The position numbers were made by a program, and so were the translations under genes. Below, piece after piece: positions 1-64,000 of a stretch of DNA of 64,000 nt. The stretch is taken from assembly GCF_003217235.1 (NCBI RefSeq), contig NZ_QJTF01000002.1, forward strand, positions 1-64,000. Reading direction: 5' to 3'. Position 1 is the first letter of the stretch. Each line of letters starts with the position of its first letter. The notes under the pieces were generated by a model. It searched no databases. It was given only the letters and a program-made list of their open reading frames with translations, and had not been told where the DNA came from. Source of the DNA: Paramesorhizobium leguminum (lineage in GTDB: Bacteria > Pseudomonadota > Alphaproteobacteria > Rhizobiales > Rhizobiaceae).

Positions 1-45
1 AATAATATAAGATAGACGCGGTTCGGCGTTAAGACCTGCAGTCAT
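1..45 (-). CDS. Start of an unidentified protein (N-terminal fragment)
   Basis: On the minus strand an ATG at 45 opens a frame that runs off the left edge with 15 codons (MTAGLNAEPRLSYII). A strong ribosome binding site, AAGGGGAG, lies at about 54-61, eight bases before the ATG, and the upstream DNA is AT-rich as expected of a promoter region. These two signs are the whole case. The product cannot be named from 15 residues. Confidence 0.45.
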   Translation of the reverse strand, partial: MTAGLNAEPRLSYII

Positions 46-268
46 ATTGATCGCTCCCCTTATTATTCAATAAACAATGCTGCATTTAAGATTCCAGCGG
101 ACTAATTAATCAATCCATGGAATTATAATTTTCGAATAGGTGGTTAAGCTTACATGTTTAAATAACCACTGAAGTCCAGGACCGGAGGAAATCGACCTGA
201 GCCGGCAAAAACCGTTGCTCACCATCAAATCCAACGCCGCGCAAATGATGGACGATCTCATCCGGGAT
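46..268. other. AT-rich intergenic region with a possible gene remnant
   Basis: The left half (about 60-170) is AT-rich and probably holds the promoter of the leftward gene starting at 45. On the plus strand an open frame without a start codon runs from 173 to a TGA at 278-280, giving 35 residues that end in MMDDLIRDSTC and overlapping the tail of the ArsR gene. It could be the decayed C-terminus of a lost gene or chance. No terminator hairpin was found. Confidence 0.25.
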
Positions 269-970
269 TCAACGTGCTGAGAAATTCGCGCTTACCTTCA
301 AGCTAAAGGTCTTGGTGAAAGCCTGCGCGCCCGTTGGGGAAAAGGCGATCACCCGGCCCTTTTCCCGCCGCGCCCAGTTCCGCGCGATGAAATTATCCAA
401 TAGCGCCGCGCCAAGCGCGCCGCCCAGATGGTTGCGCCGCTCGCTCCAGTCGAGGCAATGGCGGCAGACAGGCCGCTTTCGCCTCTCCAGCGCCTCAATA
501 TCCACGCCAAGAGCACGAAAGAACGCCCGCCCCTTTTCTGTGAGCATGGGCTTCTCAGCGCCTTCGATCAGGCCCAGCCGATAGGAAGCATCAAGCATCT
601 CGACGCCGCGCTCGCCCGCCAGATGATCGTAGCAGATGCGCGCCGTACGCAGCGCCTCATCCTTCGGACCAGTCCGCATCCGCACCGCGCCGGTGCGCTG
701 GGCAAGGCCCATCAACCCTTCCAGTACTTCCGCCACGTCAGACCCCGACAGGCGGAAATAACGATGCCGTCCCTGCTTTTCCACGGTCGTGAGGTTGGCC
801 TCACCCAGCTTGGAGAGATGCCCGCTCGCAGTCTGCAGCGTGACGCCGGCGAGACCCGCAAGCTCGCTCGCCGTCAGCGCGCGCCCGTCCATGAGCGCGG
901 TCAGCATGTTCGCCCGCGCCGGATCCCCGATAAGCGCCGCGATCTTTGCAATGACAGGACCGTCCTTCAT
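269..970 (-). CDS. ArsR-family winged-helix transcriptional regulator
   Basis: This 233-residue protein has an N-terminal winged-helix DNA-binding domain at about residues 5-75, including the segment GDPARANMLTALMDGRALTASELA and a recognition helix around QTASGHLSKL followed by the wing RHRYFRLSG. The C-terminal 150 residues, with CRHCLDWSERR near 165-175, are longer than in a minimal ArsR/SmtB protein and match the extended ArsR regulators common in Proteobacteria. It is transcribed divergently from the NIPSNAP/ABM-like pair starting at 1043, so it probably controls that pair from the 72-base gap. The cysteines in CRHC could bind metal or sense redox, but the ligand is unknown. Confidence 0.85.
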   Translation of the reverse strand: MKDGPVIAKIAALIGDPARANMLTALMDGRALTASELAGLAGVTLQTASGHLSKLGEANLTTVEKQGRHRYFRLSGSDVAEVLEGLMGLAQRTGAVRMRTGPKDEALRTARICYDHLAGERGVEMLDASYRLGLIEGAEKPMLTEKGRAFFRALGVDIEALERRKRPVCRHCLDWSERRNHLGGALGAALLDNFIARNWARREKGRVIAFSPTGAQAFTKTFSLKVSANFSAR

Positions 971-1042
971 AGTTCGACGCTAGCCGAAGCATGGATGAAA
1001 TTCAAGCGCTAGAAGCAGGTCTTCAAAACATGGAGTATATGA

Positions 1043-1372
1043 ATGATCACCTGTTTCATCCGCTATCAGATCGACCCGTTCAGGCAAGACGCCTTTGCCG
1101 AATATGCGCGCAATTGGGGCGAGGCCATTCCCCGTTGCGGCGCGGATCTGATCGGCTATTACGGCCCGTACGAAGGCTCCGCCACCACCGCCTATGGCAT
1201 ATACAACATCGAAAACCTCGCCGCCTACGAGGCCTATCGCGCAAGGCTGTCCGACGACCCGCTTGGTCGCGCCAATTATGAATTCGCCCGCAAGGAACGG
1301 TTCATCCTGAAAGAAGACCGGATTTTCCTGAAGCTCGTTTCCGCGCCGCATGGAGAGCTCATCCGGCCATGA
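1043..1372 (+). CDS. NIPSNAP family protein
   Basis: The protein has 109 residues and forms a small alpha/beta dimeric ferredoxin-like fold of the NIPSNAP type, with an N-terminal strand ITCFIRYQIDP, a central AYEAYRARL helix and a late RIFLKLVSAP strand. Members are small proteins of poorly defined role, sometimes acting as monooxygenases or isomerases. The ATG at 1043 follows GGAG by seven bases. Its stop overlaps the next gene's start (ATGA, 1369-1372), so the two are translationally coupled, and both are divergent from the ArsR regulator at 269-970. Confidence 0.8.
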   Translation: MITCFIRYQIDPFRQDAFAEYARNWGEAIPRCGADLIGYYGPYEGSATTAYGIYNIENLAAYEAYRARLSDDPLGRANYEFARKERFILKEDRIFLKLVSAPHGELIRP

Positions 1373-1722
1373 TCGTGGTCATTTTCGAAGTCTGGCCTGC
1401 GGATGAAGCGCGGCGAAAGCAATATCTGGATATTGCCGGGAGCTTGCGTAAAGATCTGCTGGCAATCGACGGCTCCATCTCGATCGAGCGCTTCGAAAGC
1501 CTGAACGAGCCGGGCAAACTCCTGTCGCTTTCCTTCTGGCGCGATGAAGGGGCAGTCAAGGCATGGCGCAACCTGCCCGCACATCGCGTCGCGCAAGCGG
1601 AAGGCCGCAACGGCGTCTTCGAGGATTATCGCCTGCGTGTGGCGCACATCCTGCGCGATTACGGGCTCATTGAGCGTGACGAAGCGCCAGCGGATAGCCG
1701 GGCCATCCATACCGTCGAATAA
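1369..1722 (+). CDS. Antibiotic biosynthesis monooxygenase (ABM) domain protein
   Basis: This is a 117-residue single-domain protein of the dimeric alpha/beta barrel superfamily. It opens with a strand (MIVVIFEVWP), continues with a helix (ARRKQYLDIAGSLRKDL) and contains the usual ABM segment SISIERFESLNEPGKLLSLSFW followed by AWRNLPAHRVAQ. Such proteins are cofactor-free oxygenases or quinol-type scavengers, and the substrate is unknown. It overlaps the NIPSNAP gene by four bases and ends just before a bidirectional terminator shared with alaS. The pair probably acts on one stress-related or aromatic metabolite sensed by the divergent ArsR protein. Confidence 0.8.
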   Translation: MIVVIFEVWPADEARRKQYLDIAGSLRKDLLAIDGSISIERFESLNEPGKLLSLSFWRDEGAVKAWRNLPAHRVAQAEGRNGVFEDYRLRVAHILRDYGLIERDEAPADSRAIHTVE

Positions 1723-1727
1723 AATAA

Positions 1728-1752
1728 AACAGGCCGGTAATTCCGGCCTGTT
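1728..1752. terminator. Bidirectional intrinsic terminator between the ABM gene and alaS
   Basis: A perfect 10-bp stem (AACAGGCCGG / CCGGCCTGTT) has a 5-base loop. On the minus strand it is followed by TTTATTTT, a good terminator for alaS. On the plus strand it follows the ABM gene stop directly. Confidence 0.85.
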
Positions 1753-1762
1753 CGTAAAAGTC

Positions 1763-4423
1763 TCAGCCGGCTAGCACGGCCTTCACCGCATCGACGGCGG
1801 CGGCGGCTTTCGCGCCGTCCGGCCCCCCCGCCTGCGCCATGTCCGGCCGTCCGCCGCCGCCCGCCCCGCCGAGAGCGGCGGAAGCCGCGCGCACCAGGTC
1901 GACGGCGCTGAAGCGGCCAATCATGTCATCGGTCACACCGGCAACGGCACTCGCCTTGCCGTCTTCGCCGACGCCAATGAAAAGCACCACGCCCGAGCCG
2001 ATCTGCTTCTTGCCCTCGTCGGCCAAGGGTTTCAGATCACGCGGCGAGACGCCGGTGACAACCTTGCCGAGGAAGCTGATGCCGTTGACGGTTTCAGCGG
2101 CATTCTCGCCAGCCGACGTTGCGCCGCCAAGCGCCAGCTTCTTGCGCGCTTCCGTCAGCTCGCGCTCCAGCTTGCGGCGCTCGTCGATGAGCGCATTGAC
2201 GCGATCGAGCGTCTCCGCAGGCGTTGTCTTGAGCGCGGATGCCAGGGCTTTGACCCGCTCGTCCTGCTCTTCCAGATAACGCCGCGCCGCCTCGCCGGTC
2301 AGCGCCTCGATGCGGCGAACGCCGGCGGCGACGGCACCTTCCGAGACGATCCGGACCAGCCCGATATCGCCGGTGCGGCGCACATGGGTGCCGCCGCAAA
2401 GCTCGGTGGAATAGGTCTTGCCCGCCTTATCCCCATGCGTCGCCGTGCCCATCGATACGACCCGCACCTCATCGCCATATTTTTCGCCGAAAAGCGCCAT
2501 CGCGCCCTCGGCAATGGCATCGTCTACGGCCATCAACCGCGTCGTCACGGGCGAGTTCTGCAGCACGATCTCGTTGGCGATATTTTCGATCGCTTTCAAT
2601 TCCTCAGCCGAAATCGGCTTCGGATGCGAAAAGTCGAAGCGCAGGCGATCCGGCGCAACGAGCGAGCCCTTCTGCGCCACATGCGTGCCAAGCGTCTCGC
2701 GCAACGCCTCGTGCAGGAGGTGAGTCGCCGAATGGTTGGAGCGGATGCGTGTGCGACGCGATGCATCGACGGCAAGCTCTACCGCCGCCCCGGTCGCAGC
2801 TGTGCCCTTCGTCACGCGGCCAAGATGGACGAAAACGCCGTCGCCCTTTTTCTGTGTATCGGTGATCTCTATCGTGAAACCTTCACCGGAAATCGTTCCC
2901 GCATCGCCCTGCTGGCCGCCGGATTCGGCGTAGAACGGCGTCTGGTTGACGACGACGGCAACCGCCACGCCCTCCCCGGCGCTATCGACAACGGCGCCAT
3001 CGCGCACCAGCGCAGCGATGATTCCCTCCGCCTTCTCGGTCTCATAACCGAGGAATTCCGTCGCGCCGGCCTTGTCACGCACGGAAAACCACACGGTTTC
3101 CGTCGCGGCATCCCCTGAGCCGGACCAACTGGCGCGCGCCTCCGCCTTCTGGCGCTCCATGGCCGCGTTGAAGCCCTCCGTATCGACGCCAATGCCGCGC
3201 TGGCGCAGCGCGTCCTGCGTCAGATCGAGCGGGAAGCCAAAGGTATCATACAGCTTGAACGCTGTTTCGCCGTCGAGACGGCCACCCTCGCTCAAATTCT
3301 CCGTCGCCTCGCCCAAAAGCCCGAGCCCGCGCTCCAGCGTCTTTCGGAAGCGGGTTTCCTCCAGCTTCAGCGTCTCGGAGATCAGCGCTTCGGCGCGGAT
3401 CAACTCCGGATAGGCCTGGCCCATCTCACGGATGAGCGCCGGCAGAAGCCGCCACATGAGCGGCTCGCGCGCACCCAGAAGCTCGGCATGGCGCATGGCG
3501 CGGCGCATGATGCGGCGCAGCACATAGCCGCGCCCCTCATTCGAAGGCAGCACGCCATCGGCGATGAGGAAGCTCGATGCGCGCAGATGATCGGCGATCA
3601 CGCGGTGGCTGGCGCGGGCTTTGCCCTCCGCCTTGACGCCCGTCGCCTCTTCGGAAGCGCGGATCAGGGCCTTGAAAAGATCGATGTCGTAATTGTCATG
3701 CACGCCCTGCAGCACGGCGGCGACGCGCTCCAGCCCCATGCCCGTGTCGATCGACGGACGCGGCAGCGCGACGCGCTCCTCCTTCGTCAGCTGCTCGAAC
3801 TGCATGAAGACGAGGTTCCATATCTCGATAAACCGGTCGCCATCCTCGTCCGCGCTGCCGGGAGGGCCGCCCCAGATATGGTCGCCATGATCATAGAAAA
3901 TTTCCGAGCATGGACCGCACGGACCGGTATCCCCCATCGCCCAGAAATTATCGCTGGTCGCGATGCGGATGATGCGATCGTCGGACAAACCCGCAATCTT
4001 CTTCCAGAAATTCGCGGCATCCTCATCCGTATGATAGACGGTGACGAGGAGCTTGTCCTTCGACAGGCCGAATTCCCTGGTGATCAGGTTCCAGGCAAGG
4101 CCGATCGCTTCTTCCTTGAAATAGTCACCGAATGAGAAATTGCCGAGCATCTCGAAGAAGGTGTGGTGGCGCGCGGTATAGCCGACATTATCGAGGTCGT
4201 TGTGCTTGCCGCCGGCGCGTACGCATTTCTGCGAGGTCGTCGCCCGGCTGTAGGGGCGCTGCTCAAGCCCGGTGAAGACATTCTTGAACTGCACCATGCC
4301 GGCATTGGTGAACATCAATGTCGGATCGTTACGCGGCACGAGCGGGCTCGACGGCACGATCTCATGCCCGTTCTTCTTGAAATATTCGAGAAATGTCGAC
4401 CTGATCTCGTTGACGCCACTCAT
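1763..4423 (-). CDS. alaS: Alanyl-tRNA synthetase
   Basis: This cytoplasmic class II synthetase charges tRNA-Ala. The full length of 886 residues is normal. Motif 1 of the catalytic core is visible near the start ([10 protein letters not shown], then [10 protein letters not shown] at about 95-105). The editing domain carries the zinc-binding pair HSATH at about 562-566 and CGGTH at about 675. The C-terminal C-Ala region ends in a Gly-rich segment ([16 protein letters not shown]). It sits downstream of recA on the same strand with a terminator between them, an order seen in many Hyphomicrobiales. The start ATG at 4423 matches the usual N-terminus ([15 protein letters not shown]). Confidence 0.98.
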
Positions 4424-4610
4424 GTTCCAACCTTTGGGGCTTTCACCGCGCCAAGGGCTTGCCCCCGGCCAGCTTCGCCTTCTTGAAATGCTCCTTCGGG
4501 CAAAGGCCCGGACCCGCCCGCTTTTAGCGATGCCACGGAACCCTGTCCAGACAATCCGGCAATCGAAAGGACCAGCGGCAAAGGCTGCCGAAACATCCGG
4601 TATGAAAAGG

Positions 4611-4642
4611 AAAACCCGCCCCCTCTACTGAAAGGAGACGGG
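4611..4642 (-). terminator. Intrinsic terminator of recA
   Basis: Read on the minus strand, CCCGTCTCC pairs with GGGGGCGGG (9 bp including two G-T pairs) and is followed directly by TTTTCC, about 30 bases after the recA stop. The rest of 4424-4673 shows no gene. Confidence 0.75.
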
Positions 4643-4673
4643 CCGCCAGTAGTCGAGGGAAATACGCCCCGTC

Positions 4674-5762
4674 TTACATTTCAGCTACGTCGCTGCCATT
4701 CTCATCTCCGCCCGGACCGACATCCAGCAACTGTTCAGCGATGAGGCCTGCATTCTGGCGCAGGGTCAGCTCGATCTCGCGCGCCACTTCCGGATTGTCC
4801 CTGAGGAACAGCTTGGCGTTTTCACGCCCCTGCCCCAGACGCTGCGAATTATAGGAGAACCACGCGCCCGATTTCTCGACTACGCCGGCCTTGACGCCGA
4901 GATCGACCAACTCGCCCGTCTTCGAGACGCCGGCGCCGTACATGATGTCGAATTCCACCTGCTTGAAGGGCGGCGCAAGCTTGTTCTTCACCACCTTCAC
5001 GCGGGTCTGATTCCCCACCACCTCGTCGCGCTCCTTGACGGCGCCGATGCGGCGGATGTCGAGGCGGACGGAGGCATAGAATTTCAGCGCATTGCCGCCC
5101 GTCGTCGTCTCGGGCGAGCCGAACATGACGCCGATCTTCATGCGGATCTGGTTGATGAAGATGACCATGCAGTTGGAGCGCGAAATGGAGGCCGTCAGCT
5201 TGCGCAGCGCCTGGCTCATCAAGCGCGCCTGCAGACCCGGCAGCGAATCGCCCATCTCGCCCTCGATTTCGGCCCGCGGCGTCAATGCCGCGACAGAATC
5301 GATCACCAGCACGTCGATGGCGCCGGAACGCACAAGCGTGTCGGTGATTTCCAGTGCCTGCTCGCCCGTATCTGGCTGCGAAATCAGCAGATTCTCCAGA
5401 TCCACGCCAAGCTTGCGCGCATAAACGGGATCGAGCGCATGTTCCGCATCGACGAAGGCGCAGATGCCGCCCTTCTTCTGCGCCTCCGCAATGGTGTGCA
5501 GCGCCAGGGTCGTCTTGCCGGAGCTTTCCGGTCCATAGATTTCCACGATGCGCCCCTTGGGCAGGCCGCCGACGCCAAGCGCGATATCGAGAGAAAGCGA
5601 CCCGGTCGAAACCGTTTCGATCTCGACCACCTGATCGTTCTGCCCGAGCCGCATGATCGATCCCTTGCCGAATGCCCGCTCGATCTGAGACAGCGCCGCG
5701 TCCAGAGCCTTAGTCTTGTCCACTGATTTTTCCTCAACAAGCTTCAATGAATTTTGCGCCAT
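4674..5762 (-). CDS. recA: Recombinase A (RecA)
   Basis: RecA forms the ATP-dependent filament for homologous recombination and triggers LexA self-cleavage in the SOS response. The 362-residue length is typical. The Walker A motif GPESSGKTT lies at about 77-85 and the canonical [11 protein letters not shown] segment follows. The C-terminal tail is acidic, as usual. The ATG at 5762 is preceded by GAGGGG. An alphaproteobacterial SOS box is present upstream (5887-5901), so the gene is very probably under LexA control. Confidence 0.99.
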
Positions 5763-5886
5763 GTTACACTACCCCTCTATGCTGCATGAAGCCCGGACAG
5801 CCCGTTCTTGGTAAACTATTTGTATTTGTTTTGTTCCGCTTTGGCAAGCCATGCAACCCATTGATAAATCGAAATATTGTAAAAAT

Positions 5887-5901
5887 GTTCCATATACGTT
5901 C
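5887..5901 (-). promoter_or_regulatory. LexA (SOS) box of recA
   Basis: The minus strand reads GAAC-GTATATG-GAAC, the direct-repeat SOS box known for alphaproteobacterial LexA (GTTC-N7-GTTC on the other strand). It lies about 125 bases upstream of the recA start codon. A weaker half-matching GAAC lies closer to the gene, near 5840. Confidence 0.8.
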
Positions 5902-5992
5902 CAGCTTAAATGCGGCGTCTTTTTCTTAAAGGCCCCGGCTGAATGCACACTTTACATTCCCTTTTGGGAATTTCGCGATTCGGACCGCACAT

Positions 5993-6021
5993 AAAAAACG
6001 CGGCCCCCGAAGGACCGCGCT
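5993..6021 (-). terminator. Intrinsic terminator of the OmpA-family lipoprotein gene
   Basis: On the minus strand the stem GCGCGGTCC / GGGGCCGCG closes a TTCG loop and is followed by TTTTTT, about 30 bases after the stop codon at 6049. It is a textbook rho-independent terminator. Confidence 0.9.
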
Positions 6022-6048
6022 TTGGCATTTGAAGACAGGCAAAAAGGC

Positions 6049-6726
6049 TTAGTAGCCGCCCTGCCCGTTGGTGAGCGGCGAGATCTGTATCTCGACGCGG
6101 CGGTTCTGCGCGCGCCCCGCTTCCGAGGCGTTGGACGCGACAGGTTGCGTATCGCCATAACCGGTGACGGCGAAGCGGCGCTGGTCGATGCCCTGCGCGC
6201 CCAGATAATTGGCCACCGACTGCGCGCGGCGCTGCGAGAGCTGCTGATTGTAGCTCGCGCTGCCGGTCGAATCGGTGTGGCCGGATATATCGACCAGCGA
6301 CTGGTTGAACTTGCGCAGCACGATCGCCACCGAATTGAGCGTCGGATAGAACTGGCTCCTCAGCGTATCCTGGTCGGTGCCGAAGGTGATGTTCGATGGC
6401 ATGTTGAGAATGATGTTGTCGCCATTGCGCGTGACCGAGACGCCGGTTCCCTGCAACTGCGCCCGCAGTTCTGATTCCTGCCGGTCCATATAGTTGCCGA
6501 TAGCCCCGCCGCCCAGCGCGCCTAGACCCGCGCCGATCAGCACGGCATTGCGCTGCGCGCGGCTCGAACCGCCCACTGCAAGGCCGCCCAGCGCGCCGAC
6601 GGCAGCGCCCAGCGCCGCGCCGCCCGCGGTGTTCGAAATCTTCTGCTCGCCCGTATAAGGATCGGTGGTGCAGCCCGCGAGAAAGGTCGCCGCAACGAGG
6701 CCGGCAATGATAAGTTTCTTGGTCAT
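6049..6726 (-). CDS. OmpA-family outer-membrane lipoprotein with glycine zipper
   Basis: The 225-residue protein starts with a lipoprotein signal (MTKKLIIAGLVAATFLAGC, lipobox LAGC with Cys 19), so it is lipidated and probably anchored in the outer membrane. Residues 33-78 are a glycine-zipper segment rich in GAALGAAVGALGG. Residues 105-215 form an OmpA-like peptidoglycan-binding domain, with the diagnostic ISGHTDSTGSASYN, LSQRRAQSVANYL and NRRVEIQI. It probably tethers the outer membrane to peptidoglycan. It resembles YiaD/Omp16-like lipoproteins but is not the Pal of a visible tol cluster. Confidence 0.93.
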   Translation of the reverse strand: MTKKLIIAGLVAATFLAGCTTDPYTGEQKISNTAGGAALGAAVGALGGLAVGGSSRAQRNAVLIGAGLGALGGGAIGNYMDRQESELRAQLQGTGVSVTRNGDNIILNMPSNITFGTDQDTLRSQFYPTLNSVAIVLRKFNQSLVDISGHTDSTGSASYNQQLSQRRAQSVANYLGAQGIDQRRFAVTGYGDTQPVASNASEAGRAQNRRVEIQISPLTNGQGGY

Positions 6727-6857
6727 GAGATGGTCCCCGGATTTGGTATGCGTCGCGTATCATAATAGCGATTGCGGCAACACGGTGGAACTTGGTTAAC
6801 GACGTCGCTCTCATACTCAAGTAAAAGCGGTACGGTCAAATCGTGGAGAAAAAGCAG

Positions 6858-7565
6858 ATGCCGGCGAAAATCGAAAAGCCAGTGGCGGTGATAACGGGCG
6901 GTGGCCGCGGGATGGGCGCCGCGATTGCCAGGAAGCTGCATGATCGGGGCGACTCGCGCTTATGTCGCCTTCCGGCAGCGCCATCGAGTTGGCGGACGAA
7001 CTGGATGGAGTCGGCGTCAAGGGATCGGCCCAGAACCTGACCGACCTTGAAGCGCTGGTGGACGCGGCGGTGAGCAGCTTTGGCCACATCGATGCCGTGG
7101 TCAATCATACCGGCCATCCGCCGAAGGGCGACCTTCTCGACATCACCGATGAAGGCTGGGCGCTCGGCAATGAGAGATGGTGCTGAATGTCGCACGCATG
7201 GCGCGCCTGGTGACCCACTTATGTTGAAGCAGGGCAAAGGCGCGTGGGTCAACATCACCACCTTCGCGGCCTTCGAGCCGACGCTGAAGTTCCCGGTATC
7301 CTGCGCCTATCGCGCCGCGGTCGGCGCTTATACCAAGCTCCACGCCGATCGCTACGGCGCCGACAACATCCGCATGAATGCCCTTTTGCCGGGCTATATA
7401 GACAGCCTCGGCCACAAACCGGAAACGGCAGAGGACGTGCCGATGAAGCGCATCGGCACAGTGGAGGAAATCGCCGCAACTGCGGCTTTTCTGCTTTCAG
7501 ACGACGCGGGCTACATAACCGGACAGAACATTCGCGTCGATGGCGGTATCACGCGGCATGTGTGA
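6858..7565 (+). pseudogene. Frameshifted SDR oxidoreductase
   Basis: Pieces of one short-chain dehydrogenase lie in order but in different frames. The first (6858-6952) has the Rossmann motif VAVITGGGRGMGAAIA. The second (6962-7165) continues with MSPSGSAIELADEL and a degenerate NAG motif, VVNHTGHP. A short third piece reads VLNVARMARLVT. The last (from 7222) has the catalytic-loop region with SCAYRAAVGAYTK and ends GYITGQNIRVDGG. At least three indels, near 6950, 7165 and 7210, are needed to restore one frame. Because every piece keeps family similarity, this is a recent loss of function. It lies just outside the paralogue array. Confidence 0.85.
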
Positions 7566-7659
7566 ATGATCACCGACACGTCATAACCCTCAACCATCTA
7601 CTCTGGACAATCGAGAGTTATGACGCGGTCGCGCCGTGAGCAAAGCCAACTATATATAT

Positions 7660-8604
7660 TTATTTCAACCTTATATTGAGGTTCCCATCCTTATATATAA
7701 CAGCTGAGTCCCGATTAATTCTGGACCAAAGATAATTAGGGTCGTCATTTCCATCAATGGATAATAGCCGTTTATCGATAAAGGCGGTCAAAGAAAATGA
7801 ACTTCCTATTCCAAAGAACGTAAATCCACCTTTGTTATTTCCGTTATGCGTAACAATACTAAACAAATCCTTTTGATAAGTGTCATCAATAAAATTGAAA
7901 TCAAATAGATAAAAAATTGGACTATCATCGTCGGAAGTCGCAATAGACGAAAACTTTGCGGTACCACCATCCAAAAATGACATAGAGTCCATATACGCCC
8001 ATGAATTATCGCTCAATGATAGATCAAAATTCATTATATCTATGCTTTTTTCGCCTGCATTTGGCGTTATATGGCAGTAACTTTTTCCAGTAACGGAAAT
8101 TTTTGCATTATCTATTTTTAGATATGAAAAATCACCAAACTGTGTTCCCAGCATTTGAAGCCCGCTTCTATTGCTAATATTAATTTCTACATTTCCAAAA
8201 ACCACTCTATTAACGGAAATTCCCAAACCTTCCCGCTCATGTAACGGATCAGAATTATCTCCGGATCCGTTTGCGTGAGCCACCTCCATTATCACTTTTA
8301 CCGCTAGGTCACCGAATGCTTCGCCAATAGCCAAGGATCCTGGCGAAGCAACCCTAAGCGACCCTGTATCTGGAAGTATCTTGAACACGGTTTCGTCGAT
8401 GGGAGGGTTCGGGGTCGGACTGCCCCAAACCGTCATCCCACTGTCGGAGACGTCTATAAATAACTCCCCGGTCGTATTGAGCCCAAACCCTTCATTTTTA
8501 TTAAAAGACTCGGCTGGCCCCGTAAGAGGAGTATTCATATTGCCGTCAGCGGGTGTAAATGTTTGATTTGAATTCGGATCCCAAACAAACTTTGCCTTAT
8601 TCAT
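7660..8604 (-). CDS. Unknown protein, divergent member of the VW-PN paralogue array
   Basis: I do not recognise this 314-residue family. The ATG at 8604 has a strong AGGAG six bases upstream. It is a distant paralogue of the three genes that follow (8947-12138). Shared segments are the N-terminal VWDPNSNQTF and GPAESFNKNEGF, the central FSYLKIDNA and CHITPNAGEKSIDI, and the C-terminal SIDGNDDPNY followed by SRIN and a final N-I-R-L-K. There is no signal peptide and no membrane segment. Alternating short hydrophobic strands broken by Asn, Asp, Gly and Ser suggest an all-beta, possibly beta-solenoid fold. Codon use is AT-richer than in the flanking genes. Unlike its neighbours, it has neither the shared promoter nor the shared hairpin. 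Confidence 0.75.
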   Translation of the reverse strand: MNKAKFVWDPNSNQTFTPADGNMNTPLTGPAESFNKNEGFGLNTTGELFIDVSDSGMTVWGSPTPNPPIDETVFKILPDTGSLRVASPGSLAIGEAFGDLAVKVIMEVAHANGSGDNSDPLHEREGLGISVNRVVFGNVEINISNRSGLQMLGTQFGDFSYLKIDNAKISVTGKSYCHITPNAGEKSIDIMNFDLSLSDNSWAYMDSMSFLDGGTAKFSSIATSDDDSPIFYLFDFNFIDDTYQKDLFSIVTHNGNNKGGFTFFGIGSSFSLTAFIDKRLLSIDGNDDPNYLWSRINRDSAVIYKDGNLNIRLK

Positions 8605-8838
8605 TTTAATCTCCTAAATTAATATATATGTTTACACACCGTATTGGTGCGATAACGCTCAATAAGTGTGCGGATCACATGCAGAATTAGAGATATTGCC
8701 AAGTAGGCACAACAACGCTGTAATCCAGAAAATACGAATACTCCCTCGCTGAAAAATTAAATAAGCTATAAAATAATGATACCGCGCATTTTTAAATATA
8801 CCATCCAATCTCTTTTATAGCAAAAAAAGACACTCAAC
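8605..8838. other. AT-rich spacer upstream of the first array gene
   Basis: This AT-rich stretch holds no open frame of note. It presumably carries the promoter of the leftward gene starting at 8604, but I see no element matching the promoter conserved in front of the other three array genes. Confidence 0.4.
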
Positions 8839-8896
8839 TCCGCCGGCGGCAATAAGGTGGAAGCGGATGGGAACGGCCGGGAAACGCGCGGCGATG
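8839..8896. repeat. GC-rich spacer repeat of the array (copy 1)
   Basis: This GC-rich block, containing GCAATAAGGTGGAAG and GGGAACGGCCG, recurs nearly unchanged at about 11124-11176, each time directly before the array hairpin. The copy before the hairpin at 10007 is truncated to a few bases. It marks the duplication units and contrasts with the AT-rich genes on either side. Confidence 0.7.
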
Positions 8897-8938
8897 GCAT
8901 TTTCCGGCATTTGCTCAGAAAACAAATGCCGGAAATGC
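8897..8938. repeat. Array hairpin, copy 1
   Basis: An inverted repeat of about 16 bp with one bulge (core CCGGCATTTG / CAAATGCCGG) and a 9-base loop lies right after the stop of the gene ending at 8947. No T-run follows on the minus strand, so it may stabilise the mRNA 3' end or act as a REP-like element rather than as a classic terminator. Near-identical copies follow the other two tandem genes. Confidence 0.8.
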
Positions 8939-8946
8939 ATCAATCA

Positions 8947-9840
8947 CTATTTTTGAAACCGCAGCCTTACAATCATATCGCCATTTTGGTATATATTTTG
9001 ATTATCAATTCTCGAATTGACATAGGATCGATCGCTGTTACCATCAATGGCTACCAATTCCAGCTGAAGCATGTAGTTAAACTGGATGGCATTGCCAATC
9101 CCGGCAAGTACAAAATTTCCTCTGTTATTTTTCCCGTCATAGGTGGTGAAATTAAACATGCCCTTTGGATAATTTTGAGATTCCTCTCCCAGGAAATCGA
9201 TCCCGGAAAGCCTGACGGTTGGGGTGTCCGGCTCGCCGATGGTTTGAAGATTGAATTGCACACTAGCGCCTGGCTGCACGGACACGCCATCCAGCTGCGC
9301 CGAGGAAGTATCGGTCACCATAAGGTAAAAATTTTTCGCTATATCTATTTTCTGTTCACCGAAACTTGGCGTTATATGGCACCCCCCATTATCCTCAACA
9401 GTAATTACGGCATTGTCTATCTTCAAATATGAGAAATTGGGCCCCAGCATTTCAAGACTGCCGCCGAAAATCTGCATATGCGTATTGGAAAAAAAGACCT
9501 CGCGCACAAAAAGCTGTAGATTCTGACTGTCAAGCAGACTTATGTGTGTTGTTACGGTAGTCTCGCCAAGGACTAACTTTCCAGCCGACACCATCGTCAG
9601 CGATGACATTGCATTAGAGAGCATAATACCAGTGCTTTTATGGGGGGGATTCTGTTGCTGTATCAGTTGCTTTCCCCATGCGGTTGTTCCGGCATCCGTT
9701 ACTGTTAACGACAACCCCGCGTCTACGAAACACGAAAAGCCGCCGTTTTTATTGAACGTCGCAGCGGGCCCACTCAGGCTCGTGTCTACCTTAAAGTCTT
9801 GAGTGGCATACGGTTTCCAGATGTACTGTTCTTTTTCCAC
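8947..9840 (-). CDS. Unknown protein, VW-PN array paralogue 2
   Basis: The product has 297 residues and belongs to an unrecognised family. I place the start at the GTG at 9840 because it aligns with the ATG of the next two paralogues and follows CAGGGATTTTAACA in all three; a further-upstream TTG would add 19 residues that look untranslated. Conserved blocks are EQYIWKP, AATFNKNGGF, the WGKQLIQ-QNPP stretch, FSYLKIDNA, CHITPSFGEQKIDI, QLDGVSVQPGA, LSGIDFLG, YDGKNNRG, LAGIGNA, IDGNSD and the C-terminus IYQNGDMIVRLRFQK. There is no signal peptide, transmembrane helix or catalytic motif. Sequence by eye places it between the divergent first gene and the closely related third and fourth. Confidence 0.8.
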   Translation of the reverse strand: MEKEQYIWKPYATQDFKVDTSLSGPAATFNKNGGFSCFVDAGLSLTVTDAGTTAWGKQLIQQQNPPHKSTGIMLSNAMSSLTMVSAGKLVLGETTVTTHISLLDSQNLQLFVREVFFSNTHMQIFGGSLEMLGPNFSYLKIDNAVITVEDNGGCHITPSFGEQKIDIAKNFYLMVTDTSSAQLDGVSVQPGASVQFNLQTIGEPDTPTVRLSGIDFLGEESQNYPKGMFNFTTYDGKNNRGNFVLAGIGNAIQFNYMLQLELVAIDGNSDRSYVNSRIDNQNIYQNGDMIVRLRFQK

Positions 9841-9895
9841 TGTTAAAATCCCTGATTGAAATTTCCAAAAAAATAATAGAGCACTTACATTTAGC

Positions 9896-9924
9896 AATGT
9901 AACGTTGAATATTTAAACGTGCAA
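9896..9924 (-). promoter_or_regulatory. Candidate promoter of array paralogue 2
   Basis: On the minus strand TTGCAC and TACATT are separated by 17 bases (containing ATTCAACG). The same pair recurs at the same place in front of paralogues 3 and 4 (TTGCGT/TACATT), about 55 bases before the start codon. The conservation argues that each array gene has its own promoter. Confidence 0.55.
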
Positions 9925-9930
9925 CACTTA

Positions 9931-10006
9931 TTGCGAGAAATTCAATCCTCCACCACATGGCGGATCGAAGAGGGTTAAAAAATCGTGTCCCACCCACCCG
10001 GCAATG
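9931..10006. repeat. Array spacer repeat with a scrap of the mfnB-folB 3' end (copy 1)
   Basis: This spacer repeats at about 11057-11119, and its right-hand original is at 12233-12290. At 9973-9990 it contains GGTTAAAAAATC followed by a T/C-rich run that matches the last codons and stop of the gene at 12273-13292. The duplication unit therefore began inside that gene's tail. Confidence 0.65.
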
Positions 10007-10044
10007 GCATTTTCCGGCATTTGCTCAGGAAACAAATGCCGGAA
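10007..10044. repeat. Array hairpin, copy 2
   Basis: This is the same inverted repeat as at 8897-8938 (core CCGGCATTTG / CAAATGCCGG), located just downstream of the gene ending at 10057. Here the outer arm is partly lost (GGAACTG instead of GGAAATG), so only the inner stem pairs fully. Confidence 0.75.
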
Positions 10045-10056
10045 CTGAATCAATCA

Positions 10057-10968
10057 CTATTTTTGAAACCGCAAAGTTAAAATCATATTTCCATTTTGGT
10101 ACATATTGGTGGTATTAAGTCTCGAATTGATAAAGGTTGGATCTGTGTTACCATCAATGGATATCAATTGCAGCTGACGCATGGCGGTATATTGGTAGGC
10201 ATTGCCAATCCCGGCAAGTACAAAGGTTCCTCTATTATTTTTCCCGTCATAAGTCTGGAAATTAAGCATGCCCTTTGGATAATTTTTAGCTTCCGGCCCC
10301 AGGAAATCGATACCGGAAAGCCTGATGGTTGGGTAGTCCGGCTCGCCGTTGGCCAGAAGATTAAATAGCACCTTAGCGCCTGGCTGCACCGACACGCCAT
10401 CCAGTTGCGCCGAGGAAATATCCTGCACCTGCATGAGAAAATTAGTAACTATATCTATTTTTTTCTCACCGAAACTTGGCGTTATTTGGCAAGTACTATT
10501 ATCCTGAACATCAATACTGGCATTACCTATATTCAAATATGAGAAATTGTCCCCCAGCATTTCAACATTGCTTTCGGCAATAGCCATTTCCATATTGGAA
10601 AAAAAGACCTCGTGCACAAAAAGCTGCAGATTCGGAACGTTCAAGTTCTTAGAACCCAACACGTTTATTCGTGTTTGCACTGTATCCTCGCCAATGACTA
10701 ACTTTCCAGGCGACACCATCTTCAACGACGCTTGGGGCGTGATCGTGAAATAAGTAGTCTTGGTGGGGGGATTCTGATCCTGTATCAGTTGTTTTCCCCA
10801 TGTGGTTGTTCCATCATCCGTTACCGTTAACGACAATTTAGCTGATGTTCCTACGGTACAATTAAAGCCGCCGTTTTTATTGAACGTCGCAGCGGGCTGA
10901 CTCAGGGCCGTGTCTACCGTAAATTCCTGATTGGCATTAGGATTCCAGACGTATTGATCTTTTTCCAT
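10057..10968 (-). CDS. Unknown protein, VW-PN array paralogue 3
   Basis: This 303-residue protein is very similar to paralogue 4 and belongs to no family I know. The ATG at 10968 (MEKDQYVWNPNANQEF) follows CAGGGATTTTAACA; an in-frame TTG at 11025 is a less likely start. Compared with paralogue 2 it carries a few extra residues in the first third (TVGTSAKLSLTVTDDG and NLNVPNLQLFVHE). The middle has STCQITPSFGEKKIDI and QLDGVSVQPGAKV, and the end has MYQNGNMILTLRFQK. Only two cysteines are present, near residues 35 and 160. No export signal is seen, so a cytoplasmic location, or export by another route, must be assumed. Confidence 0.8.
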   Translation of the reverse strand: MEKDQYVWNPNANQEFTVDTALSQPAATFNKNGGFNCTVGTSAKLSLTVTDDGTTTWGKQLIQDQNPPTKTTYFTITPQASLKMVSPGKLVIGEDTVQTRINVLGSKNLNVPNLQLFVHEVFFSNMEMAIAESNVEMLGDNFSYLNIGNASIDVQDNSTCQITPSFGEKKIDIVTNFLMQVQDISSAQLDGVSVQPGAKVLFNLLANGEPDYPTIRLSGIDFLGPEAKNYPKGMLNFQTYDGKNNRGTFVLAGIGNAYQYTAMRQLQLISIDGNTDPTFINSRLNTTNMYQNGNMILTLRFQK

Positions 10969-11023
10969 TGTTAAAATCCCTGATTGAAATATCCAAAAAT
11001 ATGATGGAGCACTTATATCCGAC

Positions 11024-11052
11024 AATGTAACGTTGAATACTTAAAAACGCAA
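11024..11052 (-). promoter_or_regulatory. Candidate promoter of array paralogue 3
   Basis: TTGCGT and TACATT are spaced by 17 bases on the minus strand, identical in position to the elements before paralogues 2 and 4. The start codon is about 56 bases downstream. Confidence 0.55.
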
Positions 11053-11056
11053 CACT

Positions 11057-11176
11057 TATTGCGAGAAATTCAGTTCTCCACCACATGGCGGATCGAAGAA
11101 GGTTAAAAAATCGTGTCCCACCCGCGCGGCAATAAGGTGGAAGTGTATGGGAACGGCCGAGAAACGCGCGGCAATG
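11057..11176. repeat. Array spacer repeat with mfnB-folB tail scrap and GC-rich block (copy 2)
   Basis: This is the fullest spacer copy. It first carries the segment matching the mfnB-folB 3' end (GGTTAAAAAATC at about 11101-11112), then the GC-rich block also seen at 8839-8896, and then leads into the hairpin at 11177. It joins two duplication units. Confidence 0.65.
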
Positions 11177-11218
11177 GCATTTTCCGGCATTTGTTCAGGA
11201 AACAAATGCCGGAAATGC
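11177..11218. repeat. Array hairpin, copy 3
   Basis: Same inverted repeat as copies 1 and 2, with both the inner stem and the outer GCATTT arm intact. It lies nine bases beyond the stop of the gene at 11227-12138. Confidence 0.8.
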
Positions 11219-11226
11219 ATCAATCA

Positions 11227-12138
11227 CTATTTTTGAAACCGCAATTTTAAAATCATATCTCCATTTTGGTACATATTGGAGGTATCAAGTCTCGAATTGA
11301 TATAGGATGGATCGGTATTACCATCAATGGCTACCAATTGCAGACTACGCAGGGCGCTAAGTTCGAAGGCATTGCCAATCCCGGCAAGTACAAAGGTTCC
11401 TCTGTTATTTTTGCCGTCATAAGTAACGAAATTAAACATGCCCTTTGGATAATTTTGAGATTCCGGCCCCAGGAAATCAATGCCGGAAAGCCTGATAGTC
11501 GGTGTGAACGGCTCGCCGTTAGCCTGAAGATCAAATCGCACCTTAGCGCCTGGCTGCACCGACACGCCATCCAGCTGCGCCGAGGAACTATCCTGCACCT
11601 GCATGAGAAAATAAGTCACTATATCTATTTTTTTCTCACCGAAACTTGGCGTTATTTGGCAAGTACTATTATTCTGAACATTAATACTGGCATTGCCTAT
11701 ATTCAAATATGAGAAATTGTCCCCCCGCATTTCAACATTGCTTTGGGTAATAGCCATTTCCATATTGGAAAAAAAGACCTCATGCACAAAAAGCTGCAGA
11801 TTCGGAACGTTCAAGTTCTTAAAGTCCATCACCAATATTCGTGTTTGTACTGAATCCTCGCCAATGACTAACTTTCCAGGCGACACCATCTTCAGCGAAG
11901 CTTGAGGCGTGATCGATAAAATAGTTGTCTTGGTGGGGGGATTCTGATGCTGTATCAGTTGTTTTCCCCATGTGGTTGTTCCATCATCCGTTACTGTCAA
12001 CGACATTTTAGCTGATGGTCCTACGGTACACTGAAAGCCGGCATTTTTATTGAACGTCGCAGCGGGCTGACTCAGGTCCGTGTCTACCGTAAATTCCTGA
12101 TTGGCATTCGGATTCCAGACGTATTGTGCTTTTTCCAT
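11227..12138 (-). CDS. Unknown protein, VW-PN array paralogue 4
   Basis: This 303-residue protein is the array member nearest to the mfnB-folB fusion gene and probably the founder copy, because its upstream spacer abuts the intact fusion gene. The ATG at 12138 opens MEKAQYVWNPNANQEF. Most positions match paralogue 3; differences cluster in short stretches (for example LVMDFKNLNVP against NVLGSKNLNVP, and FELSALRSLQ against YQYTAMRQLQ), the pattern expected of duplication followed by patchy divergence or gene conversion. The fold again looks all-beta. No function can be assigned. Confidence 0.8.
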   Translation of the reverse strand: MEKAQYVWNPNANQEFTVDTDLSQPAATFNKNAGFQCTVGPSAKMSLTVTDDGTTTWGKQLIQHQNPPTKTTILSITPQASLKMVSPGKLVIGEDSVQTRILVMDFKNLNVPNLQLFVHEVFFSNMEMAITQSNVEMRGDNFSYLNIGNASINVQNNSTCQITPSFGEKKIDIVTYFLMQVQDSSSAQLDGVSVQPGAKVRFDLQANGEPFTPTIRLSGIDFLGPESQNYPKGMFNFVTYDGKNNRGTFVLAGIGNAFELSALRSLQLVAIDGNTDPSYINSRLDTSNMYQNGDMILKLRFQK

Positions 12139-12193
12139 TGTTAAAATCCCTGATTGAAATTTCCAAAAATATGATAGAGCGCTTACATTTGGC

Positions 12194-12222
12194 AATGTAA
12201 CGTTGAATATTTAAATACGCAA
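12194..12222 (-). promoter_or_regulatory. Candidate promoter of array paralogue 4
   Basis: TTGCGT and TACATT have a 17-base spacer on the minus strand, matching the elements before paralogues 2 and 3. It lies only about 50 bases past the stop of the upstream fusion gene. Confidence 0.55.
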
Positions 12223-12272
12223 CACGCATTACGAGAAATTCAATTCTCCACCACTTGGCGGGTCGAAGAAGG

Positions 12273-13292
12273 TTAAAAAATCCTATCCCTCTTCCCTACG
12301 CGCCGCTCGATCTCCACGCCAACCCCACCCGGCCCGAGCTCGAGCTTTTCCACCCGCACCACCACCCGCATCACGCGGGGATGCGCCAGGATAAGCGTCG
12401 CGATCTCCTCGGCCAATGTTTCCGAGAGTTCCACATGCCCGCGCGCGACGATGCCCCTGATCCCATCCATGATCAAATCATAGGAGACGACGTGGCGCAT
12501 CTCCCTTGGTGCATTGGTCACACGCCGCACATCCGCCGTCACGTCGAAGCGCACCTTTTGCGGTTTGCCGTGCTCGAAGCTATAGGCTCCGATATGGACC
12601 GGCAGCACGAAGTCACGCACGAAAATCTTGTCCGTTCCGAGGTCCGCATCCTCGGGCTCGGAGACTTTACGCTTTGGCGCGCGCTTCTGCTTCTCCGGTA
12701 TCAGCGCCCTGATCTTGGCCATTCCCGCCGCATCAAGCCCGCTGAAACCGAGAAAATCAGTATTGTAGACCAAGAGGCGCGGAATATCCGGCGCTTCCAG
12801 ACCGCCCGCCACGCCGGCGATCATTGAATAGCCGTGAGCAGCCTCGATGAACGAGCCTATCCGATCGAGGCTTATATGGTCCAGCAATCGCCCGGCTGAT
12901 ATCGTATCCAGCATGATTCCATGAAACCCGGCGGCGGCGAAAGCCGCGGGCAAATCATCCGGATAGACATGCTCCGCATAGAGCACGCCGATGAGTTTCG
13001 TGCTTGCCGCCAGCCCGGCCAGCGCCTTGACGTCAGCAATCAGCCGTTTCGATGGAAGAAAGCCGCTCCTGATATAATCGACGCCTGCCGCCGCGATTTC
13101 CTCCGCTTGGTCCAGATCACCGCAAAGCGCGCTCACCGTCCGCGCGCCCGCGATGAGCTTGACCGTATCGCGGATCGTTTTGAGCGCCAGGGCGGTTCCC
13201 TCTGCGCTCGTGAGGTCGATGATATCGGCCCCGCCTTTCAGCGCGGTTTCGGCTTCTTGGCGGTCCCGCACACTCGCCAGCATCTTTGTCAT
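12273..13292 (-). CDS. MfnB-like (5-formylfuran-3-yl)methyl phosphate synthase fused to a FolB-like domain
   Basis: The 339-residue protein has two domains. Residues 1-215 match the DUF556/MfnB TIM barrel, which makes the furan precursor of methanofuran/methylofuran from glyceraldehyde 3-phosphate. Residues 225-335 are a dihydroneopterin-aldolase (FolB) domain with the expected Glu (SFEH), Tyr (VVSYD) and Lys (RVEKLE). The MfnB half keeps Asp 26 and Asp 129, but the positions I align with its three catalytic lysines are Thr 28, Arg 75 and Ala 133, so the original chemistry may be lost. The gene lies 58 bases downstream of pqqE on the same strand and is probably part of that operon. Such fusions occur in bacteria with C1 (tetrahydromethanopterin) pathways. 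Confidence 0.85.
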   Translation of the reverse strand: MTKMLASVRDRQEAETALKGGADIIDLTSAEGTALALKTIRDTVKLIAGARTVSALCGDLDQAEEIAAAGVDYIRSGFLPSKRLIADVKALAGLAASTKLIGVLYAEHVYPDDLPAAFAAAGFHGIMLDTISAGRLLDHISLDRIGSFIEAAHGYSMIAGVAGGLEAPDIPRLLVYNTDFLGFSGLDAAGMAKIRALIPEKQKRAPKRKVSEPEDADLGTDKIFVRDFVLPVHIGAYSFEHGKPQKVRFDVTADVRRVTNAPREMRHVVSYDLIMDGIRGIVARGHVELSETLAEEIATLILAHPRVMRVVVRVEKLELGPGGVGVEIERRVGKRDRIF

Positions 13293-13350
13293 GGGTAGCC
13301 CCTTGGCCGGAAATTCCTGAACAACGCAAGAGCATGGCGCCGGGTGATAA

Positions 13351-14466
13351 TCAAGCAGCGGATTCTACGACTTTCCCGATCCGCCGGTATTGGAAATCGG
13401 GAGCATTCCCCGGCATCCTCGCGGCTTCGTCGATCAGCGCACCCATGCGCGCGTGGAGCGGCGATTTGATACAGGCCGGGTCCGTTGCAGCCGCGTCGCC
13501 CGCAATCGCCATCGCCTGACAGCGGCAACCGCCCCAGTCGATCTCCTGCCGCTCGCAACTCCGGCACGGCTCCGCCATCCAGTCCGTTCCCCGGAAGGCG
13601 TTGAATGCGGGAGAATCCCGCCAGATGCGGCCAAGGCTCCAATCGCCGAACCGTTCAAAATTGAGCGATTTGATGGTGCTCGCGGCATGGCAGGGCAACA
13701 CCGTTCCATCCGGCGCCACCATGAAGGCATCGCGCGCCCAGCCGCCCATGCAGGGCTTGGGATAGATCGCGAAATAATCGGGCGTGACGAAATCGATGGT
13801 CATGATGCCGCGCAGCCGCTCCTGCGCCTCCTCGACGATCTGCACCTCACGTTCGACAGCGTCCCGGTCCGGCATCAGCGCATCACGGTTGAGGAGCGCC
13901 CAGCCCGCATATTGCACATTGGCGATTTCCAGCCGCTCCGCGCCAAGCGCAAGCGCCATTTCGATGAAGTCAGGCACTTCGTGCATGTTGTGGCGGTGGA
14001 TCGGCGCGTTGATCGTCAAGGGTAAGCCGACTTCGCGGACGCGCCTTGCCGTCTCGATCTTCTTTTCATGAGCGCCCCGATGATTGCCGATTTTCTCCGT
14101 CGTCTCGGGCTTCGCGCCCTGGAAACTGAGCTGCACATGGTCCAGCCCAGCCGCGGCGAATGCTTCGATCCGCCCTTCGGCGATGCCTACCCCGGCAGTG
14201 ATGAGATTGGTGTAGACGCCGCGCCCCGCCAGACAGGCGATAAGCTCGGCCAGATCGCTGCGCAGCGTCGGCTCCCCGCCCGAGAGATGCACCTGCAGGA
14301 TGCCCAGATCGGCCGCCTCCTCGAACAGCGCGATCCAGCCTTGCGTGTCCATTTCCCGATTGGCTTTCAGAAGCTCCACCGGATTGGAGCAATAGGCGCA
14401 TTGCAGCGGACAGCGATGCGTCAGCTCCGCCAGCATGGCGATCGGTGGGAGAATGGCTTCGGTCAT
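13351..14466 (-). CDS. pqqE: PQQ biosynthesis radical SAM protein PqqE
   Basis: PqqE makes the first carbon-carbon bond in PQQ synthesis, joining the Glu and Tyr side chains of PqqA while PqqD presents the peptide. From the ATG at 14466 the radical-SAM motif CPLQCAYC gives Cys 19, 23 and 26. The C-terminal SPASM cysteines are visible in PCRSCERQEIDWGGCRC, near residues 300-320. The start overlaps the pqqD stop (ATGA), so the genes are coupled; a further-upstream GTG would add nine unlikely residues. The length, about 371 residues, is normal. Confidence 0.97.
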   Translation of the reverse strand: MTEAILPPIAMLAELTHRCPLQCAYCSNPVELLKANREMDTQGWIALFEEAADLGILQVHLSGGEPTLRSDLAELIACLAGRGVYTNLITAGVGIAEGRIEAFAAAGLDHVQLSFQGAKPETTEKIGNHRGAHEKKIETARRVREVGLPLTINAPIHRHNMHEVPDFIEMALALGAERLEIANVQYAGWALLNRDALMPDRDAVEREVQIVEEAQERLRGIMTIDFVTPDYFAIYPKPCMGGWARDAFMVAPDGTVLPCHAASTIKSLNFERFGDWSLGRIWRDSPAFNAFRGTDWMAEPCRSCERQEIDWGGCRCQAMAIAGDAAATDPACIKSPLHARMGALIDEAARMPGNAPDFQYRRIGKVVESAA

Positions 14467-14759
14467 AACGTCACCAGCATGTTGTCCGACCATTCCTGCA
14501 GGAACGCCGTCACGTCGTCGGCTATGTCAGCTTCATCAGCGCCATATTGATCGGCAAGCGATGCGATCATTTCTTCGACATTGCGCGTACCGTCGCAGAG
14601 GCGCAGAATATCGAGGCTGACTTCATTGGGCCAGAATATCCGCTCGGGCGACAGCAGCGCCCACGCATCGCGCACCGGATCATATTGCAACCGCGCATGG
14701 TGCTTGAGCTTCGGCCTCGACTGCATCGATATGATAGCACGGGTGCGCGCGGTTTCCAT
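14463..14759 (-). CDS. pqqD: PQQ biosynthesis peptide chaperone PqqD
   Basis: PqqD is a small winged-helix protein that binds the PqqA peptide and delivers it to PqqE. The product has 98 residues, with the typical KLKHHARLQYDPVRDAW and LSPERIFWPNEVSLDIL segments and a C-terminal helix ADDVTAFLQEW. The ATG at 14759 shares its A with the pqqC stop (TGATG), and a GGAGGGG run lies immediately upstream; a GTG one codon earlier is an alternative. It overlaps pqqE by four bases. Confidence 0.95.
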   Translation of the reverse strand: METARTRAIISMQSRPKLKHHARLQYDPVRDAWALLSPERIFWPNEVSLDILRLCDGTRNVEEMIASLADQYGADEADIADDVTAFLQEWSDNMLVTL

Positions 14760-15514
14760 CACCCCTCCCCCGGGTTAAAAGCGCCCGGCGGCACATGGCC
14801 CTTGCCGCCATAGGCATAATCGAGCGCATCGAGCATGGCCCAGAGAACATCGCATTTGAAAACCAGCGCGTCGATCACCGCCTGCTGCTTTTCCGGCGTG
14901 GTCGCATGTTGCATGACATAGGCGAGCGCGAAATCGGCGTCGCGCGAGGCCTGCGTTGGACGCGGCTTGAAATAGGCGAGGATGTCTTCCGAGACATAAT
15001 CATATTTCGCCAGCATGGCCGGCACCCGCTCGCCGATGATGACGGGCGAGAACAGCTCGGTCAGGGATGATGCCACCGCCTCGAGCAGGCTACGGTTGGT
15101 GCAGAAGGAGAGATAGGCGCCGACGGCGAACCGCGTTGCGGGAAGCGCCAGCTGTTCGCTTTTCACCATTTCGGCGTCGAGGCCGAGACCCGTCGCCAGC
15201 TTCAGCCAGCGGGCGATGCCGCCGTTCCAGCCGTCGTCGCCGTCATGATCCTCTATCCGCTTGCGCCACTGCGCACGAAACGCCGGGTCTTCGGCCTGGC
15301 TCAGGATCATCGCATCCTTGCGTGGAATGACCGACTGGTAGCAATAGCGATTGAGCGCCCAGGCCTGCATCTGCGTTTTGGTCAGCGCGCCGCTCACCAT
15401 CCGATGGTGGAACGGATGAAGATTGTGATAACGCGCCGCGCCGACATCCCGCAGTACCTCTTCCAGTTGCCAAGGCGTCAGCCCATCCCTTGCGGCGCTG
15501 GAAAACTCTTTCAA
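14759..15514 (-). CDS. pqqC: Pyrroloquinoline-quinone synthase PqqC
   Basis: PqqC is the oxygen-dependent, cofactor-free oxidase that catalyses the last ring-closing step of PQQ formation. The 251-residue protein has the family signatures RYHNLHPFHHRM (residues 28-39) and NRYCYQSVIPRKDA, and a C-terminal WAMLDALDYAYGG. No ATG or GTG fits the N-terminus. A TTG at 15514 overlaps the pqqB stop (TTGA) and is the best start, while the first internal Met (residue 39) would cut into the catalytic domain. Translation probably depends on coupling to pqqB. Confidence 0.96.
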   Translation of the reverse strand: MKEFSSAARDGLTPWQLEEVLRDVGAARYHNLHPFHHRMVSGALTKTQMQAWALNRYCYQSVIPRKDAMILSQAEDPAFRAQWRKRIEDHDGDDGWNGGIARWLKLATGLGLDAEMVKSEQLALPATRFAVGAYLSFCTNRSLLEAVASSLTELFSPVIIGERVPAMLAKYDYVSEDILAYFKPRPTQASRDADFALAYVMQHATTPEKQQAVIDALVFKCDVLWAMLDALDYAYGGKGHVPPGAFNPGEG

Positions 15515-16443
15515 AGCCGGATCTCCATTCCGTCATAACCCACTTCCCATCCCGCCGCGCTGACTGCGGCATGTTCAGCGGAATTTTCGTCCAGGATGGG
15601 ATTGGTATTGTTTATATGCACATAAATGCGCCGCCCGATGGGCGCGTCCGCAAGAAGCTGCATCGAGCCCCCTTCGCCTGCGATATGCAGATGCCCCATG
15701 CGGGCTCCCGTCTTGGCGCCGACGCCGGCCCGGATCATCTCGTCGTCATGATAGACCGTTCCGTCGAACAACAGGCAGGCGGCATTCGCAATCCGCTGCT
15801 TCAAAGGCTCATCGATACGGGCGCAGCCGGGAATGTAGAGTGCCGTCCCGGCGGCGCTCTCCGTCCCGATCCTCACCCCGATCGTGTCGCCTTCCTCGGT
15901 GCCGAAACCATCCCTCGCCGCATCTTCCAGAAACAGCGCCACCTTCCCCGGAACGGCGAAGGTCTCTACCCTGATCCCGGTGGGGCTCCCCCCCGCATCC
16001 AGGATATCGGTCCCCTCACCCAAGGGGAGCCTGCGGCGCGCTACAATCGAACGGTCGAGCACGTTGAAGATGGAATTGGCGTCGAGCACCTCAAGCACCC
16101 GGTCCGTCGCGTAGATCGCGAACGGCTCCCGTTCGCGCAAACTCAAGAGACCGGCGATGTGATCGACATCGGCATTGGTGAGCACCACCGCCCGGATCGG
16201 CGTACCGCGCAGCGGGCCGTCCGTTCGCGGCTGCAGTTCCGGCGTGCCGGCGATCTGCTGGCGGATATCGGGGGATGCGTTGAACAGCACCCAATCTGTT
16301 CCATTGGCGCTTGCGGCGAGGCTGGATTGCGTTCGCGACTGAAAGCCTGGCTGCCCTTCCCTCACCACCCGGCTGAAACGGTAATTGCAATTCCACTGGG
16401 GAAATCCGCCGCCCGCCGCTGAGCCGATGATCTTCAGATGCAT
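15511..16443 (-). CDS. pqqB: PQQ biosynthesis protein PqqB
   Basis: PqqB is a metallo-beta-lactamase-fold iron enzyme that hydroxylates the Glu-Tyr intermediate in PQQ synthesis. The start ATG at 16443 gives MHLKIIGSAAGGGFPQWNC, the standard N-terminus, preceded by GGGGGCGGGA. The metal-site segment TNADVDHIAGL is visible at about 95-105. The protein has about 310 residues. It overlaps pqqC by four bases. A hairpin separates it from pqqA. Confidence 0.96.
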   Translation of the reverse strand: MHLKIIGSAAGGGFPQWNCNYRFSRVVREGQPGFQSRTQSSLAASANGTDWVLFNASPDIRQQIAGTPELQPRTDGPLRGTPIRAVVLTNADVDHIAGLLSLREREPFAIYATDRVLEVLDANSIFNVLDRSIVARRRLPLGEGTDILDAGGSPTGIRVETFAVPGKVALFLEDAARDGFGTEEGDTIGVRIGTESAAGTALYIPGCARIDEPLKQRIANAACLLFDGTVYHDDEMIRAGVGAKTGARMGHLHIAGEGGSMQLLADAPIGRRIYVHINNTNPILDENSAEHAAVSAAGWEVGYDGMEIRL

Positions 16444-16475
16444 TCCCGCCCCCATTGCCTTCCAAGGCAATTGCG

Positions 16476-16504
16476 CCGCCCCACGCAATATTCGCGCGGG
16501 GCGG
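16476..16504 (-). terminator. Hairpin between pqqA and pqqB (attenuator-like)
   Basis: CCGCCCC pairs with GGGGCGG around a 15-base middle that can extend the stem (GCGC/GCGT). No T-run follows, so it probably causes partial termination or protects the pqqA message, giving much more PqqA peptide than enzymes. Similar hairpins are known after pqqA in other bacteria. Confidence 0.55.
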
Positions 16505-16512
16505 AACGATGC

Positions 16513-16608
16513 TTATTTCTTTGCTTTCAGCTCGGCGGAAAGATAACGGGACATTTCCATTCCGGCTGCGACCTGGCACATGGTCGGCTTTGTCCATGTC
16601 TTCTTCAT
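16513..16608 (-). CDS. pqqA: PQQ precursor peptide PqqA
   Basis: PqqA is the 31-residue ribosomal peptide whose Glu and Tyr become PQQ. The conserved E-x-x-x-Y is present as Glu 18 and Tyr 22 in GMEMSRYLSAE. The ATG at 16608 (MKKTWTKPTMCQ) follows AAAGGAGA, a strong ribosome binding site. It heads the order pqqABCDE. No pqqF/G-type protease is seen nearby, so peptide trimming must be encoded elsewhere. Confidence 0.97.
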   Translation of the reverse strand: MKKTWTKPTMCQVAAGMEMSRYLSAELKAKK

Positions 16609-16778
16609 CAGCACTCTCCTTTTCTTTGAAGATCGTGTATCTGATCTTCGGATTATCATGCGCTTGGGAAACGCACGATTCATAATATCCCAAAAATATA
16701 TCACATTCTTCCTAACGTCACCCGGCCGGCATTCAAAATAGGTTTGTAACTCCTTAGCGAGCTTGCGCCCGGCTCTTT

Positions 16779-16801
16779 CATGTAATATATGAAGTTACAT
16801 G
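16779..16801. promoter_or_regulatory. Palindromic operator candidate at the Rrf2 gene start
   Basis: CATGTAA and TTACATG form an inverted repeat with a 9-base spacer, overlapping the start codon of the Rrf2-family gene at 16799. The position suggests autoregulation. The half-site TTACATG reappears in the perfect palindrome at 18213-18228. Confidence 0.5.
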
Positions 16802-17242
16802 AAACGTGATAGCCGCCTCTCCTCCGTCCTCCATGCGCTCCTGCACATGGCCGCCCATGATCGCCCGATGACATCGGAAGCGCTTGCCCATTGCATGAAC
16901 ACCAATCCCGTGGTCGTCCGGCGCACCATGGCGGGGTTGCGCGATGCCGGGCTGGTCCGCTCCGAAAAGGGGCACAATGGCGGCTGGACGCTTGGCCGCG
17001 ATCTCAAGAGCGTGACGTTGCGCGACATCCATCAGGCGCTGGGCGAGCCGGCGGTCTTCGCCATAGGAAACCGCAACGAGAACCCGCAATGCCTTGTCGA
17101 ACAGGCGGTCAACGCCGCGCTGGACGATACGTTCCACGATATCGAAGCCCTGCTGATGGAACGGTTCGGCCGCCTGACGCTGGCGGAACTGGCCGAGGAT
17201 TTCACCCGGCGCCTCGCCGCATATAAGCAGAACAAAGCATGA
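16799..17242 (+). CDS. Rrf2-family transcriptional regulator
   Basis: The 147-residue protein has the Rrf2 winged helix at residues 5-80 (ALLHMAAHDRPMTSEALA, then NPVVVRRTMAGLRDAGLV and the wing GHNGGWTLGRDL). There is one cysteine, at about residue 99 (NPQCLVEQAV), instead of the three Fe-S cysteines of IscR, so it more likely senses redox or thiol state through this Cys, as YwnA-like or redox-linked members do. It is followed, 61 bases on, by a thioredoxin-reductase-like flavoprotein that it probably controls. Its stop codon lies inside a dispersed palindromic element. Confidence 0.88.
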   Translation: MKRDSRLSSVLHALLHMAAHDRPMTSEALAHCMNTNPVVVRRTMAGLRDAGLVRSEKGHNGGWTLGRDLKSVTLRDIHQALGEPAVFAIGNRNENPQCLVEQAVNAALDDTFHDIEALLMERFGRLTLAELAEDFTRRLAAYKQNKA

Positions 17243-17279
17243 TCCCAAAAAGTTGCAGACTTTTTGGATAAGATCATGC
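17237..17279. repeat. Dispersed Hyphomicrobiales palindromic element (copy 1)
   Basis: GCATGATC and GATCATGC flank an inner inverted repeat (CCAAAAAGT / ACTTTTTGG) around TGCAG. Related copies lie at 21914, 24561, 36189 and 53071. The first bases supply the TGA stop of the Rrf2-family gene. Confidence 0.8.
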
Positions 17280-17303
17280 GCCTGATAAAAGGAACCAAAC
17301 AAG

Positions 17304-18182
17304 ATGCAGTATGACGTGATCATCATCGGCGGCAGCTATGCGGGCATGGCGGCGGCGCTGCCACTGGCGCGGGCGCGCCGCAAGATCATGGTGATCGATG
17401 CCGGTCAGCGCCGCAACCGTTTTGCAGAAAGCTCATATGGCTTCCTTGGCCGTGACGGCCATGCGCCGGGCGCGATTGCGGAGGAGGCGAAACAGCAGCT
17501 TCTCGCCTACCCTACCGTGACGTGGAACGAAGGCCGGGTTTTCAACGCCATCAAGACCGACAGCGGTTTCCGCATCGAAACGCCAGGACAATTTTACGAT
17601 ACAAAGCGGCTGGTCCTGTCCCTTGGGGTCGAGGATATACTGCCCGATCTCCCCGGACTGAAGGAACGTTGGGGGAAAGCCGTCTACCATTGCCCCTATT
17701 GCCATGGCTATGAACTCAACCAAGGCCATATCGGCGTTCTTGCCGTCGGTCCCAACTCGATACATCAGGCGCTCATGCTGCCCGATTGGGGCAAGACGAC
17801 CTTCTTCCTCAATGATGCCTTCGCCCCCGACGAAGAACAGTCTGCGCAGCTCAACGCGCGCGGCGTGACTGTAGAAACCGCGCCCGTCACTGAAATCACC
17901 GGACATGCCGACATCCGCCTCGCCGATGGCCGCATCATCCCCCTCGCCGGCCTCTTCACCGCGCCCGCCACACGTCCGGCAAGTCCGCTCGCCGAACAAT
18001 TGGGCTGCGCGATAGAGGATGGTCCGCTTGGCCCTTACATCGGCGTGGACGGCATGAAGGAGACAACAGTTCCCGGCGTTTTCGCCTGCGGCGATGCGGC
18101 CCGTGGCGCCGGCAACGTTTCGCTCGCCATCGGCGACGGCGCAATGGCCGGAGTGGCCGCCCACCGCTCGCTTATTTTTTGA
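17304..18182 (+). CDS. Thioredoxin-reductase-like FAD/NAD(P) oxidoreductase
   Basis: This 292-residue protein of the thioredoxin reductase superfamily has an FAD-binding GGSYAGMAAALPLARA at about residues 8-23, a redox-active CPYC in YHCPYCHGYE near 130, and a terminal FAD motif VFACGDAARGAGNVSLAIGDG. Proteins of this compact type with CPYC paired with Rrf2 or other small regulators are usually disulfide or thiol-redox enzymes rather than housekeeping TrxB. It is downstream of the Rrf2-family regulator on the same strand. The ATG at 17304 lies about 12 bases after AAAGGAA. Confidence 0.9.
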   Translation: MQYDVIIIGGSYAGMAAALPLARARRKIMVIDAGQRRNRFAESSYGFLGRDGHAPGAIAEEAKQQLLAYPTVTWNEGRVFNAIKTDSGFRIETPGQFYDTKRLVLSLGVEDILPDLPGLKERWGKAVYHCPYCHGYELNQGHIGVLAVGPNSIHQALMLPDWGKTTFFLNDAFAPDEEQSAQLNARGVTVETAPVTEITGHADIRLADGRIIPLAGLFTAPATRPASPLAEQLGCAIEDGPLGPYIGVDGMKETTVPGVFACGDAARGAGNVSLAIGDGAMAGVAAHRSLIF

Positions 18183-18212
18183 AATCACTGGCTTGCGCGA
18201 TGTTTTCATGGT

Positions 18213-18228
18213 AGGTTACATGTAACCT
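18213..18228. promoter_or_regulatory. Perfect palindrome upstream of the MazEF-like operon
   Basis: AGGTTACATGTAACCT is a 16-bp perfect palindrome 18 bases before the antitoxin start codon. This is the position expected for an operator bound by an antitoxin-toxin complex. Confidence 0.6.
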
Positions 18229-18246
18229 TTGCCATGGAGGCTCGTA

Positions 18247-18495
18247 ATGACACCCTCATCAAAGCCGAAGACCGTTCGAGAGAAGGTGCATGAGCACCGT
18301 AAGCGGCTGCGCGCGCAGGGGCTGCGTCCAATCCAGATCTGGGTTCCGGATGTGCGCTCTCCTGCGTTCCGGGCGGAGGCGCAGCGTCAGTCGAAAGCTG
18401 TCGCTGCCAGCCCTCATGCTCATGAGGATCAAGCTTTCATCGACTCCGTATCGGTTTGGAATGATGACTCCCTGCCAGAATGGGACGACGAATGA
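18247..18495 (+). CDS. MazE-like antitoxin (DUF3018 family)
   Basis: The 82-residue protein has the DUF3018 pattern: a basic helix TVREKVHEHRKRLRAQGLRPIQIWVPD at about 9-35, then an acidic tail DSVSVWNDDSLPEWDDE that would wrap the toxin. The ATG at 18247 follows GGAGG by seven bases, and a slightly longer frame from 18229 lacks a comparable site. It overlaps the toxin gene by four bases, the normal antitoxin-first order, and probably represses the operon from the palindrome at 18213. Confidence 0.88.
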   Translation: MTPSSKPKTVREKVHEHRKRLRAQGLRPIQIWVPDVRSPAFRAEAQRQSKAVAASPHAHEDQAFIDSVSVWNDDSLPEWDDE

Positions 18496-18848
18496 GGCGC
18501 GGCGAGATCTGGACGATTTCGGGCGGCAAGGACTATGCGGGTAAACCGCGTCCAGCTGTTATCGTCCAGGATGACAGGTTCGATGCAATCGACTCGATAA
18601 CGATCTGCGGCTTCACCACCGATCCAGTCGACTCCCCGCTATTTCGTCTTGTCGTTGAACCAAATGCCCGTAACGGCCTGCGCGTGACCTGCCGTCTGAT
18701 GGTGGACAAGCTTGCCACCATTCCCAGGACGAAAATGGGAACGCGGATTGGACGCCTCGATGACGAAGACATGGTTCGCCTCAACCAAGCCATGATCGTA
18801 TTTCTCGGCATGGCAGTTTCGCCCCTGGCTGGGAAAACGGCTCCGTAA
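18492..18848 (+). CDS. MazF-like endoribonuclease toxin
   Basis: The 118-residue toxin of the PemK/MazF family starts MRRGEIWTISGG and contains the typical RPAVIVQDDRF, TICGFTTDP and LMVDKLATIPRTKMGTRIG segments. MazF toxins cut mRNA at short sequence motifs. The ATG at 18492 overlaps the antitoxin stop (ATGA), so synthesis is coupled. It appears intact. A hairpin at 18857 follows. Confidence 0.92.
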   Translation: MRRGEIWTISGGKDYAGKPRPAVIVQDDRFDAIDSITICGFTTDPVDSPLFRLVVEPNARNGLRVTCRLMVDKLATIPRTKMGTRIGRLDDEDMVRLNQAMIVFLGMAVSPLAGKTAP

Positions 18849-18856
18849 GTTTGCAG

Positions 18857-18883
18857 GGCCGCCGCATTCGGGATGTGGCGGCC
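18857..18883. terminator. Hairpin between the convergent mazF and PepSY genes
   Basis: GGCCGCCGCAT pairs with ATGTGGCGGCC (11 bp, one G-T pair) with a 5-base loop, placed between two convergent genes. Neither side has a strong T-run, so termination would be modest. Confidence 0.55.
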
Positions 18884-18891
18884 TGTAATAA

Positions 18892-20256
18892 TCATGCCGT
18901 TCGAGCTCGCATCAGACGCAAGCCGATCCAATCCATCACCAGCATCACGATCAGCGACAAGCCGACCAGCGGAAAGAGAATGCCGCCGACGGCGAGGATT
19001 GCGATCAGGCCACGGAACACCCGGCGGTCGGATGGCATCGGCGGCACGCCCAGCGAGCCCTTTGGCCGCCGCTTCCACCACATGACGCCGGCGGAGACGG
19101 CGAGCAGGATGATGCCGATGCAGGCGGCGAGCAGCACGAGCTGGTTCGCGAAGCCGAATTCCTGCCCCATATGCACATTGATGCCCCACTCCAGCCATTT
19201 GCCGAGCGGGCCATAGTCCGCATAGCTCATGTCGATGAGCGGCTTGCCGGTATACTGGTCGAGATGAACCACCCGCTGGCGCGAAAGATCGTCCGGATAG
19301 ACCGAACCCGTGTAGACGCCTTCAGGCGTGGCCGGGATATTGACGGCGTAGCCCCGGTGAAGGCCGAGGTCGTTGAAGATGGCGACGGCACGGTCCAGTC
19401 CGATAGGCGACGTCCCGTGATCGTGGGCGGGAGATTGCGGCACCTGCGCCTGTTCCAGCGACCATGACGTCTTCGCCACATGGTCCAGATGCTCGTCGGA
19501 CATCGGCACGGCAACGCGGACACCCGCCGGATAGCCGAAATTGTTGCCGTTCGCCCATTCGTTGATCTTCGCGCCCCAGACGCCCGACCAGGGCATGCCA
19601 GTGATGGCGAGGAACACGATGAAGAAGCCGACGAAGATGCCCGTGACGGCATGCGTATCGCGCCAGAAGACGCGGCGCTTCGGTGTTCCGCGCACCGTCA
19701 CCACGCCGCCGGTCTGTCTGCGCGGCCACCAGAGATAAATGCCGGTGGCGACGAGCAATATCGACCAGCCGGCGGCGATCTCGATCAGCATTCGCGCGAG
19801 GGAGCCGAAATATTTCAGGCTGTGCAGATAGCGGACGGTCCACATGATCGTCCCGCGATCGGGCAGCGATCCGAGCACCCGGGCAGTGTAAGGATCGACA
19901 TAGACGGCGAGTTTCTCTCCGCTTGGGACTGCGACGGTGATTTCGGCGGACGAGACGGGCGTCGGCGGATCGGTGAACTTGATCGCCGTTCCGGGATAAG
20001 CCGCAAGCGCCGCCGTCACCATCGCCGATGGAGCGGCCACGGTTTCCTGCGCGACGACGCGTTTGAGATCGCTATGGACGATGGCTTCGATCTCATCGCG
20101 GAACAGGTAGAGCGCGCCGGTGATGGCGAGCGTGATCATGAAGGGCAGGACGAGCAGTCCCGCATAGAAGTGCCAGCGCCAGACGGCGCGGTAGAGATCG
20201 GACGCGGACCGCGTGGCTGCGCCAGCATTGCCCCGCCCGAGGGTCAGATCGGACAT
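18892..20256 (-). CDS. PepSY-associated transmembrane protein
   Basis: This 454-residue inner-membrane protein has the PepSY_TM layout. A first helix (WHFYAGLLVLPFMITLAITGALYLF, residues 29-53) is followed by a periplasmic PepSY-like region, helices near 150-165 and 205-225, and a C-terminal pair near 355-375 and 400-430. Conserved pieces are RWHFYAGL, LHSLKYFG, MPWSGVWG and NVHMGQEFG, with several membrane-edge His and Trp residues. Family members are linked to ferric-siderophore reduction or copper uptake, and the next gene is a DUF2946 protein often found with metal receptors. The substrate is an inference. Confidence 0.88.
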   Translation of the reverse strand: MSDLTLGRGNAGAATRSASDLYRAVWRWHFYAGLLVLPFMITLAITGALYLFRDEIEAIVHSDLKRVVAQETVAAPSAMVTAALAAYPGTAIKFTDPPTPVSSAEITVAVPSGEKLAVYVDPYTARVLGSLPDRGTIMWTVRYLHSLKYFGSLARMLIEIAAGWSILLVATGIYLWWPRRQTGGVVTVRGTPKRRVFWRDTHAVTGIFVGFFIVFLAITGMPWSGVWGAKINEWANGNNFGYPAGVRVAVPMSDEHLDHVAKTSWSLEQAQVPQSPAHDHGTSPIGLDRAVAIFNDLGLHRGYAVNIPATPEGVYTGSVYPDDLSRQRVVHLDQYTGKPLIDMSYADYGPLGKWLEWGINVHMGQEFGFANQLVLLAACIGIILLAVSAGVMWWKRRPKGSLGVPPMPSDRRVFRGLIAILAVGGILFPLVGLSLIVMLVMDWIGLRLMRARTA

Positions 20257-20296
20257 GAATTCTCTCCAAACGTAAGGTTAGGTTAAACCTGCAACG

Positions 20297-20701
20297 TCAG
20301 AGAGAAACGGGGGGCGCCCTTGGTTGGCCGATCAGGCCGCGCGGTAAGTGTCGCCCGGCATCGGGAAGGACAGGGCCGATTTTAACGGCATAGGACCTGA
20401 CGATGACAGGCAGGTCCGGATTGCTGTTCAGTATGGCGGGCGTCGCGCCCGAGGCAAGCTGACAGAGCGAGGCGCACGGGCACTCCGGGGCCTTTTGCGG
20501 TAGACCGCCCTGCCCGCCGGGATCGGCTGCTTCCGCGCCGGTCGATGTGCAGATGACATGCAGCGGACCCAGCGCGGATGTCGCCATGGCGCTCTGGGCC
20601 ATGATTCCGAGCAAGCTCTGCAACACCAGAAGATAGGCCATCAGCAAAGCGATAGCGCCTGCCGATAGCCTGTCTTTCAGGAGTTGCCGCGTGAATCTCA
20701 T
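20297..20701 (-). CDS. DUF2946-like small membrane or secreted protein
   Basis: The 134-residue protein has an N-terminal hydrophobic helix (ALLMAYLLVLQSLLGIMAQSAM, about 18-39) and a downstream Cys/Pro motif, PECPCASLCQLA. This layout fits DUF2946 proteins, which are often encoded next to TonB-dependent metal receptors and PepSY proteins. The cysteines could bind copper or another metal in the periplasm. It is 40 bases upstream of the PepSY gene on the same strand, so the two form an operon. The assignment is by pattern only. Confidence 0.65.
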   Translation of the reverse strand: MRFTRQLLKDRLSAGAIALLMAYLLVLQSLLGIMAQSAMATSALGPLHVICTSTGAEAADPGGQGGLPQKAPECPCASLCQLASGATPAILNSNPDLPVIVRSYAVKIGPVLPDAGRHLPRGLIGQPRAPPVSL

Positions 20702-20755
20702 ACGAAATGACTGTCACAATGAGGCCCGAATGTCACTGCGACCAAGATGCAATAG

Positions 20756-20925
20756 TTGCCCCTCACCCTCACCCTCTCCCCGTGAAGAACGGGGAGAGGG
20801 GGGCATAGACGTCGCCGTTTCCTCCTTCTCCCCCGTACTTCACGGGAAGAGGGAGGCATGGACGTCGCCGTTTCCTCCTTCTCCCCGTTCTTCACGGGGA
20901 GAAGGTGCCGGCAGGCGGATGAGGG
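20756..20925. repeat. Composite hairpin repeat (CCCTCACCCTCTCCCCG family)
   Basis: Three related hairpins of the form TCTCCCCGTGAAGAACGGGGAGA follow one another, separated by two near-identical spacers with GACGTCGCCGTTTCCTCC. This resembles intergenic elements common in Rhizobiales genomes. It sits upstream of the DUF2946 gene in the 270-base gap before the DUF3313 lipoprotein gene. It is not a CRISPR array. Confidence 0.8.
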
Positions 20926-20971
20926 GCGTTCCAGCGAGATCAACGCTTCCAGCTAAATATGGAATGCTCGA

Positions 20972-21844
20972 CTACACCGCTGGCTTAGCCTTCTTCTCCG
21001 TCCATTGCGGCGGCGCGCCGTATTTGCCTGCCACGGCCCCGAGTATTCCCGGTGCCCGGCCAAATGCGTCGCAGGCGGCGTATTTCGGCTTGCCGCCGAG
21101 CCAGGATTTCATCCGCTGTCCGGAAGGAATGGAAATATCCAGCCCCTTCGGCTCTTCGCCTTTGATGACCATCTTGGAAAAATCATCAGCGAATTTTCCT
21201 GCCAGACCATAGGCATCCCCTACTTCCGAAACGCGGGGGTTGTCCTGGATCGAATTTGCCCCCCGCGCCCAGACCATCGCCGCGCTCTGCACACCACTGC
21301 CATCGACCGCCTCCGCCTCGATGGCCAAGCCGCCGAGCCCGATGGGCAGGCGCGGCACGCTGACGGGCAAGGCAAAGCCGCTGCCTACGCTTACCGCCGT
21401 GGCGACTCCGGCCATGGTCTTGTTCGTGGGAACAAGATCGGTAACGACCGAGCGGATCGTCAAATCCGCCGGCTGACCCGCCGGGACCATCTGATATTTG
21501 TCGCTGAGCGCGACGCAGAGCGCCCGGTCGAGCGCGTTCGCCACCATCGAGCGGTCGGCTTCCGATGTGACACGGGCCGCGGCGCTGGGGACGAAAGACG
21601 TCGGCACGATGCTAACCGTCTTCACCGCCGCCAGCCGTGGCCCATCGGCATAAATCCGCTTCTTGGCTATCTTCCCCTTCGGCGCGCTGAGATTGCTGTA
21701 GGACGTGAGCGTGCCGCCCTCTTTCAGCGGCACCGAGGCGCATCCCGCAGCCAGGACGACCGGCAGGATGAAGGCAAGCTTCAATGATGCTGACGGGCGC
21801 CCGATATGCCGGCGGGATACTTTGTTCAATGGATTGCAGCGCAT
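20972..21844 (-). CDS. DUF3313 lipoprotein
   Basis: The protein is a predicted lipoprotein with about 290 residues. I place the start at the ATG at 21844, which follows AAAGGCTTGAGA; a signal ending in the lipobox LAAGC follows, and an earlier ATG at 21880 would over-extend the signal. The mature part has the DUF3313 opening (GGTLTSYSNLSAPKGKI, then KKRIYADG) and a long beta-rich domain with TIRSVVTDLVPT. The Gly-rich segment GVATAVSVGSGF is in the family. It is probably periplasmic-facing in the outer membrane. Function is unknown. Confidence 0.82.
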   Translation of the reverse strand: MRCNPLNKVSRRHIGRPSASLKLAFILPVVLAAGCASVPLKEGGTLTSYSNLSAPKGKIAKKRIYADGPRLAAVKTVSIVPTSFVPSAAARVTSEADRSMVANALDRALCVALSDKYQMVPAGQPADLTIRSVVTDLVPTNKTMAGVATAVSVGSGFALPVSVPRLPIGLGGLAIEAEAVDGSGVQSAAMVWARGANSIQDNPRVSEVGDAYGLAGKFADDFSKMVIKGEEPKGLDISIPSGQRMKSWLGGKPKYAACDAFGRAPGILGAVAGKYGAPPQWTEKKAKPAV

Positions 21845-21913
21845 TCTCAAGCCTTTGTGACGGATGTTCTGGAGGGACATTGCTAGGCGAGAATTGCCGC
21901 AACATTACATTAA

Positions 21914-21957
21914 GCATGATCCCGAAAAGTTGGCAGACTTTTCGGATAAGATCATGC
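21914..21957. repeat. Dispersed palindromic element (copy 2)
   Basis: GCATGATCCCGAAAAGT and ACTTTTCGG...GATCATGC form a long interrupted inverted repeat between the sensor kinase stop and the DUF3313 start. It could act as the kinase operon terminator. Confidence 0.8.
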
Positions 21958-21973
21958 GTCTAAAAACCAGCGG

Positions 21974-23317
21974 TCAGAGCCGGATTGCCACCGATGTTCC
22001 CGTCACATCGCTCTTGAGCGCAACTTCTCCACCGTGATTGGCAACCACCTGCTTCACGAGGCTCAAGCCAAGGCCGGCGCCGGTGCTTTTGGGCGTGACG
22101 CGATAAAACGGCTCGAAAACGAGCTGCTGGTGTTCTTCTGCTATGCCCGGACCTTCGTCGGCCACATCAATCTGCCCATCGTCAGAAACCGAGACCGTGA
22201 TCGTTCCGCGGTTGCCGCCGTGATCGATGGCATTGCGAACCAGATTGCCGATGGCTCTTGGCAAGGCTGACGGGCTGCCTTTGCGCATCGAACTTTCCAC
22301 CTCGCTATGAAAGGCGATCTGATAGCCGGCGGCGATCGCCAGCGGCGCAAGCTCCGCAACCACGGTACGAGCGATTTCGACAAGATCGACCGTTTCGTGC
22401 GGATCGGCCGCCTGGTCGTTGCGTTCGAAATCGAGGAGCTGTTCCGCTGTTTCTGCAAGGCGCGCCACATCGTCCAGCAGGCGCGTACGCTCCTGGCCGT
22501 CGGGCATTCCGTCGATCCGCGTCTGCATGATGGCGATTGGCGTTCTGAGCTCATGCGCCGCATCGATGAGGAAGCGCTGGCGTTTCCTGAACTCGGTTTC
22601 GAGCCGTTCGAGCGTTCCGTTGAAAGCAATCACCAGCGGCGCGACCTCCTTGGGAATCCCTTCCACCGGAAGGCGCGCTTCCGGGTGGCGGGGCTCGATC
22701 TGGGATGCTTTTTGTACGACATCGTTCACCCTCGCAAGCGCACGCCTCACGACACGAGGAATGGTGAGGAAGATCGTAGGCAGGGCAATCGCGATCAACG
22801 GTATGTAGATGGGATAGGCCCGAGCCAAAATGGCAAGAGCGGGCGGCAAGCCCATGTCGGTCACGCCGCCAAACAGAATGCGGACCTCACCCACCGGAGT
22901 ATCGACATTTTCAATCGACGCAATCTCATCTGTTCGCGTCGATCCCCTGATGTCCGCATCCTGGAACAGATATGCCAGATGCCCAAGTTCCGCATAGGGA
23001 GCCGGGACGGTTCCATAGGATACAGACGCCCCGTCTGTCGTCGCGGCAACATACCAAAGCCCGCTGTTCTTCTCTTTGAGCAGCTTTAGCGCAGGCGTAT
23101 CGCGCAATTGAAGATTTCCCCGGCTGTCGCGTTCCACCGCGTTCGCCATTACGGCGGTTATCTTATCCTCCACCGCGACGTTCGGCGACATCACCGTTGT
23201 CGCCCAAATGGAAAGTCCGATAATCACCGAGACAACCACGACGATGATGACCAGACTGAGCTGCCAACTCAGCTTCCACCAAAGCGACGGGTTCGAACTC
23301 ACCGTCACGCGCATCAT
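21974..23317 (-). CDS. Sensor histidine kinase
   Basis: The 447-residue inner-membrane kinase has a first helix at about 16-38 (LSLVIIVVVVSVIIGLSIWA), a periplasmic sensor of roughly 120 residues, a second helix near 165-190, and a linker. The phosphoacceptor His is residue 256 in AAHELRTPIAIM. The ATPase domain shows NLVRNAIDHGG, DEGPGI and GAGLGLSLVKQV. It overlaps its response regulator by four bases, so both come from one transcript. The type is EnvZ/QseC-like. The signal is unknown. Confidence 0.95.
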   Translation of the reverse strand: MMRVTVSSNPSLWWKLSWQLSLVIIVVVVSVIIGLSIWATTVMSPNVAVEDKITAVMANAVERDSRGNLQLRDTPALKLLKEKNSGLWYVAATTDGASVSYGTVPAPYAELGHLAYLFQDADIRGSTRTDEIASIENVDTPVGEVRILFGGVTDMGLPPALAILARAYPIYIPLIAIALPTIFLTIPRVVRRALARVNDVVQKASQIEPRHPEARLPVEGIPKEVAPLVIAFNGTLERLETEFRKRQRFLIDAAHELRTPIAIMQTRIDGMPDGQERTRLLDDVARLAETAEQLLDFERNDQAADPHETVDLVEIARTVVAELAPLAIAAGYQIAFHSEVESSMRKGSPSALPRAIGNLVRNAIDHGGNRGTITVSVSDDGQIDVADEGPGIAEEHQQLVFEPFYRVTPKSTGAGLGLSLVKQVVANHGGEVALKSDVTGTSVAIRL

Positions 23318-23985
23318 TCTTCCCTCAGGAGATAGCCGACGCCCCGAATAGCGTGGATCGTTACGCCCGCGCCCATCTCCAGCAGACGCTTGCGCAGCCG
23401 GGAGATATGCGCATCGAGCGCGTTCGACTGGATTTCTTCTTCGTAATTATAGACCGCGCTCTCAAGGGTCGATCGAAGGACGGTTTTGTCCTTCCGCTTG
23501 GCGAGGGCCACGAGAACCAGCAGTTCGCGCCGGGGGAAATCGAGCGCAGCCTCATCGATCGTGACGTTCAGATTCAACGGATCGATCACCATGCGACCGG
23601 CAACAATGCGCGGTTCCACCAGATTGGACGGTCGCCGCAAGACCGCGCGCACCCGCGCCATCAATTCTTCAACGAGAAAAGGCTTGCCCAGATAATCATC
23701 AGCGCCGACATTGAGCCCTTCAACCCGCTCCAGCGGCTCATTCCTTGCCGTCAGCACGATGACCGGCGTATCAACCCCTGCCCGCCGCAGTTGCGGGATG
23801 AAAGACAGCCCTTCCCCATCGGGCAGGCGGCGGTCAAGAAGGATGGCATCATAAGGATTCTGCCGCGTCAATTCGAATGCGTCGGCCAGATGCATCGTGT
23901 GGTCGGTGACGATCCCATGCTTGCCGAGCGCTGTCGAAAGCGCGGCCGCCAGTTCCTTCTCGTCTTCTATCAGTAAAAATCTCAT
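23314..23985 (-). CDS. OmpR/PhoB-type response regulator
   Basis: The 223-residue protein has a receiver domain (acidic IEDE at 6-9, phosphorylated Asp 51 in [11 protein letters not shown], and TARN and GKPF further on) and a C-terminal winged helix with [20 protein letters not shown] and IRGVGYLL. It is the first gene of the pair with the histidine kinase, coupled by an ATGA overlap. No target genes are evident nearby. Confidence 0.96.
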
Positions 23986-24209
23986 CGTTCCCCGCCCTTG
24001 GGCCGCTATCCTCCTTGTCTGCCCTCAAGATTACGGCAGCATTGCGGGATTGGACGGAGGGCATTCCCGCAAGCGGGTCGAACTGGGAGCCTCCGGATGT
24101 TGCCCATGGCGCGATTTTAATCTGCGCGCTTACCTGGCGCTCACCTTCGAAGCGAAGGTTCACCAACCAAATCATTCTTACTTTATCTATATGATTTTAT
24201 TGAAATTTT

Positions 24210-24286
24210 TGGCGCACCCGACAGGATTCGAACCTGTGACCTTCGCCTTCGGAGGGCGACACTCTATCCAGCTGAGCTACGGGTGC
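24210..24286 (-). tRNA. tRNA-Arg (anticodon CCG)
   Basis: The minus strand reads a complete 77-base cloverleaf: acceptor stem GCACCCG/CGGGTGC, D-arm with AGCTCAGCTGGATAG, anticodon stem TCGCC/GGCGA around the loop CTCCGAA (anticodon CCG), T-arm GGTTCGAATCC and an encoded CCA. No integrase lies nearby, so it is not serving as an evident attachment site here. Confidence 0.97.
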
Positions 24287-24365
24287 AGATATCCGAGGCA
24301 AATCGGATACGTTGCGGTTTTAGCCGAACCCACCCGCCGCTTCAATGGCCTATTTTATGTTTCCC

Positions 24366-24789
24366 GAGCATGATCCCGAAAATCATGCGGTTTAATCAGT
24401 CCATGATCCGCAAAAGTTTGCGGAATTTAACAACAAGATCGAGCAACTCCATAAGTGAAGGAACAAACCCTGCCGTACAGGCGTTGCGCCCAATCCCGAT
24501 TAGAAATTTGCAGCCAGGCGAAATCGGCGGAACCGCTTGGGCCTCGCATAATCGGCTAGAGCATAATCCCGAAAAGTTGCAGACTTTTCGGATAAGATCA
24601 TGCGGCTAAAACAAGGACTTAGAGCGGGATGCCCGATTCAACTTAATTGCATACCGCTCTAAAGCACGATACCGAAAACGTTGGCGCGTTTTTCGGATGA
24701 GATCAGGCAGCTTGAAAGAAGTTAGCAGGATCCCCGATTCAACTTGATTGCATCCTGCTCTTGAGTCCAAATCGAAGGGAGGATTGCCT
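24366..24789. repeat. Cluster of palindromic intergenic elements
   Basis: This gene-free stretch is built of repeats. A degenerate GCATGATC element lies at 24368. A full GCATAATC...GATCATGC copy lies at 24561-24603. An AGAGCGGGATGC / GCATACCGCTCT hairpin lies at 24622-24661. A diverged CACGATACCGAAAA copy lies at 24664-24710. A second hairpin of the AGCAGGATCC / GCATCCTGCT type lies at 24723-24763. The two hairpins share CCCGATTCAACTT-ATTGCAT, so they are paralogous. Confidence 0.75.
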
Positions 24790-25011
24790 ATGACCATCAC
24801 GCGGGAGAACATCATTGCGGTGCTGGGACCGGTCGATGACACGCTCATCGCCGAGATCCTGGCATCGGGTGCCACGACCGAGGAACTCATCGTGGCGTGG
24901 GGATGGATCACCAACGAGGAAGCGCTGGTGCGGGAGGGGATTCCACACGCCACCGGGCGCACTGCGGAACTCATCGATCTGTTATCGGAAGATGATGAGG
25001 ACGAACCGTAA
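24790..25011 (+). CDS. Small conserved-looking acidic protein of unknown function
   Basis: This is a 73-residue acidic protein whose ATG at 24790 is preceded by GGGAGGATTGCCT. It begins MTITRENIIAVLGPVDDTLIAEIL and ends in a Glu/Asp-rich tail (LLSEDDEDEP). Predicted short helices with an EELIVAWGWITNEEAL core resemble small helical proteins found as orphans in Rhizobiales, but I cannot name a family. Good codon use and a good ribosome binding site support a real gene. Confidence 0.75.
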   Translation: MTITRENIIAVLGPVDDTLIAEILASGATTEELIVAWGWITNEEALVREGIPHATGRTAELIDLLSEDDEDEP

Positions 25012-25029
25012 TTCCGATACGTCCGATAG

Positions 25030-25062
25030 AAAAACCGCCACTTCGAAGCTCGAAATGGCGGC
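25030..25062. terminator. Bidirectional terminator between the small acidic gene and the binding-protein gene
   Basis: A 12-bp stem (CCGCCACTTCGA / TCGAAATGGCGG, one mismatched position) lies between convergent genes. On the minus strand it is followed by TTTTTC, a good terminator for the binding-protein gene. Confidence 0.85.
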
Positions 25063-25091
25063 CTTCTTAATTTAGCTAAACCAGCAATAGC

Positions 25092-26198
25092 TTATTCGAC
25101 TGCGACCGACTTGCCGCCTTCCCATTTGTAAAGGGAGAAGCTCGGCGAAGAGAGATCGCCGCTCGCGCCATAGGTCAGCTTGCCGATGACAGTGTCGACC
25201 GCCTCGCCGGATTTCAGCGCCTTGGCGACAGCCTGCGCGTCGTCAGCCGATCCGGCCTTCTCGATGCCGGCCTTCAGCACCTGCACCGCGGCATAGGCAT
25301 TGAGCGTAAACGCCTCGGCCGGGATCTTCTTCGCCTCAAGTGCCTTGATCACCTCGCCCGCGGCGGGGTTCTTGGTGGCGTCCACCGCATTGGTGAAGAT
25401 CGTGCCGGCAGCGGCCTCGCCGCCAATCGCCCAATATTCGGTGTTCGACAGGCCCTCGCCGCCAATGATCGTGGCCTTGACGCCCTGATCCTTAAGCTGG
25501 CGGGCAAGCAGGCCGCCCTCTGGATGATAGCCGCCGAAATAGATCACATCGGCCTTTTCCGCCTTCAGGCGGGTGACGAGCACGCTGAAATCCTTATCGC
25601 CGACATTGACCGACTCATCGAGCACTTCCTTGACGCCGCCCTTGTTCAGCGTCGTCTTGAAAGCGTCGGCCAGGCCCTTGCCATAAGGTCCCTTGTCATT
25701 GACGATGGCGATGCGCTTGTCCTTCAGGTTCTTCAGGACATATTCAGCGGCGACCTGCGCCTGCTGATCGTCGCGGCCGCAGGTGCGGAACACGTTCCAG
25801 AGATCGCGGCTGGTCAGTGTCGGTGTCGTCGCGGTCGGCGTCACCATGATGGCGCCGTTCTCTGCCAGCACGTCCGACACGGGCACGGAGGTTCCCGAAA
25901 GCACCGGGCCGACGACGTAATGTACATTGTCGCCGACGAGCTGGTTGGCAACCGAAACGGCCTGCTTGGGCTCGCCCGCGTCATCCATCAGCTTGAGAAC
26001 GATCTTCTCGCCCTTGATGCCGCCCGCCTTGTTGATGGCCTCGACGGCGGCCTCGGTGCCGTTCTTCACCTGGATGCCATAGGCCGCGACCGGGCCGGTC
26101 AGCGGCGCGATCAGGCCGATGGTGATATCTGCATGGGCAAGCGGAATGAACGCGACGCTCGCAGCAAGCGCAGCCGTGGAAAACAACGAATAACGCAT
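25092..26198 (-). CDS. Branched-chain amino acid ABC transporter substrate-binding protein (LivJ/LivK type)
   Basis: The periplasmic binding protein has 368 residues from the ATG at 26198, which follows GGAGGGTTTC; an earlier in-frame start would add 54 residues of non-coding character. The signal peptide is [22 protein letters not shown]. The mature protein begins [18 protein letters not shown] and shows the LivJ-type [16 protein letters not shown] and [15 protein letters not shown] segments. It would capture Leu/Ile/Val or similar ligands for a LivHMGF transporter, which is not in this window. Confidence 0.93.
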
Positions 26199-26364
26199 GA
26201 AACCCTCCAATATGCGAGCCCCCCTGGGGCTTTTGTTTTGGTATAGAAGCGGACGTTTGTGACTTAATTCACTTATGCCGCGAATGGCAATCGATAACGC
26301 ATCAATCTTCCGATTTCCATGCCGCACAAGCAGCAATCTTCCTATTTTGGTGAACGCCAAGCAA

Positions 26365-28962
26365 TCAATCTTCCGCTTCCAGCATCTCCTTCACCGCCGT
26401 CGCAAGTTGCTTGAGCGAAAAAGGCTTGGGCAGGAAGCCGAACTTGGCTTCCGCCGGCAGGTTTTTCGCAAAGGCATCCTCCGCATAGCCGGAAACGAAG
26501 ATGAACTTGATGTCGGGATGATCCTTGCGCAATTCGCGCAGAAGTGTCGGGCCGTCCATCTCGGGCATCACCACGTCGGAAACGATGATATCGACTTTGC
26601 CGTCAAGGCTGGCGAGCACTTCCAGCGCCTCCACGCCGGACGACGCCTCGTGCACGGTATAGCCGCGCGATTGCAGAGCCCGCACCCCGCCCATGCGCAC
26701 CGCATCCTCGTCCTCGACGAGGAGCACGGTCGCGGAGCCGGAAAGATCGCGGGGCTTGTCAGCCTTTCTTTCCTTCTCTTTCCTGTTGTTCTCGGCCAGG
26801 GCTTCCGCCGCGCTCGCAGCCGTTTCCACATGCTTCGGCAGGAAAATCTTGAAAGTGGTGCCTTTACCCAGTTCCGAATCGCAATAGATGAAGCCGCCCG
26901 TCTGCTTGATGATGCCGTAGACCATCGACAGGCCGAGTCCGGTCCCCTTGCCCACTTCCTTAGTGGTGAAGAACGGCTCGAAGATCTTTTCGATCACATC
27001 CGGCGCGATGCCCGTGCCGGTATCCTCGACTTCGACAAGAACATAATCGGCAGCGGGCAGATCGCGATAATTGAAAGTGGCCGCCTCCGCCTGGCTCACA
27101 TTACGGGTGCGCATCGTGATCGTGCCGCCATCGGGCATGGCATCGCGCGCATTGACGGCGAGATTGACGGCAACCTGCTCGAACTGTCCCAGATCCGCAC
27201 GCACGGGCCACAGGTCGCGGCCATGATCGATCTTCAACTCAACGTCCTTGCCCGCGAGCCGAGCGAGCAGCATCCGAAGGTCGGCGAGCACATCGGTGAG
27301 ATCCAGCACCTCCGGCCGCAGCGTCTGCCGGCGCGAGAAGGCCAGAAGCTGGCGCACCAGCGATGCCGCGCGATTGGCGTTCTGCTTGATGTTCATGATA
27401 TCGGGGAAGGACGGGTCGGACGCGCGGTGATTGGTCAGCAGCAGGTCCGACGACATGATGATCGCCGTCAGCACATTGTTGAAATCATGCGCGATGCCGC
27501 CGGCAAGCTGGCCCACCGCCTGCATCTTCTGGCTCTGCGCCATCTGCCCTTCCAGGGCCTTCTGCTCCGTCGTCTCGACCGCGGAAACGATCGCCGCCTC
27601 TTCCGCCGCCTCGCCGCCGACATCGGAGACGGGGCTGACATAGAAACGGATATGCCGCTGTTCATCGCCTGGAAGCACCGTATCGATCGGCGAGATTTCC
27701 GCCTGTCCGGCAAAGGCCGCCGTCAGCGCCTTGGAGAAGGCCTCGCGGTCACGCTCATGCACGACATTTTCCAGCTTTATGCCACCGTCGAGAGCATCAT
27801 TGTCGACAGCGGAGGAGAAAATATCGAGGAAACGCGCATTGGTGCGCAACGTATTGCCCTTGGCATCCACAGCGGCGATGGCCATCGGCGCCGAATTGAA
27901 AAACCGCGTGAACCGGACTTCCGCTGCCCTGAGCGTCGCGGACGCGTCCTCCCCCTCGGCACGGTTGAGCACGATCGTCCGGCTCATGCCGCGCTTGCCA
28001 TCACGCTGCGCCTGCACCCGGTGGTAGAAGCGCACCGCGAGACTCTGCCCGTTCAGCTTCGCCAGATCGAGGTCCAGTACGGTGTTGCGGCTGGAGCCCG
28101 GATCGGCCTTGACCGAATTGACCAGCGCCATGCCGTTGCCGGCAACAATATCGTTAAGCGTCAGCGATCCGGGGATGAATTGGGTGAGATCGACGCCCAG
28201 CCACTCGGCAAGCGTCGCGTTAAGATAGACAATCCGACCCGCGGCATCGGCGGAGAAGAACCCGGCCGGCGCATGGTCGAGATGGTCGATGGCCTCCTGC
28301 AGATCCTGGAAGAAGCGCTCCTGTTCCGCCCTCTCCGCCGAGATATCGGCAACCTGCCATGCAAAAAGCGGTCCCTTGTGATCCGGTGTCGAGGCGATAG
28401 GCCGCGCCTTGATGCGATACCATGTAGGCCCCGCCGCCCGCAGCCCATCGGCTGACGAAGCCATCGGATGGGAAAGCCGTACCTCTTCCTGCGCAGGCAC
28501 GCCGTCGCGCACTGCATTCGCCAGGCGGTAGATCGCATCCGAGGCGCCGGGCTCGACGGAAAGGATCGTATCGAGTGTGCGCATATCTGTGGCTTCCGCC
28601 GTGCCTGTCAACACCGCATAAGCCTGGTTGGCATAGACGATCCTGCCCCGGCTATCCAGAATAACCGTGCCTTCGGGAATTGAATCGATAAACGCATGGG
28701 CCAGATCGTCGCCCATCGCGCGCGGCGTGAATTGGATAAGGCCGATGGCAGCGCCGAACAGATAGAAGACGCCAACCATCGCCAAAACGCCGAGAAGCCC
28801 AAGCAGGAAGGGCTCCCCCAACTCATCGCGAAAGAGGAAATAAAGAAGGGCTGCGCCCGTTAGCAAAATACCCAGAACCAGAAGCCGGATCGCGGCACCA
28901 GGGCCTCTGCGACCCGAGACGATCGGCTTTGGATAAAGATCGGTCCGTGCCGCTTGAGACAT
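26365..28962 (-). CDS. cckA: Cell-cycle hybrid histidine kinase CckA
   Basis: CckA is the membrane kinase that, through ChpT, controls the master regulator CtrA in alphaproteobacteria. The 865-residue protein has two transmembrane helices (about 24-44 and 52-74), PAS domains (about 95-225, 230-340 and 350-470), a HisKA domain with GGIAHDFNN (His near 491), an ATPase with EDTGTGI and [12 protein letters not shown], and a C-terminal receiver with the phosphorylated Asp near 797 in [14 protein letters not shown]. This order is specific to CckA. It is a single gene with no partner nearby, as usual. Confidence 0.95.
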
Positions 28963-29423
28963 ATGGCTCTCAGCCCCTTATTCTAATCTATCGCCGAAAT
29001 GCTGGAATACGCGATTCTCAAATTCTTGGATCATACATTCCCGAATTCCGGAACCCATACGAAGGAAATTTGGCCAAGGAAAGCACCATAACACCACCTT
29101 CGAGTGCGAACAGGCCGCATTCTCGCCCCAATCGCCGGATTTTCTGTTGGTTACAGGGCGGTAACAAGAATACTTAATTTTTGATTGTTTCCTTTGATCC
29201 CTTTCGTCGCATATCCTGACATTATGAAATTGCAAAGCCTTCCGGCAAGGCAATGGGATGGCAGCCCATGGCTGCAATTCCAGTTTAGTCGCATGAACTT
29301 GCCGAAAAATGCGCCAAGCTGGCGCTGATCTTCGGTTCGGGATCGTGTTTTGAGAAGATAAGCTGCACGATCCCGAAGAATCTGCAACTTTTCGGGGTCA
29401 TGCTTCTTGAGGAGAAAAGCGTT
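28963..29423. other. Intergenic region with a degenerate palindromic element
   Basis: This 460-base gap separates divergent cckA and the FliO-like gene, so both promoters must lie here. About 29310-29405 is a repeat: TTCGGGATCGTG and CACGATCCCGAA form a hairpin, followed by TCTGCAACTTTTCGGGGTCATGCT, a diverged dispersed element that ends immediately before the ribosome binding site at 29408. No open frame of substance was seen. Confidence 0.6.
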
Positions 29424-30716
29424 ATGTACGAGTGGCTGAGTGGAATTGTCGGTGAGAATGCGGCACGCATTGCGGGTTTCGTCTGCCTGTTCCTGCTGGT
29501 CCTGCTGGCGATCGTCGTGGTGTTGGGCCTCATCCGCCGCTTTGCCGGCGGCACTTTCGTCGCCGGCGGGCGCGGGCGCGCGCCGCGCCTGTCCGTCATG
29601 GATGCAGCTGCGGTCGATAGCCGCCGCCGGCTCGTCCTTGTCCGGCGCGATGATGTCGAACATTTGCTTCTGATCGGCGGCCCGACCGATATCGTCGTCG
29701 AGCAGAATATTCATTCAGGCACTTCCGCGAACGCCGTGACCGCAAACGACCGTATTCCGGCTGCGAATCCTGGCCGGGAACCGCGCGCGGAGCGCACCGC
29801 CACGCCAGTTTCTCCACCCCTTGAGACGCGTGAAGCCGAACCCTCCATCGAGCCTGCGCCTGCCGCGCACGTGACGCCGCCCACGCCGGCAAACAATCCG
29901 GCTCCCGTCGCTAGGCAGCAAGCCCCTGCTTCCGTTACGCCGTTCCCGGAAAAGCCTTCGGAAAGAACATATGAACGCGCCCAGGAGCGCGCGCCTGAAC
30001 GCCCGCGCCCCACCGTTGCAGCGGTGCGTCCACCGGTCCAGTCAGCTGTCAGGCCCGTTATGCAGCCAGTTCAGGCCCCGGCAGCACCCCGGCCGGCGCC
30101 CCAGTTCAGCCAGCCGCCTCGCCCCGCGCCCATTCCGCCTCAGACGCCGCGCGCTGCGGCGCCGCAGCCCGGCATCCAGTCTGTTCGCGCTCACCCGGCC
30201 TATCCGTTGAGCCAGGTGGCTCAGGGCGTGATCAGCGCCACGTCCGGCGCAACGTTGGCATCGGGCGGCGCAGCAAGCCTCAACATCGCGCCCAGCCGGG
30301 AGATGCCACAGGCCGAACCGGTTGCCGCAAAAGCGCCTCCGTCCTTTCCGGATAACGACATATCGCCGGATATCGAGATACCGAATGAACGGCCATCCGT
30401 TCGCTCCGAGGAAAGTTCCGTCACGCCATTCCCTTCCGTTTCTCACCCAAAGGAAGATATTTCCGATAGGCTCGACACGTTCAGCGACGAACTGCACGAC
30501 GCCCTCTTCGATGAATTCACCATCGACGATATAGAACCCGAAGAGTACGACAAGCCAACGAGCGAGCTCAACATCTTTCCCGGCGCGCCAAAGACCTTCT
30601 CCACTGAGCCAAAGACCTTCTCCACTGAGAATGAACTGGAGGAGGAGTCAATCAGCGAACTCGAAGACGAAATGGAAAAGCTGCTTGGCGAGCTGTCGAG
30701 AAGCAGGGGAAGTTAA
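29424..30716 (+). CDS. FliO-like single-pass membrane protein with long Pro/Ala-rich extension
   Basis: From the ATG at 29424 (AGGAG nine bases upstream) the protein has 430 residues. A transmembrane helix lies at about 16-38 (IAGFVCLFLLVLLAIVVVLG). Residues 40-90 match the FliO domain: RAPRLSVMDAAAVDSRRRLVLVRRDDVEHLLLIGG is the region aligned with flagellar export component FliO. The remaining 330 residues are Pro/Ala/Gln-rich and then acidic, probably disordered, and include an exact 7-residue tandem duplication (PKTFSTE). No other flagellar genes are nearby, so a flagellar role is uncertain; many Rhizobiales carry such orphan FliO-domain proteins. Confidence 0.75.
   Translation: MYEWLSGIVGENAARIAGFVCLFLLVLLAIVVVLGLIRRFAGGTFVAGGRGRAPRLSVMDAAAVDSRRRLVLVRRDDVEHLLLIGGPTDIVVEQNIHSGTSANAVTANDRIPAANPGREPRAERTATPVSPPLETREAEPSIEPAPAAHVTPPTPANNPAPVARQQAPASVTPFPEKPSERTYERAQERAPERPRPTVAAVRPPVQSAVRPVMQPVQAPAAPRPAPQFSQPPRPAPIPPQTPRAAAPQPGIQSVRAHPAYPLSQVAQGVISATSGATLASGGAASLNIAPSREMPQAEPVAAKAPPSFPDNDISPDIEIPNERPSVRSEESSVTPFPSVSHPKEDISDRLDTFSDELHDALFDEFTIDDIEPEEYDKPTSELNIFPGAPKTFSTEPKTFSTENELEEESISELEDEMEKLLGELSRSRGS
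30589..30630 (+). repeat. 21-bp in-frame tandem duplication
   Basis: Two identical adjacent copies of CCAAAGACCTTCTCCACTGA (plus one base) encode PKTFSTE twice near the C-terminus of the FliO-like protein. It is probably a recent slippage product in a disordered region. Confidence 0.85.
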
Positions 30717-30798
30717 GTCACGCCCAGCCAAACGTGCTGAAAGGGGATAGCTGGTAGAGGGAGACATTGAAACGCTCATCGCCATAGGAGAACGCGTC

Positions 30799-31371
30799 AT
30801 GAAAACCGCATTCATCGGCCTCGATTATATCGTCGATATAGTGGACCCAAGCGGCAAGATCGCCGCCTCCGCCGCGCAGGCGAAGGAGCGCGGCGTCATA
30901 GCCAAGGCCAACGAGGCCCTGGCTATCGCCCGTGAAAAGGGCTGGCTCAGCATCCTCGTCAAGGTTGGCTTTTCTAACAATTACAAGGACCAGCCCAAGA
31001 ACTCGCCGCTCTTCGGACGCGCCAATGAACTTGGCGCGCTGGCGCTTGGGAAGCCGGGCACCGAGTTTCATCCTGACCTGAGAGCAGACCTCGCAGACCT
31101 CATCATCGTCAAGCCACGGGTCAATCCCTTCTACTGCACAGGGCTTGACGCGGCGCTTAGAGCGAACCGGATAGAGCGCCTCGTCATCGCCGGCGTAAGC
31201 AGCACTTGGGCAGTTGAAGCGGCCACGCGCGATGCGCATGATCGGGATTATGAGGTCTGCATCGCGGAGGACGCCTGCGCGGCGGCAACCGGCGAAGAGC
31301 ATGAAGCGGCGATCAACCGCCTCACCCGGATCGCGAAAATCATCCATGTCGATGATATGCGAGGCATGTGA
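30799..31371 (+). CDS. Isochorismatase-fold cysteine hydrolase, catalytic Cys replaced
   Basis: The 190-residue protein has the isochorismatase-like hydrolase fold. The conserved Asp (D9 in FIGLDYIVDI) and Lys (K105 in IIVKPRVNP) are present. At the nucleophile position the usual GVATNVCVE is here GVSSTWAVE, placing Ala 138 where the Cys should be. Amidase activity through a Cys thioester is therefore unlikely. A PhzD/EntB-like Asp-driven hydrolysis or a non-catalytic role remains possible. It is translationally coupled to the FUSC gene (GTGA overlap) and preceded by AGGAG. Confidence 0.85.
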   Translation: MKTAFIGLDYIVDIVDPSGKIAASAAQAKERGVIAKANEALAIAREKGWLSILVKVGFSNNYKDQPKNSPLFGRANELGALALGKPGTEFHPDLRADLADLIIVKPRVNPFYCTGLDAALRANRIERLVIAGVSSTWAVEAATRDAHDRDYEVCIAEDACAAATGEEHEAAINRLTRIAKIIHVDDMRGM

Positions 31372-32402
31372 TTCACTTGCAGGCTATAGCTCTTCCTGAA
31401 ATCACGTGGCGCCCGCTTTTCAGGACAACGCTTGTCGTCGCGCCCTTTGTTCTTCTATCGCTCGTCTTGAACAATCCGCTCTGGATCGACGTGGCCCTGG
31501 TGGCGATCTGCATCCAGATCGCCTGGGAGCGTACCGAACTGGCTCCGCTCGGCGTTCTGCTGCATGGCCTTGCGATTGCCGTCGGGTTCCTGTTTTTATT
31601 CCTTTCGCTCCTGTTCCAGCCGCTTTTCGTGCTGGGATGCGCGCTCATGTCGGCGGCAACGATCCGCATGGCGGCGGAGGGGAGCAAATTGCGTACGCTC
31701 GGCAATTTCACATTCATTCCCGCTCTCTATCTTGCCTGCGAAATGACGGAAAGGCTGCCCCGTGATTTGTATTGGCCGACAGCGACGGCATTTCTCCCTT
31801 ATATTGCGATCGCGATCATTCCCACCATGGTGCAATCCGTGGTCGATCATTGGCACACTAAAAAGGCGGATGGTCTTCGCCATTTCATGCGCCATTTCAT
31901 GCGTTTGACGAAGAACGATCCATTCGGAGATCACGTCCCCTATCTGGAGGATATGGCAGCGGTCATCCTGGCGGTGGGGACGGCGGCATTCCTTGTGGAA
32001 TGGGGGCATCTCGACCATGGGCAATGGGTGATCTGGTCGGCTGCGAGTGTCGTGACGGGAGATACGGCAAGCTCACGGCTGAAATTACGCGACCGCACCA
32101 TAGGCGCGTTGGCCGGCGTGCCCTTGGGCATCCTTGCCGGTCTTGCCATACCACACTCCGAAACGACCTATGGCGTCGTCATTCTTGGCGTTTTCCTGAC
32201 ATTGACGGCCTTCCGCAGCTATGTCGTCGGTTTCGGCGTACGCTGCGGCTTGGTATCGCTCGCAATAATGCTTGCCGGCCAATCGGTAAGCGTGGCGAGC
32301 GAACGGATTGTCAATGTCATTCTCGGCGGCGTCATAGGCGCGCTATTTGTCCTCGCGGCCCACCTGGCAGCCCAGCATTTGAAGCCAGCGCGGAAGATTT
32401 AG
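31368..32402 (+). CDS. FUSC-like integral membrane protein
   Basis: The 344-residue protein starts with a GTG at 31368 overlapping the previous stop. It has two clusters of transmembrane helices (about 15-115 and 140-160, then 195-320), separated by a short cytoplasmic stretch with RHFMRLTKNDPFGDH. The second cluster carries the FUSC-type WSAASVVTGDTASSRLKLRDRTIGALAG. Such proteins belong to aromatic-acid efflux (fusaric acid resistance, AaeB) families. Its coupling to an isochorismatase-fold gene suggests a shared small aromatic substrate, which is an inference. Confidence 0.82.
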   Translation: MIHLQAIALPEITWRPLFRTTLVVAPFVLLSLVLNNPLWIDVALVAICIQIAWERTELAPLGVLLHGLAIAVGFLFLFLSLLFQPLFVLGCALMSAATIRMAAEGSKLRTLGNFTFIPALYLACEMTERLPRDLYWPTATAFLPYIAIAIIPTMVQSVVDHWHTKKADGLRHFMRHFMRLTKNDPFGDHVPYLEDMAAVILAVGTAAFLVEWGHLDHGQWVIWSAASVVTGDTASSRLKLRDRTIGALAGVPLGILAGLAIPHSETTYGVVILGVFLTLTAFRSYVVGFGVRCGLVSLAIMLAGQSVSVASERIVNVILGGVIGALFVLAAHLAAQHLKPARKI

Positions 32403-32417
32403 AGAACCTCTTCCCCC

Positions 32418-32834
32418 TCAATCGTCGCGATACACCTTTTCCCGCCGCTCGTGCCGCTCCTGCGCTTCGATGGAGAGCGTGGCGATGGGCCGGGCATCCA
32501 GCCGCTTGAGGCTGATCGGCTCACCGGTTTCCTCGCAGAACCCGTATGTGCCGTCATCGATGCGCTGCAAGGCGGCATCGATCTTGGAGATCAGCTTGCG
32601 CTGGCGGTCCCGGGCGCGCAATTCGATTGCACGGTCGGTTTCCGATGAGGCTCTGTCAGCAATATCTGGATGGTTGGCGTTTTCTTGCTGCAAGGCTTCG
32701 AGCGTTTCGCGGGCCTCGCGAAGGATATCATTTTTCCAGGCTACCAGCTTTGCGCGGAAATAAGACTTCTGCCGCTCGTTCATGAACGGTTCGTCTTCAG
32801 TGGGCCTGTAGTCAAGGTTAATCAATTCACTCAT
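32418..32834 (-). CDS. dksA: RNA polymerase-binding transcription factor DksA
   Basis: DksA binds the RNA polymerase secondary channel and works with ppGpp. The product has 138 residues. The coiled coil is at about 25-90 (ARETLEALQQEN and the acidic-tip SSETDRAIELR). The zinc-finger region reads GFCEETGEPISLKRLDARPIATLSIEAQERHE, with one Cys instead of four, a form known among alphaproteobacterial DksA proteins. I chose the ATG at 32834 (MSELINLDYRP); an ATG six codons earlier has no better site. Confidence 0.92.
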   Translation of the reverse strand: MSELINLDYRPTEDEPFMNERQKSYFRAKLVAWKNDILREARETLEALQQENANHPDIADRASSETDRAIELRARDRQRKLISKIDAALQRIDDGTYGFCEETGEPISLKRLDARPIATLSIEAQERHERREKVYRDD

Positions 32835-33070
32835 GTCTGAATCACCCCACATCTAGGAGACGCGAGCGCCTATATAGGTCCAGACGCAACATCGCACAAC
32901 AAGAAATAAGCGAGCAGCACCACTTTTTAGTGCATTGATTTTGCAGGTGATTGCAGCGCCCTCGCCTTTACCATCCACAAAAATGTGCTTTTGGCATCGC
33001 GATCCGGCGACAATGGGGCGGCGTGTGCGGTATGAAAAAGCGCAGCATCGAAGCGATCAGGGGTATGAAA

Positions 33071-33586
33071 ATGAGTCGTCTCTATCTTCTACGCCATGCG
33101 AAAGCGGCCCGTGCCGTGCCCGGAATGAACGATTTCGACCGCCCGCTTGATGAGGAAGGCGCGCAAGCCGCCCGAAAAATGGGCTCGGCCATGGAAGCGG
33201 CGGGGTTTACTCCCGAACAGGCGATATGCTCGGCGGCGAAACGCACGCGCGAAACGCTCGACAATCTGCGCTTGACGCTCCCCGCCCCCTTCCCTGCCAT
33301 GACAAGCGCCGCGCTCTATTCAGCCAATGCCGATGGCTATCTTGATGCGATCCATGAAAACGGGAACCTCTCTTCCCTGCTTTTGATCGGACATAACCCA
33401 TCGATACATGAACTGGCGCTCATGCTCGCGGCGGAGGGCGACCCGGCCTCGCTGGCAAGGCTCCTCCACGGCTTCCCCACAGCGGCCCTGGCAGTCATCG
33501 ATTTTCACGCCCCCCTTGAACATGCCCAGCCACGCGAGGGAATCTTGCGCGCATTCATCACGCCGGACGATATAGTCGATATTTAA
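33071..33586 (+). CDS. SixA-type histidine phosphatase
   Basis: This 171-residue histidine phosphatase of the SixA branch opens with LYLLRHAKA (catalytic His in RHA), has CSAAKRTRETL with the expected Arg, and a second catalytic His in IGHNPSIHEL. SixA proteins dephosphorylate phosphohistidine domains such as Hpt or PTS NPr. The ATG at 33071 is preceded by AGGGG; longer in-frame starts upstream lack sites. An Hpt-domain protein is encoded at 41190-41594 in the same window, a possible but unproven substrate. Confidence 0.88.
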   Translation: MSRLYLLRHAKAARAVPGMNDFDRPLDEEGAQAARKMGSAMEAAGFTPEQAICSAAKRTRETLDNLRLTLPAPFPAMTSAALYSANADGYLDAIHENGNLSSLLLIGHNPSIHELALMLAAEGDPASLARLLHGFPTAALAVIDFHAPLEHAQPREGILRAFITPDDIVDI

Positions 33587-33633
33587 CTGTTTTGGTTATG
33601 ATCTCAGACCGTTAGCAATTCCAAGAGGGCACA

Positions 33634-35094
33634 TTGGGAACACTGACCACCCTGACCGACGAGGCGAAGATTGCCCTCGATACGCTTGTCGACCGCACGG
33701 GCGGCCTCGTTTCCCCGTCGCTGCGTCTCGGCGTCACCGGCCTTTCCCGCGCCGGCAAGACGGTGTTCATCACCGCACTGGTGCATAATTTGATTCATGG
33801 CGGGCGTCTGCCGCTGTTTGAAGCGCAGAAACAGGGCCGCATCTCCCGCGCCTTTCTGGAGCCGCAGCCGGACGATGCCGTTCCTCGCTTTCAATATGAG
33901 GAACATCTGAAAGCGCTCCTCGATGAGCGGGAATGGCCGGAATCCACCCGCGCCGTCTCGCAACTTCGCCTGACCATCGAATATGAATCCGCCTCCGCGT
34001 GGAACAGGGTCCTCTCTGCTGGCCGACTTTCGGTCGATATCGTTGATTATCCCGGCGAATGGCTACTCGATCTGCCGCTTCTGGCCAAAACCTATGCGGA
34101 TTTTTCGCGCGATTCCTTCGATCTGGCCCGCCTGCCCGCCCATGCGGAGCCCGCGCGGCAATGGCTGGCCGAGGCAGGGATCATCGATTCCGAGGCGGAA
34201 GCGGACGAGTTGATGGCGCAGCGGCTGGCCAAGAGCTTCACCGCCTATTTGCGCGCCGGCAAGGCGGATGAGAAGGCGCTCTCCACCCTGCCGCCCGGAC
34301 GCTTCCTCATGCCCGGTGACCTCGACGGCTCGCCCGCCCTCACCTTCGCGCCCCTGCCCGACCTGACGCCAGGGAAATTCCCGCAAGGCTCCCTCGCCGC
34401 CATGATGGAGCGGCGCTACGAGGCCTACAAGACCCATGTGGTCAAGCCCTTCTTCCGCGAGCATATCGCGCGGCTCGACCGCCAGATCGTGCTCATCGAC
34501 GCCATGCAGGCGATGAATGCCGGCGCTCCCGCCGTTGCCGATCTCGAACGCGCGCTCACCGAGATTCTCTCCTGTTTCCGTCCGGGCCGGACCAATTTCC
34601 TCACAGGCCTCGTACAACGCCGCATAGGCCGCATTCTCGTCGCCGCCACCAAGGCGGACCATCTGCACCATGAAAGCCATGACCGGCTGGAGGCCATCGT
34701 CCGCCGGCTGGTCGACCGGGCGATCAAGCGCGCGGATTTTTCCGGCGCGCATGTGGATGTGCTGGCCATGGCCGCCGTCCGCGCCACCCGCGAGGCGACC
34801 GTCAAACAGGGCCGGGAAACCCTGCCCGTCATCATCGGCACACCGCTGAAGGGCGAGATGATCGATGGCGAAATCTTCGATGGGAAAACGGAAACCGCCA
34901 TATTTCCCGGTGACTTGCCGGCAAATCCGGAATCGATTTTTGAAGAAGCCGCCCATCCCGCCCATGACATCATCCGCTTCGTCCGCTTCCGCCCGCCGAG
35001 GCTGGAGCGTACCGCCGAGGGCATCACGCTGTCGCTGCCGCACATCCGGCTCGACCGCGCGCTGCAATTCCTGATCGGAGACCGCCTCGCATGA
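33634..35094 (+). CDS. ycjX: YcjX-family GTP-binding protein
   Basis: The 486-residue protein of the YcjX family (P-loop, DUF463) has Walker A GLSRAGKT at residues 36-43 and VDIVDYPGEWLLDLPL as switch/Walker B. Later family segments include RQIVLIDAMQAMN and RPGRTNFLTGLVQRRIGRILVAATKADH. The start is a TTG at 33634, preceded by GAGGG; no ATG fits. It overlaps the next gene by four bases. The ycjX-ycjF pair belongs to envelope or heat-shock stress responses in Enterobacteria; function in this order is little known. Confidence 0.92.
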   Translation: MGTLTTLTDEAKIALDTLVDRTGGLVSPSLRLGVTGLSRAGKTVFITALVHNLIHGGRLPLFEAQKQGRISRAFLEPQPDDAVPRFQYEEHLKALLDEREWPESTRAVSQLRLTIEYESASAWNRVLSAGRLSVDIVDYPGEWLLDLPLLAKTYADFSRDSFDLARLPAHAEPARQWLAEAGIIDSEAEADELMAQRLAKSFTAYLRAGKADEKALSTLPPGRFLMPGDLDGSPALTFAPLPDLTPGKFPQGSLAAMMERRYEAYKTHVVKPFFREHIARLDRQIVLIDAMQAMNAGAPAVADLERALTEILSCFRPGRTNFLTGLVQRRIGRILVAATKADHLHHESHDRLEAIVRRLVDRAIKRADFSGAHVDVLAMAAVRATREATVKQGRETLPVIIGTPLKGEMIDGEIFDGKTETAIFPGDLPANPESIFEEAAHPAHDIIRFVRFRPPRLERTAEGITLSLPHIRLDRALQFLIGDRLA

Positions 35095-36194
35095 CCGGGA
35101 CACCGCCCCGCAGGCCCGCCGCCTTCCGCCTCGACAGTTCCACGGTTTCCGTCGAGGGAAAGGAAGCCGCGCCCGGTCCGGAGAAGAAAAAGCCGGAAGC
35201 CCCGCGCAAGCCGACGGCCATCCGCGATATCGCCGTGGTCACCCCGGCGCCCGTCGATGTGTTCGACGCGGAAGGCATGGACACGGACGAGCTCGACGCC
35301 CTCACCCCGCCGCCTACCCTGCCGCCGCGCAAGAAATTCCCCTTCGGCGGTATCCTCGCGGGCGCGCTTGGCATTCTCCTTTCGCTCGCCATCGGCATAT
35401 GGACCGACGATCTGGTCCGCGCCCTGTTCGACCGCGCCACATGGCTCGGCTGGGCGGGCTTGAGCGTCGCCGGCATCGCGCTTCTGGCGCTCCTCGTCAT
35501 CATCGTCCGCGAGACGCTGGCGCTGAGACGGCTCGCCTCCGTGCAGCATCTGCGCGAGGAAGCCGCCGATGCGGCCACGCGTGACGATGCAAAAGCCGCG
35601 CGTGATGCCGTATCGAAGCTGACAACCATCGCTTCCGGCCTGCCCTCCACGGCGCGCGGGCGGGAAATGTTGAATACGCTGAGCGACGACATCATCGACG
35701 GGCGCGACCTGATTCGCCTCGCCGAGACGGAAATCCTCCGCCCGCTCGACCGCGAGGCGCGCGGGCTGATCCTCGCTGCCGCCAAGCGCGTTTCCATCGT
35801 CACGGCGGTCAGCCCGCGCGCGCTGGTCGATATCGGCTATGTCGTCTTCGAGGCCGCAAGGCTGATCCGCCGCCTGTCGGAGCTCTATGGCAGCCGTCCC
35901 GGCACGCTCGGTTTCCTGAAACTGGTGCGGCGCGTCATCGCCCATCTGGCCGTCACCGGCACCCTCGCGGTCGGGGATAGTTTCGTCCAGCAGATCATTG
36001 GCCATGGCCTCGCCTCACGACTTTCCGCCAAGCTTGGCGAAGGCGTCATCAACGGCCTGATGACCGCGCGCATAGGCATCTCCGCCATGGATATCGTCCG
36101 CCCCTTCCCCTTTATCGGCGAAAAACGGCCGGGGATCGGCGACTTTATCGGCGACTTGGCAAAGCTCGGTGGTGAGAAGAAGGACGAGGCATGA
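35091..36194 (+). CDS. ycjF: YcjF/TIGR01620-family membrane protein (DUF697)
   Basis: The 367-residue partner of YcjX has a Pro-rich N-terminus (residues 1-80, basic and probably cytoplasmic), two transmembrane helices at about 85-105 and 118-140 (GGILAGALGILLSLAIGIW and WAGLSVAGIALLALLVIIV), and a conserved C-terminal DUF697-type region (TAVSPRALVDIGYVVFEA, RLIRRLSELYGSRPGTLG, IGISAMDIVRPFPF). It is coupled to ycjX by ATGA. Its TGA stop lies within a dispersed palindromic element. Confidence 0.9.
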   Translation: MTGTPPRRPAAFRLDSSTVSVEGKEAAPGPEKKKPEAPRKPTAIRDIAVVTPAPVDVFDAEGMDTDELDALTPPPTLPPRKKFPFGGILAGALGILLSLAIGIWTDDLVRALFDRATWLGWAGLSVAGIALLALLVIIVRETLALRRLASVQHLREEAADAATRDDAKAARDAVSKLTTIASGLPSTARGREMLNTLSDDIIDGRDLIRLAETEILRPLDREARGLILAAAKRVSIVTAVSPRALVDIGYVVFEAARLIRRLSELYGSRPGTLGFLKLVRRVIAHLAVTGTLAVGDSFVQQIIGHGLASRLSAKLGEGVINGLMTARIGISAMDIVRPFPFIGEKRPGIGDFIGDLAKLGGEKKDEA

Positions 36195-36231
36195 TCCTGA
36201 AAAGTTGCAGATTTTGCGGACAAGACCATGC
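36189..36231. repeat. Dispersed palindromic element (copy at ycjF end)
   Basis: GCATGATCCTGAAAAGTTGCAG, followed by a diverged right arm ending in ACCATGC, overlaps the ycjF stop codon; the TGA of the element is the stop itself. The inner arms (CTGAAAAGT / ATTTTGCGG) have decayed. Confidence 0.75.
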
Positions 36232-36331
36232 GGCTAACATTGACAATCGGCGCGTTACAAACGAAGCATTAACCAATCCAACCGATTATTGTCAGTTGAA
36301 TGCCCCCCGTTCAAAATCCGAGTTCATCCTT

Positions 36332-36865
36332 ATGAAAAATTGCGTTGTCGCTTGTCTTTTCCTGTTGCCCCTGGCAGGCGCGGCCTCCCCGGCGGCGGCC
36401 TCCGATACGGATGAGCGCTTCTTCCGTAATGTCGAGGGACAATGGACCGGCCCAGGCGAAATCGTCGCCGGAAAATACAAGGGCACCAAATTCACCTGCA
36501 CGCTTGCCGGCTCTACACCTGAGAACGACATCGGCATGACGCTGGACGGCACCTGCCGCGTCGGCGTTTTCTCACAACCGATGAAGGCGACCGTCACGCG
36601 CAAGGGAAGTACCTATAGCGGCGCATTCAACGATGGCGCCGCCGGCAAAGGCTTGGATGTTACCTCCGGCACCGTCAGCCGCGACCGCGTCGTATTCGGC
36701 TTGAACCGCAAGCAGCTGAACGGCGCAATGCTCGCCCGCATCGCGGATGAAAACACCATGAACGTCACGGTTTCCGTCCGCGTGGAAAAGGAACTCGTGC
36801 CGGTCATCGGCATGAGCCTGAAGCGCGTCGATGCGGCAGCTGTGAGCAGCATCGCGAAGAACTAG
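36332..36865 (+). CDS. Secreted protein of unknown function
   Basis: The 177-residue protein has a clear signal peptide (MKNCVVACLFLLPLAGAASPAAA, cleaved near SDTDERFF). The mature part is beta-rich with a lipocalin- or avidin-like feel (VEGQWTGPGEIVAGKYKGT, TCTLAGS, IGMTLDGTCRVG, GSTYSGAFNDG) and two cysteines that may form a disulfide. I do not know the family. The upstream 100 bases are AT-rich and hold its promoter. It is single and not obviously coupled to its neighbours. Confidence 0.75.
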   Translation: MKNCVVACLFLLPLAGAASPAAASDTDERFFRNVEGQWTGPGEIVAGKYKGTKFTCTLAGSTPENDIGMTLDGTCRVGVFSQPMKATVTRKGSTYSGAFNDGAAGKGLDVTSGTVSRDRVVFGLNRKQLNGAMLARIADENTMNVTVSVRVEKELVPVIGMSLKRVDAAAVSSIAKN

Positions 36866-36901
36866 GGAAGGCGTGCCTCCACCGTCGCCCCTTTGACGCA
36901 A

Positions 36902-37240
36902 TCAATGATGTGATTGCTGTCCAGCTTTTTCTGAAATTGCTTCAGATACCCATGTGTTCAGTGAAATTCCGCTTTCGGCGCTCAATATTGCAACGCGCCG
37001 GTGCAGTTCGGGCGGAATGCGTATATTGAACGAACCCTTGAACGGCTTGTTTGGCTCTCGCCCGAATTCCGTGCAATCCGCCAGATATCCGTCAACCAGT
37101 TCACGAAAAATCTTGTGGGCTTCGCCTGCGTTGTCGAACTGAGCCACCAGAACGTCATCCACATGCAGAACGCGCACGAAGAGGTGACCATCCTCAAACT
37201 CGACGGCCCCCTGATATCCTCGATAATGCAGCGTCTTCAT
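36902..37240 (-). CDS. hicB: HicB-like antitoxin
   Basis: The 112-residue protein has the HicB partial RNase-H-like fold (LHYRGYQGAVEFEDGHLFVRVL, then a VAQFDNAGEAHKIFRELVDGYL helix). A C-terminal ribbon-helix-helix domain (GSFNIRIPPELHRRVAILSAESGISLNTWVSEAI) binds DNA. It overlaps the upstream toxin gene by four bases (ATGA), the toxin-first order typical of hicAB. It probably neutralises the toxin and represses the operon. Confidence 0.9.
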   Translation of the reverse strand: MKTLHYRGYQGAVEFEDGHLFVRVLHVDDVLVAQFDNAGEAHKIFRELVDGYLADCTEFGREPNKPFKGSFNIRIPPELHRRVAILSAESGISLNTWVSEAISEKAGQQSHH

Positions 37241-37488
37241 ATCAACCCCTTCGATATCAATGCATCCCGGACCTGTTTGACAAGGTAGAGATGGATTTCA
37301 TTCCTTGGATGCGGCTCGTGCAAGGTAATGATGTGGCCGGTGTCAGGATTGAGGAAGCGCCTCCTGCTGCCCCCGCTGGTGGGCTTCTCATCATATCCAA
37401 GCCCTTCCAGTATGCGGACCAACTTCTTGTACTGAAACGGCCCCGCGCATCGCTTGAACTCATCAATCAGCTTGTCTAGTTGCGTCAT
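37237..37488 (-). CDS. hicA: HicA-like toxin
   Basis: The 83-residue toxin has the dsRBD-like HicA fold: KLVRILEGLGYDEKPTSGGSRRRF, followed by the strand HIITLHEPHP with a likely catalytic His, and VKQVRDALISKGLI at the end. HicA toxins cleave mRNA independently of the ribosome. The catalytic His in other HicA proteins sits in a G-S-H-x-x-x context; here the neighbouring sequence is GGSRRR, so the active-site assignment is less certain. The gene leads the antitoxin by a 4-base overlap. Confidence 0.85.
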   Translation of the reverse strand: MTQLDKLIDEFKRCAGPFQYKKLVRILEGLGYDEKPTSGGSRRRFLNPDTGHIITLHEPHPRNEIHLYLVKQVRDALISKGLI

Positions 37489-37557
37489 ACCGCCTCCCCC
37501 AATTTAACGATTACGACGGATTTTTGCAACTGAAATTTGGTTGCAAATAAATCACTC

Positions 37558-38082
37558 CTATTCGGGACTCCACCACATTCCCTCCCCCTCTACCCTTTCC
37601 ACCCCCTCATCATCGCACTGGCTCCGCCATTCCTCGACAGTCCGGCCATCAACCACTATCCCCGGCGCAATCTCCGCCAAAGGCACCAGCACGAAAGCCC
37701 GCTCGGTCATGCGCGGATGCGGCAAGGTGAGCGCCGGAGCCTGCAATTCCTCGACGCCTTCGAACGCCAGCACATCGATATCGATGGTGCGCGGTCCCCA
37801 GCGTTCTCCCCTCTGCCGCTTCATCCGCTTTTCGATATCGAGGCAAGCGTCAAGCAGCGCCACGGGCGAAAGCTTGGTTTCAACTTCCGCGCAAGCATTG
37901 TGGAACCAGTCCTGATCCGTCTTGCCCCAAGGCGGCGTACGATAGACGGATGAGACGGCTACGACACGCGTATCCTCGCGCTCATCAAGCGCGCGCAACG
38001 CCTGCCCCATCGACGCGACCGGATCGCCAACATTGCCGCCAAGACCGAGCCAGGCTTTGCACATAATCCCCTGCCCGCTCAT
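37558..38082 (-). CDS. folK: 2-amino-4-hydroxy-6-hydroxymethyldihydropteridine diphosphokinase
   Basis: HPPK activates the pterin for dihydropteroate synthase in folate synthesis. The 174-residue protein contains LGGNVGDP near the start, SSVYRTPPWG at about 45-54, WFHNACAEV, and RWGPRTIDIDVL at about 94-105, the diagnostic HPPK signature. The ATG at 38082 overlaps the folP stop; an ATG at 38064 with AGGGGAT upstream is an equally good start. It is directly coupled to folP with no folB between. Confidence 0.96.
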   Translation of the reverse strand: MSGQGIMCKAWLGLGGNVGDPVASMGQALRALDEREDTRVVAVSSVYRTPPWGKTDQDWFHNACAEVETKLSPVALLDACLDIEKRMKRQRGERWGPRTIDIDVLAFEGVEELQAPALTLPHPRMTERAFVLVPLAEIAPGIVVDGRTVEEWRSQCDDEGVERVEGEGMWWSPE

Positions 38083-38915
38083 GCGCTTGCACGCGCGTTC
38101 AGCACCGCATCCGCAATCTTGAGCGCATCCCTGTTCATGCCGACATTGTGCACCCGGAAGATATCGGCGCCCGCAAGCCGCAGGATGGCGGAGGTCGCCG
38201 CCGTGCCTGCATCCCGCTCCGCCATGTCCCGCCCCGTCAGCGCACCGATCATCCGCTTGCGCGACGTACCCACCAGAAGCGGAAAGCCGAAGCGCTGCAA
38301 TTCCACGAACCGCGCTATCAGCGCAATGCCCTCGCCGGTGTCCTTGGCAAAGCCGAAGCCCGGATCAAGCACGATCTGGCTGTTTTCCACATGCGCCGCG
38401 TGCGCGATTTCAAGCGAGCGGTTGAGAAACGCGAACTGGTCGGCGATCACATCCGGCTCGCGCTCACGCTCGCGGCCCGTATGCATGATGACGAGTCCTG
38501 CCCCCACCTCCGCCGCCAGATCGGCGATATCAGGTTCGCGCTGCAAACCCCAGACATCGTTGACGATATGCGCGCCGGCGCTGATGGCGAGCCGCGCGGT
38601 TTCAGCCCGATAGGTATCCACGGAAATGATGCAATCGGTATCCTCGGCGAGCGCTTCGATCACCGGCAGGATGCGCGCCTGCTCGGTCGCCGCATCGACG
38701 GGATCGGCCCCCGGTCGCGTGGATTCGCCGCCCACATCGATGATGGCAGCCCCTTCCGCCCGCATGGTCTGCGCAGCCTCAACCGCGCTCGGAAGATCGG
38801 CATAACGTCCGCCGTCGGAGAAGGAATCCGGCGTCACGTTGAGGATGCCCATGATCACGGCCTCCTCTCCCAAAATCAGGCTGCGCCCATGCGCCAGCCT
38901 CCATTCTCTTCGCAT
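38079..38915 (-). CDS. folP: Dihydropteroate synthase
   Basis: DHPS joins para-aminobenzoate to the activated pterin and is the target of sulfonamides. The signatures MGILNVTPDSFSDGGRY, IDVGGESTRPGA and VLDPGFGFAKDTGEG are intact, and GTSRKRMIG near the C-terminus is the sulfonamide-site loop. I chose the ATG at 38915, which has AGGG eight bases upstream; ATG 38930 and GTG 38951 are in-frame alternatives. The protein ends in an ATGA overlap with folK. Confidence 0.96.
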   Translation of the reverse strand: MRREWRLAHGRSLILGEEAVIMGILNVTPDSFSDGGRYADLPSAVEAAQTMRAEGAAIIDVGGESTRPGADPVDAATEQARILPVIEALAEDTDCIISVDTYRAETARLAISAGAHIVNDVWGLQREPDIADLAAEVGAGLVIMHTGREREREPDVIADQFAFLNRSLEIAHAAHVENSQIVLDPGFGFAKDTGEGIALIARFVELQRFGFPLLVGTSRKRMIGALTGRDMAERDAGTAATSAILRLAGADIFRVHNVGMNRDALKIADAVLNARASA

Positions 38916-39048
38916 CAGATTGCCCTGCATTTTCGGGACCACGATTCCCACGACAATTATATTTCTCTTGACGATTGTGGGGCATGGTGAACCTATCCGC
39001 CACCGAAATTGTTATATGCGGTAAAGCTGCAAAGGAACCGGATTGGAA

Positions 39049-39684
39049 ATGATTTCCCTGCGCAAGGTTCTGGCCGCGACCGCCATCCTCATTTTCGCGG
39101 CCGCCACGGCGGATGCCGCTACCGTTCATCGCACCTATAGCTATTATAGCATCACCGGCAAAACGGCGGCCGACCTCGACAAGGGCCTTGCGCGCGGCGG
39201 CCCGCTCTTGAAAAGCACCGGCAATCATCATCCGGGCGCGGCGCAGATCCGCTTCGATGCCAAGGCGCGCTATCGCTCCGATGGCCGGGCCTGCCGCGTC
39301 ACCGGCGTCTATGTGAATGTCTATGCCAAGGTCATGCTGCCGCGCTGGAAACAGCGCCGCAAGGCGGAGCCGCAACTGGCGCTCGTCTGGGACACGCTGT
39401 CCCAGGATATCAAGCGTCATGAGGAAAGCCACATCATCATCGCCCGCACCCATGCAAGCGAGATCGAACGAGCCGTCAGGGCGCTGCCTTCACGGCCCGA
39501 TTGCGCGCTCCTGCGCGCCGATATCAACAAGGTGACAGAGCAACTGATGAAGGCCCACGACATCGCGCAAAAGAAGTTCGATTATGTCGAGACGCTCAAT
39601 TTCGAAAAACGCTTCGAGCGGTTGTTGACGTACAGGCTGGAGCGGATGATCAGTGAGCAGCGAACGGTGAGCAGTAAGCAGTAA
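39049..39684 (+). CDS. DUF922 secreted Zn-dependent protease-like protein
   Basis: The protein has about 211 residues. A signal peptide is followed by the DUF922 domain, which opens with YSITGKTAADLDKGLARGGP. It contains the zinc-protease motif HEESH in IKRHEESHIIIARTHA, so a metallopeptidase activity in the periplasm is likely. Either the TTG at 39043 (AAGGAAC seven bases upstream) or the ATG at 39049 may start it. The last residues (ISEQRTVSSKQ) are encoded by a repeat that continues into the terminator hairpin, so the natural C-terminus was probably altered by repeat insertion. Confidence 0.82.
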   Translation: MISLRKVLAATAILIFAAATADAATVHRTYSYYSITGKTAADLDKGLARGGPLLKSTGNHHPGAAQIRFDAKARYRSDGRACRVTGVYVNVYAKVMLPRWKQRRKAEPQLALVWDTLSQDIKRHEESHIIIARTHASEIERAVRALPSRPDCALLRADINKVTEQLMKAHDIAQKKFDYVETLNFEKRFERLLTYRLERMISEQRTVSSKQ

Positions 39685-39732
39685 GGTAGGAAATGGGGCT
39701 CACTGCTCACTGCTCACCGTTCTCTGCTCACT
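39652..39732. repeat. Long inverted repeat of GTGAGCAG units between convergent genes
   Basis: A 34-base left arm made of AGTGAGCAGCGAACGGTGAGC plus AGTAAGCAGTAAG pairs with a right arm at 39699-39732 at 31 of 34 positions around a 13-base loop. The left arm contains the final codons and stop of the DUF922 gene. It lies four bases from the stop of the leftward reductase gene and is placed to act as a bidirectional terminator. Confidence 0.85.
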
Positions 39733-39736
39733 AACC

Positions 39737-41182
<1,446 letters not shown>

Positions 41183-41189
41183 CTACAGG

Positions 41190-41594
41190 CTACCGGCTGA
41201 TGGCGGCGATGAACTGCTGCACATCCGTCAGCGCGTCGCACAGAGTGCTTGCCGCGTTGTCATTGGCCGGATCGGCCTCGACCCTTTCGGCAAGCTCCGC
41301 CACGCGGAAAGCGCCGATGGAACGCGCCGAACCTTTCAGCGAATGCGCGAGAAGTCCCCTTTCCTTCCCCATCCCCTGGCCGATCCGGCTGGCGATGCTG
41401 CCGGCCTGCCTGGAAAACAGCGACAATACTTCCGCCTCGAGCGCCCGGTCGCCAAGAGTCTGGCGGGCGAGATGGACCAGGTCGATTGGGCGTCCCCGGG
41501 ACGGGCGCGCGGCTTCACCACCAGGTTTGGTGAATGCAATTGCGTGGTTCTGCAAATGAGAAACTTGAGCCTGGCTTTGATGGGCAACCGCCAT
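41190..41594 (-). CDS. Histidine phosphotransfer (Hpt) domain protein
   Basis: The 134-residue soluble protein has an Hpt domain at about 40-130. The phosphoacceptor His is residue 84 in LLAHSLKGSARSIGA. The N-terminal 40 residues (QSQAQVSHLQNHAIAFTKPGG) are low complexity. The ATG at 41594 follows AAGGAG; an earlier start would add 48 poor residues. It is a single-domain phosphorelay protein, and its partner kinase and regulator are not evident. A SixA-type phosphatase is encoded at 33071. Confidence 0.9.
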   Translation of the reverse strand: MAVAHQSQAQVSHLQNHAIAFTKPGGEAARPSRGRPIDLVHLARQTLGDRALEAEVLSLFSRQAGSIASRIGQGMGKERGLLAHSLKGSARSIGAFRVAELAERVEADPANDNAASTLCDALTDVQQFIAAISR

Positions 41595-42016
41595 TTTATT
41601 CTCCTTGAGTATTTTATCGGGCAGCGCATGAATGCGACTGGAACAAACTTGAGAACGGTTTATTTCGCCACCAATGAACCGCTCATGAACGCATCGTTCA
41701 TGCTGCAAATCCGTTGTGGACGAAGCCGCGTGGTGCATTCCTGTTTCGCTGGAAAAGTGGCATATTCGCGGCTCGCGCTTGGCCCGCCGATCAAGATTTC
41801 CACAACTTGGTTAAGACGGCGTAATCGCGGAAAAACATGGAGTTTGCAGGGCCTGTGGCCGTAAGCGTTAACCTTGTATTTAAACTTTTAAGCAGTTGCG
41901 AATTCAACTGTTTCATTCCGGAATATGTGCCGGTACGATCAAGGCGGGCGTTAATGAGTTCGATGTGGCATCCACGCCGATGCACATCAGCGGTGAGTAC
42001 GAGGTAAGTAACGGCG

Positions 42017-45000
42017 ATGGCACCCAAAACCACGGTGGAGAAAATCGACCTCGAAGTTGAGCAAGCGCTGGAAAAGGCTCTCGATTTCGATTTCGACGAG
42101 AACCTGGGAATTGATATGAACCTCGGCTCGTTCGATGATAGTTTTCTGCGGAGCGAGCTGGAGGAGCAGATTTCACGCGCCGCAGCGGAACTTGCGCGTG
42201 ACAAGAAGGGTACGCTTGCAGTTTCGGCAGGCGCCGAGGTGGCATCCCCCCCTCCGCCCCCAAAGCCTCCCCGTATACCGGCAAAGACATCTTCCACCAC
42301 AACGGTCAAGGAAGCCGCGGCTGCTTCCGCCTCGCCGTCGGAGCCGATAGACGCGCCACCCGCGTTCCTCACTCAAGCCCACTCGTCTCAGAGTGCTCAG
42401 GCAGCATCGTCTGCGCAGCCCAAGGCGGCAGCGCTGACCCCGGCCAATGACGATCTGCGCCGCGACGGCGTATTGCAACCACGCGGCCTCGCGCAACGGC
42501 CATCGAGCCGGATCTACTGGACGACGACCGCCATAAGCGCGCTCTGGGCTGCCGGAGGCCTGGCCGTCAGCCATTCTCTCAACCCTGCCGCGCTCGCTTC
42601 CACCAGCGCTTTAAGCAATTTCTTCACAACGCCTACCGGCCTCGCGGTGGCGACCGGCATCGCCGTTCCGGTACTGATGTTCTGGGGCTTTGCCCACATG
42701 CTGCGCCGCGCGCAGGAAATGCAGTTCGCGGCGCGCACGATGACCGAGGCGGCAATGCGTCTCGCCGAGCCGGAATCGGCATCCAGCGATCGCGTCGCCA
42801 CGCTTGGACAGGCGGTTCGCCGCGAAGTAGCGGCTATGAGCGAGGGAATCGAGCGTACGCTTGCCCGCGCCGTCGAGCTTGAAACGCTGGTCCAGACCGA
42901 AGTCAACGAACTCGAGCGGGCCTATACGGATAATGAAATCCGCATCCGTACGCTGGTCGGCGAACTCGGCAATGAGCGCGAGGCCGTACTCACCCATGCC
43001 GAGCGGGTTCGCTCTTCCATATCAGGCGCTCATGAACAGCTGAAAGATGAACTGACCGCCGCCGCCAGCGCCATTCGTGACAACGTACTTGGCACATCGT
43101 CGCAATTGACGGAACAGCTGGCGCTTTCCGGCGAAAATCTTGTTCATCGTCTCGCCGAGAGCGGCAATACGATCACCTCCGCGATCGACACCCGCGCCAT
43201 CGATGTTTCGACGCGTATCGCGACCTCCGGAAAGGAGCTCGCCGAGCTCCTGGATACGCGCATCACCGCCCTTGGCGACAAGACGCAGGATGTGGTGACG
43301 ACGCTTGAAAGTTCGCTCGACAGACGCACCAGCAGCATCGCCTCGCTTCTCGGAGATACCACGCAGAACATGGTCAGCGAGTTCGACTCGCGTCTTTCCA
43401 ATCTTGACAACACGCTTGCTGAACGTGGACGCTCCCTGCTGAACGAATTCGAGACCCGCGCGCAATCACTCGATGCCAGCACTGAGAAGCTCAATGCGGC
43501 GCTGGAGGCACGCGCGCGCCAGATCAACGAAAACCTCATCGCCCGCACCCGTGAAATTGCCGAGACCTTCTCCGAAGGCCGCTCCACGATCAGCGAGGTG
43601 ATGGACGAAACCAAGACGCGGATATCGAGCGACCTCTCGGGTATCGCCGACTCGGTCGGGAGCCTGCTCAACGAGAAGGCAGCGAACTTCGCAGACCAAT
43701 TGGCCGAAGGCCGGGATGCGCTGGCGGCGTCGCTTTCCGGCGAGACGGATCGTGTTTCGGCGGTCATTCGCGATCACGCCGACACCCTCGCCGCTCATAC
43801 GGCCAATATCCAGAACGCGGTTGCCGCCAGCGCGGCGGCCCTTGGCGGGGTCACCGAGAACCATGCCTCGCTGCTTGAGGAACGCACCGCCGCTGTTCGC
43901 GCCGCGATCGAGGATAACAGCGAGCTTCTGGACAGGACTTTCCAGATTCATAGCGCCGCGCTGGACGAGCGCGTCATCGGCATCCGCACGGCACTGGCCC
44001 AAAACAATGCGATCCTTCAGAACGCCTTTGATGAGCACGCCCGGTCGATCGATCATGGCACCCATGGGGTTCAGAATATCCTCGGCGAGAGCCAGGACGC
44101 GCTCATCCGCGCGCTTGACGAACGCACCCGCGGCATCCGGGAAATCCTGGATGGCAGCCAGGATGCGATCGTCCGCACGATCGATGAAAAGGCCAATGAC
44201 GTTCACAGCATCCTGTCCGCCGGCCAGGATGGCCTTGCGCGCGCACTTGATGAACGCACTGCCGAAATCCACGCCACGCTTGGCCAAAGCCGTGAAATGC
44301 TGGATGCGACCCTCAATGACCATGCCCGCGCCATGGACGACCGCACGGAGTTCTTCGGGTCCATCCTCGCGCAAAACCACGCCAATATTGCCGAAACACT
44401 TGGCGGTCACGAACGTCTGATCGAGGATCGTACCGCTGAGATCCGCGTGGTCCTGGCGGATACGGCTATAACTCTGGGCGAAACGCTCCTGAACCAGAAT
44501 AGCATTCTTGAGCAGCGTACGGCCATGCTGCAGGAGACCATCGGCCAGAGCAGCGCATCCATCGAACAAGCCTTCGACCAGCAGACCGGCATAATCGACG
44601 AACGCACCTCGACCATGCAGAAGGCGCTGACGATGGGCGTCGATAATGTGCGCAAATCGCTTGAGCAGAGCGCATCGGTGGTTGCCGGCGCGCTGCGTGA
44701 AAAAATCAACGAAGCTGCCAGCACGCTGTCGGCCGAAGCGGCCAAGGCCGGTGAGGCGCTGGACGGGTATGGCAATTTCTTCAGCGCCCATCTCATCGAG
44801 AACCTCTCCTCAACGGAAGCCCGCCTGAACGAGCGCGCCGACGCCATCGCATCGAACCTTGGCGAAATCGGCTCGCGCGTTGCGACCGAACTGGGTTCCA
44901 TCGAGGCACGGATCGCCAATGTGACGGAAAACACCTCCGCGACACTGGAGGAGCGCACCCGCGAACTCAACGCCGTGCTCGCTGCGCGCTCGCAGGAGAT

Positions 45001-46573
45001 CACCCGCATTCTCAACGATACGGCGGAACCGCTCGTCGAGCGCCTTGCCGACAGCGGCCGAGGCTTGGCAACCCAGCTGGAAGAAGCCACCCACGCGGCG
45101 ACCGACCGGCTGCGCGCGGAAAATGCGGCGCTCGTCAGCGCCCTCGCCAGCCGCACCGCGGAAACCATTTCCGCCATCCAGGAGGCCAAAAGCGGCCTGT
45201 CGCAAAATGTCGATGACCTCATCGACCGCCTGGCAGGCTCCAACGCCAAGCTTGGCAATCTCATCGAGATGGCCACGCGTAATCTTGGCAATATCGATAC
45301 GCGCCTGCTCAACACCACGACGGTCTTTGCTGAAAACACAAACCGCGCGGCCCAGACCTTCGCCTCCTCCTCGAGGCTTATCGATGACAACATCCATACG
45401 CTGAGCGGTCTTTCCAATGAAACGCTCAAACAGATCGCCGACATCGCCGAGCGCTTCGAGGAGCACAGCAGGGTTCTGGGTTCCGCCAATTCGATGATCG
45501 GCGCCGCCCAGGACAATCTGGCCGTCACCCTGGAAGAACGCGGCCAGGCGTTGCAGAATCTCGCCGCCGGCCTGACCGAGCGGTCCGAAGGCATCGAACA
45601 CTTCATGCGTTCCTTCGAAAAGCTGGTTTCGACCGCTTTCGAGCGCGCCGAAGGCCGCACACGGATGTCGGCGGAGCAGATGCGCGCCGCCATCTCCGAC
45701 GTGGTCGAGCAGGCGTCGCAGAAATTTGCCGGCGCCACCGAGGATATCCGCCGCACCGCAGCGGAAATCCGCGCCGAACTCGACGAGACGCGTGGCGAAC
45801 TCAAGCGCGGCGTACTCGATATGCCCGCCGAGGCCAAGGAATCCACCAAGGCCATGCGCAAGGCGGTTTCCGAACAGATCAGCGCGCTGAGGGAATTGGC
45901 GGAAATCGTCAATAAATCCGGCCGTCTGGTCGATGTCGGCGAAAGCCGGGCGGACCGGCCCGTTTCCCGCCCGGCGCCACGCCCCGCACCGGCTGCTCCT
46001 GCTCCGGCGGCTCCGGCGCCCCGTCAACCGGAACGCAGCTTCGCATTCGAGGAGTCGATGGGTGTCGGCAATAGCCGGGATCGGACAACGGCGGCGATAG
46101 CCGCCGCTGCGGCACCGCGCAGCAGCGGCAGCGGCGGCTGGGTTTCCGATCTTCTGGCCCGCGCCTCGCGTGAGGAAGAGCCAGAGCCTGTCCGCGCTCC
46201 GCCATCCAGCGCATCGCGCTCCCCGGCCCACGTGGTCGAGTCACTCAACTCACTATCGGTCGATATCGCCCGCGCCATCGATCACGACGCATCGGTCGAG
46301 CTTTGGGACCGCTACCGCCGCGGCGAACGCAACGTCTTCACCCGCCGCCTTTACACGATGAAGGGACAGCAGACCTTCGACGAGATCAAGCGCAAGTACC
46401 AGTCGGATAGCGAGTTCCGCCGCGCGGTGGACCGCTACATGGACGATTTCCAGCGCCTGATCGAGGACGTAGCCCGCAACGACCGCGACAACATGGTCAC
46501 CCAGACCTACCTGACCTCGGATACCGGCAAGGTCTACACCATGCTCGCCCACGCCAGCGGGCGGCTGCGGTAA
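42017..46573 (+). CDS. Giant apolipoprotein-like coiled-coil membrane protein, GPR (Growth Pole Ring) homologue
   Basis: This is a 1518-residue protein. An N-terminal Pro/Ala-rich acidic part (1-160) is followed by two transmembrane helices at about 167-183 and 208-228, then about 1100 residues of amphipathic helix made of 22- and 29-residue repeats (for example LDERTRGIREILDGSQDAIV, residues 700 on) with strong similarity to apolipoprotein A-I/E-type repeats. A Pro/Ala linker (about 1313-1345) leads to a conserved C-terminal domain (1410-1518, DHDASVELWDRYRRGERNVF). This layout matches the Growth Pole Ring protein of Agrobacterium, which organises polar growth. A role in pole-localised envelope growth is inferred. 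Confidence 0.82.
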   Translation: MAPKTTVEKIDLEVEQALEKALDFDFDENLGIDMNLGSFDDSFLRSELEEQISRAAAELARDKKGTLAVSAGAEVASPPPPPKPPRIPAKTSSTTTVKEAAAASASPSEPIDAPPAFLTQAHSSQSAQAASSAQPKAAALTPANDDLRRDGVLQPRGLAQRPSSRIYWTTTAISALWAAGGLAVSHSLNPAALASTSALSNFFTTPTGLAVATGIAVPVLMFWGFAHMLRRAQEMQFAARTMTEAAMRLAEPESASSDRVATLGQAVRREVAAMSEGIERTLARAVELETLVQTEVNELERAYTDNEIRIRTLVGELGNEREAVLTHAERVRSSISGAHEQLKDELTAAASAIRDNVLGTSSQLTEQLALSGENLVHRLAESGNTITSAIDTRAIDVSTRIATSGKELAELLDTRITALGDKTQDVVTTLESSLDRRTSSIASLLGDTTQNMVSEFDSRLSNLDNTLAERGRSLLNEFETRAQSLDASTEKLNAALEARARQINENLIARTREIAETFSEGRSTISEVMDETKTRISSDLSGIADSVGSLLNEKAANFADQLAEGRDALAASLSGETDRVSAVIRDHADTLAAHTANIQNAVAASAAALGGVTENHASLLEERTAAVRAAIEDNSELLDRTFQIHSAALDERVIGIRTALAQNNAILQNAFDEHARSIDHGTHGVQNILGESQDALIRALDERTRGIREILDGSQDAIVRTIDEKANDVHSILSAGQDGLARALDERTAEIHATLGQSREMLDATLNDHARAMDDRTEFFGSILAQNHANIAETLGGHERLIEDRTAEIRVVLADTAITLGETLLNQNSILEQRTAMLQETIGQSSASIEQAFDQQTGIIDERTSTMQKALTMGVDNVRKSLEQSASVVAGALREKINEAASTLSAEAAKAGEALDGYGNFFSAHLIENLSSTEARLNERADAIASNLGEIGSRVATELGSIEARIANVTENTSATLEERTRELNAVLAARSQEITRILNDTAEPLVERLADSGRGLATQLEEATHAATDRLRAENAALVSALASRTAETISAIQEAKSGLSQNVDDLIDRLAGSNAKLGNLIEMATRNLGNIDTRLLNTTTVFAENTNRAAQTFASSSRLIDDNIHTLSGLSNETLKQIADIAERFEEHSRVLGSANSMIGAAQDNLAVTLEERGQALQNLAAGLTERSEGIEHFMRSFEKLVSTAFERAEGRTRMSAEQMRAAISDVVEQASQKFAGATEDIRRTAAEIRAELDETRGELKRGVLDMPAEAKESTKAMRKAVSEQISALRELAEIVNKSGRLVDVGESRADRPVSRPAPRPAPAAPAPAAPAPRQPERSFAFEESMGVGNSRDRTTAAIAAAAAPRSSGSGGWVSDLLARASREEEPEPVRAPPSSASRSPAHVVESLNSLSVDIARAIDHDASVELWDRYRRGERNVFTRRLYTMKGQQTFDEIKRKYQSDSEFRRAVDRYMDDFQRLIEDVARNDRDNMVTQTYLTSDTGKVYTMLAHASGRLR

Positions 46574-46598
46574 CGAAGCTATGACGGGATGAATTGAA

Positions 46599-46628
46599 AA
46601 ACGCGGCTCTCGGGCCGCGTTTTTTATT
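46599..46628 (+). terminator. Intrinsic terminator of the GPR-like gene
   Basis: A perfect stem AACGCGGC / GCCGCGTT closes a 6-base loop and is followed by TTTTTTATT, about 27 bases after the stop codon. It is a canonical rho-independent terminator. Confidence 0.93.
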
Positions 46629-46688
46629 CTATTCGCCTCATGATAAAATAGAACGGCTGGTTTCCCGTAAATATCAAAAAAAGCGTTA

Positions 46689-47198
46689 TCAGAAAAACAT
46701 CGAGGCTTCGTGAGGTATGCCGGACCGGATACAGTAGGCCTGTTCCGATACTCCGAGAGCGCGCGCACGAGCCGCGGGGCTATTATAGTTCGGATTATCC
46801 CGAACTATATTCAGCAATCCGTCCGGCATCAGAACACTCACCGCAAACTTATTGGCTTGCGTTTCTTGAGCTGGACCTATGTTGCGGTTTTTGTAAATGC
46901 CGTTCACGCTGCTGCGATAAGCTCTGTTTTCATCAATGCCGTCACCAATTAAATGCCGGTGAAGCATGTAATGCCCCAATTCATGGGCTATCGTGAAACG
47001 TTGCCGCGTTTCTGGATGATTGGCATTTACAATGATACGAAATTCATTTGGCCCGGTTTTCTCGATCATGCCGGAGGTATCATTGTCCAAATTCGCATAG
47101 TGAACCGGAACGCCAAGAGCATGTGAAAGTGTTTCCACATCTACAGGTGCCGAACGCTTAGATCTGTTAATGAGAGCAAGCTGCTCGGACATGCGCAT
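46689..47198 (-). CDS. ImmA/IrrE-family metallopeptidase
   Basis: The 169-residue protein of the ImmA/IrrE family (DUF955) has the zinc motif HELGH in IAHELGHYMLHRHL at about 70-84 and a later Glu in QETQANKFAVSVLMPDGLL. Such proteases inactivate repressors in mobile elements or stress responses. Unlike many members, no XRE-type helix-turn-helix is fused or adjacent. Instead the gene follows a small membrane protein whose frame is broken. The ATG at 47198 is preceded by GGGAG. Confidence 0.88.
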   Translation of the reverse strand: MRMSEQLALINRSKRSAPVDVETLSHALGVPVHYANLDNDTSGMIEKTGPNEFRIIVNANHPETRQRFTIAHELGHYMLHRHLIGDGIDENRAYRSSVNGIYKNRNIGPAQETQANKFAVSVLMPDGLLNIVRDNPNYNSPAARARALGVSEQAYCIRSGIPHEASMFF

Positions 47199-47200
47199 GC

Positions 47201-47535
47201 CTATCTCCCTTCATCCTGATTCTCAGCAATTTGATCAGCAATACCATCACTTACGGCTGATTGGCCCAAGGCCGAGTATGCGGCGATTATAGCCGGGATT
47301 TCAGCCTCAGATAGTCGTTCGCTGCCTTTTCCGCGATAGCTTGAGCGGTATTTCTCGCCTCTTCTACCGCTATCGCTCGCGCCGCCGACTTGACCCTTAT
47401 GTAGGCAATGACTCCCGAAAGGGCCAGAAGAATGCCGAGTGCCGTCAAAAGTGCGGAAACAAGCGAAAGCAGAAACGAGCCGTTCTCTACGAGAGAGGCT
47501 GCTATCCATTGGCCGCCTTGTCCCACCTTATCCAT
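47201..47535 (-). pseudogene. Small membrane protein, probably frameshifted
   Basis: An ATG at 47535 opens an 82-residue protein with one hydrophobic helix (SLVSALLTALGILLALSGVIAYI, about 22-44) and a basic Ala-rich helix, ending early at 47287. A second frame continues with coding character (AEIPAIIAAYSALGQSAVS, then DGIADQIAENQDEGR) to a stop at 47201, two bases before the peptidase start. The stop placement suggests the intact protein ran through to 47201 and that one indel lies near 47290. It probably forms an operon with the ImmA/IrrE gene. Confidence 0.65.
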
Positions 47536-47605
47536 CCCTCAGCGTTTTCCCCACTTAAGCGCATTTCGGGAACCATATCCTGTTTCAGTGGCGCGGCAAG
47601 CCTCC

Positions 47606-48196
47606 TCAAATCACCGAAAGCGTCCAACTTACAATCTCACCCGTGACCTGATCGAAAGCCGCGTTGAGCGCCTGCACGTAAGCCGCGTTGCCGCTTCCAC
47701 GCACCGGCACGGAGGCGGTGAAGACGCGGGTTGCGCGGACCTCGCCATTCTTGTCGTTCATGATCTTCGCGCCGATTTCCACCGTCGCCGTGGGGTTGGA
47801 GGTGAATGCATCGACGCCGAAGGTGCGGATATCGGTAATGACCTGATAGTCGATAGCGAGTCCATCGCCCGGCCGCCCCACCCCCCCCAACAGGCCGGTA
47901 TTGTCGAACGCCTGCACCAGGCGCGATTGCACGATGCTCGGCAGCCGATCGCCCCATTGCGCGCCCTTGAGATATTCGATCTCGTCCGGCGAGGTGTTGA
48001 CGACGATGTTCTGCCCGTCCAGCGCCTTGAGCGCGGCGGGGGCCTGGATCAGGATCTGCAGGTTCTTCCGGCTCTTCGCCGCTACCGCGGGTCTGGAAGC
48101 GGTCAGATCGAAGGTGTCGAGCGGCACCGTACCGCAAGAGGCGACGGTCACGGCCAGCAGCATGAGACCGGCGATACGCCCGGATTGTCGAAGCAT
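47606..48196 (-). CDS. ABC-type transport auxiliary lipoprotein (MlaC/PqiC-like LAL family)
   Basis: The predicted lipoprotein has a lipobox, VASC, after the signal MLRQSGRIAGLMLLAVTVAS. The mature part contains the ABC_trans_aux pattern (VPLDTFDLTASRP, then LDGQNIVVNTSPDEIEYLKGAQWGDRLPSIVQSRLVQAFDNTG). These proteins link the MlaD periplasmic component to the outer membrane. I chose the ATG at 48196; a TTG four codons earlier is unlikely. It closes a four-gene operon with mlaD, mlaF and mlaE homologues. Confidence 0.87.
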   Translation of the reverse strand: MLRQSGRIAGLMLLAVTVASCGTVPLDTFDLTASRPAVAAKSRKNLQILIQAPAALKALDGQNIVVNTSPDEIEYLKGAQWGDRLPSIVQSRLVQAFDNTGLLGGVGRPGDGLAIDYQVITDIRTFGVDAFTSNPTATVEIGAKIMNDKNGEVRATRVFTASVPVRGSGNAAYVQALNAAFDQVTGEIVSWTLSVI

Positions 48197-48279
48197 GGTC
48201 AAATACAAGCCCTTCTCGCGCCGAATCTCTTCATGTCACGGGATTGCAACAGGATCAATCTCATGGGATCACATCAGTA

Positions 48280-49275
48280 TCAATGTCGTGTGCGCCCGTC
48301 ATATTGCGGGACGTTGCCCTGTCCACCGAAAATGAGGCGCTGCGGATCGCGCTCCAGATCGGTGATGGCCTGCTCTATGCGCTGGATCGAGCGCCGGCTG
48401 TCGGTGACGAGCGCCTGCACGTCACGCAAGCCCTGCCCCGAAAAACGCTGCAGATTATCGGCAATGGGCCCGATACGGGAATTGAGCGTATTGGACGTCT
48501 GCTGGATGGATTGAAGCGTCGCCTTGGTTTGCGACACGACGCTGTCCTTGTTGTTTTCGGAAAGCAGCCCGTCCACCTTCTGCATGACGCTGTCGGCGCG
48601 CGCCGAAGCCGCATTGAGCCGGCCCATCATCTCCCGCGCCTCCTTGACGATCTGCTGCACGTCGCCGGCATTTCCGGCAAGCTCGTCGAGCATCTTGGAG
48701 TTCTTGGCCAGCGCATCGGTGAATATTTCGGTATTTTTCACCGTCTCCGTCAGCGGCCCGCGCACGTCCTTGACGAACCCTTGCAGCCCGTCGAGCACAT
48801 TATTGGCCTTGGCCGCCACGTCCTGCGCCGTCGAAAGCAGATTGGTGTAGGCGGAGGGATCAGCATTGATGCGCGCCACCGTGTCCGTCTTCGCCGCCTC
48901 CTCCAGAAGGTTCGGCTCGTTGAGGCTCCCGCCGTTCAATTCGAGATAGGCCTGCCCCGTCAGGGTCAGCATCGCGAGTTGGGCCTTGGTCGAGCGGGTG
49001 ATCGGCGTGGTGCGGTTCACCTCGGTCTGCGCGATCACCATGTTGGGGTTGGTCGGGTCAAGCTGAAGCCTGCGCACATCGCCCACTTTGATGCCGTTGA
49101 ACAGCACCTGGCTGCCCACGGAAAGGCCGGTGACGGAGCCCGGAATGCGTATCTCCAGTGGCGCCGTATCACGGTTCTCACCATAGCGGGCCACCCAATA
49201 GACGAATGCGAACGCCGCCAGACACACCAGCAGCGTGAATATCCCCACCAGAACGTAATTGGCTTTAGTTTCCAT
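48280..49275 (-). CDS. mlaD: MlaD-family periplasmic lipid-transport protein
   Basis: The 331-residue protein has one N-terminal transmembrane helix (NYVLVGIFTLLVCLAAFAFVYWVA) and the MCE domain at about 40-115 (IRIPGSVTGLSVGSQVLFNGIKVGDVRRL). It also has a long C-terminal helical region (residues 150-320) rich in Ala/Asn. The MCE ring binds phospholipid between the permease and the outer membrane. It lies between the ATPase and the auxiliary lipoprotein. Confidence 0.95.
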   Translation of the reverse strand: METKANYVLVGIFTLLVCLAAFAFVYWVARYGENRDTAPLEIRIPGSVTGLSVGSQVLFNGIKVGDVRRLQLDPTNPNMVIAQTEVNRTTPITRSTKAQLAMLTLTGQAYLELNGGSLNEPNLLEEAAKTDTVARINADPSAYTNLLSTAQDVAAKANNVLDGLQGFVKDVRGPLTETVKNTEIFTDALAKNSKMLDELAGNAGDVQQIVKEAREMMGRLNAASARADSVMQKVDGLLSENNKDSVVSQTKATLQSIQQTSNTLNSRIGPIADNLQRFSGQGLRDVQALVTDSRRSIQRIEQAITDLERDPQRLIFGGQGNVPQYDGRTRH

Positions 49276-49278
49276 CTT

Positions 49279-50133
49279 TTATCCAGTGGCTTCCATATCT
49301 CTTCCGCCCTCCGCCCGGCGCCTCTTCTTGGCCGCCGGGTCGATCTGGCGGGCGCGTTTGCCGCGAAAATACGCTTTCACCCACGGCTCATCAACCTTGA
49401 GCATATCCTCGATGGAGCCATCGACCAGCACCCGCTTCTTGCCCAGTACCGCGATGCGGTCGCAGACGGAGAAGAGACTATCGAGATCATGCGTCACCAT
49501 GAAGACCGTCAAACCCATTGTATTGCGCAGATTCGCGATCAGATCGTCGAATTCCGCGGCGCCGATGGGATCGAGACCCGAAGTCGGCTCATCCAGGAAC
49601 ACGATATCCGGATCGAGCGCCAGCGCCCGGGCAAGCGCCGCGCGTTTGATCATGCCGCCCGACAGTTCGGACGGAAGCTTCTCCGCCGCGTTCTGCGGCA
49701 GCCCGACAAGATCGATCTTCAGCCGCGCCAGCTCATCCATCAGCCGTGGCGACAGATCGAGATATTCACGCATCGGCACCTGGATATTTTCGAGCACGTT
49801 TAGCGCAGAGAACAATGCGCCGTGCTGAAACAGCACGCCCATGCGCATGTCGATCTCCATCTTCTCGATATCCGTGACCTTGTCGATATCGTAGCCGAAG
49901 ATGCGTATCTCGCCGGATGTTTTCTGGTTGAGACCGAGGATCGTGCGCATCAGCACCGATTTGCCCGCGCCTGATGGCCCGATGAAGCCCAATATTTCGC
50001 CCGGATAAACATCGAGGGAAAGCTTGTCGAGAACGGTCTGGCTGCCGAACGAGACGGTGACATCGCGCACGGAAATGACCGGCGCCGCGGCATAATCCGC
50101 CTGTTCCCGTTCGGTTTCGATTGCGTGGGCCAT
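49279..50133 (-). CDS. mlaF: ABC transporter ATPase, MlaF family
   Basis: The 284-residue ATPase energises retrograde or anterograde phospholipid transport. Walker A GPSGAGKS, signature LSGGM and Walker B DIVFLDEPTSGLDP are all present, followed by the switch His in MVTHDLDS. The ATG at 50133 gives MAHAIETEREQADY; a longer upstream frame overlapping mlaE is not translated sequence. The C-terminal tail is basic (AAKKRRRAEGGR). Start and stop sit 3-11 bases from neighbours. Confidence 0.95.
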   Translation of the reverse strand: MAHAIETEREQADYAAAPVISVRDVTVSFGSQTVLDKLSLDVYPGEILGFIGPSGAGKSVLMRTILGLNQKTSGEIRIFGYDIDKVTDIEKMEIDMRMGVLFQHGALFSALNVLENIQVPMREYLDLSPRLMDELARLKIDLVGLPQNAAEKLPSELSGGMIKRAALARALALDPDIVFLDEPTSGLDPIGAAEFDDLIANLRNTMGLTVFMVTHDLDSLFSVCDRIAVLGKKRVLVDGSIEDMLKVDEPWVKAYFRGKRARQIDPAAKKRRRAEGGRDMEATG

Positions 50134-50144
50134 CCGGTGCTGCC

Positions 50145-51371
50145 TCAAAAATTGATTGCCGCGTAGAACATCGCGAACAAGCCGTCCACCACGATGACCA
50201 CGAAGATGGATTTGACGACGGAGGCGGTGACGCGGCGACCGAGCGATTCGGCGCTTCCCTTCACCTTCATGCCCTCCACAGAAGCCATGATGCCGATGAT
50301 CATCGCCATGAAGGGCGCCTTGATCAGCCCCGCGAGATAGGTCGAGACCGCAATGGCATCGCGCAGGCGCTCCAGAAAGGCCGCCGGCGGAATGTGTGAA
50401 TAGGTCGCCACCACGAAACATGCGCCGGCAAGCGCCGCCAGATCGGCAAGGATTGTCAGGAGCGGCAGGGCGATGACCAGCGCCACCAGCCGCGGAAAAA
50501 CGAGAACACCGACGGGATTAAGCCCGATGACGGTGAGCGCATCCGTCTCCTCGCGCATTTTCATCGACCCGATTTCGGCCGTGATCGCGCTGCCCGAGCG
50601 CCCCGCCACCATGATCGCCGTCAGCAGCACGCCGATTTCGCGCAAGACAAGGATACCGACCAGATCGATGACGAATATCTCCGCCCCGAAATAGCGCAAC
50701 TGGAAGGCGCCCTGCTGGGCGATGATGCCGCCTATGATCGCCGACATCAGCATGACCACCGGAACCGCCCCTACCCCCATGCGGTCGAGCTGGGTGACGA
50801 TAGGCGCGAAGCTGATGCCGCTCCCGCGCCCAAGCTTCATCTGCGATCCGCGAATGGTCGCGCCCAGAATATGCATCGCCATCACGAAATCATCCCAGGC
50901 CGCATAGCTGAGCTTGCCGAGCGCTTCGAGAAGACGGATGACGAAAAACGGCTTCTTCGGCGGCTTCTCCGGCTTGTCGCGGTCCACCGCCTCGCCGACA
51001 GCCGCAAGCAGCGGCCGCCAAGCCTCGCGCCTGCCCTTGAGCTTGACATCCACATCGCGCGCCCTAAGAGCGTGGCCGAGGCGCTCGATCAGCCACGCGC
51101 CCGCCGTATCGAGGCCGCCGACGTGAGTAAGATCGATCGTCGCGCTCGAAAAGCCCTGCTCGCTTTGCAATTTGCGCATTTCATTATCGACCAGATGGAC
51201 GCTGTGCGACGTCCAGCGCCCGGCAAGCGCAATCGTCGCGCCGGCGGAATCGCGCGTCACGTCGATCTTGGGGCTCGTGTCGGGAGCGGCGCTTCCATCG
51301 TCCGCAGCATGGGTCAACATGTTCTTATGCTTATAGAGTTTTTCGATTCTGATCGAGTCCTTCAGGCTCAT
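50145..51371 (-). CDS. mlaE: MlaE-family permease with N-terminal STAS domain
   Basis: The protein has about 408 residues. Residues 35-125 are a STAS domain (IDVTRDSAGATIALAGRW, then FSSATIDLTHVGGLDTAGAWL), fusing the role played by MlaB in other species. The rest is an MlaE-type permease of about six helices, with GSGISFAPIVTQLDRMGVGAVPVVMLMSAIIGGII and MAGRSGSAITAEIGSMKM. No ribosome binding site decides the start: ATG 51371 or 51320 are both possible. The order mlaE-mlaF-mlaD-auxiliary lipoprotein is the usual Rhizobiales arrangement. Confidence 0.93.
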   Translation of the reverse strand: MSLKDSIRIEKLYKHKNMLTHAADDGSAAPDTSPKIDVTRDSAGATIALAGRWTSHSVHLVDNEMRKLQSEQGFSSATIDLTHVGGLDTAGAWLIERLGHALRARDVDVKLKGRREAWRPLLAAVGEAVDRDKPEKPPKKPFFVIRLLEALGKLSYAAWDDFVMAMHILGATIRGSQMKLGRGSGISFAPIVTQLDRMGVGAVPVVMLMSAIIGGIIAQQGAFQLRYFGAEIFVIDLVGILVLREIGVLLTAIMVAGRSGSAITAEIGSMKMREETDALTVIGLNPVGVLVFPRLVALVIALPLLTILADLAALAGACFVVATYSHIPPAAFLERLRDAIAVSTYLAGLIKAPFMAMIIGIMASVEGMKVKGSAESLGRRVTASVVKSIFVVIVVDGLFAMFYAAINF

Positions 51372-51494
51372 GTGATTTCGCGCTATCTGTGGCAATCAAA
51401 TTAATTTTACTTGGCTCCGAATGTCATGTTTTATTGATGGTAGAGCGCCAAGGATTGCGCCAGCATTATGCAAACAATTTTAGGGGACAAAAAA

Positions 51495-51941
51495 GTGAGC
51501 CATCATCTCGAAAATCAAAAGCTCTTCATTCCAGCATTGGGCGGCATTTATTCGTCGCTGCACACATTTGCCGAAACCTTGCTGCGTTTTGTCGCCGGCG
51601 CCGCATTGGTGACCCACGGCTACGGCAAGATACTCAACCCATTCGGCGCGAGCGGAATGGTCGAAGGCCTTGGCTTCTATCCGGGCACCTTCTGGTCGCC
51701 CTTGCTCTCCGCCACCGAATTCTTCGGCGGCATCCTTCTCGCCATAGGCCTTTTCACCCGCCCCGCGGCTTTCGCCACGATGATCGTCCTTCTCGTCACC
51801 GTATGGTTCCATTGGGGCGTGCAAGGCCAAGGCTATTCGGGCGCCGAAAAATCGATCCTGTGGTCGGCGATCATGCTTTTCTTCGTCATCCGCGGGGCAA
51901 ACAGCCAGTCGGTGGATGCCAAGATCGGCAAGCAGTTTTAA
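51495..51941 (+). CDS. DoxX family membrane protein
   Basis: The DoxX family protein has four predicted helices (about 20-40, 60-85, 90-110 and 118-138) and a typical TLLRFVAGAALVTHGYGKI plus EFFGGILLAIGLFTRPAAF. I place the start at GTG 51495, which is preceded by TAGGGGACAAAAAA; an upstream ATG at 51468 lacks a site. The protein would be 148 residues. Members act in redox or sulfur stress; the exact role is unknown. A terminator follows at 51949. Confidence 0.88.
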   Translation: MSHHLENQKLFIPALGGIYSSLHTFAETLLRFVAGAALVTHGYGKILNPFGASGMVEGLGFYPGTFWSPLLSATEFFGGILLAIGLFTRPAAFATMIVLLVTVWFHWGVQGQGYSGAEKSILWSAIMLFFVIRGANSQSVDAKIGKQF

Positions 51942-51948
51942 GCTATTG

Positions 51949-51986
51949 GGCAGTGGGGTAATTCGTTTAGCGCCCTACTGCCTTTT
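51949..51986 (+). terminator. Terminator after the DoxX gene
   Basis: GGCAGTGGGG pairs with CGCCCTACTGCC (one bulge) around a TA-rich loop and is followed by TTTTC. It lies between convergent genes and ends at the stop of the glycosyltransferase. Confidence 0.7.
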
Positions 51987-53014
51987 CAAGCCGCTTTAGC
52001 CTGCTCATCGGCAACAACAGGCGTCAGCACACCCTCAAAAATATCGGCGCAATGCTCCCAGGTGAAATCCTTGAGCGCCGTATCGGGGTCGATTCGCCCC
52101 ATCTTCAAGGCCTCACGGCAAGCTTCACCCAGATCCTCCGACAGAACACCCGCGCCCGTCGCGCCGACCACATCTTGTGAGCCGGGCACAGGATAGGCTG
52201 CGACCGGCAAACCGCTGGCAATCGCCTCGAGCAGCACCAGACCGAACGTATCCGTCCGGCTGGGAAAGACGAAGACATCCGACCCCGCGTAATATCGGGC
52301 AAGCTCCTTGCCCTCCTTCTTGCCCACAAACACGGCTTCAGGGAAGCGCGCCTTCAATTCCGCCAGACTCGGACCATCCCCCACCACGAGCTTCGTTCCC
52401 GGCAGATCGAGCGAGAGAAAAGCGGCAAGGTTCTTTTCCGGCGCGACACGCCCGACGCAGAGGAAAATCGGGTGCTTTAGCTTCAGGTCGACCCGTTTCG
52501 GCTTGAACAGAGCACGGTCCACCCCCCTCGTCCATACTTTCAGATGGGTGAAGCCACGGGCGGCAAGCTCGTCACGGATCGATGGCGTCGGCACGAGGGT
52601 ACACGCGGCGGCATTATGAAAGCGCCGGAGAAAGCCATAAGTCAGCGAGAGCGGCACCACCGGAAAACGCTCGGAGAGATATTCCGGAAAGCGGGTGTGG
52701 AAGCTGGTGGTGAAGTGCCAGCCATTCCTGAGGCAGGCGCGGCGGGCCATGATGCCGAGCGGCCCTTCCGTGGCGATGTGCACATAGGCTGGCTGCAGCT
52801 TGGCGAGTACCGCGCGCACCGCGGCCGGATGCGTCAGCGCCAGCCGGATTTCCGGATAGGTAGGGCATGGGACCGAGCGATAATCGCTTGGCGAAACGAT
52901 CGTCACCGCATAGCCCCGCGCGCTCATCAGGTCGCGCATATGCGTGAGCGTCCGAACCACGCCATTGACCTGTGGATGCCAGGCGTCCGTGACGATGACG
53001 AGGCGCGGCTTCAT
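51986..53014 (-). CDS. Family 4 glycosyltransferase
   Basis: The 342-residue cytoplasmic GT4 enzyme begins with MKPRLVIVTDAWHPQVNGVVRTL, typical of GDP-mannose- or UDP-sugar-dependent lipid glycosyltransferases such as MgtA. The GT4 donor site is visible in VGRVAPEKN, VGDGPS and PSRTDTFGLVLLEAIASGLPVAA, with the E-x7-E pattern. The ATG at 53014 is the start; an earlier Met lies in repeat DNA. It shares the minus strand with the LpxH-like phosphoesterase gene at 53136, which is common in Rhizobiales and suggests a membrane glycolipid pathway. Confidence 0.92.
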   Translation of the reverse strand: MKPRLVIVTDAWHPQVNGVVRTLTHMRDLMSARGYAVTIVSPSDYRSVPCPTYPEIRLALTHPAAVRAVLAKLQPAYVHIATEGPLGIMARRACLRNGWHFTTSFHTRFPEYLSERFPVVPLSLTYGFLRRFHNAAACTLVPTPSIRDELAARGFTHLKVWTRGVDRALFKPKRVDLKLKHPIFLCVGRVAPEKNLAAFLSLDLPGTKLVVGDGPSLAELKARFPEAVFVGKKEGKELARYYAGSDVFVFPSRTDTFGLVLLEAIASGLPVAAYPVPGSQDVVGATGAGVLSEDLGEACREALKMGRIDPDTALKDFTWEHCADIFEGVLTPVVADEQAKAA

Positions 53015-53015
53015 T

Positions 53016-53134
53016 AGAGCGGTTCCTTTTTTGATAGAACAGAAGAACCGCTCTATCTCTTTGTTTTGCCGCATGATCTTATCCGAAAAGTCTGCAACTT
53101 TTTGCTGACGCTGACCTTCGGTTCGGGATCATGC
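53016..53134. repeat. Paired palindromic elements upstream of the glycosyltransferase gene
   Basis: Two adjacent elements fill the gap. The first is an AGAGCGGTTC / GAACCGCTCT hairpin at 53016-53054. The second is a GCATGATC...GATCATGC palindrome at 53071-53134 with inner CCGAAAAG arms. They recall the cluster at 24561-24763. Confidence 0.8.
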
Positions 53135-53135
53135 T

Positions 53136-53984
53136 CTAAGCCACATTCGCCGGTCTTGGCATGGCGCGCGCCGCCGGGCGATGATCCTGAAGCTCGATGA
53201 CAGGCGCGAACCCGGCCTGCTCGCCGATGAGATGCGTCCATGAGATCAGCTCCATCGTTCCATCGAAATGCTCCGCCACCGCCGTGCAGCTTTCCACCCA
53301 GTCGCCGGTGTTGATATATTCGATCCCGTCGATCGTCTCGATGGTGGCGTGGTGGATATGCCCGCAGATGACGCCGTCTACCCCGGCGCGGCGCGCCTCC
53401 TCCGAGACGACATCCTGGAACGCGCCGATGAAATTGACCGCCTTCTTCACGCGGAACTTCGCCCATTGCGAAAACGACCAGTAGCGCAGGCCGAGCAGGC
53501 GGCGCACCTTGTTCATGACAGTGTTGAAGGCGATGGCCGCGTCATAGGCCCAGTCGCCCATATAGGCGATGAAGCGCGCATTGCGCACCACCACATCGAA
53601 TTGGTCGCCGTGGATGACGAGGAACTTGCGGCCATTGGCCGCCTCGTGCACGGTGCGGTCCATCACCTCGATACCGCCGAAATGCGTGCCCTGGAAATCG
53701 CGCAGGAATTCGTCGTGATTGCCGGCGATATAGATGATGGTTGCGCCCTTGCGGCTCTTGCGCAAAAGCTTCTGCACCACATCATTGTGCTCCTGCGGCC
53801 AATGCCAGTTGCGCCGCAGCCGCCAGCCGTCAACGATATCGCCGACGAGATAGATGGTGTCGGCATCGTGGAAGCGCAGAAAATCGAGAAGGAAATCCGC
53901 CTTCGCGCCCCTCGACCCCAGATGCACATCCGAGATGAAAAGCGTACGGTATTTCTTCGCTTCGTCGTCTGTATTCTTGCCCAT
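53136..53984 (-). CDS. LpxH-like metallophosphoesterase
   Basis: This 282-residue calcineurin-like phosphoesterase has the metal-site motifs SDVHLG (D19, H21), GDIVDGW, GNHDEF and the later CGHIHHATI. It resembles UDP-2,3-diacylglucosamine diphosphatase (LpxH-type), the third lipid A step, though in alphaproteobacteria LpxI often does this job, so the substrate could be another sugar-nucleotide lipid. The neighbouring GT4 gene supports an envelope lipid role. The start at ATG 53984 follows a basic-looking but unremarkable leader. Confidence 0.85.
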   Translation of the reverse strand: MGKNTDDEAKKYRTLFISDVHLGSRGAKADFLLDFLRFHDADTIYLVGDIVDGWRLRRNWHWPQEHNDVVQKLLRKSRKGATIIYIAGNHDEFLRDFQGTHFGGIEVMDRTVHEAANGRKFLVIHGDQFDVVVRNARFIAYMGDWAYDAAIAFNTVMNKVRRLLGLRYWSFSQWAKFRVKKAVNFIGAFQDVVSEEARRAGVDGVICGHIHHATIETIDGIEYINTGDWVESCTAVAEHFDGTMELISWTHLIGEQAGFAPVIELQDHRPAARAMPRPANVA

Positions 53985-54102
53985 CGCCGGCTCCGTCCGT
54001 CGTGTGATGGTCCTATTTTCGAGACGACTAAAAGCCGATTCATGTCACAAACGTATGACGGCAATGATTTGCGCGGCCTCGATGGCCCCCACGGGCAAAT
54101 GT

Positions 54103-55359
54103 TTACGACTTCAGTACCAACGTATCCCCGGCCGCCGAACTCCTTTTTTCCAAGGCGTAAGAGACGGCAAAAACACCCACTCCAAGCACCGACAAGGCCG
54201 CTCCGACATAGCCCGTGGCCGGATAACCGTAGCCATAGGTAATTACCAGACCGCCAAGCCAGGCTCCGAGGGCATTGGCGATATTGAAGGCCGAATGCAT
54301 CGAGGCGGCGGCGAGCGTCTGGCCGTCCCGCGCCACATCCATAAGGCGGGTCTGGATAGCCGGGCCCGCCGCGAACGTGCAGCCGACGAGGAACACGGCA
54401 AGCGACAACAAAATGGGGTTTTCCGCGGTCAGGGCGAAGAAGGTCATGACGGCGACATTGAACAGCAGCATGCCGAATATCGTGCCCATCAGCGAACGAT
54501 CGGCAAAGCGCGTGCCCACGAGATTGCCGGCATTCATGCCCAGACCGAACAGCGCCATGACGATCGGCACCGTTGCCACCGGCATCGCGGCCACTTCCGT
54601 CGCCGTTGCCGCGATATAGCTGAAGATCGAGAACATGCCGCCGAAGCCGGTCGCCGCCACGGCAAGGGTCAGCAGCACCTGCGGGTGGGTGAAGGCGGCA
54701 AGTTCGCGCAGGACCCCGGCGCGCTCATGAGTGGCGTCCCGTGGCAGATAGAGGAACAACAGGACGACGGTGAGGATGCCGACCCCGCCCACGGAGACGA
54801 ACATCACGCGCCAGTCGAGAAGCTGTCCGAAGAGCGCCATCGCCGGCGTGCCGACAAGGGTCGCGACGGTCAAGCCCAGCATCACATAGCCGACGGCCCG
54901 TGCGCGCTTGTCGAACGGCACCAGCGAAGCGGCCACCAGCGCGGCGACGCCGAAATAGGCGCCGTGCGGCAAGCCGGTGACAAATCGCAAGATAATGAAG
55001 CTCGAGAAAGACGGGGCGGTGGCGCTGAGAAGATTACCGGCGGCGAAGAGGCCCATGAGGACGAGCAGCAACGTCCGCCGCGACCGCCCTGCCCCCATCA
55101 TGGCGATGACGGGCGCGCCGACAACCACGCCGAGCGCATAGGCGCTGATGGCATGCCCCGCTTCCGGCACGCTGATCCCGAAGCCGCGCGCCACATCCGG
55201 CAGAAGGCCCATAATGGCGAATTCGCCCGTCCCGATTCCAAAACCGCCGCAAGCCAGCGCCAGAATGACAAGCGTGAGCTGAAAGGCGGTTAGTTGCGGC
55301 GGCGATTGTACGTCTAGGCTGGCGCTGGATGAACTGTTCACGGGATAGACCTGATTCAA
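54103..55359 (-). CDS. Major facilitator superfamily transporter (sugar efflux/AraJ type)
   Basis: The 418-residue protein has 12 predicted helices. The A-motif-like GRSRRTLLLVLMGLFAAGN follows helix 2, and the DHA1/AraJ-type GTGEFAIMGLLPDVARGFG marks helix 1, suggesting drug or sugar efflux. The N-terminal 25 residues are Ser/Gln-rich. The only in-frame start is a TTG at 55359 (a GTG six codons later is possible), and no convincing ribosome binding site is present. No regulator is adjacent. Confidence 0.88.
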   Translation of the reverse strand: MNQVYPVNSSSSASLDVQSPPQLTAFQLTLVILALACGGFGIGTGEFAIMGLLPDVARGFGISVPEAGHAISAYALGVVVGAPVIAMMGAGRSRRTLLLVLMGLFAAGNLLSATAPSFSSFIILRFVTGLPHGAYFGVAALVAASLVPFDKRARAVGYVMLGLTVATLVGTPAMALFGQLLDWRVMFVSVGGVGILTVVLLFLYLPRDATHERAGVLRELAAFTHPQVLLTLAVAATGFGGMFSIFSYIAATATEVAAMPVATVPIVMALFGLGMNAGNLVGTRFADRSLMGTIFGMLLFNVAVMTFFALTAENPILLSLAVFLVGCTFAAGPAIQTRLMDVARDGQTLAAASMHSAFNIANALGAWLGGLVITYGYGYPATGYVGAALSVLGVGVFAVSYALEKRSSAAGDTLVLKS

Positions 55360-55553
55360 AGCGGCGTGGATCCGATGGGATCGGATCGTGCGCGATAACG
55401 GCTGAGCGGGCGATTCCGCCTGGGTGGGCGGAACTCGCTATATACCCATTCGTCACCAGGCTGAAGCGTAGCCTGCGTTAATGAAGCGCGCGGGTTTGGA
55501 TTTGCAAAACGCCTTCTTTGGCCTATGAAAGCCCATCATAAGGAGTGGATGCC

Positions 55554-56330
55554 ATGGATCTGGGACTGAAAGGCCGAAAGGCCATCGTCTGCGCCTCGAG
55601 CAAAGGACTTGGCAAGGCCTGTGCCACGGCGCTCGCCGAAGCCGGATGCGATATCGTCGTCAATGGCCGCCATGTCGAGACGCTCGAAGCCACCGCGCAG
55701 GAACTCATGCGCGCCGGCGTCTCCGTCACCGCTGTTCTTGCCGATGTTTCCACCCCGGAAGGCCAGAAGGCCCTGCTCGCCGCCTGCCCGGAACCGGATA
55801 TCCTGGTCAATAACAACGGCGGGCCGCCCTTCCGCGATTTCCGCGAGCTCGACCGCCAGGCGATTCTCGATGGCGTGACGCAGAACATGGTCACGCCGAT
55901 CGAGTTGATCAAGGCAGTGCTGGATGGCATGGCCGCTCGTCGTTTCGGGCGCATCGTCAACATTACTTCAACCTCGGTCTACAAGCCGATCTCCGGCCTC
56001 GATCTTTCCTCTGGTGCGCGCGCAGGGCTCACCTCGTTCCTGGCTGGCGTCGCCCGGACGGTCGCCAAGGACAATGTGACGATCAACAATATCCTGCCCG
56101 GCATCTTCGATACGGACCGCATTCGCAGCGGCATCCGCTTCGGGGCGGAAAGGGCAGGAATAGAGCCGGAGAAGGAGACGGAAAGGCGCATGAGCGCAAT
56201 TCCCGCCGGTCGCTTCGGCGCGCCGGAGGAATTCGGGCAGGCTTGCGCGTTTCTCTGCTCCGCCCAAGCCGGTTATATAACCGGCCAGAATCTCATCATC
56301 GATGGCGGCGCCTACAACAGCGCCTTTTGA
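55554..56330 (+). CDS. Short-chain dehydrogenase/reductase
   Basis: This 258-residue SDR has the NADP site ASSKGLGKA at about 13-21 (a TGxxxGxG variant), NNNGGPP where NNAG is usual, and a catalytic-region sequence ITSTSVYKPISGLDLSSGARAGLTSFL in which the usual YxxxK is replaced by S-x-x-x-R-A. FabG-like end-motifs (ITGQNLIIDGG) are intact. The Tyr/Lys change is shared with a recognised 3-oxoacyl-ACP-reductase-like SDR subgroup. The ATG at 55554 follows AAGGAG by eight bases. It precedes maeB on the same strand. Confidence 0.86.
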   Translation: MDLGLKGRKAIVCASSKGLGKACATALAEAGCDIVVNGRHVETLEATAQELMRAGVSVTAVLADVSTPEGQKALLAACPEPDILVNNNGGPPFRDFRELDRQAILDGVTQNMVTPIELIKAVLDGMAARRFGRIVNITSTSVYKPISGLDLSSGARAGLTSFLAGVARTVAKDNVTINNILPGIFDTDRIRSGIRFGAERAGIEPEKETERRMSAIPAGRFGAPEEFGQACAFLCSAQAGYITGQNLIIDGGAYNSAF

Positions 56331-56346
56331 CCGGAAACAGTTCATC

Positions 56347-58647
56347 ATGACCAAGACCATAAAACCCGCCTTTTCCGATTTTGATGAAGCCGCGCTGTTC
56401 TTTCACCGCTATCCCACGCCCGGAAAGCTGGAAATCCAGCCGACGAAGCCGCTCGGCAACCAGCGCGATCTGGCGCTCGCCTACTCGCCCGGCGTCGCCG
56501 CGCCCTGCCTCGCCATCCATGCTGACCCTTCGACGGTCGCCGACTACACCGTGCGCGGCAATCTCGTCGCCGTCGTCTCCAACGGCACTGCCGTGCTCGG
56601 CCTCGGCAATATCGGGCCGCTGGCCTCCAAGCCGGTGATGGAAGGCAAGGCGGTTCTATTCAAGAAATTCGCCGATATCGACGTGTTCGACATCGAGATC
56701 GATGCCAACGAGATCGACCGCATCGTCGAAGTGGTGGCCGCCCTGGAGCCCACCTTCGGCGGCATCAATCTGGAAGACATCAAGGCGCCGGAATGCTTCG
56801 AGGTGGAGGAGCAGCTGCGCGCCCGCATGGCGATCCCGGTGTTCCATGACGATCAGCACGGCACGGCCATCATCGTGGCGGCGGCGATCCTCAATGGGCT
56901 GGAACTGGCCGGCAAGGACATTGCCTCGGCCAAGATCGTCGCGTCCGGCGCCGGCGCGGCGGCGCTCGCCTGCCTCAATCTGCTGGTGACGCTCGGCGCT
57001 AGGCGCGAGAACATCTGGGTCTGCGATATCGAGGGCGTGGTCTATGAGGGCCGCACCGCGCTGATGGACCGCTGGAAATCGGTCTACGCGCAGAAAACCG
57101 ATGCGCGGACGCTCGCCGATATCATCCCCGGCGCCGATGTTTTCCTCGGCCTTTCCGCCGCCGGCGTGCTGAAGCCTGAACTGCTGCAACAGATGGCCCC
57201 GCAGCCGCTCATCATGGCGCTCGCCAACCCGACGCCCGAGATCATGCCGGAAATGGCCCGCCGCGCCCGTCCCGACGCAATGATCTGCACCGGGCGCTCC
57301 GATTATCCCAATCAGGTCAACAACGTCCTCTGCTTCCCCTATATCTTCCGCGGCGCGCTCGATGTCGGCGCCACGGCAATCAACGAGGAAATGAAGATGG
57401 CCGCCGTCAAGGCCATCGCCGCGCTGGCCCGCGAGGAGCCGTCCGACGTCGCCGCGCGCGCCTATTCCGGCGAGACGCCGACCTTCGGTCCTGATTATCT
57501 CATCCCCTCGCCTTTCGACCAGCGGCTTATCCTGCGCATCGCGCCCGCTGTTGCCAGGGCCGCGATGGAAACCGGCGTCGCCATGCGGCCCATCGAGGAT
57601 ATGGAAGCCTATCTCGACCGGCTGAACCGCTTCGTCTTCCGCTCAGGCCTCGTCATGAAGCCCGTCTTCACCGCCGCACGTAGCGCGGAGAAGAAGCGCG
57701 TCATCTATGCCGATGGCGAAGACGAGCGCGTGCTCCGTGCCGCCCAGGTGGTGCTTGAGGAAGGCATCGCCATTCCGACACTGATCGGCCGCCCGCAAGT
57801 GGTTGAAACCCGGCTCAAGCGCTACGGCCTGAAAATCCGCGCCGGCGAGGATTTCGAACTTATCAATCCCGAGGATGACCGGCGCTATCGCGATTATGTC
57901 GACCTTTACCTGAAATTCGCCGGGCGGCATGGCGTGACGCCCGATACCGCGCGAACGATCGTGCGTACCAATTCAACCGCCATCGCCGCGCTCGCCGTCA
58001 TGCGCGACGAGGCCGACGCCATGATCTGCGGGCTGCAGGGCCGCTTCGAGCGTCATCTGCGCCTGGTGGGCCAGATCATCGGCAAAGCGCCGGGCTTGCG
58101 CGATTTCTCGGCGCTCAGCCTCCTCATATCGCAGCGCGGCACGCTCTTCATGACCGATACCTATGTCAGCGTCGATCCGGACGCAGAGGATATCGCCGAG
58201 ATGACGCTCCTCGCCGCCAATGAAATCCGCCGCTTCGGCATCGAGCCGAAGGCCGCGCTGCTTTCGCATTCCAATTTCGGCTCCAAGGATTCCGAAAGCG
58301 CCGAAAAGATGCGCCGCGCCACCGCCATCCTTGGCGATCGCGATCCAGGCCTCGAGGTCGATGGCGAGATGCATGGCGACGCGGCGCTGAGCCAAGCATT
58401 GCGCGACCGCGCCTTCCCCGCCTCACGATTGAAAGGAGAGGCCAATCTCCTTGTGTTCCCCAATCTCGACGCGGCCAACATCACGCTGACTGTGGTGAAA
58501 AGCGTCACCGACGCGCTGCATGTCGGCCCGATCCTGCTCGGCGCGGCAAGGCCGGCCCATATTCTCACGCCATCGGTTACCTCGCGCGGCATCGTCAATA
58601 TGACGGCGCTGGCAGTGGTGGAGGCTTCGCAGAAATTGGGTGCTTGA
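56347..58647 (+). CDS. maeB: NADP-dependent malic enzyme with C-terminal phosphotransacetylase-like domain
   Basis: MaeB converts malate to pyruvate, making NADPH. The 766-residue fusion has the malic enzyme domain at 1-410 ([44 protein letters not shown]) and a PTA-like regulatory domain at 430-766 ([33 protein letters not shown]), the normal architecture for this class. The ATG at 56347 gives [21 protein letters not shown]; an upstream frame extension is ignored. A long palindrome follows the stop. Confidence 0.97.
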
Positions 58648-58658
58648 GCGTTCCATGG

Positions 58659-58688
58659 CCCTCTGGCCTTCCTAGGAAGGCCAGAGGG
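58659..58688. terminator. 30-base perfect palindrome after maeB
   Basis: CCCTCTGGCCTTCCT meets AGGAAGGCCAGAGGG with no loop spacer, giving a 15-bp stem if extruded with a tight turn. It lies 12 bases after the maeB stop. No T-run follows, only TAAATATT, so termination strength is uncertain. Confidence 0.6.
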
Positions 58689-58696
58689 AGTAAATA

Positions 58697-58858
58697 TTAC
58701 ATTGAATTAATCTTACTGCATATAATAGCCATTACTCCGGTAGATTCTGTCGTTACATAGGCATTTCCGTATTCGTCAAATGCCGTGCAAAGAGCAAGGG
58801 ATGGTACGGGGATAGTACCTCGTGTTTTATTATACGCTGTATCAATGTTGTGGAGGTA
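58697..58858 (-). pseudogene. Possible gene remnant (beta-propeller-like tail)
   Basis: A minus-strand open frame without a start codon encodes about 53 residues ending at TAA 58697-58699. It includes IDTAYNKTRGTIPV and FDEYGNAYVTTESTGVM, which read like one strand-turn-strand unit of a YncE- or SMP-type beta-propeller. An in-frame TGA cuts it off upstream. The AT-rich DNA around it has no other gene, so this is probably the 3' stub of a decayed gene. Confidence 0.45.
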
Positions 58859-59084
58859 TCACAGCGGCTGGAGGCTTGAGTTTATAAGCGTCGGCAAAAA
58901 CGCTACTCATTATCGGACTTGGCACCGAGAATGACGACCAGAAAGCTCTCAGCCGCAAATAATTATAAATACTTCATTCAATATTATTCAGAAATACTTA
59001 ACGAAAAAACTTGAAATTAACCAATTGTTAACCGTTTAAATTTACGCTTTACTATGTCGATATTGCTTAGGCAGGGTGGCGGAT
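58859..59084. other. AT-rich intergenic region upstream of the DUF2865 gene
   Basis: AT-rich DNA with no convincing gene lies here. Another short minus-strand frame with an ATG near 58909 (MSSVFADAYKLKPPAAV) may be part of the same decayed gene as the stub at 58697-58858. The promoter of the rightward gene must be here. Confidence 0.4.
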
Positions 59085-60461
59085 ATGATGACCAGATTTT
59101 TACTCTTGATTGCGGTGGCTTTTCTGGGCATCGGCTCCGTTGCCGCATCGACACGAGAAGGCGCGGCGGCCTCCGCCATATGCTCCAAATTGCATCGGCA
59201 ATTGGCTTCCCTCTCCAGCAACCGCAGCCGCTCCGTTTCCCGCGCCCCGGAGGTCAGGCAGTTGCAGGGCGAGCTGGCCACCGCGCGGGCATGGGCGCGG
59301 CAGGAAAATTGCCTCCGCGGGCTGTTCCGGCGCCCCTCCTATTCGCCGCAATGCATGAGTCTCAACAACGATATCGCGCGGCTCCAGGCCGAAATCGCCC
59401 AGGCGAAGCAGGCGGCGCGATATAGCCCTGCCGGATCGCCGGCAGAGCGACGGCAGGTGCTTGCGGCGCTCGCGAACTATGATTGCGATGCAACCCCGCA
59501 GCGCTCCGTCGGACTCTTCACCCGGCTTTTCAACCAAAGGCAAGCCAGGGAAGAGGCCTCCTACTCCGATACGGCCTATGCGCCGGTCACGCGGCAAAGA
59601 AGCAACGCCGCTATCCGCCTGAAAAAGGAACGTGAGCAAGAGCGCATCCGCTCGCAAACGAGAGCACGGATTGATCGTGAGCGTGAACGGGAGAGAGATC
59701 GGCTGGTTGAGCGCGAGCGCGACAGAAACCGCGAAAGAGACAGAGAGCGGGTGGTGGAGCGCGACGCCGAGCCCGTGAGCCGGCGCATTGAAAAGATTGC
59801 CGCGATCAGTGAGAGCGTGTCGCCCCTCAAGAACTTGAACGTCAAAGGTGGCCTGCGCACCCTCTGCGTACGCACCTGCGACGGCTATTATTTCCCCATA
59901 TCCTTTTCAACGGACCGCAAATTCTTCGCTCGTGACGAGAGTTCCTGCTCCGCCATGTGTCCGGGCACCGAGACAAAACTCTACTATCACAATGTGAGGG
60001 ACGAGGATTCGGAAGATATGCTATCCGCCGCTACCAATACCCCCTATGCGGATCTGCCGACGGCGTTCAATTATCGCAAGCTGAAGGCGACCCCGGGCTG
60101 CAGCTGCCAGGCCGCCGCGCCGCAGAGCCAGCCCGTCGCGGGGACGAATAAATTCACCCCGATCCCGAATGGTAGTAGTGCTATGCCTAGCGAAACACGC
60201 GAAAAGGACGATGCGGCCTCCGCCAAGACGTCCGTCTTCATCGGCATCCCACGCCGGCGGCCTGATCCCGCCGCCGATCCGGAAACGATGCTCAACACCG
60301 AGGGCGGCCTCAACCGGGACGATCTGATAAGGCTGACGGACAAGGATGCCGCCATGGCCAACTCCGCAGGGGCGAAGGTCAGGGTCGTCGGGCCAAAATT
60401 CTTTCCCGACCAGCAAGAGGCAAAAGGTCTGCGAGTTCCGGGCCCGAATGAAGCCCGGTAA
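59085..60461 (+). CDS. DUF2865 secreted protein with charged Arg/Glu repeat
   Basis: The protein has about 458 residues and starts with a signal peptide ([21 protein letters not shown]). Residues 25-150 are helical with conserved cysteines ([10 protein letters not shown] and [11 protein letters not shown]). Residues 180-230 are an extreme run of alternating Arg and Glu/Asp (for example REREREWD-like units). The DUF2865 core follows ([19 protein letters not shown], then SCSAMCPG and GCSCQAAAP), with paired cysteines. Members are periplasmic or surface proteins of Rhizobiales with unknown function. The 3' end overlaps gltX on the other strand by 83 bases. Confidence 0.88.
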
Positions 60462-61752
60462 GCGCGAGACGGAGCGGCATGAACAGCGCCTTGCCCTTGC
60501 GTCCCGTCGCTTCCTTCACGGCGTCGGTCCAGATTTTCCAGGTCTCGCGATCCCACGGCTCCGGCGGCAGGAGATCGAAAGCCTGCCGCACGAAGGTGAG
60601 ATCTTCCGGGGTAAGGTCCGGTGCCGATTGAGCGCCCTCGTTGACGATCCGCCACCATGCCGCTGCGTCGTTGACATGGGTGAGATTGCCGCGCACGGCG
60701 AGCCAGAACGCCTCTGCTTTCTCCCCCTCTATGCCAAGCGCCGCAAGACGATCCCTCACCGCCTCGAAAGGCAGCGCATGGATGAGCGCGCGGTTGAGCG
60801 TATCGAGCTCGGCCGGATCGAATTTCGCCGATGATTTTGATGTCGCCGCCGGGTCGAAATGCGTGGCCAAGGCTGCCATGTCAGGCGCGGCGATGACATT
60901 CTCCGAAGTGCCGATCAGCACCGCCAGCGAGGCGATCGCCATCGGCTCGTAGCCGGCTTCGCGTAAGGAGCCGACCGAAAGCGCGCCGCTGCGCTTGGAA
61001 AGCCCCTCGCCCGAGATCGTCGTCAGCAGATTATGATGTCCGAACGCCGGCGGCTCCGCGCCCAGCGCCCGGAACAACGCGATCTGCGCGCCGGTATTGG
61101 TGACATGGTCGTCGCCGCGAATGATATGCGTGACGCTTAAGTCAATATCGTCGGCGACGGACGGCAGCGTATAAAGATACGTCCCGTCCTCGCGCACCAG
61201 CACGGGATCGGACATCGATGCGAGATCGACAGTCTGCGGCCCGCGCACCAGATCGTCCCAATGCACCTCGGTGCGCTCAGGCGAGAATGGATCGTCCTTG
61301 AAATTAGGCAACAGAAACCGCCAATGCGGCTTGCGCCCTTCCGCCTCGAGCGCCGCCCGGTCTGCATCTGTCAGCTTCAGCGCCTCGCGCCCATAGACCG
61401 GCGGCAACCGCCGCGTCAGCCGCAGCTTGCGCCGGCGCTCCAACTCCTCCGCCGTCTCGTAAGCCGGATAAAGCAGCCCGGCCCGCTTTAGCTTTTCCAC
61501 CGCCGCATCATAGATGGCGAACCGCTTGGACTGTTGTTCCACCCGGTCAGGCTTTACGCCCAACCAGTCGAGATCGGTGGCAATCGCCTCGGCATATTCG
61601 GCTTTCGAGCGCTCGACATCCGTATCGTCGAAACGCAGGATGAACCGCCCGTCATTCTTCAATGCAAACAACCAGTTGAACAAGGCAGTTCGCGTATTGC
61701 CGATATGGATATAGCCCGTCGGAGACGGGGCGAAACGCACGGTGACGGTCAT
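60379..61752 (-). CDS. gltX: Glutamyl-tRNA synthetase
   Basis: GluRS charges tRNA-Glu and, in non-discriminating forms, also tRNA-Gln. The 457-residue protein has the class I HIGH motif in [10 protein letters not shown] and the KMSKS counterpart GEGLSKRSG at about 240. Many Hyphomicrobiales have two GltX genes; the compact length and the LSKRSG form resemble the second one. It lies 13 bases downstream of nadE on the same strand and shares 83 bases of its 3' end with the convergent DUF2865 gene. Confidence 0.95.
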
Positions 61753-61765
61753 TGGTATTCCTGGA

Positions 61766-63448
61766 CTATGCTCGATCTCTAAATCGATTGGTGATGGGAT
61801 AACGGCGATCCCGCCCGAAATTCTTCTTGGTGATCTTCACACCCGGCGCCGATTGCCGGCGCTTGTATTCGGCGAGATAAAGCAAGTGCTCGATGCGGCG
61901 CACCAGAGCGGGCTCATGTCCACGCGCCGCGATCTCATTGACGCCCATCTCGTTCTCCACCAGGCATTCGAGAATATCGTCCAGCACGGGATAAGGCGGC
62001 AGCGAATCCTGGTCCGTCTGGTTCTCCCGCAATTCCGCCGATGGCGCCTTGTCGATGATGTTCTGCGGAATGACCACGCCGGAGGGGCCAAGCGCCATCG
62101 GCGGCACATGGCTGTTGCGCCAGGCTGCAAGCGCATAAACCTGCATTTTATAGAGATCCTTGATCGGGTTGAAGCCGCCGTTCATGTCGCCATAAAGCGT
62201 GGCGTAGCCCACCGACATTTCGGATTTGTTGCCCGTGGTCACAACCATGGAGCCGAACTTGTTGGAGATCGCCATCAGCAGCGTTCCGCGCGCGCGGCTT
62301 TGCAAATTCTCTTCGGTCGTATCCTCGCTCAATCCCTCGAACAGAGGCGCGAGCGCATGCCTGAAGCCTTCCACCGGCTCATGGATCGGCACGATATCAT
62401 AGCGGCAGCCCAGCGCGCGGGCACAATCCTCCGCGTCTTTAAGCGAATCCTTGGACGTATAGCGGTACGGCATCATCACGGCGCGCACCCGCTCCTCACC
62501 CAGCGCATCCACGGCCAGCGCCGCGCACAGCGCCGAATCGATGCCGCCGGAAAGGCCAAGAACGACATTTTTAAAGCCGTTCTTGTTCACATAGTCGCGC
62601 AGGCCCAGCATGCAGGCGTGATAATCGGCTTCTTCCGTTTCGGGAATTCTCGCCATCGGCCCATCGAAGCAGACCCAGCCATCGGGCTCCCGCTTCCAAG
62701 GAATAGCGGCCAGTTGCGCCTCGAACTCGGACATCTGGAAGGCGAGCGACTTGTCGGCATTGATGCCGAAGGAAGCGCCGTCGAAGATCAGCTCGTCTTG
62801 CCCGCCCACCTGATTGGCGAAGATGAGCGGCAGGCCCGTTTCGATCACCTGGCGTATCGCCACTTGGTGGCGCACATCCACCTTGCCACGATAATAGGGC
62901 GAACCGTTGGGCACGAGCAGGATTTCCGCGCCGCTTTCGCAGAGCGTCTCGCAGACGCCGAGATCGCCCCAGATATCTTCGCAGATCGGAATTCCGAGCC
63001 GCACCCCGCGGAAATTCACCGGTCCCAGCATCGGGCCCGCCACGAAAACCCGCTTTTCGTCGAACTCGCCATAATTCGGCAAATCCTGCTTGAAGCGTTC
63101 GGCAATCACCTCGCCGCCATCGAGCACCATCACCGAATTATGCAGCCCCGTATCGCGCTTCAGCGGCGTACCGATGATGACGCCCGGTCCGCCATCGGCT
63201 GTATCGGCCGCGAATTCGCGCACTGCCTTCTCGCAAGCCGCAGTGAATGATGGCCTCAGCACCAGATCTTCCGGCGGATAGCCGGAGATGAAAAGCTCGG
63301 TGAAGAGGACGACATCCGCCCCCTGCCGCGCCGCATCGGCGCGCGCCTCCCGCGCTTTGGCGAGATTGGCGTCTACGTCACCCAGCACGGGATTGAGCTG
63401 GGCTATCGCAATGCGCAGAGTGTCGGGTGCGAATGTCTTTTTGGTCAT
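61766..63448 (-). CDS. nadE: NAD+ synthase, glutamine-hydrolysing
   Basis: This enzyme makes NAD+ from deamido-NAD+, using its own glutaminase domain to supply ammonia. Residues 10-265 are a nitrilase-type domain with [10 protein letters not shown] and the catalytic Cys in [10 protein letters not shown]. Residues 290-560 form the synthetase domain with the P-loop [10 protein letters not shown]. The length, about 560 residues, is normal. ATG 63448 is preferred over a TTG two codons earlier. It leads gltX in a two-gene operon, an order usual for this group. Confidence 0.96.
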
Positions 63449-63490
63449 GGGCAAGCTTTACCGTGCGGGTTGAAGAGTCGCAATCCAAGC

Positions 63491-63841
63491 TTATTGATAT
63501 ATAGCGATGAATAGCGCGTAACCCCACACCCCGGCTGCCAGAATGATGGAGATCAACACCGCGAGCGAGCCGCAATCCTTGGCGATCTGGATATCCCTGT
63601 GAAATTCGCGCGAGAGGGCGTTGCAGGCCGCCTCGATGCCGGTGTTGAGCACCTCGATCATGATCAGAAACAGGATCGCCCCGATCATGGCCAGGAACAT
63701 CGGCGCGTTCGGCGCGAGATAGAGCGCGACGGGTATCGAGACGACGAACAGCGCCAGCTCCTGCTGCACCGCCTTTTCATGCCGCGCCAGCCACTTGAGC
63801 GCCCGCATCGAGTTAATGAACGCCAGCCAGATGCGCTCCAT
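63491..63841 (-). CDS. dgkA: Diacylglycerol kinase, prokaryotic type
   Basis: The 116-residue protein has three predicted helices and the DgkA signature EVLNTGIEAACNAL. It phosphorylates diacylglycerol, recycling it to phosphatidic acid. The length, the ALKWLARHEKAVQQEL lead-in and the conserved Glu/Asn residues support the call. It lies 42 bases from the nadE start, probably under separate control. Confidence 0.94.
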   Translation of the reverse strand: MERIWLAFINSMRALKWLARHEKAVQQELALFVVSIPVALYLAPNAPMFLAMIGAILFLIMIEVLNTGIEAACNALSREFHRDIQIAKDCGSLAVLISIILAAGVWGYALFIAIYQ

Positions 63842-63872
63842 GAACGATTCCCCCGAAAGACTAGGGGATAAG

Positions 63873-64000
63873 CTAGATCAAGACGTGGCTGGATTGAAGC
63901 CTGTCTTGCCGACGCAAATAGACGATTTGGACCGTCAAGCCGACGATGAGAATGACAAGGAGACTGGCCAGCGCCCCGAGAAGAAGCGGCGATTTCGGAT
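63873..64000 (-). CDS. C-terminal fragment of a membrane protein
   Basis: A minus-strand frame enters from the right edge and stops at TAG 63873-63875. The visible 42 residues (starting PKSPLLLGALASLLVILIVG) form one transmembrane helix followed by a short charged tail ending SSHVLI. The family cannot be named from this piece. Confidence 0.6.
   Translation of the reverse strand, partial: PKSPLLLGALASLLVILIVGLTVQIVYLRRQDRLQSSHVLI

Follow-up and report, generated by a model that had tools for sequence, protein, structure and literature searches.

SRRPs are described as O-glycosylated adhesins that are exported via an accessory Sec system (PMC6973325). The binding region of the SRRP of Lactobacillus reuteri (5nxk) shares 11% identity with a protein encoded in the window, the 64,000-nucleotide stretch of DNA from the soil-type bacterium Paramesorhizobium leguminum analyzed in this work; however, the window protein stands alone and is apparently leaderless. 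Tapirin (6n2b) and a possible adhesin domain from Caldicellulosiruptor (4wa0) share 8-11% identity, and here too the window family differs in having no recognizable leader. Identities of 7-12% were found with Awp1 and Awp3b of Candida glabrata (7o9q and 7o9p), which are adhesin-like yeast wall proteins. Classical adhesins (autotransporter, SRRP and tapirin) possess an export signal together with an anchor or translocator, whereas none of these was recognized in the window family, and Pfam returned no match of this kind. PL6 alginate lyases and polygalacturonases, which are pectate-lyase-like, differ in another respect; no charged residue is widely conserved in the loosely aligned core of the window family.

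A low-GC array of four paralogous genes

The initial annotation, which was made from the nucleotide sequence, had described four consecutive same-strand paralogous genes encoding proteins of 297-314 residues, and both the frames and the paralogy were confirmed. P1-P4 are intact open reading frames in a head-to-tail arrangement on the minus strand (Table 1), and their products are 38-85% identical in pairwise comparisons. Comparison of P1 with P2, P3, and P4 gave E-values of 3e-173, 1e-125, and 4e-47, respectively, and these values indicate that the paralogy is not a matter of chance. The span first given, 7660..12195, does contain the array, but its end at 12195 includes an upstream TTG, and the likelier start of P1 is at 12138, which is preceded by a Shine-Dalgarno-like stretch. 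Among the motifs that had been listed as shared, FNKN-GF, FSYL-I, ITP--GE--IDI, and IDGN-D are present in all four proteins; however, GKNNRG and the LRFQK end are found in three and are absent from P4, and the serine preceding IDGN-D occurs in P2 and P4 only. The array is AT-richer than its surroundings, as had been noted, with a GC content of 0.42-0.45 versus about 0.6 for the window, and the GC3 of its genes is 0.37-0.51 versus 0.72-0.81 in nine other window genes.

Table 1. Features of the array and its borders, in order of position
Feature	Position	Strand	Remarks
Lower border	7080..7565	+	SDR-type open frame (name from reading)
P4	7660..8604	-	314 aa; older paralogue, ~40% identity with P1-P3; AlphaFold2-modelled
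Hairpin 3' of P3	8902..8934	-	One G-U in stem; z -5.6
P3	8947..9840	-	297 aa, GTG start; paralogue, 67% identity with P1
Upstream block copy of P3	9841..9990	-	Limits approximate; spacer alignment
Hairpin 3' of P2	10012..10044	-	One G-U in stem; z -2.8
P2	10057..10968	-	303 aa; paralogue, 85% identity with P1
Upstream block copy of P2	10969..11112	-	Limits approximate; spacer alignment
Hairpin 3' of P1	11182..11214	-	13-pair perfect stem, without T-run; z -5.9
P1	11227..12138	-	303 aa, ATG start; apparently leaderless beta-helix protein, AlphaFold2-modelled
Upstream block of P1	12139..12282	-	With ribosome-binding site; limits approximate; spacer alignment
Upper border	12273..13292	-	Gene joining 4-HFC-P synthase and FolB domain

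Searches with P1-P4, and with 21 or 23 members of the family, against Pfam, NCBIfam, PHROGs, and PADLOC gave no convincing match, which agrees with the earlier description of the proteins as unrecognized. The best library match of any single member was to Calycin_like (E 3.7e-4), in one of 21 members, and the best E-values in two sequence searches of the PDB were 0.67 and 0.12. Among the publications listed in the literature searches, no title or opening of an abstract described the family. The family is therefore unnamed in the sense that it is absent from the libraries searched; its fold is already known.

Predicted fold and protein plan

The AlphaFold2 models of P1 and P4 (pTM 0.81 and 0.84) both show a right-handed parallel beta-helix, and the stacked three-stranded coils and hydrophobic core that define this fold class are seen in the models; the beta-solenoid suggested in the initial annotation is thus supported. 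Among the structural matches listed, several of the best are surface adhesins and others are enzymes. In each protein, two conserved caps enclose a beta-helix core that is variable; the family consensus of the N-terminal cap is F-x-W-x-P ... F-N-K ... F-T-M, and that of the C-terminal cap is K-G-x-F-N-F ... G-x-F ... I-D-G. In a loose alignment of the core, no acidic, basic, or His residue was common to at least 70% of 23 members, and this is in line with the catalytic motif having been reported as absent.

Duplication of the genes and estimates of selection

The sequences upstream of P1, P2, and P3 resemble each other in the spacer alignment, and the region upstream of P4 is unrelated to them. 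The P1 block begins within the last codons of the preceding 4-HFC-P synthase/FolB gene. Given the likeness of these regions, whose shared stretch starts inside the 3' end of that gene, P1-P3 are in-place tandem duplicates. The duplicated unit spans ~1.1-1.2 kb and brings along the upstream block, with a ribosome-binding site, and the hairpin on the 3' side. P4 predates these three copies. The three hairpin regions gave better RNA folding than shuffles did (z in Table 1); the 3' region of P4 did not (z +0.5), and no hairpin follows P4. The hairpins after P1-P3 were not classed as terminators because they have no T-run, and a role in transcript ending or protection is therefore something that we infer. 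Promoter-like matches numbered 16, versus 10.7 (sd 3.0) in shuffles. Arrays of this kind offer a small model of single-gene units that duplicate along with their own flanking signals.

Values of omega were estimated by the method of Nei and Gojobori with 95% bootstrap ranges, and orthologue pairs were presumed from the tree or from flanks. Omega was 0.60 (0.35-1.04) for P1-P2, 0.76 (0.54-1.04) for P1-P3, and 0.76 (0.56-1.09) for P2-P3, while P1-P4 gave 0.16 (0.11-0.35) with dS saturated and 184 of 300 bootstraps finite; an estimate from the four-way alignment yielded 0.60, 0.82, and 0.77 among P1-P3 and 0.16-0.19 against P4. The presumed orthologues of Burkholderia arboris and B. lata gave 0.29 (0.20-0.38), those of P. 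deserti and Mesorhizobium sp. 0.21 (0.15-0.29), and those of genomes G615 and G666 0.18 (0.11-0.29; 239 of 300 bootstraps finite). Regional estimates for the N-cap, core, and C-cap had widely overlapping ranges and did not differ significantly. The purifying values in the presumed orthologue pairs argue that the family is kept by selection. For P1-P3, the youngest copies, values of 0.60-0.76 with upper bounds of 1.04-1.09 are compatible with neutrality; hence dN/dS near 1, which the initial annotation had named as a result that would refute it, falls within reach for P1-P3, but not for P1-P4 or the three orthologue pairs (0.16-0.29).

Start sites and N-termini

The N-termini of P1-P4 are not hydrophobic (best 12-residue Kyte-Doolittle mean 0.49) and the proteins have no membrane-like stretch (best 19-residue mean 1.36), in agreement with the earlier statement that signal peptides and transmembrane helices are lacking. 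Among 23 family rows, no signal-like core was found by the 12-residue mean in the N-terminal 40 residues; the highest value, 1.57, belongs to the relative L051 and comes from a start placed too far upstream. The 19-residue mean slightly exceeded 1.6 in two of the 23 (1.62 and 1.74). By reading, AGG or GGAG occurs at most 22 bases upstream of the start in 22 of the 23 rows; the start position of the G004 member is unsure. In P4 (three codons before its ATG), G000C3, G005, and G002b, the frame is closed by a stop 1-6 codons ahead of the start, and these four therefore have no space for a longer N-terminus. In P1-P3 the frame stays open for 24 codons ahead of the start and includes a TTG at a distance of 19 codons, and a longer form is compatible with it; this form would be without a charged start region. 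On these sequence features, the proteins of the family look leaderless.

Distribution of the family and its chromosomal sites

A profile search of the P. leguminum genome returned ten rows for nine family genes, P1 being split in two: the four of the array, two on contig C11, and one each on C29, C3, and C1. The same kind of search found members in five of six genomes of the genus, and these five are among the seven of 394 genomes with members in the taxonomic family. In the order sample, a narrow profile built from the window proteins matched the P. leguminum genome only (1/397). With a profile without Burkholderia rows, the class sample gave two of 385 genomes, P. leguminum and G1143 (partial, E 8.4e-6), and the phylum sample gave P. 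leguminum only (1/398). The profile matched 6 of the 65 genomes in the genus of B. lata; in one of the six the copy is broken, and its two pieces lie on a contig that has masked stretches. B. arboris and B. lata each carry a relative. P. deserti, which is a desert-soil strain, has the gene in single copy. A genome-contig search confirmed nothing when the window-protein alignment was the profile, and a mixed alignment found five loci. In plasmid records, P2 and the relative L049 as queries each retrieved B. arboris only, the B. arboris protein retrieved itself and B. stagnalis, and the relative L022 retrieved none. The spread of the family is patchy, and an unnamed, very patchily distributed family is thereby added to the beta-helix proteins. 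In a tree of 23 members the four window genes form one clade (100/99); support is weak at the deepest forks of this tree (67/66), and 8 of its 20 inner branches are open.

The gene order at the array site is pqqE, 4-HFC-P synthase/FolB, the array, the SDR-type frame, an OmpA-type gene, recA, and alaS (names partly from reading). Genome G002 has the same order but no array. From each of the remaining four genus mates 18 kb was taken, and a search of this stretch yielded none of the SDR, OmpA, recA, and alaS genes. A second site, with a glutamate synthase/aldolase group on one side and a hydrolase gene on the other (both named from reading), holds four family genes in G002; a profile search of this stretch found none in G001, G003, G004, or G005. 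In P. leguminum the site is divided between two contigs: C11 ends with two of the genes, and C29 starts with one. The two contigs share flanks and probably join, in which case the site would hold at least three genes. The comparison of arrays and copy number among relatives that the initial annotation had proposed therefore uncovered two sites that are occupied in some relatives and empty in others.

Proposed function and alternatives

We tentatively propose a ligand-binding, adhesin- or lectin-like role for the array proteins, at a probability of about 0.42, on account of the fold, the absence of shared catalytic residues, the variable core, and a TIG domain carried by one relative (E 4.5e-15); the chief argument against this role is that the proteins have no leader. 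The proteins would be non-enzymatic, with faces of the core contacting a sugar polymer or another surface, and would reach the cell exterior along a route that needs no classical leader. Copies would arise by tandem duplication of the unit described above; as every unit brings an upstream block and a 3' hairpin of its own, each copy could be expressed alone, and we infer that expression is independent. Young copies may then drift or diversify. A more detailed version, which we consider distinctly unlikely as a whole, is that of a one-gene, array-forming surface or released binder in which the N-cap itself is a tag for an undescribed export route and the core can freely switch ligands, with tandem units gained and lost at fixed sites and passed between Rhizobiales-type bacteria and Burkholderia.

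The combination of an adhesin-like fold with no recognizable leader turns location inside or outside the cell into a clear, testable question, and the first rival is that the proteins never leave the cytoplasm and are beta-helix scaffolds without a leader, or stress-related proteins, with dosage as the reason for their duplication. The Shine-Dalgarno-like AGG or GGAG and the four upstream stops are consistent with this; however, it sits poorly with the TIG domain, with several top structural matches being proteins that we take to be located outside the cell, and with a degree of divergence and of presence and absence that is atypical of housekeeping scaffolds, and we regard it as unlikely. The same fold occurs in pectate-lyase-like proteins, and the genes could encode polysaccharide-active lyases or hydrolases, but the chance appears slim given the lack of a widely shared charged or His residue in the loosely aligned core and of any match to a carbohydrate-enzyme family. 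Highly improbable, in our view, is that the genes are decaying remnants of mobile or phage genes without constraint: low GC3, transposase-like frames beside the relative L051 (by reading), and neutrality not being rejected for P1-P3 (omega 0.60-0.82 across both estimates) point in that direction, yet the four window frames are intact, presumed orthologues lie at omega 0.18-0.29, phage records gave no match to L022 or the B. arboris protein, and three scans of IMG/VR confirmed no relative.

A further possibility is that the proteins are cargo or effectors which a contractile secretion system uses against other cells. A leaderless, single-gene, variable, and arrayed family would fit this, and four of eight genomes tested, that of P. 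leguminum included, carry the T6SS marker PF05591. The family is nevertheless not confined to T6SS genomes, as judged by this single marker: PF05591 is absent from four of seven family-bearing genomes tested (G004, G005, G615, and G666), and G003 shows the reverse, with PF05591 and without the family. Genomes without this marker may have other injection machines. No immunity or VgrG/Hcp gene was recognized beside the copies read, and a VgrG row in the PDB searches was non-significant (E 0.67 and 0.72); we give little credence to this explanation.

An immunity or defense role, which had been among the first suggestions, found no backing: PADLOC returned no family for 23 members at E 0.1 or for P1-P4 at E 10, and no defense or toxin gene was recognized beside the copies in those parts of the flanks that were listed and read (mostly by eye), with B. 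stagnalis as the one exception. Flanks vary from locus to locus where they were read, again mostly by eye, and the term "undescribed system" was too strong for what is a single-gene family in which no constant partner was found. The TP_methylase neighbor of B. arboris, which is presumably borosin-like, was considered as such a partner and rejected, as this query had no match in L056 or L090-L093. In B. stagnalis, a 46-residue remnant of the C-cap immediately precedes a frame whose product, by reading, looks like a component of a Tc toxin; being a single remnant, it is a weak pointer to a Tc-toxin link.

Copy number and gene neighbourhoods of the family

The window's own genome, at 3.73 Mb versus 4.9-5.6 Mb in its five genus mates, is the smallest of the six genus genomes, and it holds the most members of the leaderless beta-helix family found by profile search, namely nine. 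A partial and weak profile match (E 8.4e-6) was also obtained at locus L053, in G1143, a 0.9 Mb genome from another family.

The neighbours of the Burkholderia relatives, together with the other features located, are listed below. The TP_methylase protein near the B. arboris member is one that we take to resemble a borosin-type methyltransferase; the PhyH match in the second protein at this locus was sub-threshold (E 3.1e-4). By reading of the sequence, the long frame directly after the B. stagnalis cap match resembles a Tc-toxin A component, and the one that follows the B. lata member has the look of a trimeric autotransporter. In the window, genes named pqq from reading adjoin the gene that borders the array.

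Features in the window and at loci around family relatives
Feature	Location	Detail
Partial profile match, G1143	L053 (G1143:C48:3632-4129)	
TP_methylase protein and protein with sub-threshold PhyH match near B. arboris member	L055 3638-6626	TP_methylase, E 3e-17
Match to family C-terminal cap, B. stagnalis	L056 8001-8147	46 residues
Long open frame downstream of B. lata member	L058 13249-17088	
Family member of 639 residues	L024 4650-6566	IPT/TIG domain, residues 546-622
Transposase-like open frames adjoining G666 member	L051 7341-8590	By reading
4-HFC-P synthase and FolB domains fused in one gene, bordering the array	Window 12273-13292	E 1.7e-31 and E 4.9e-18
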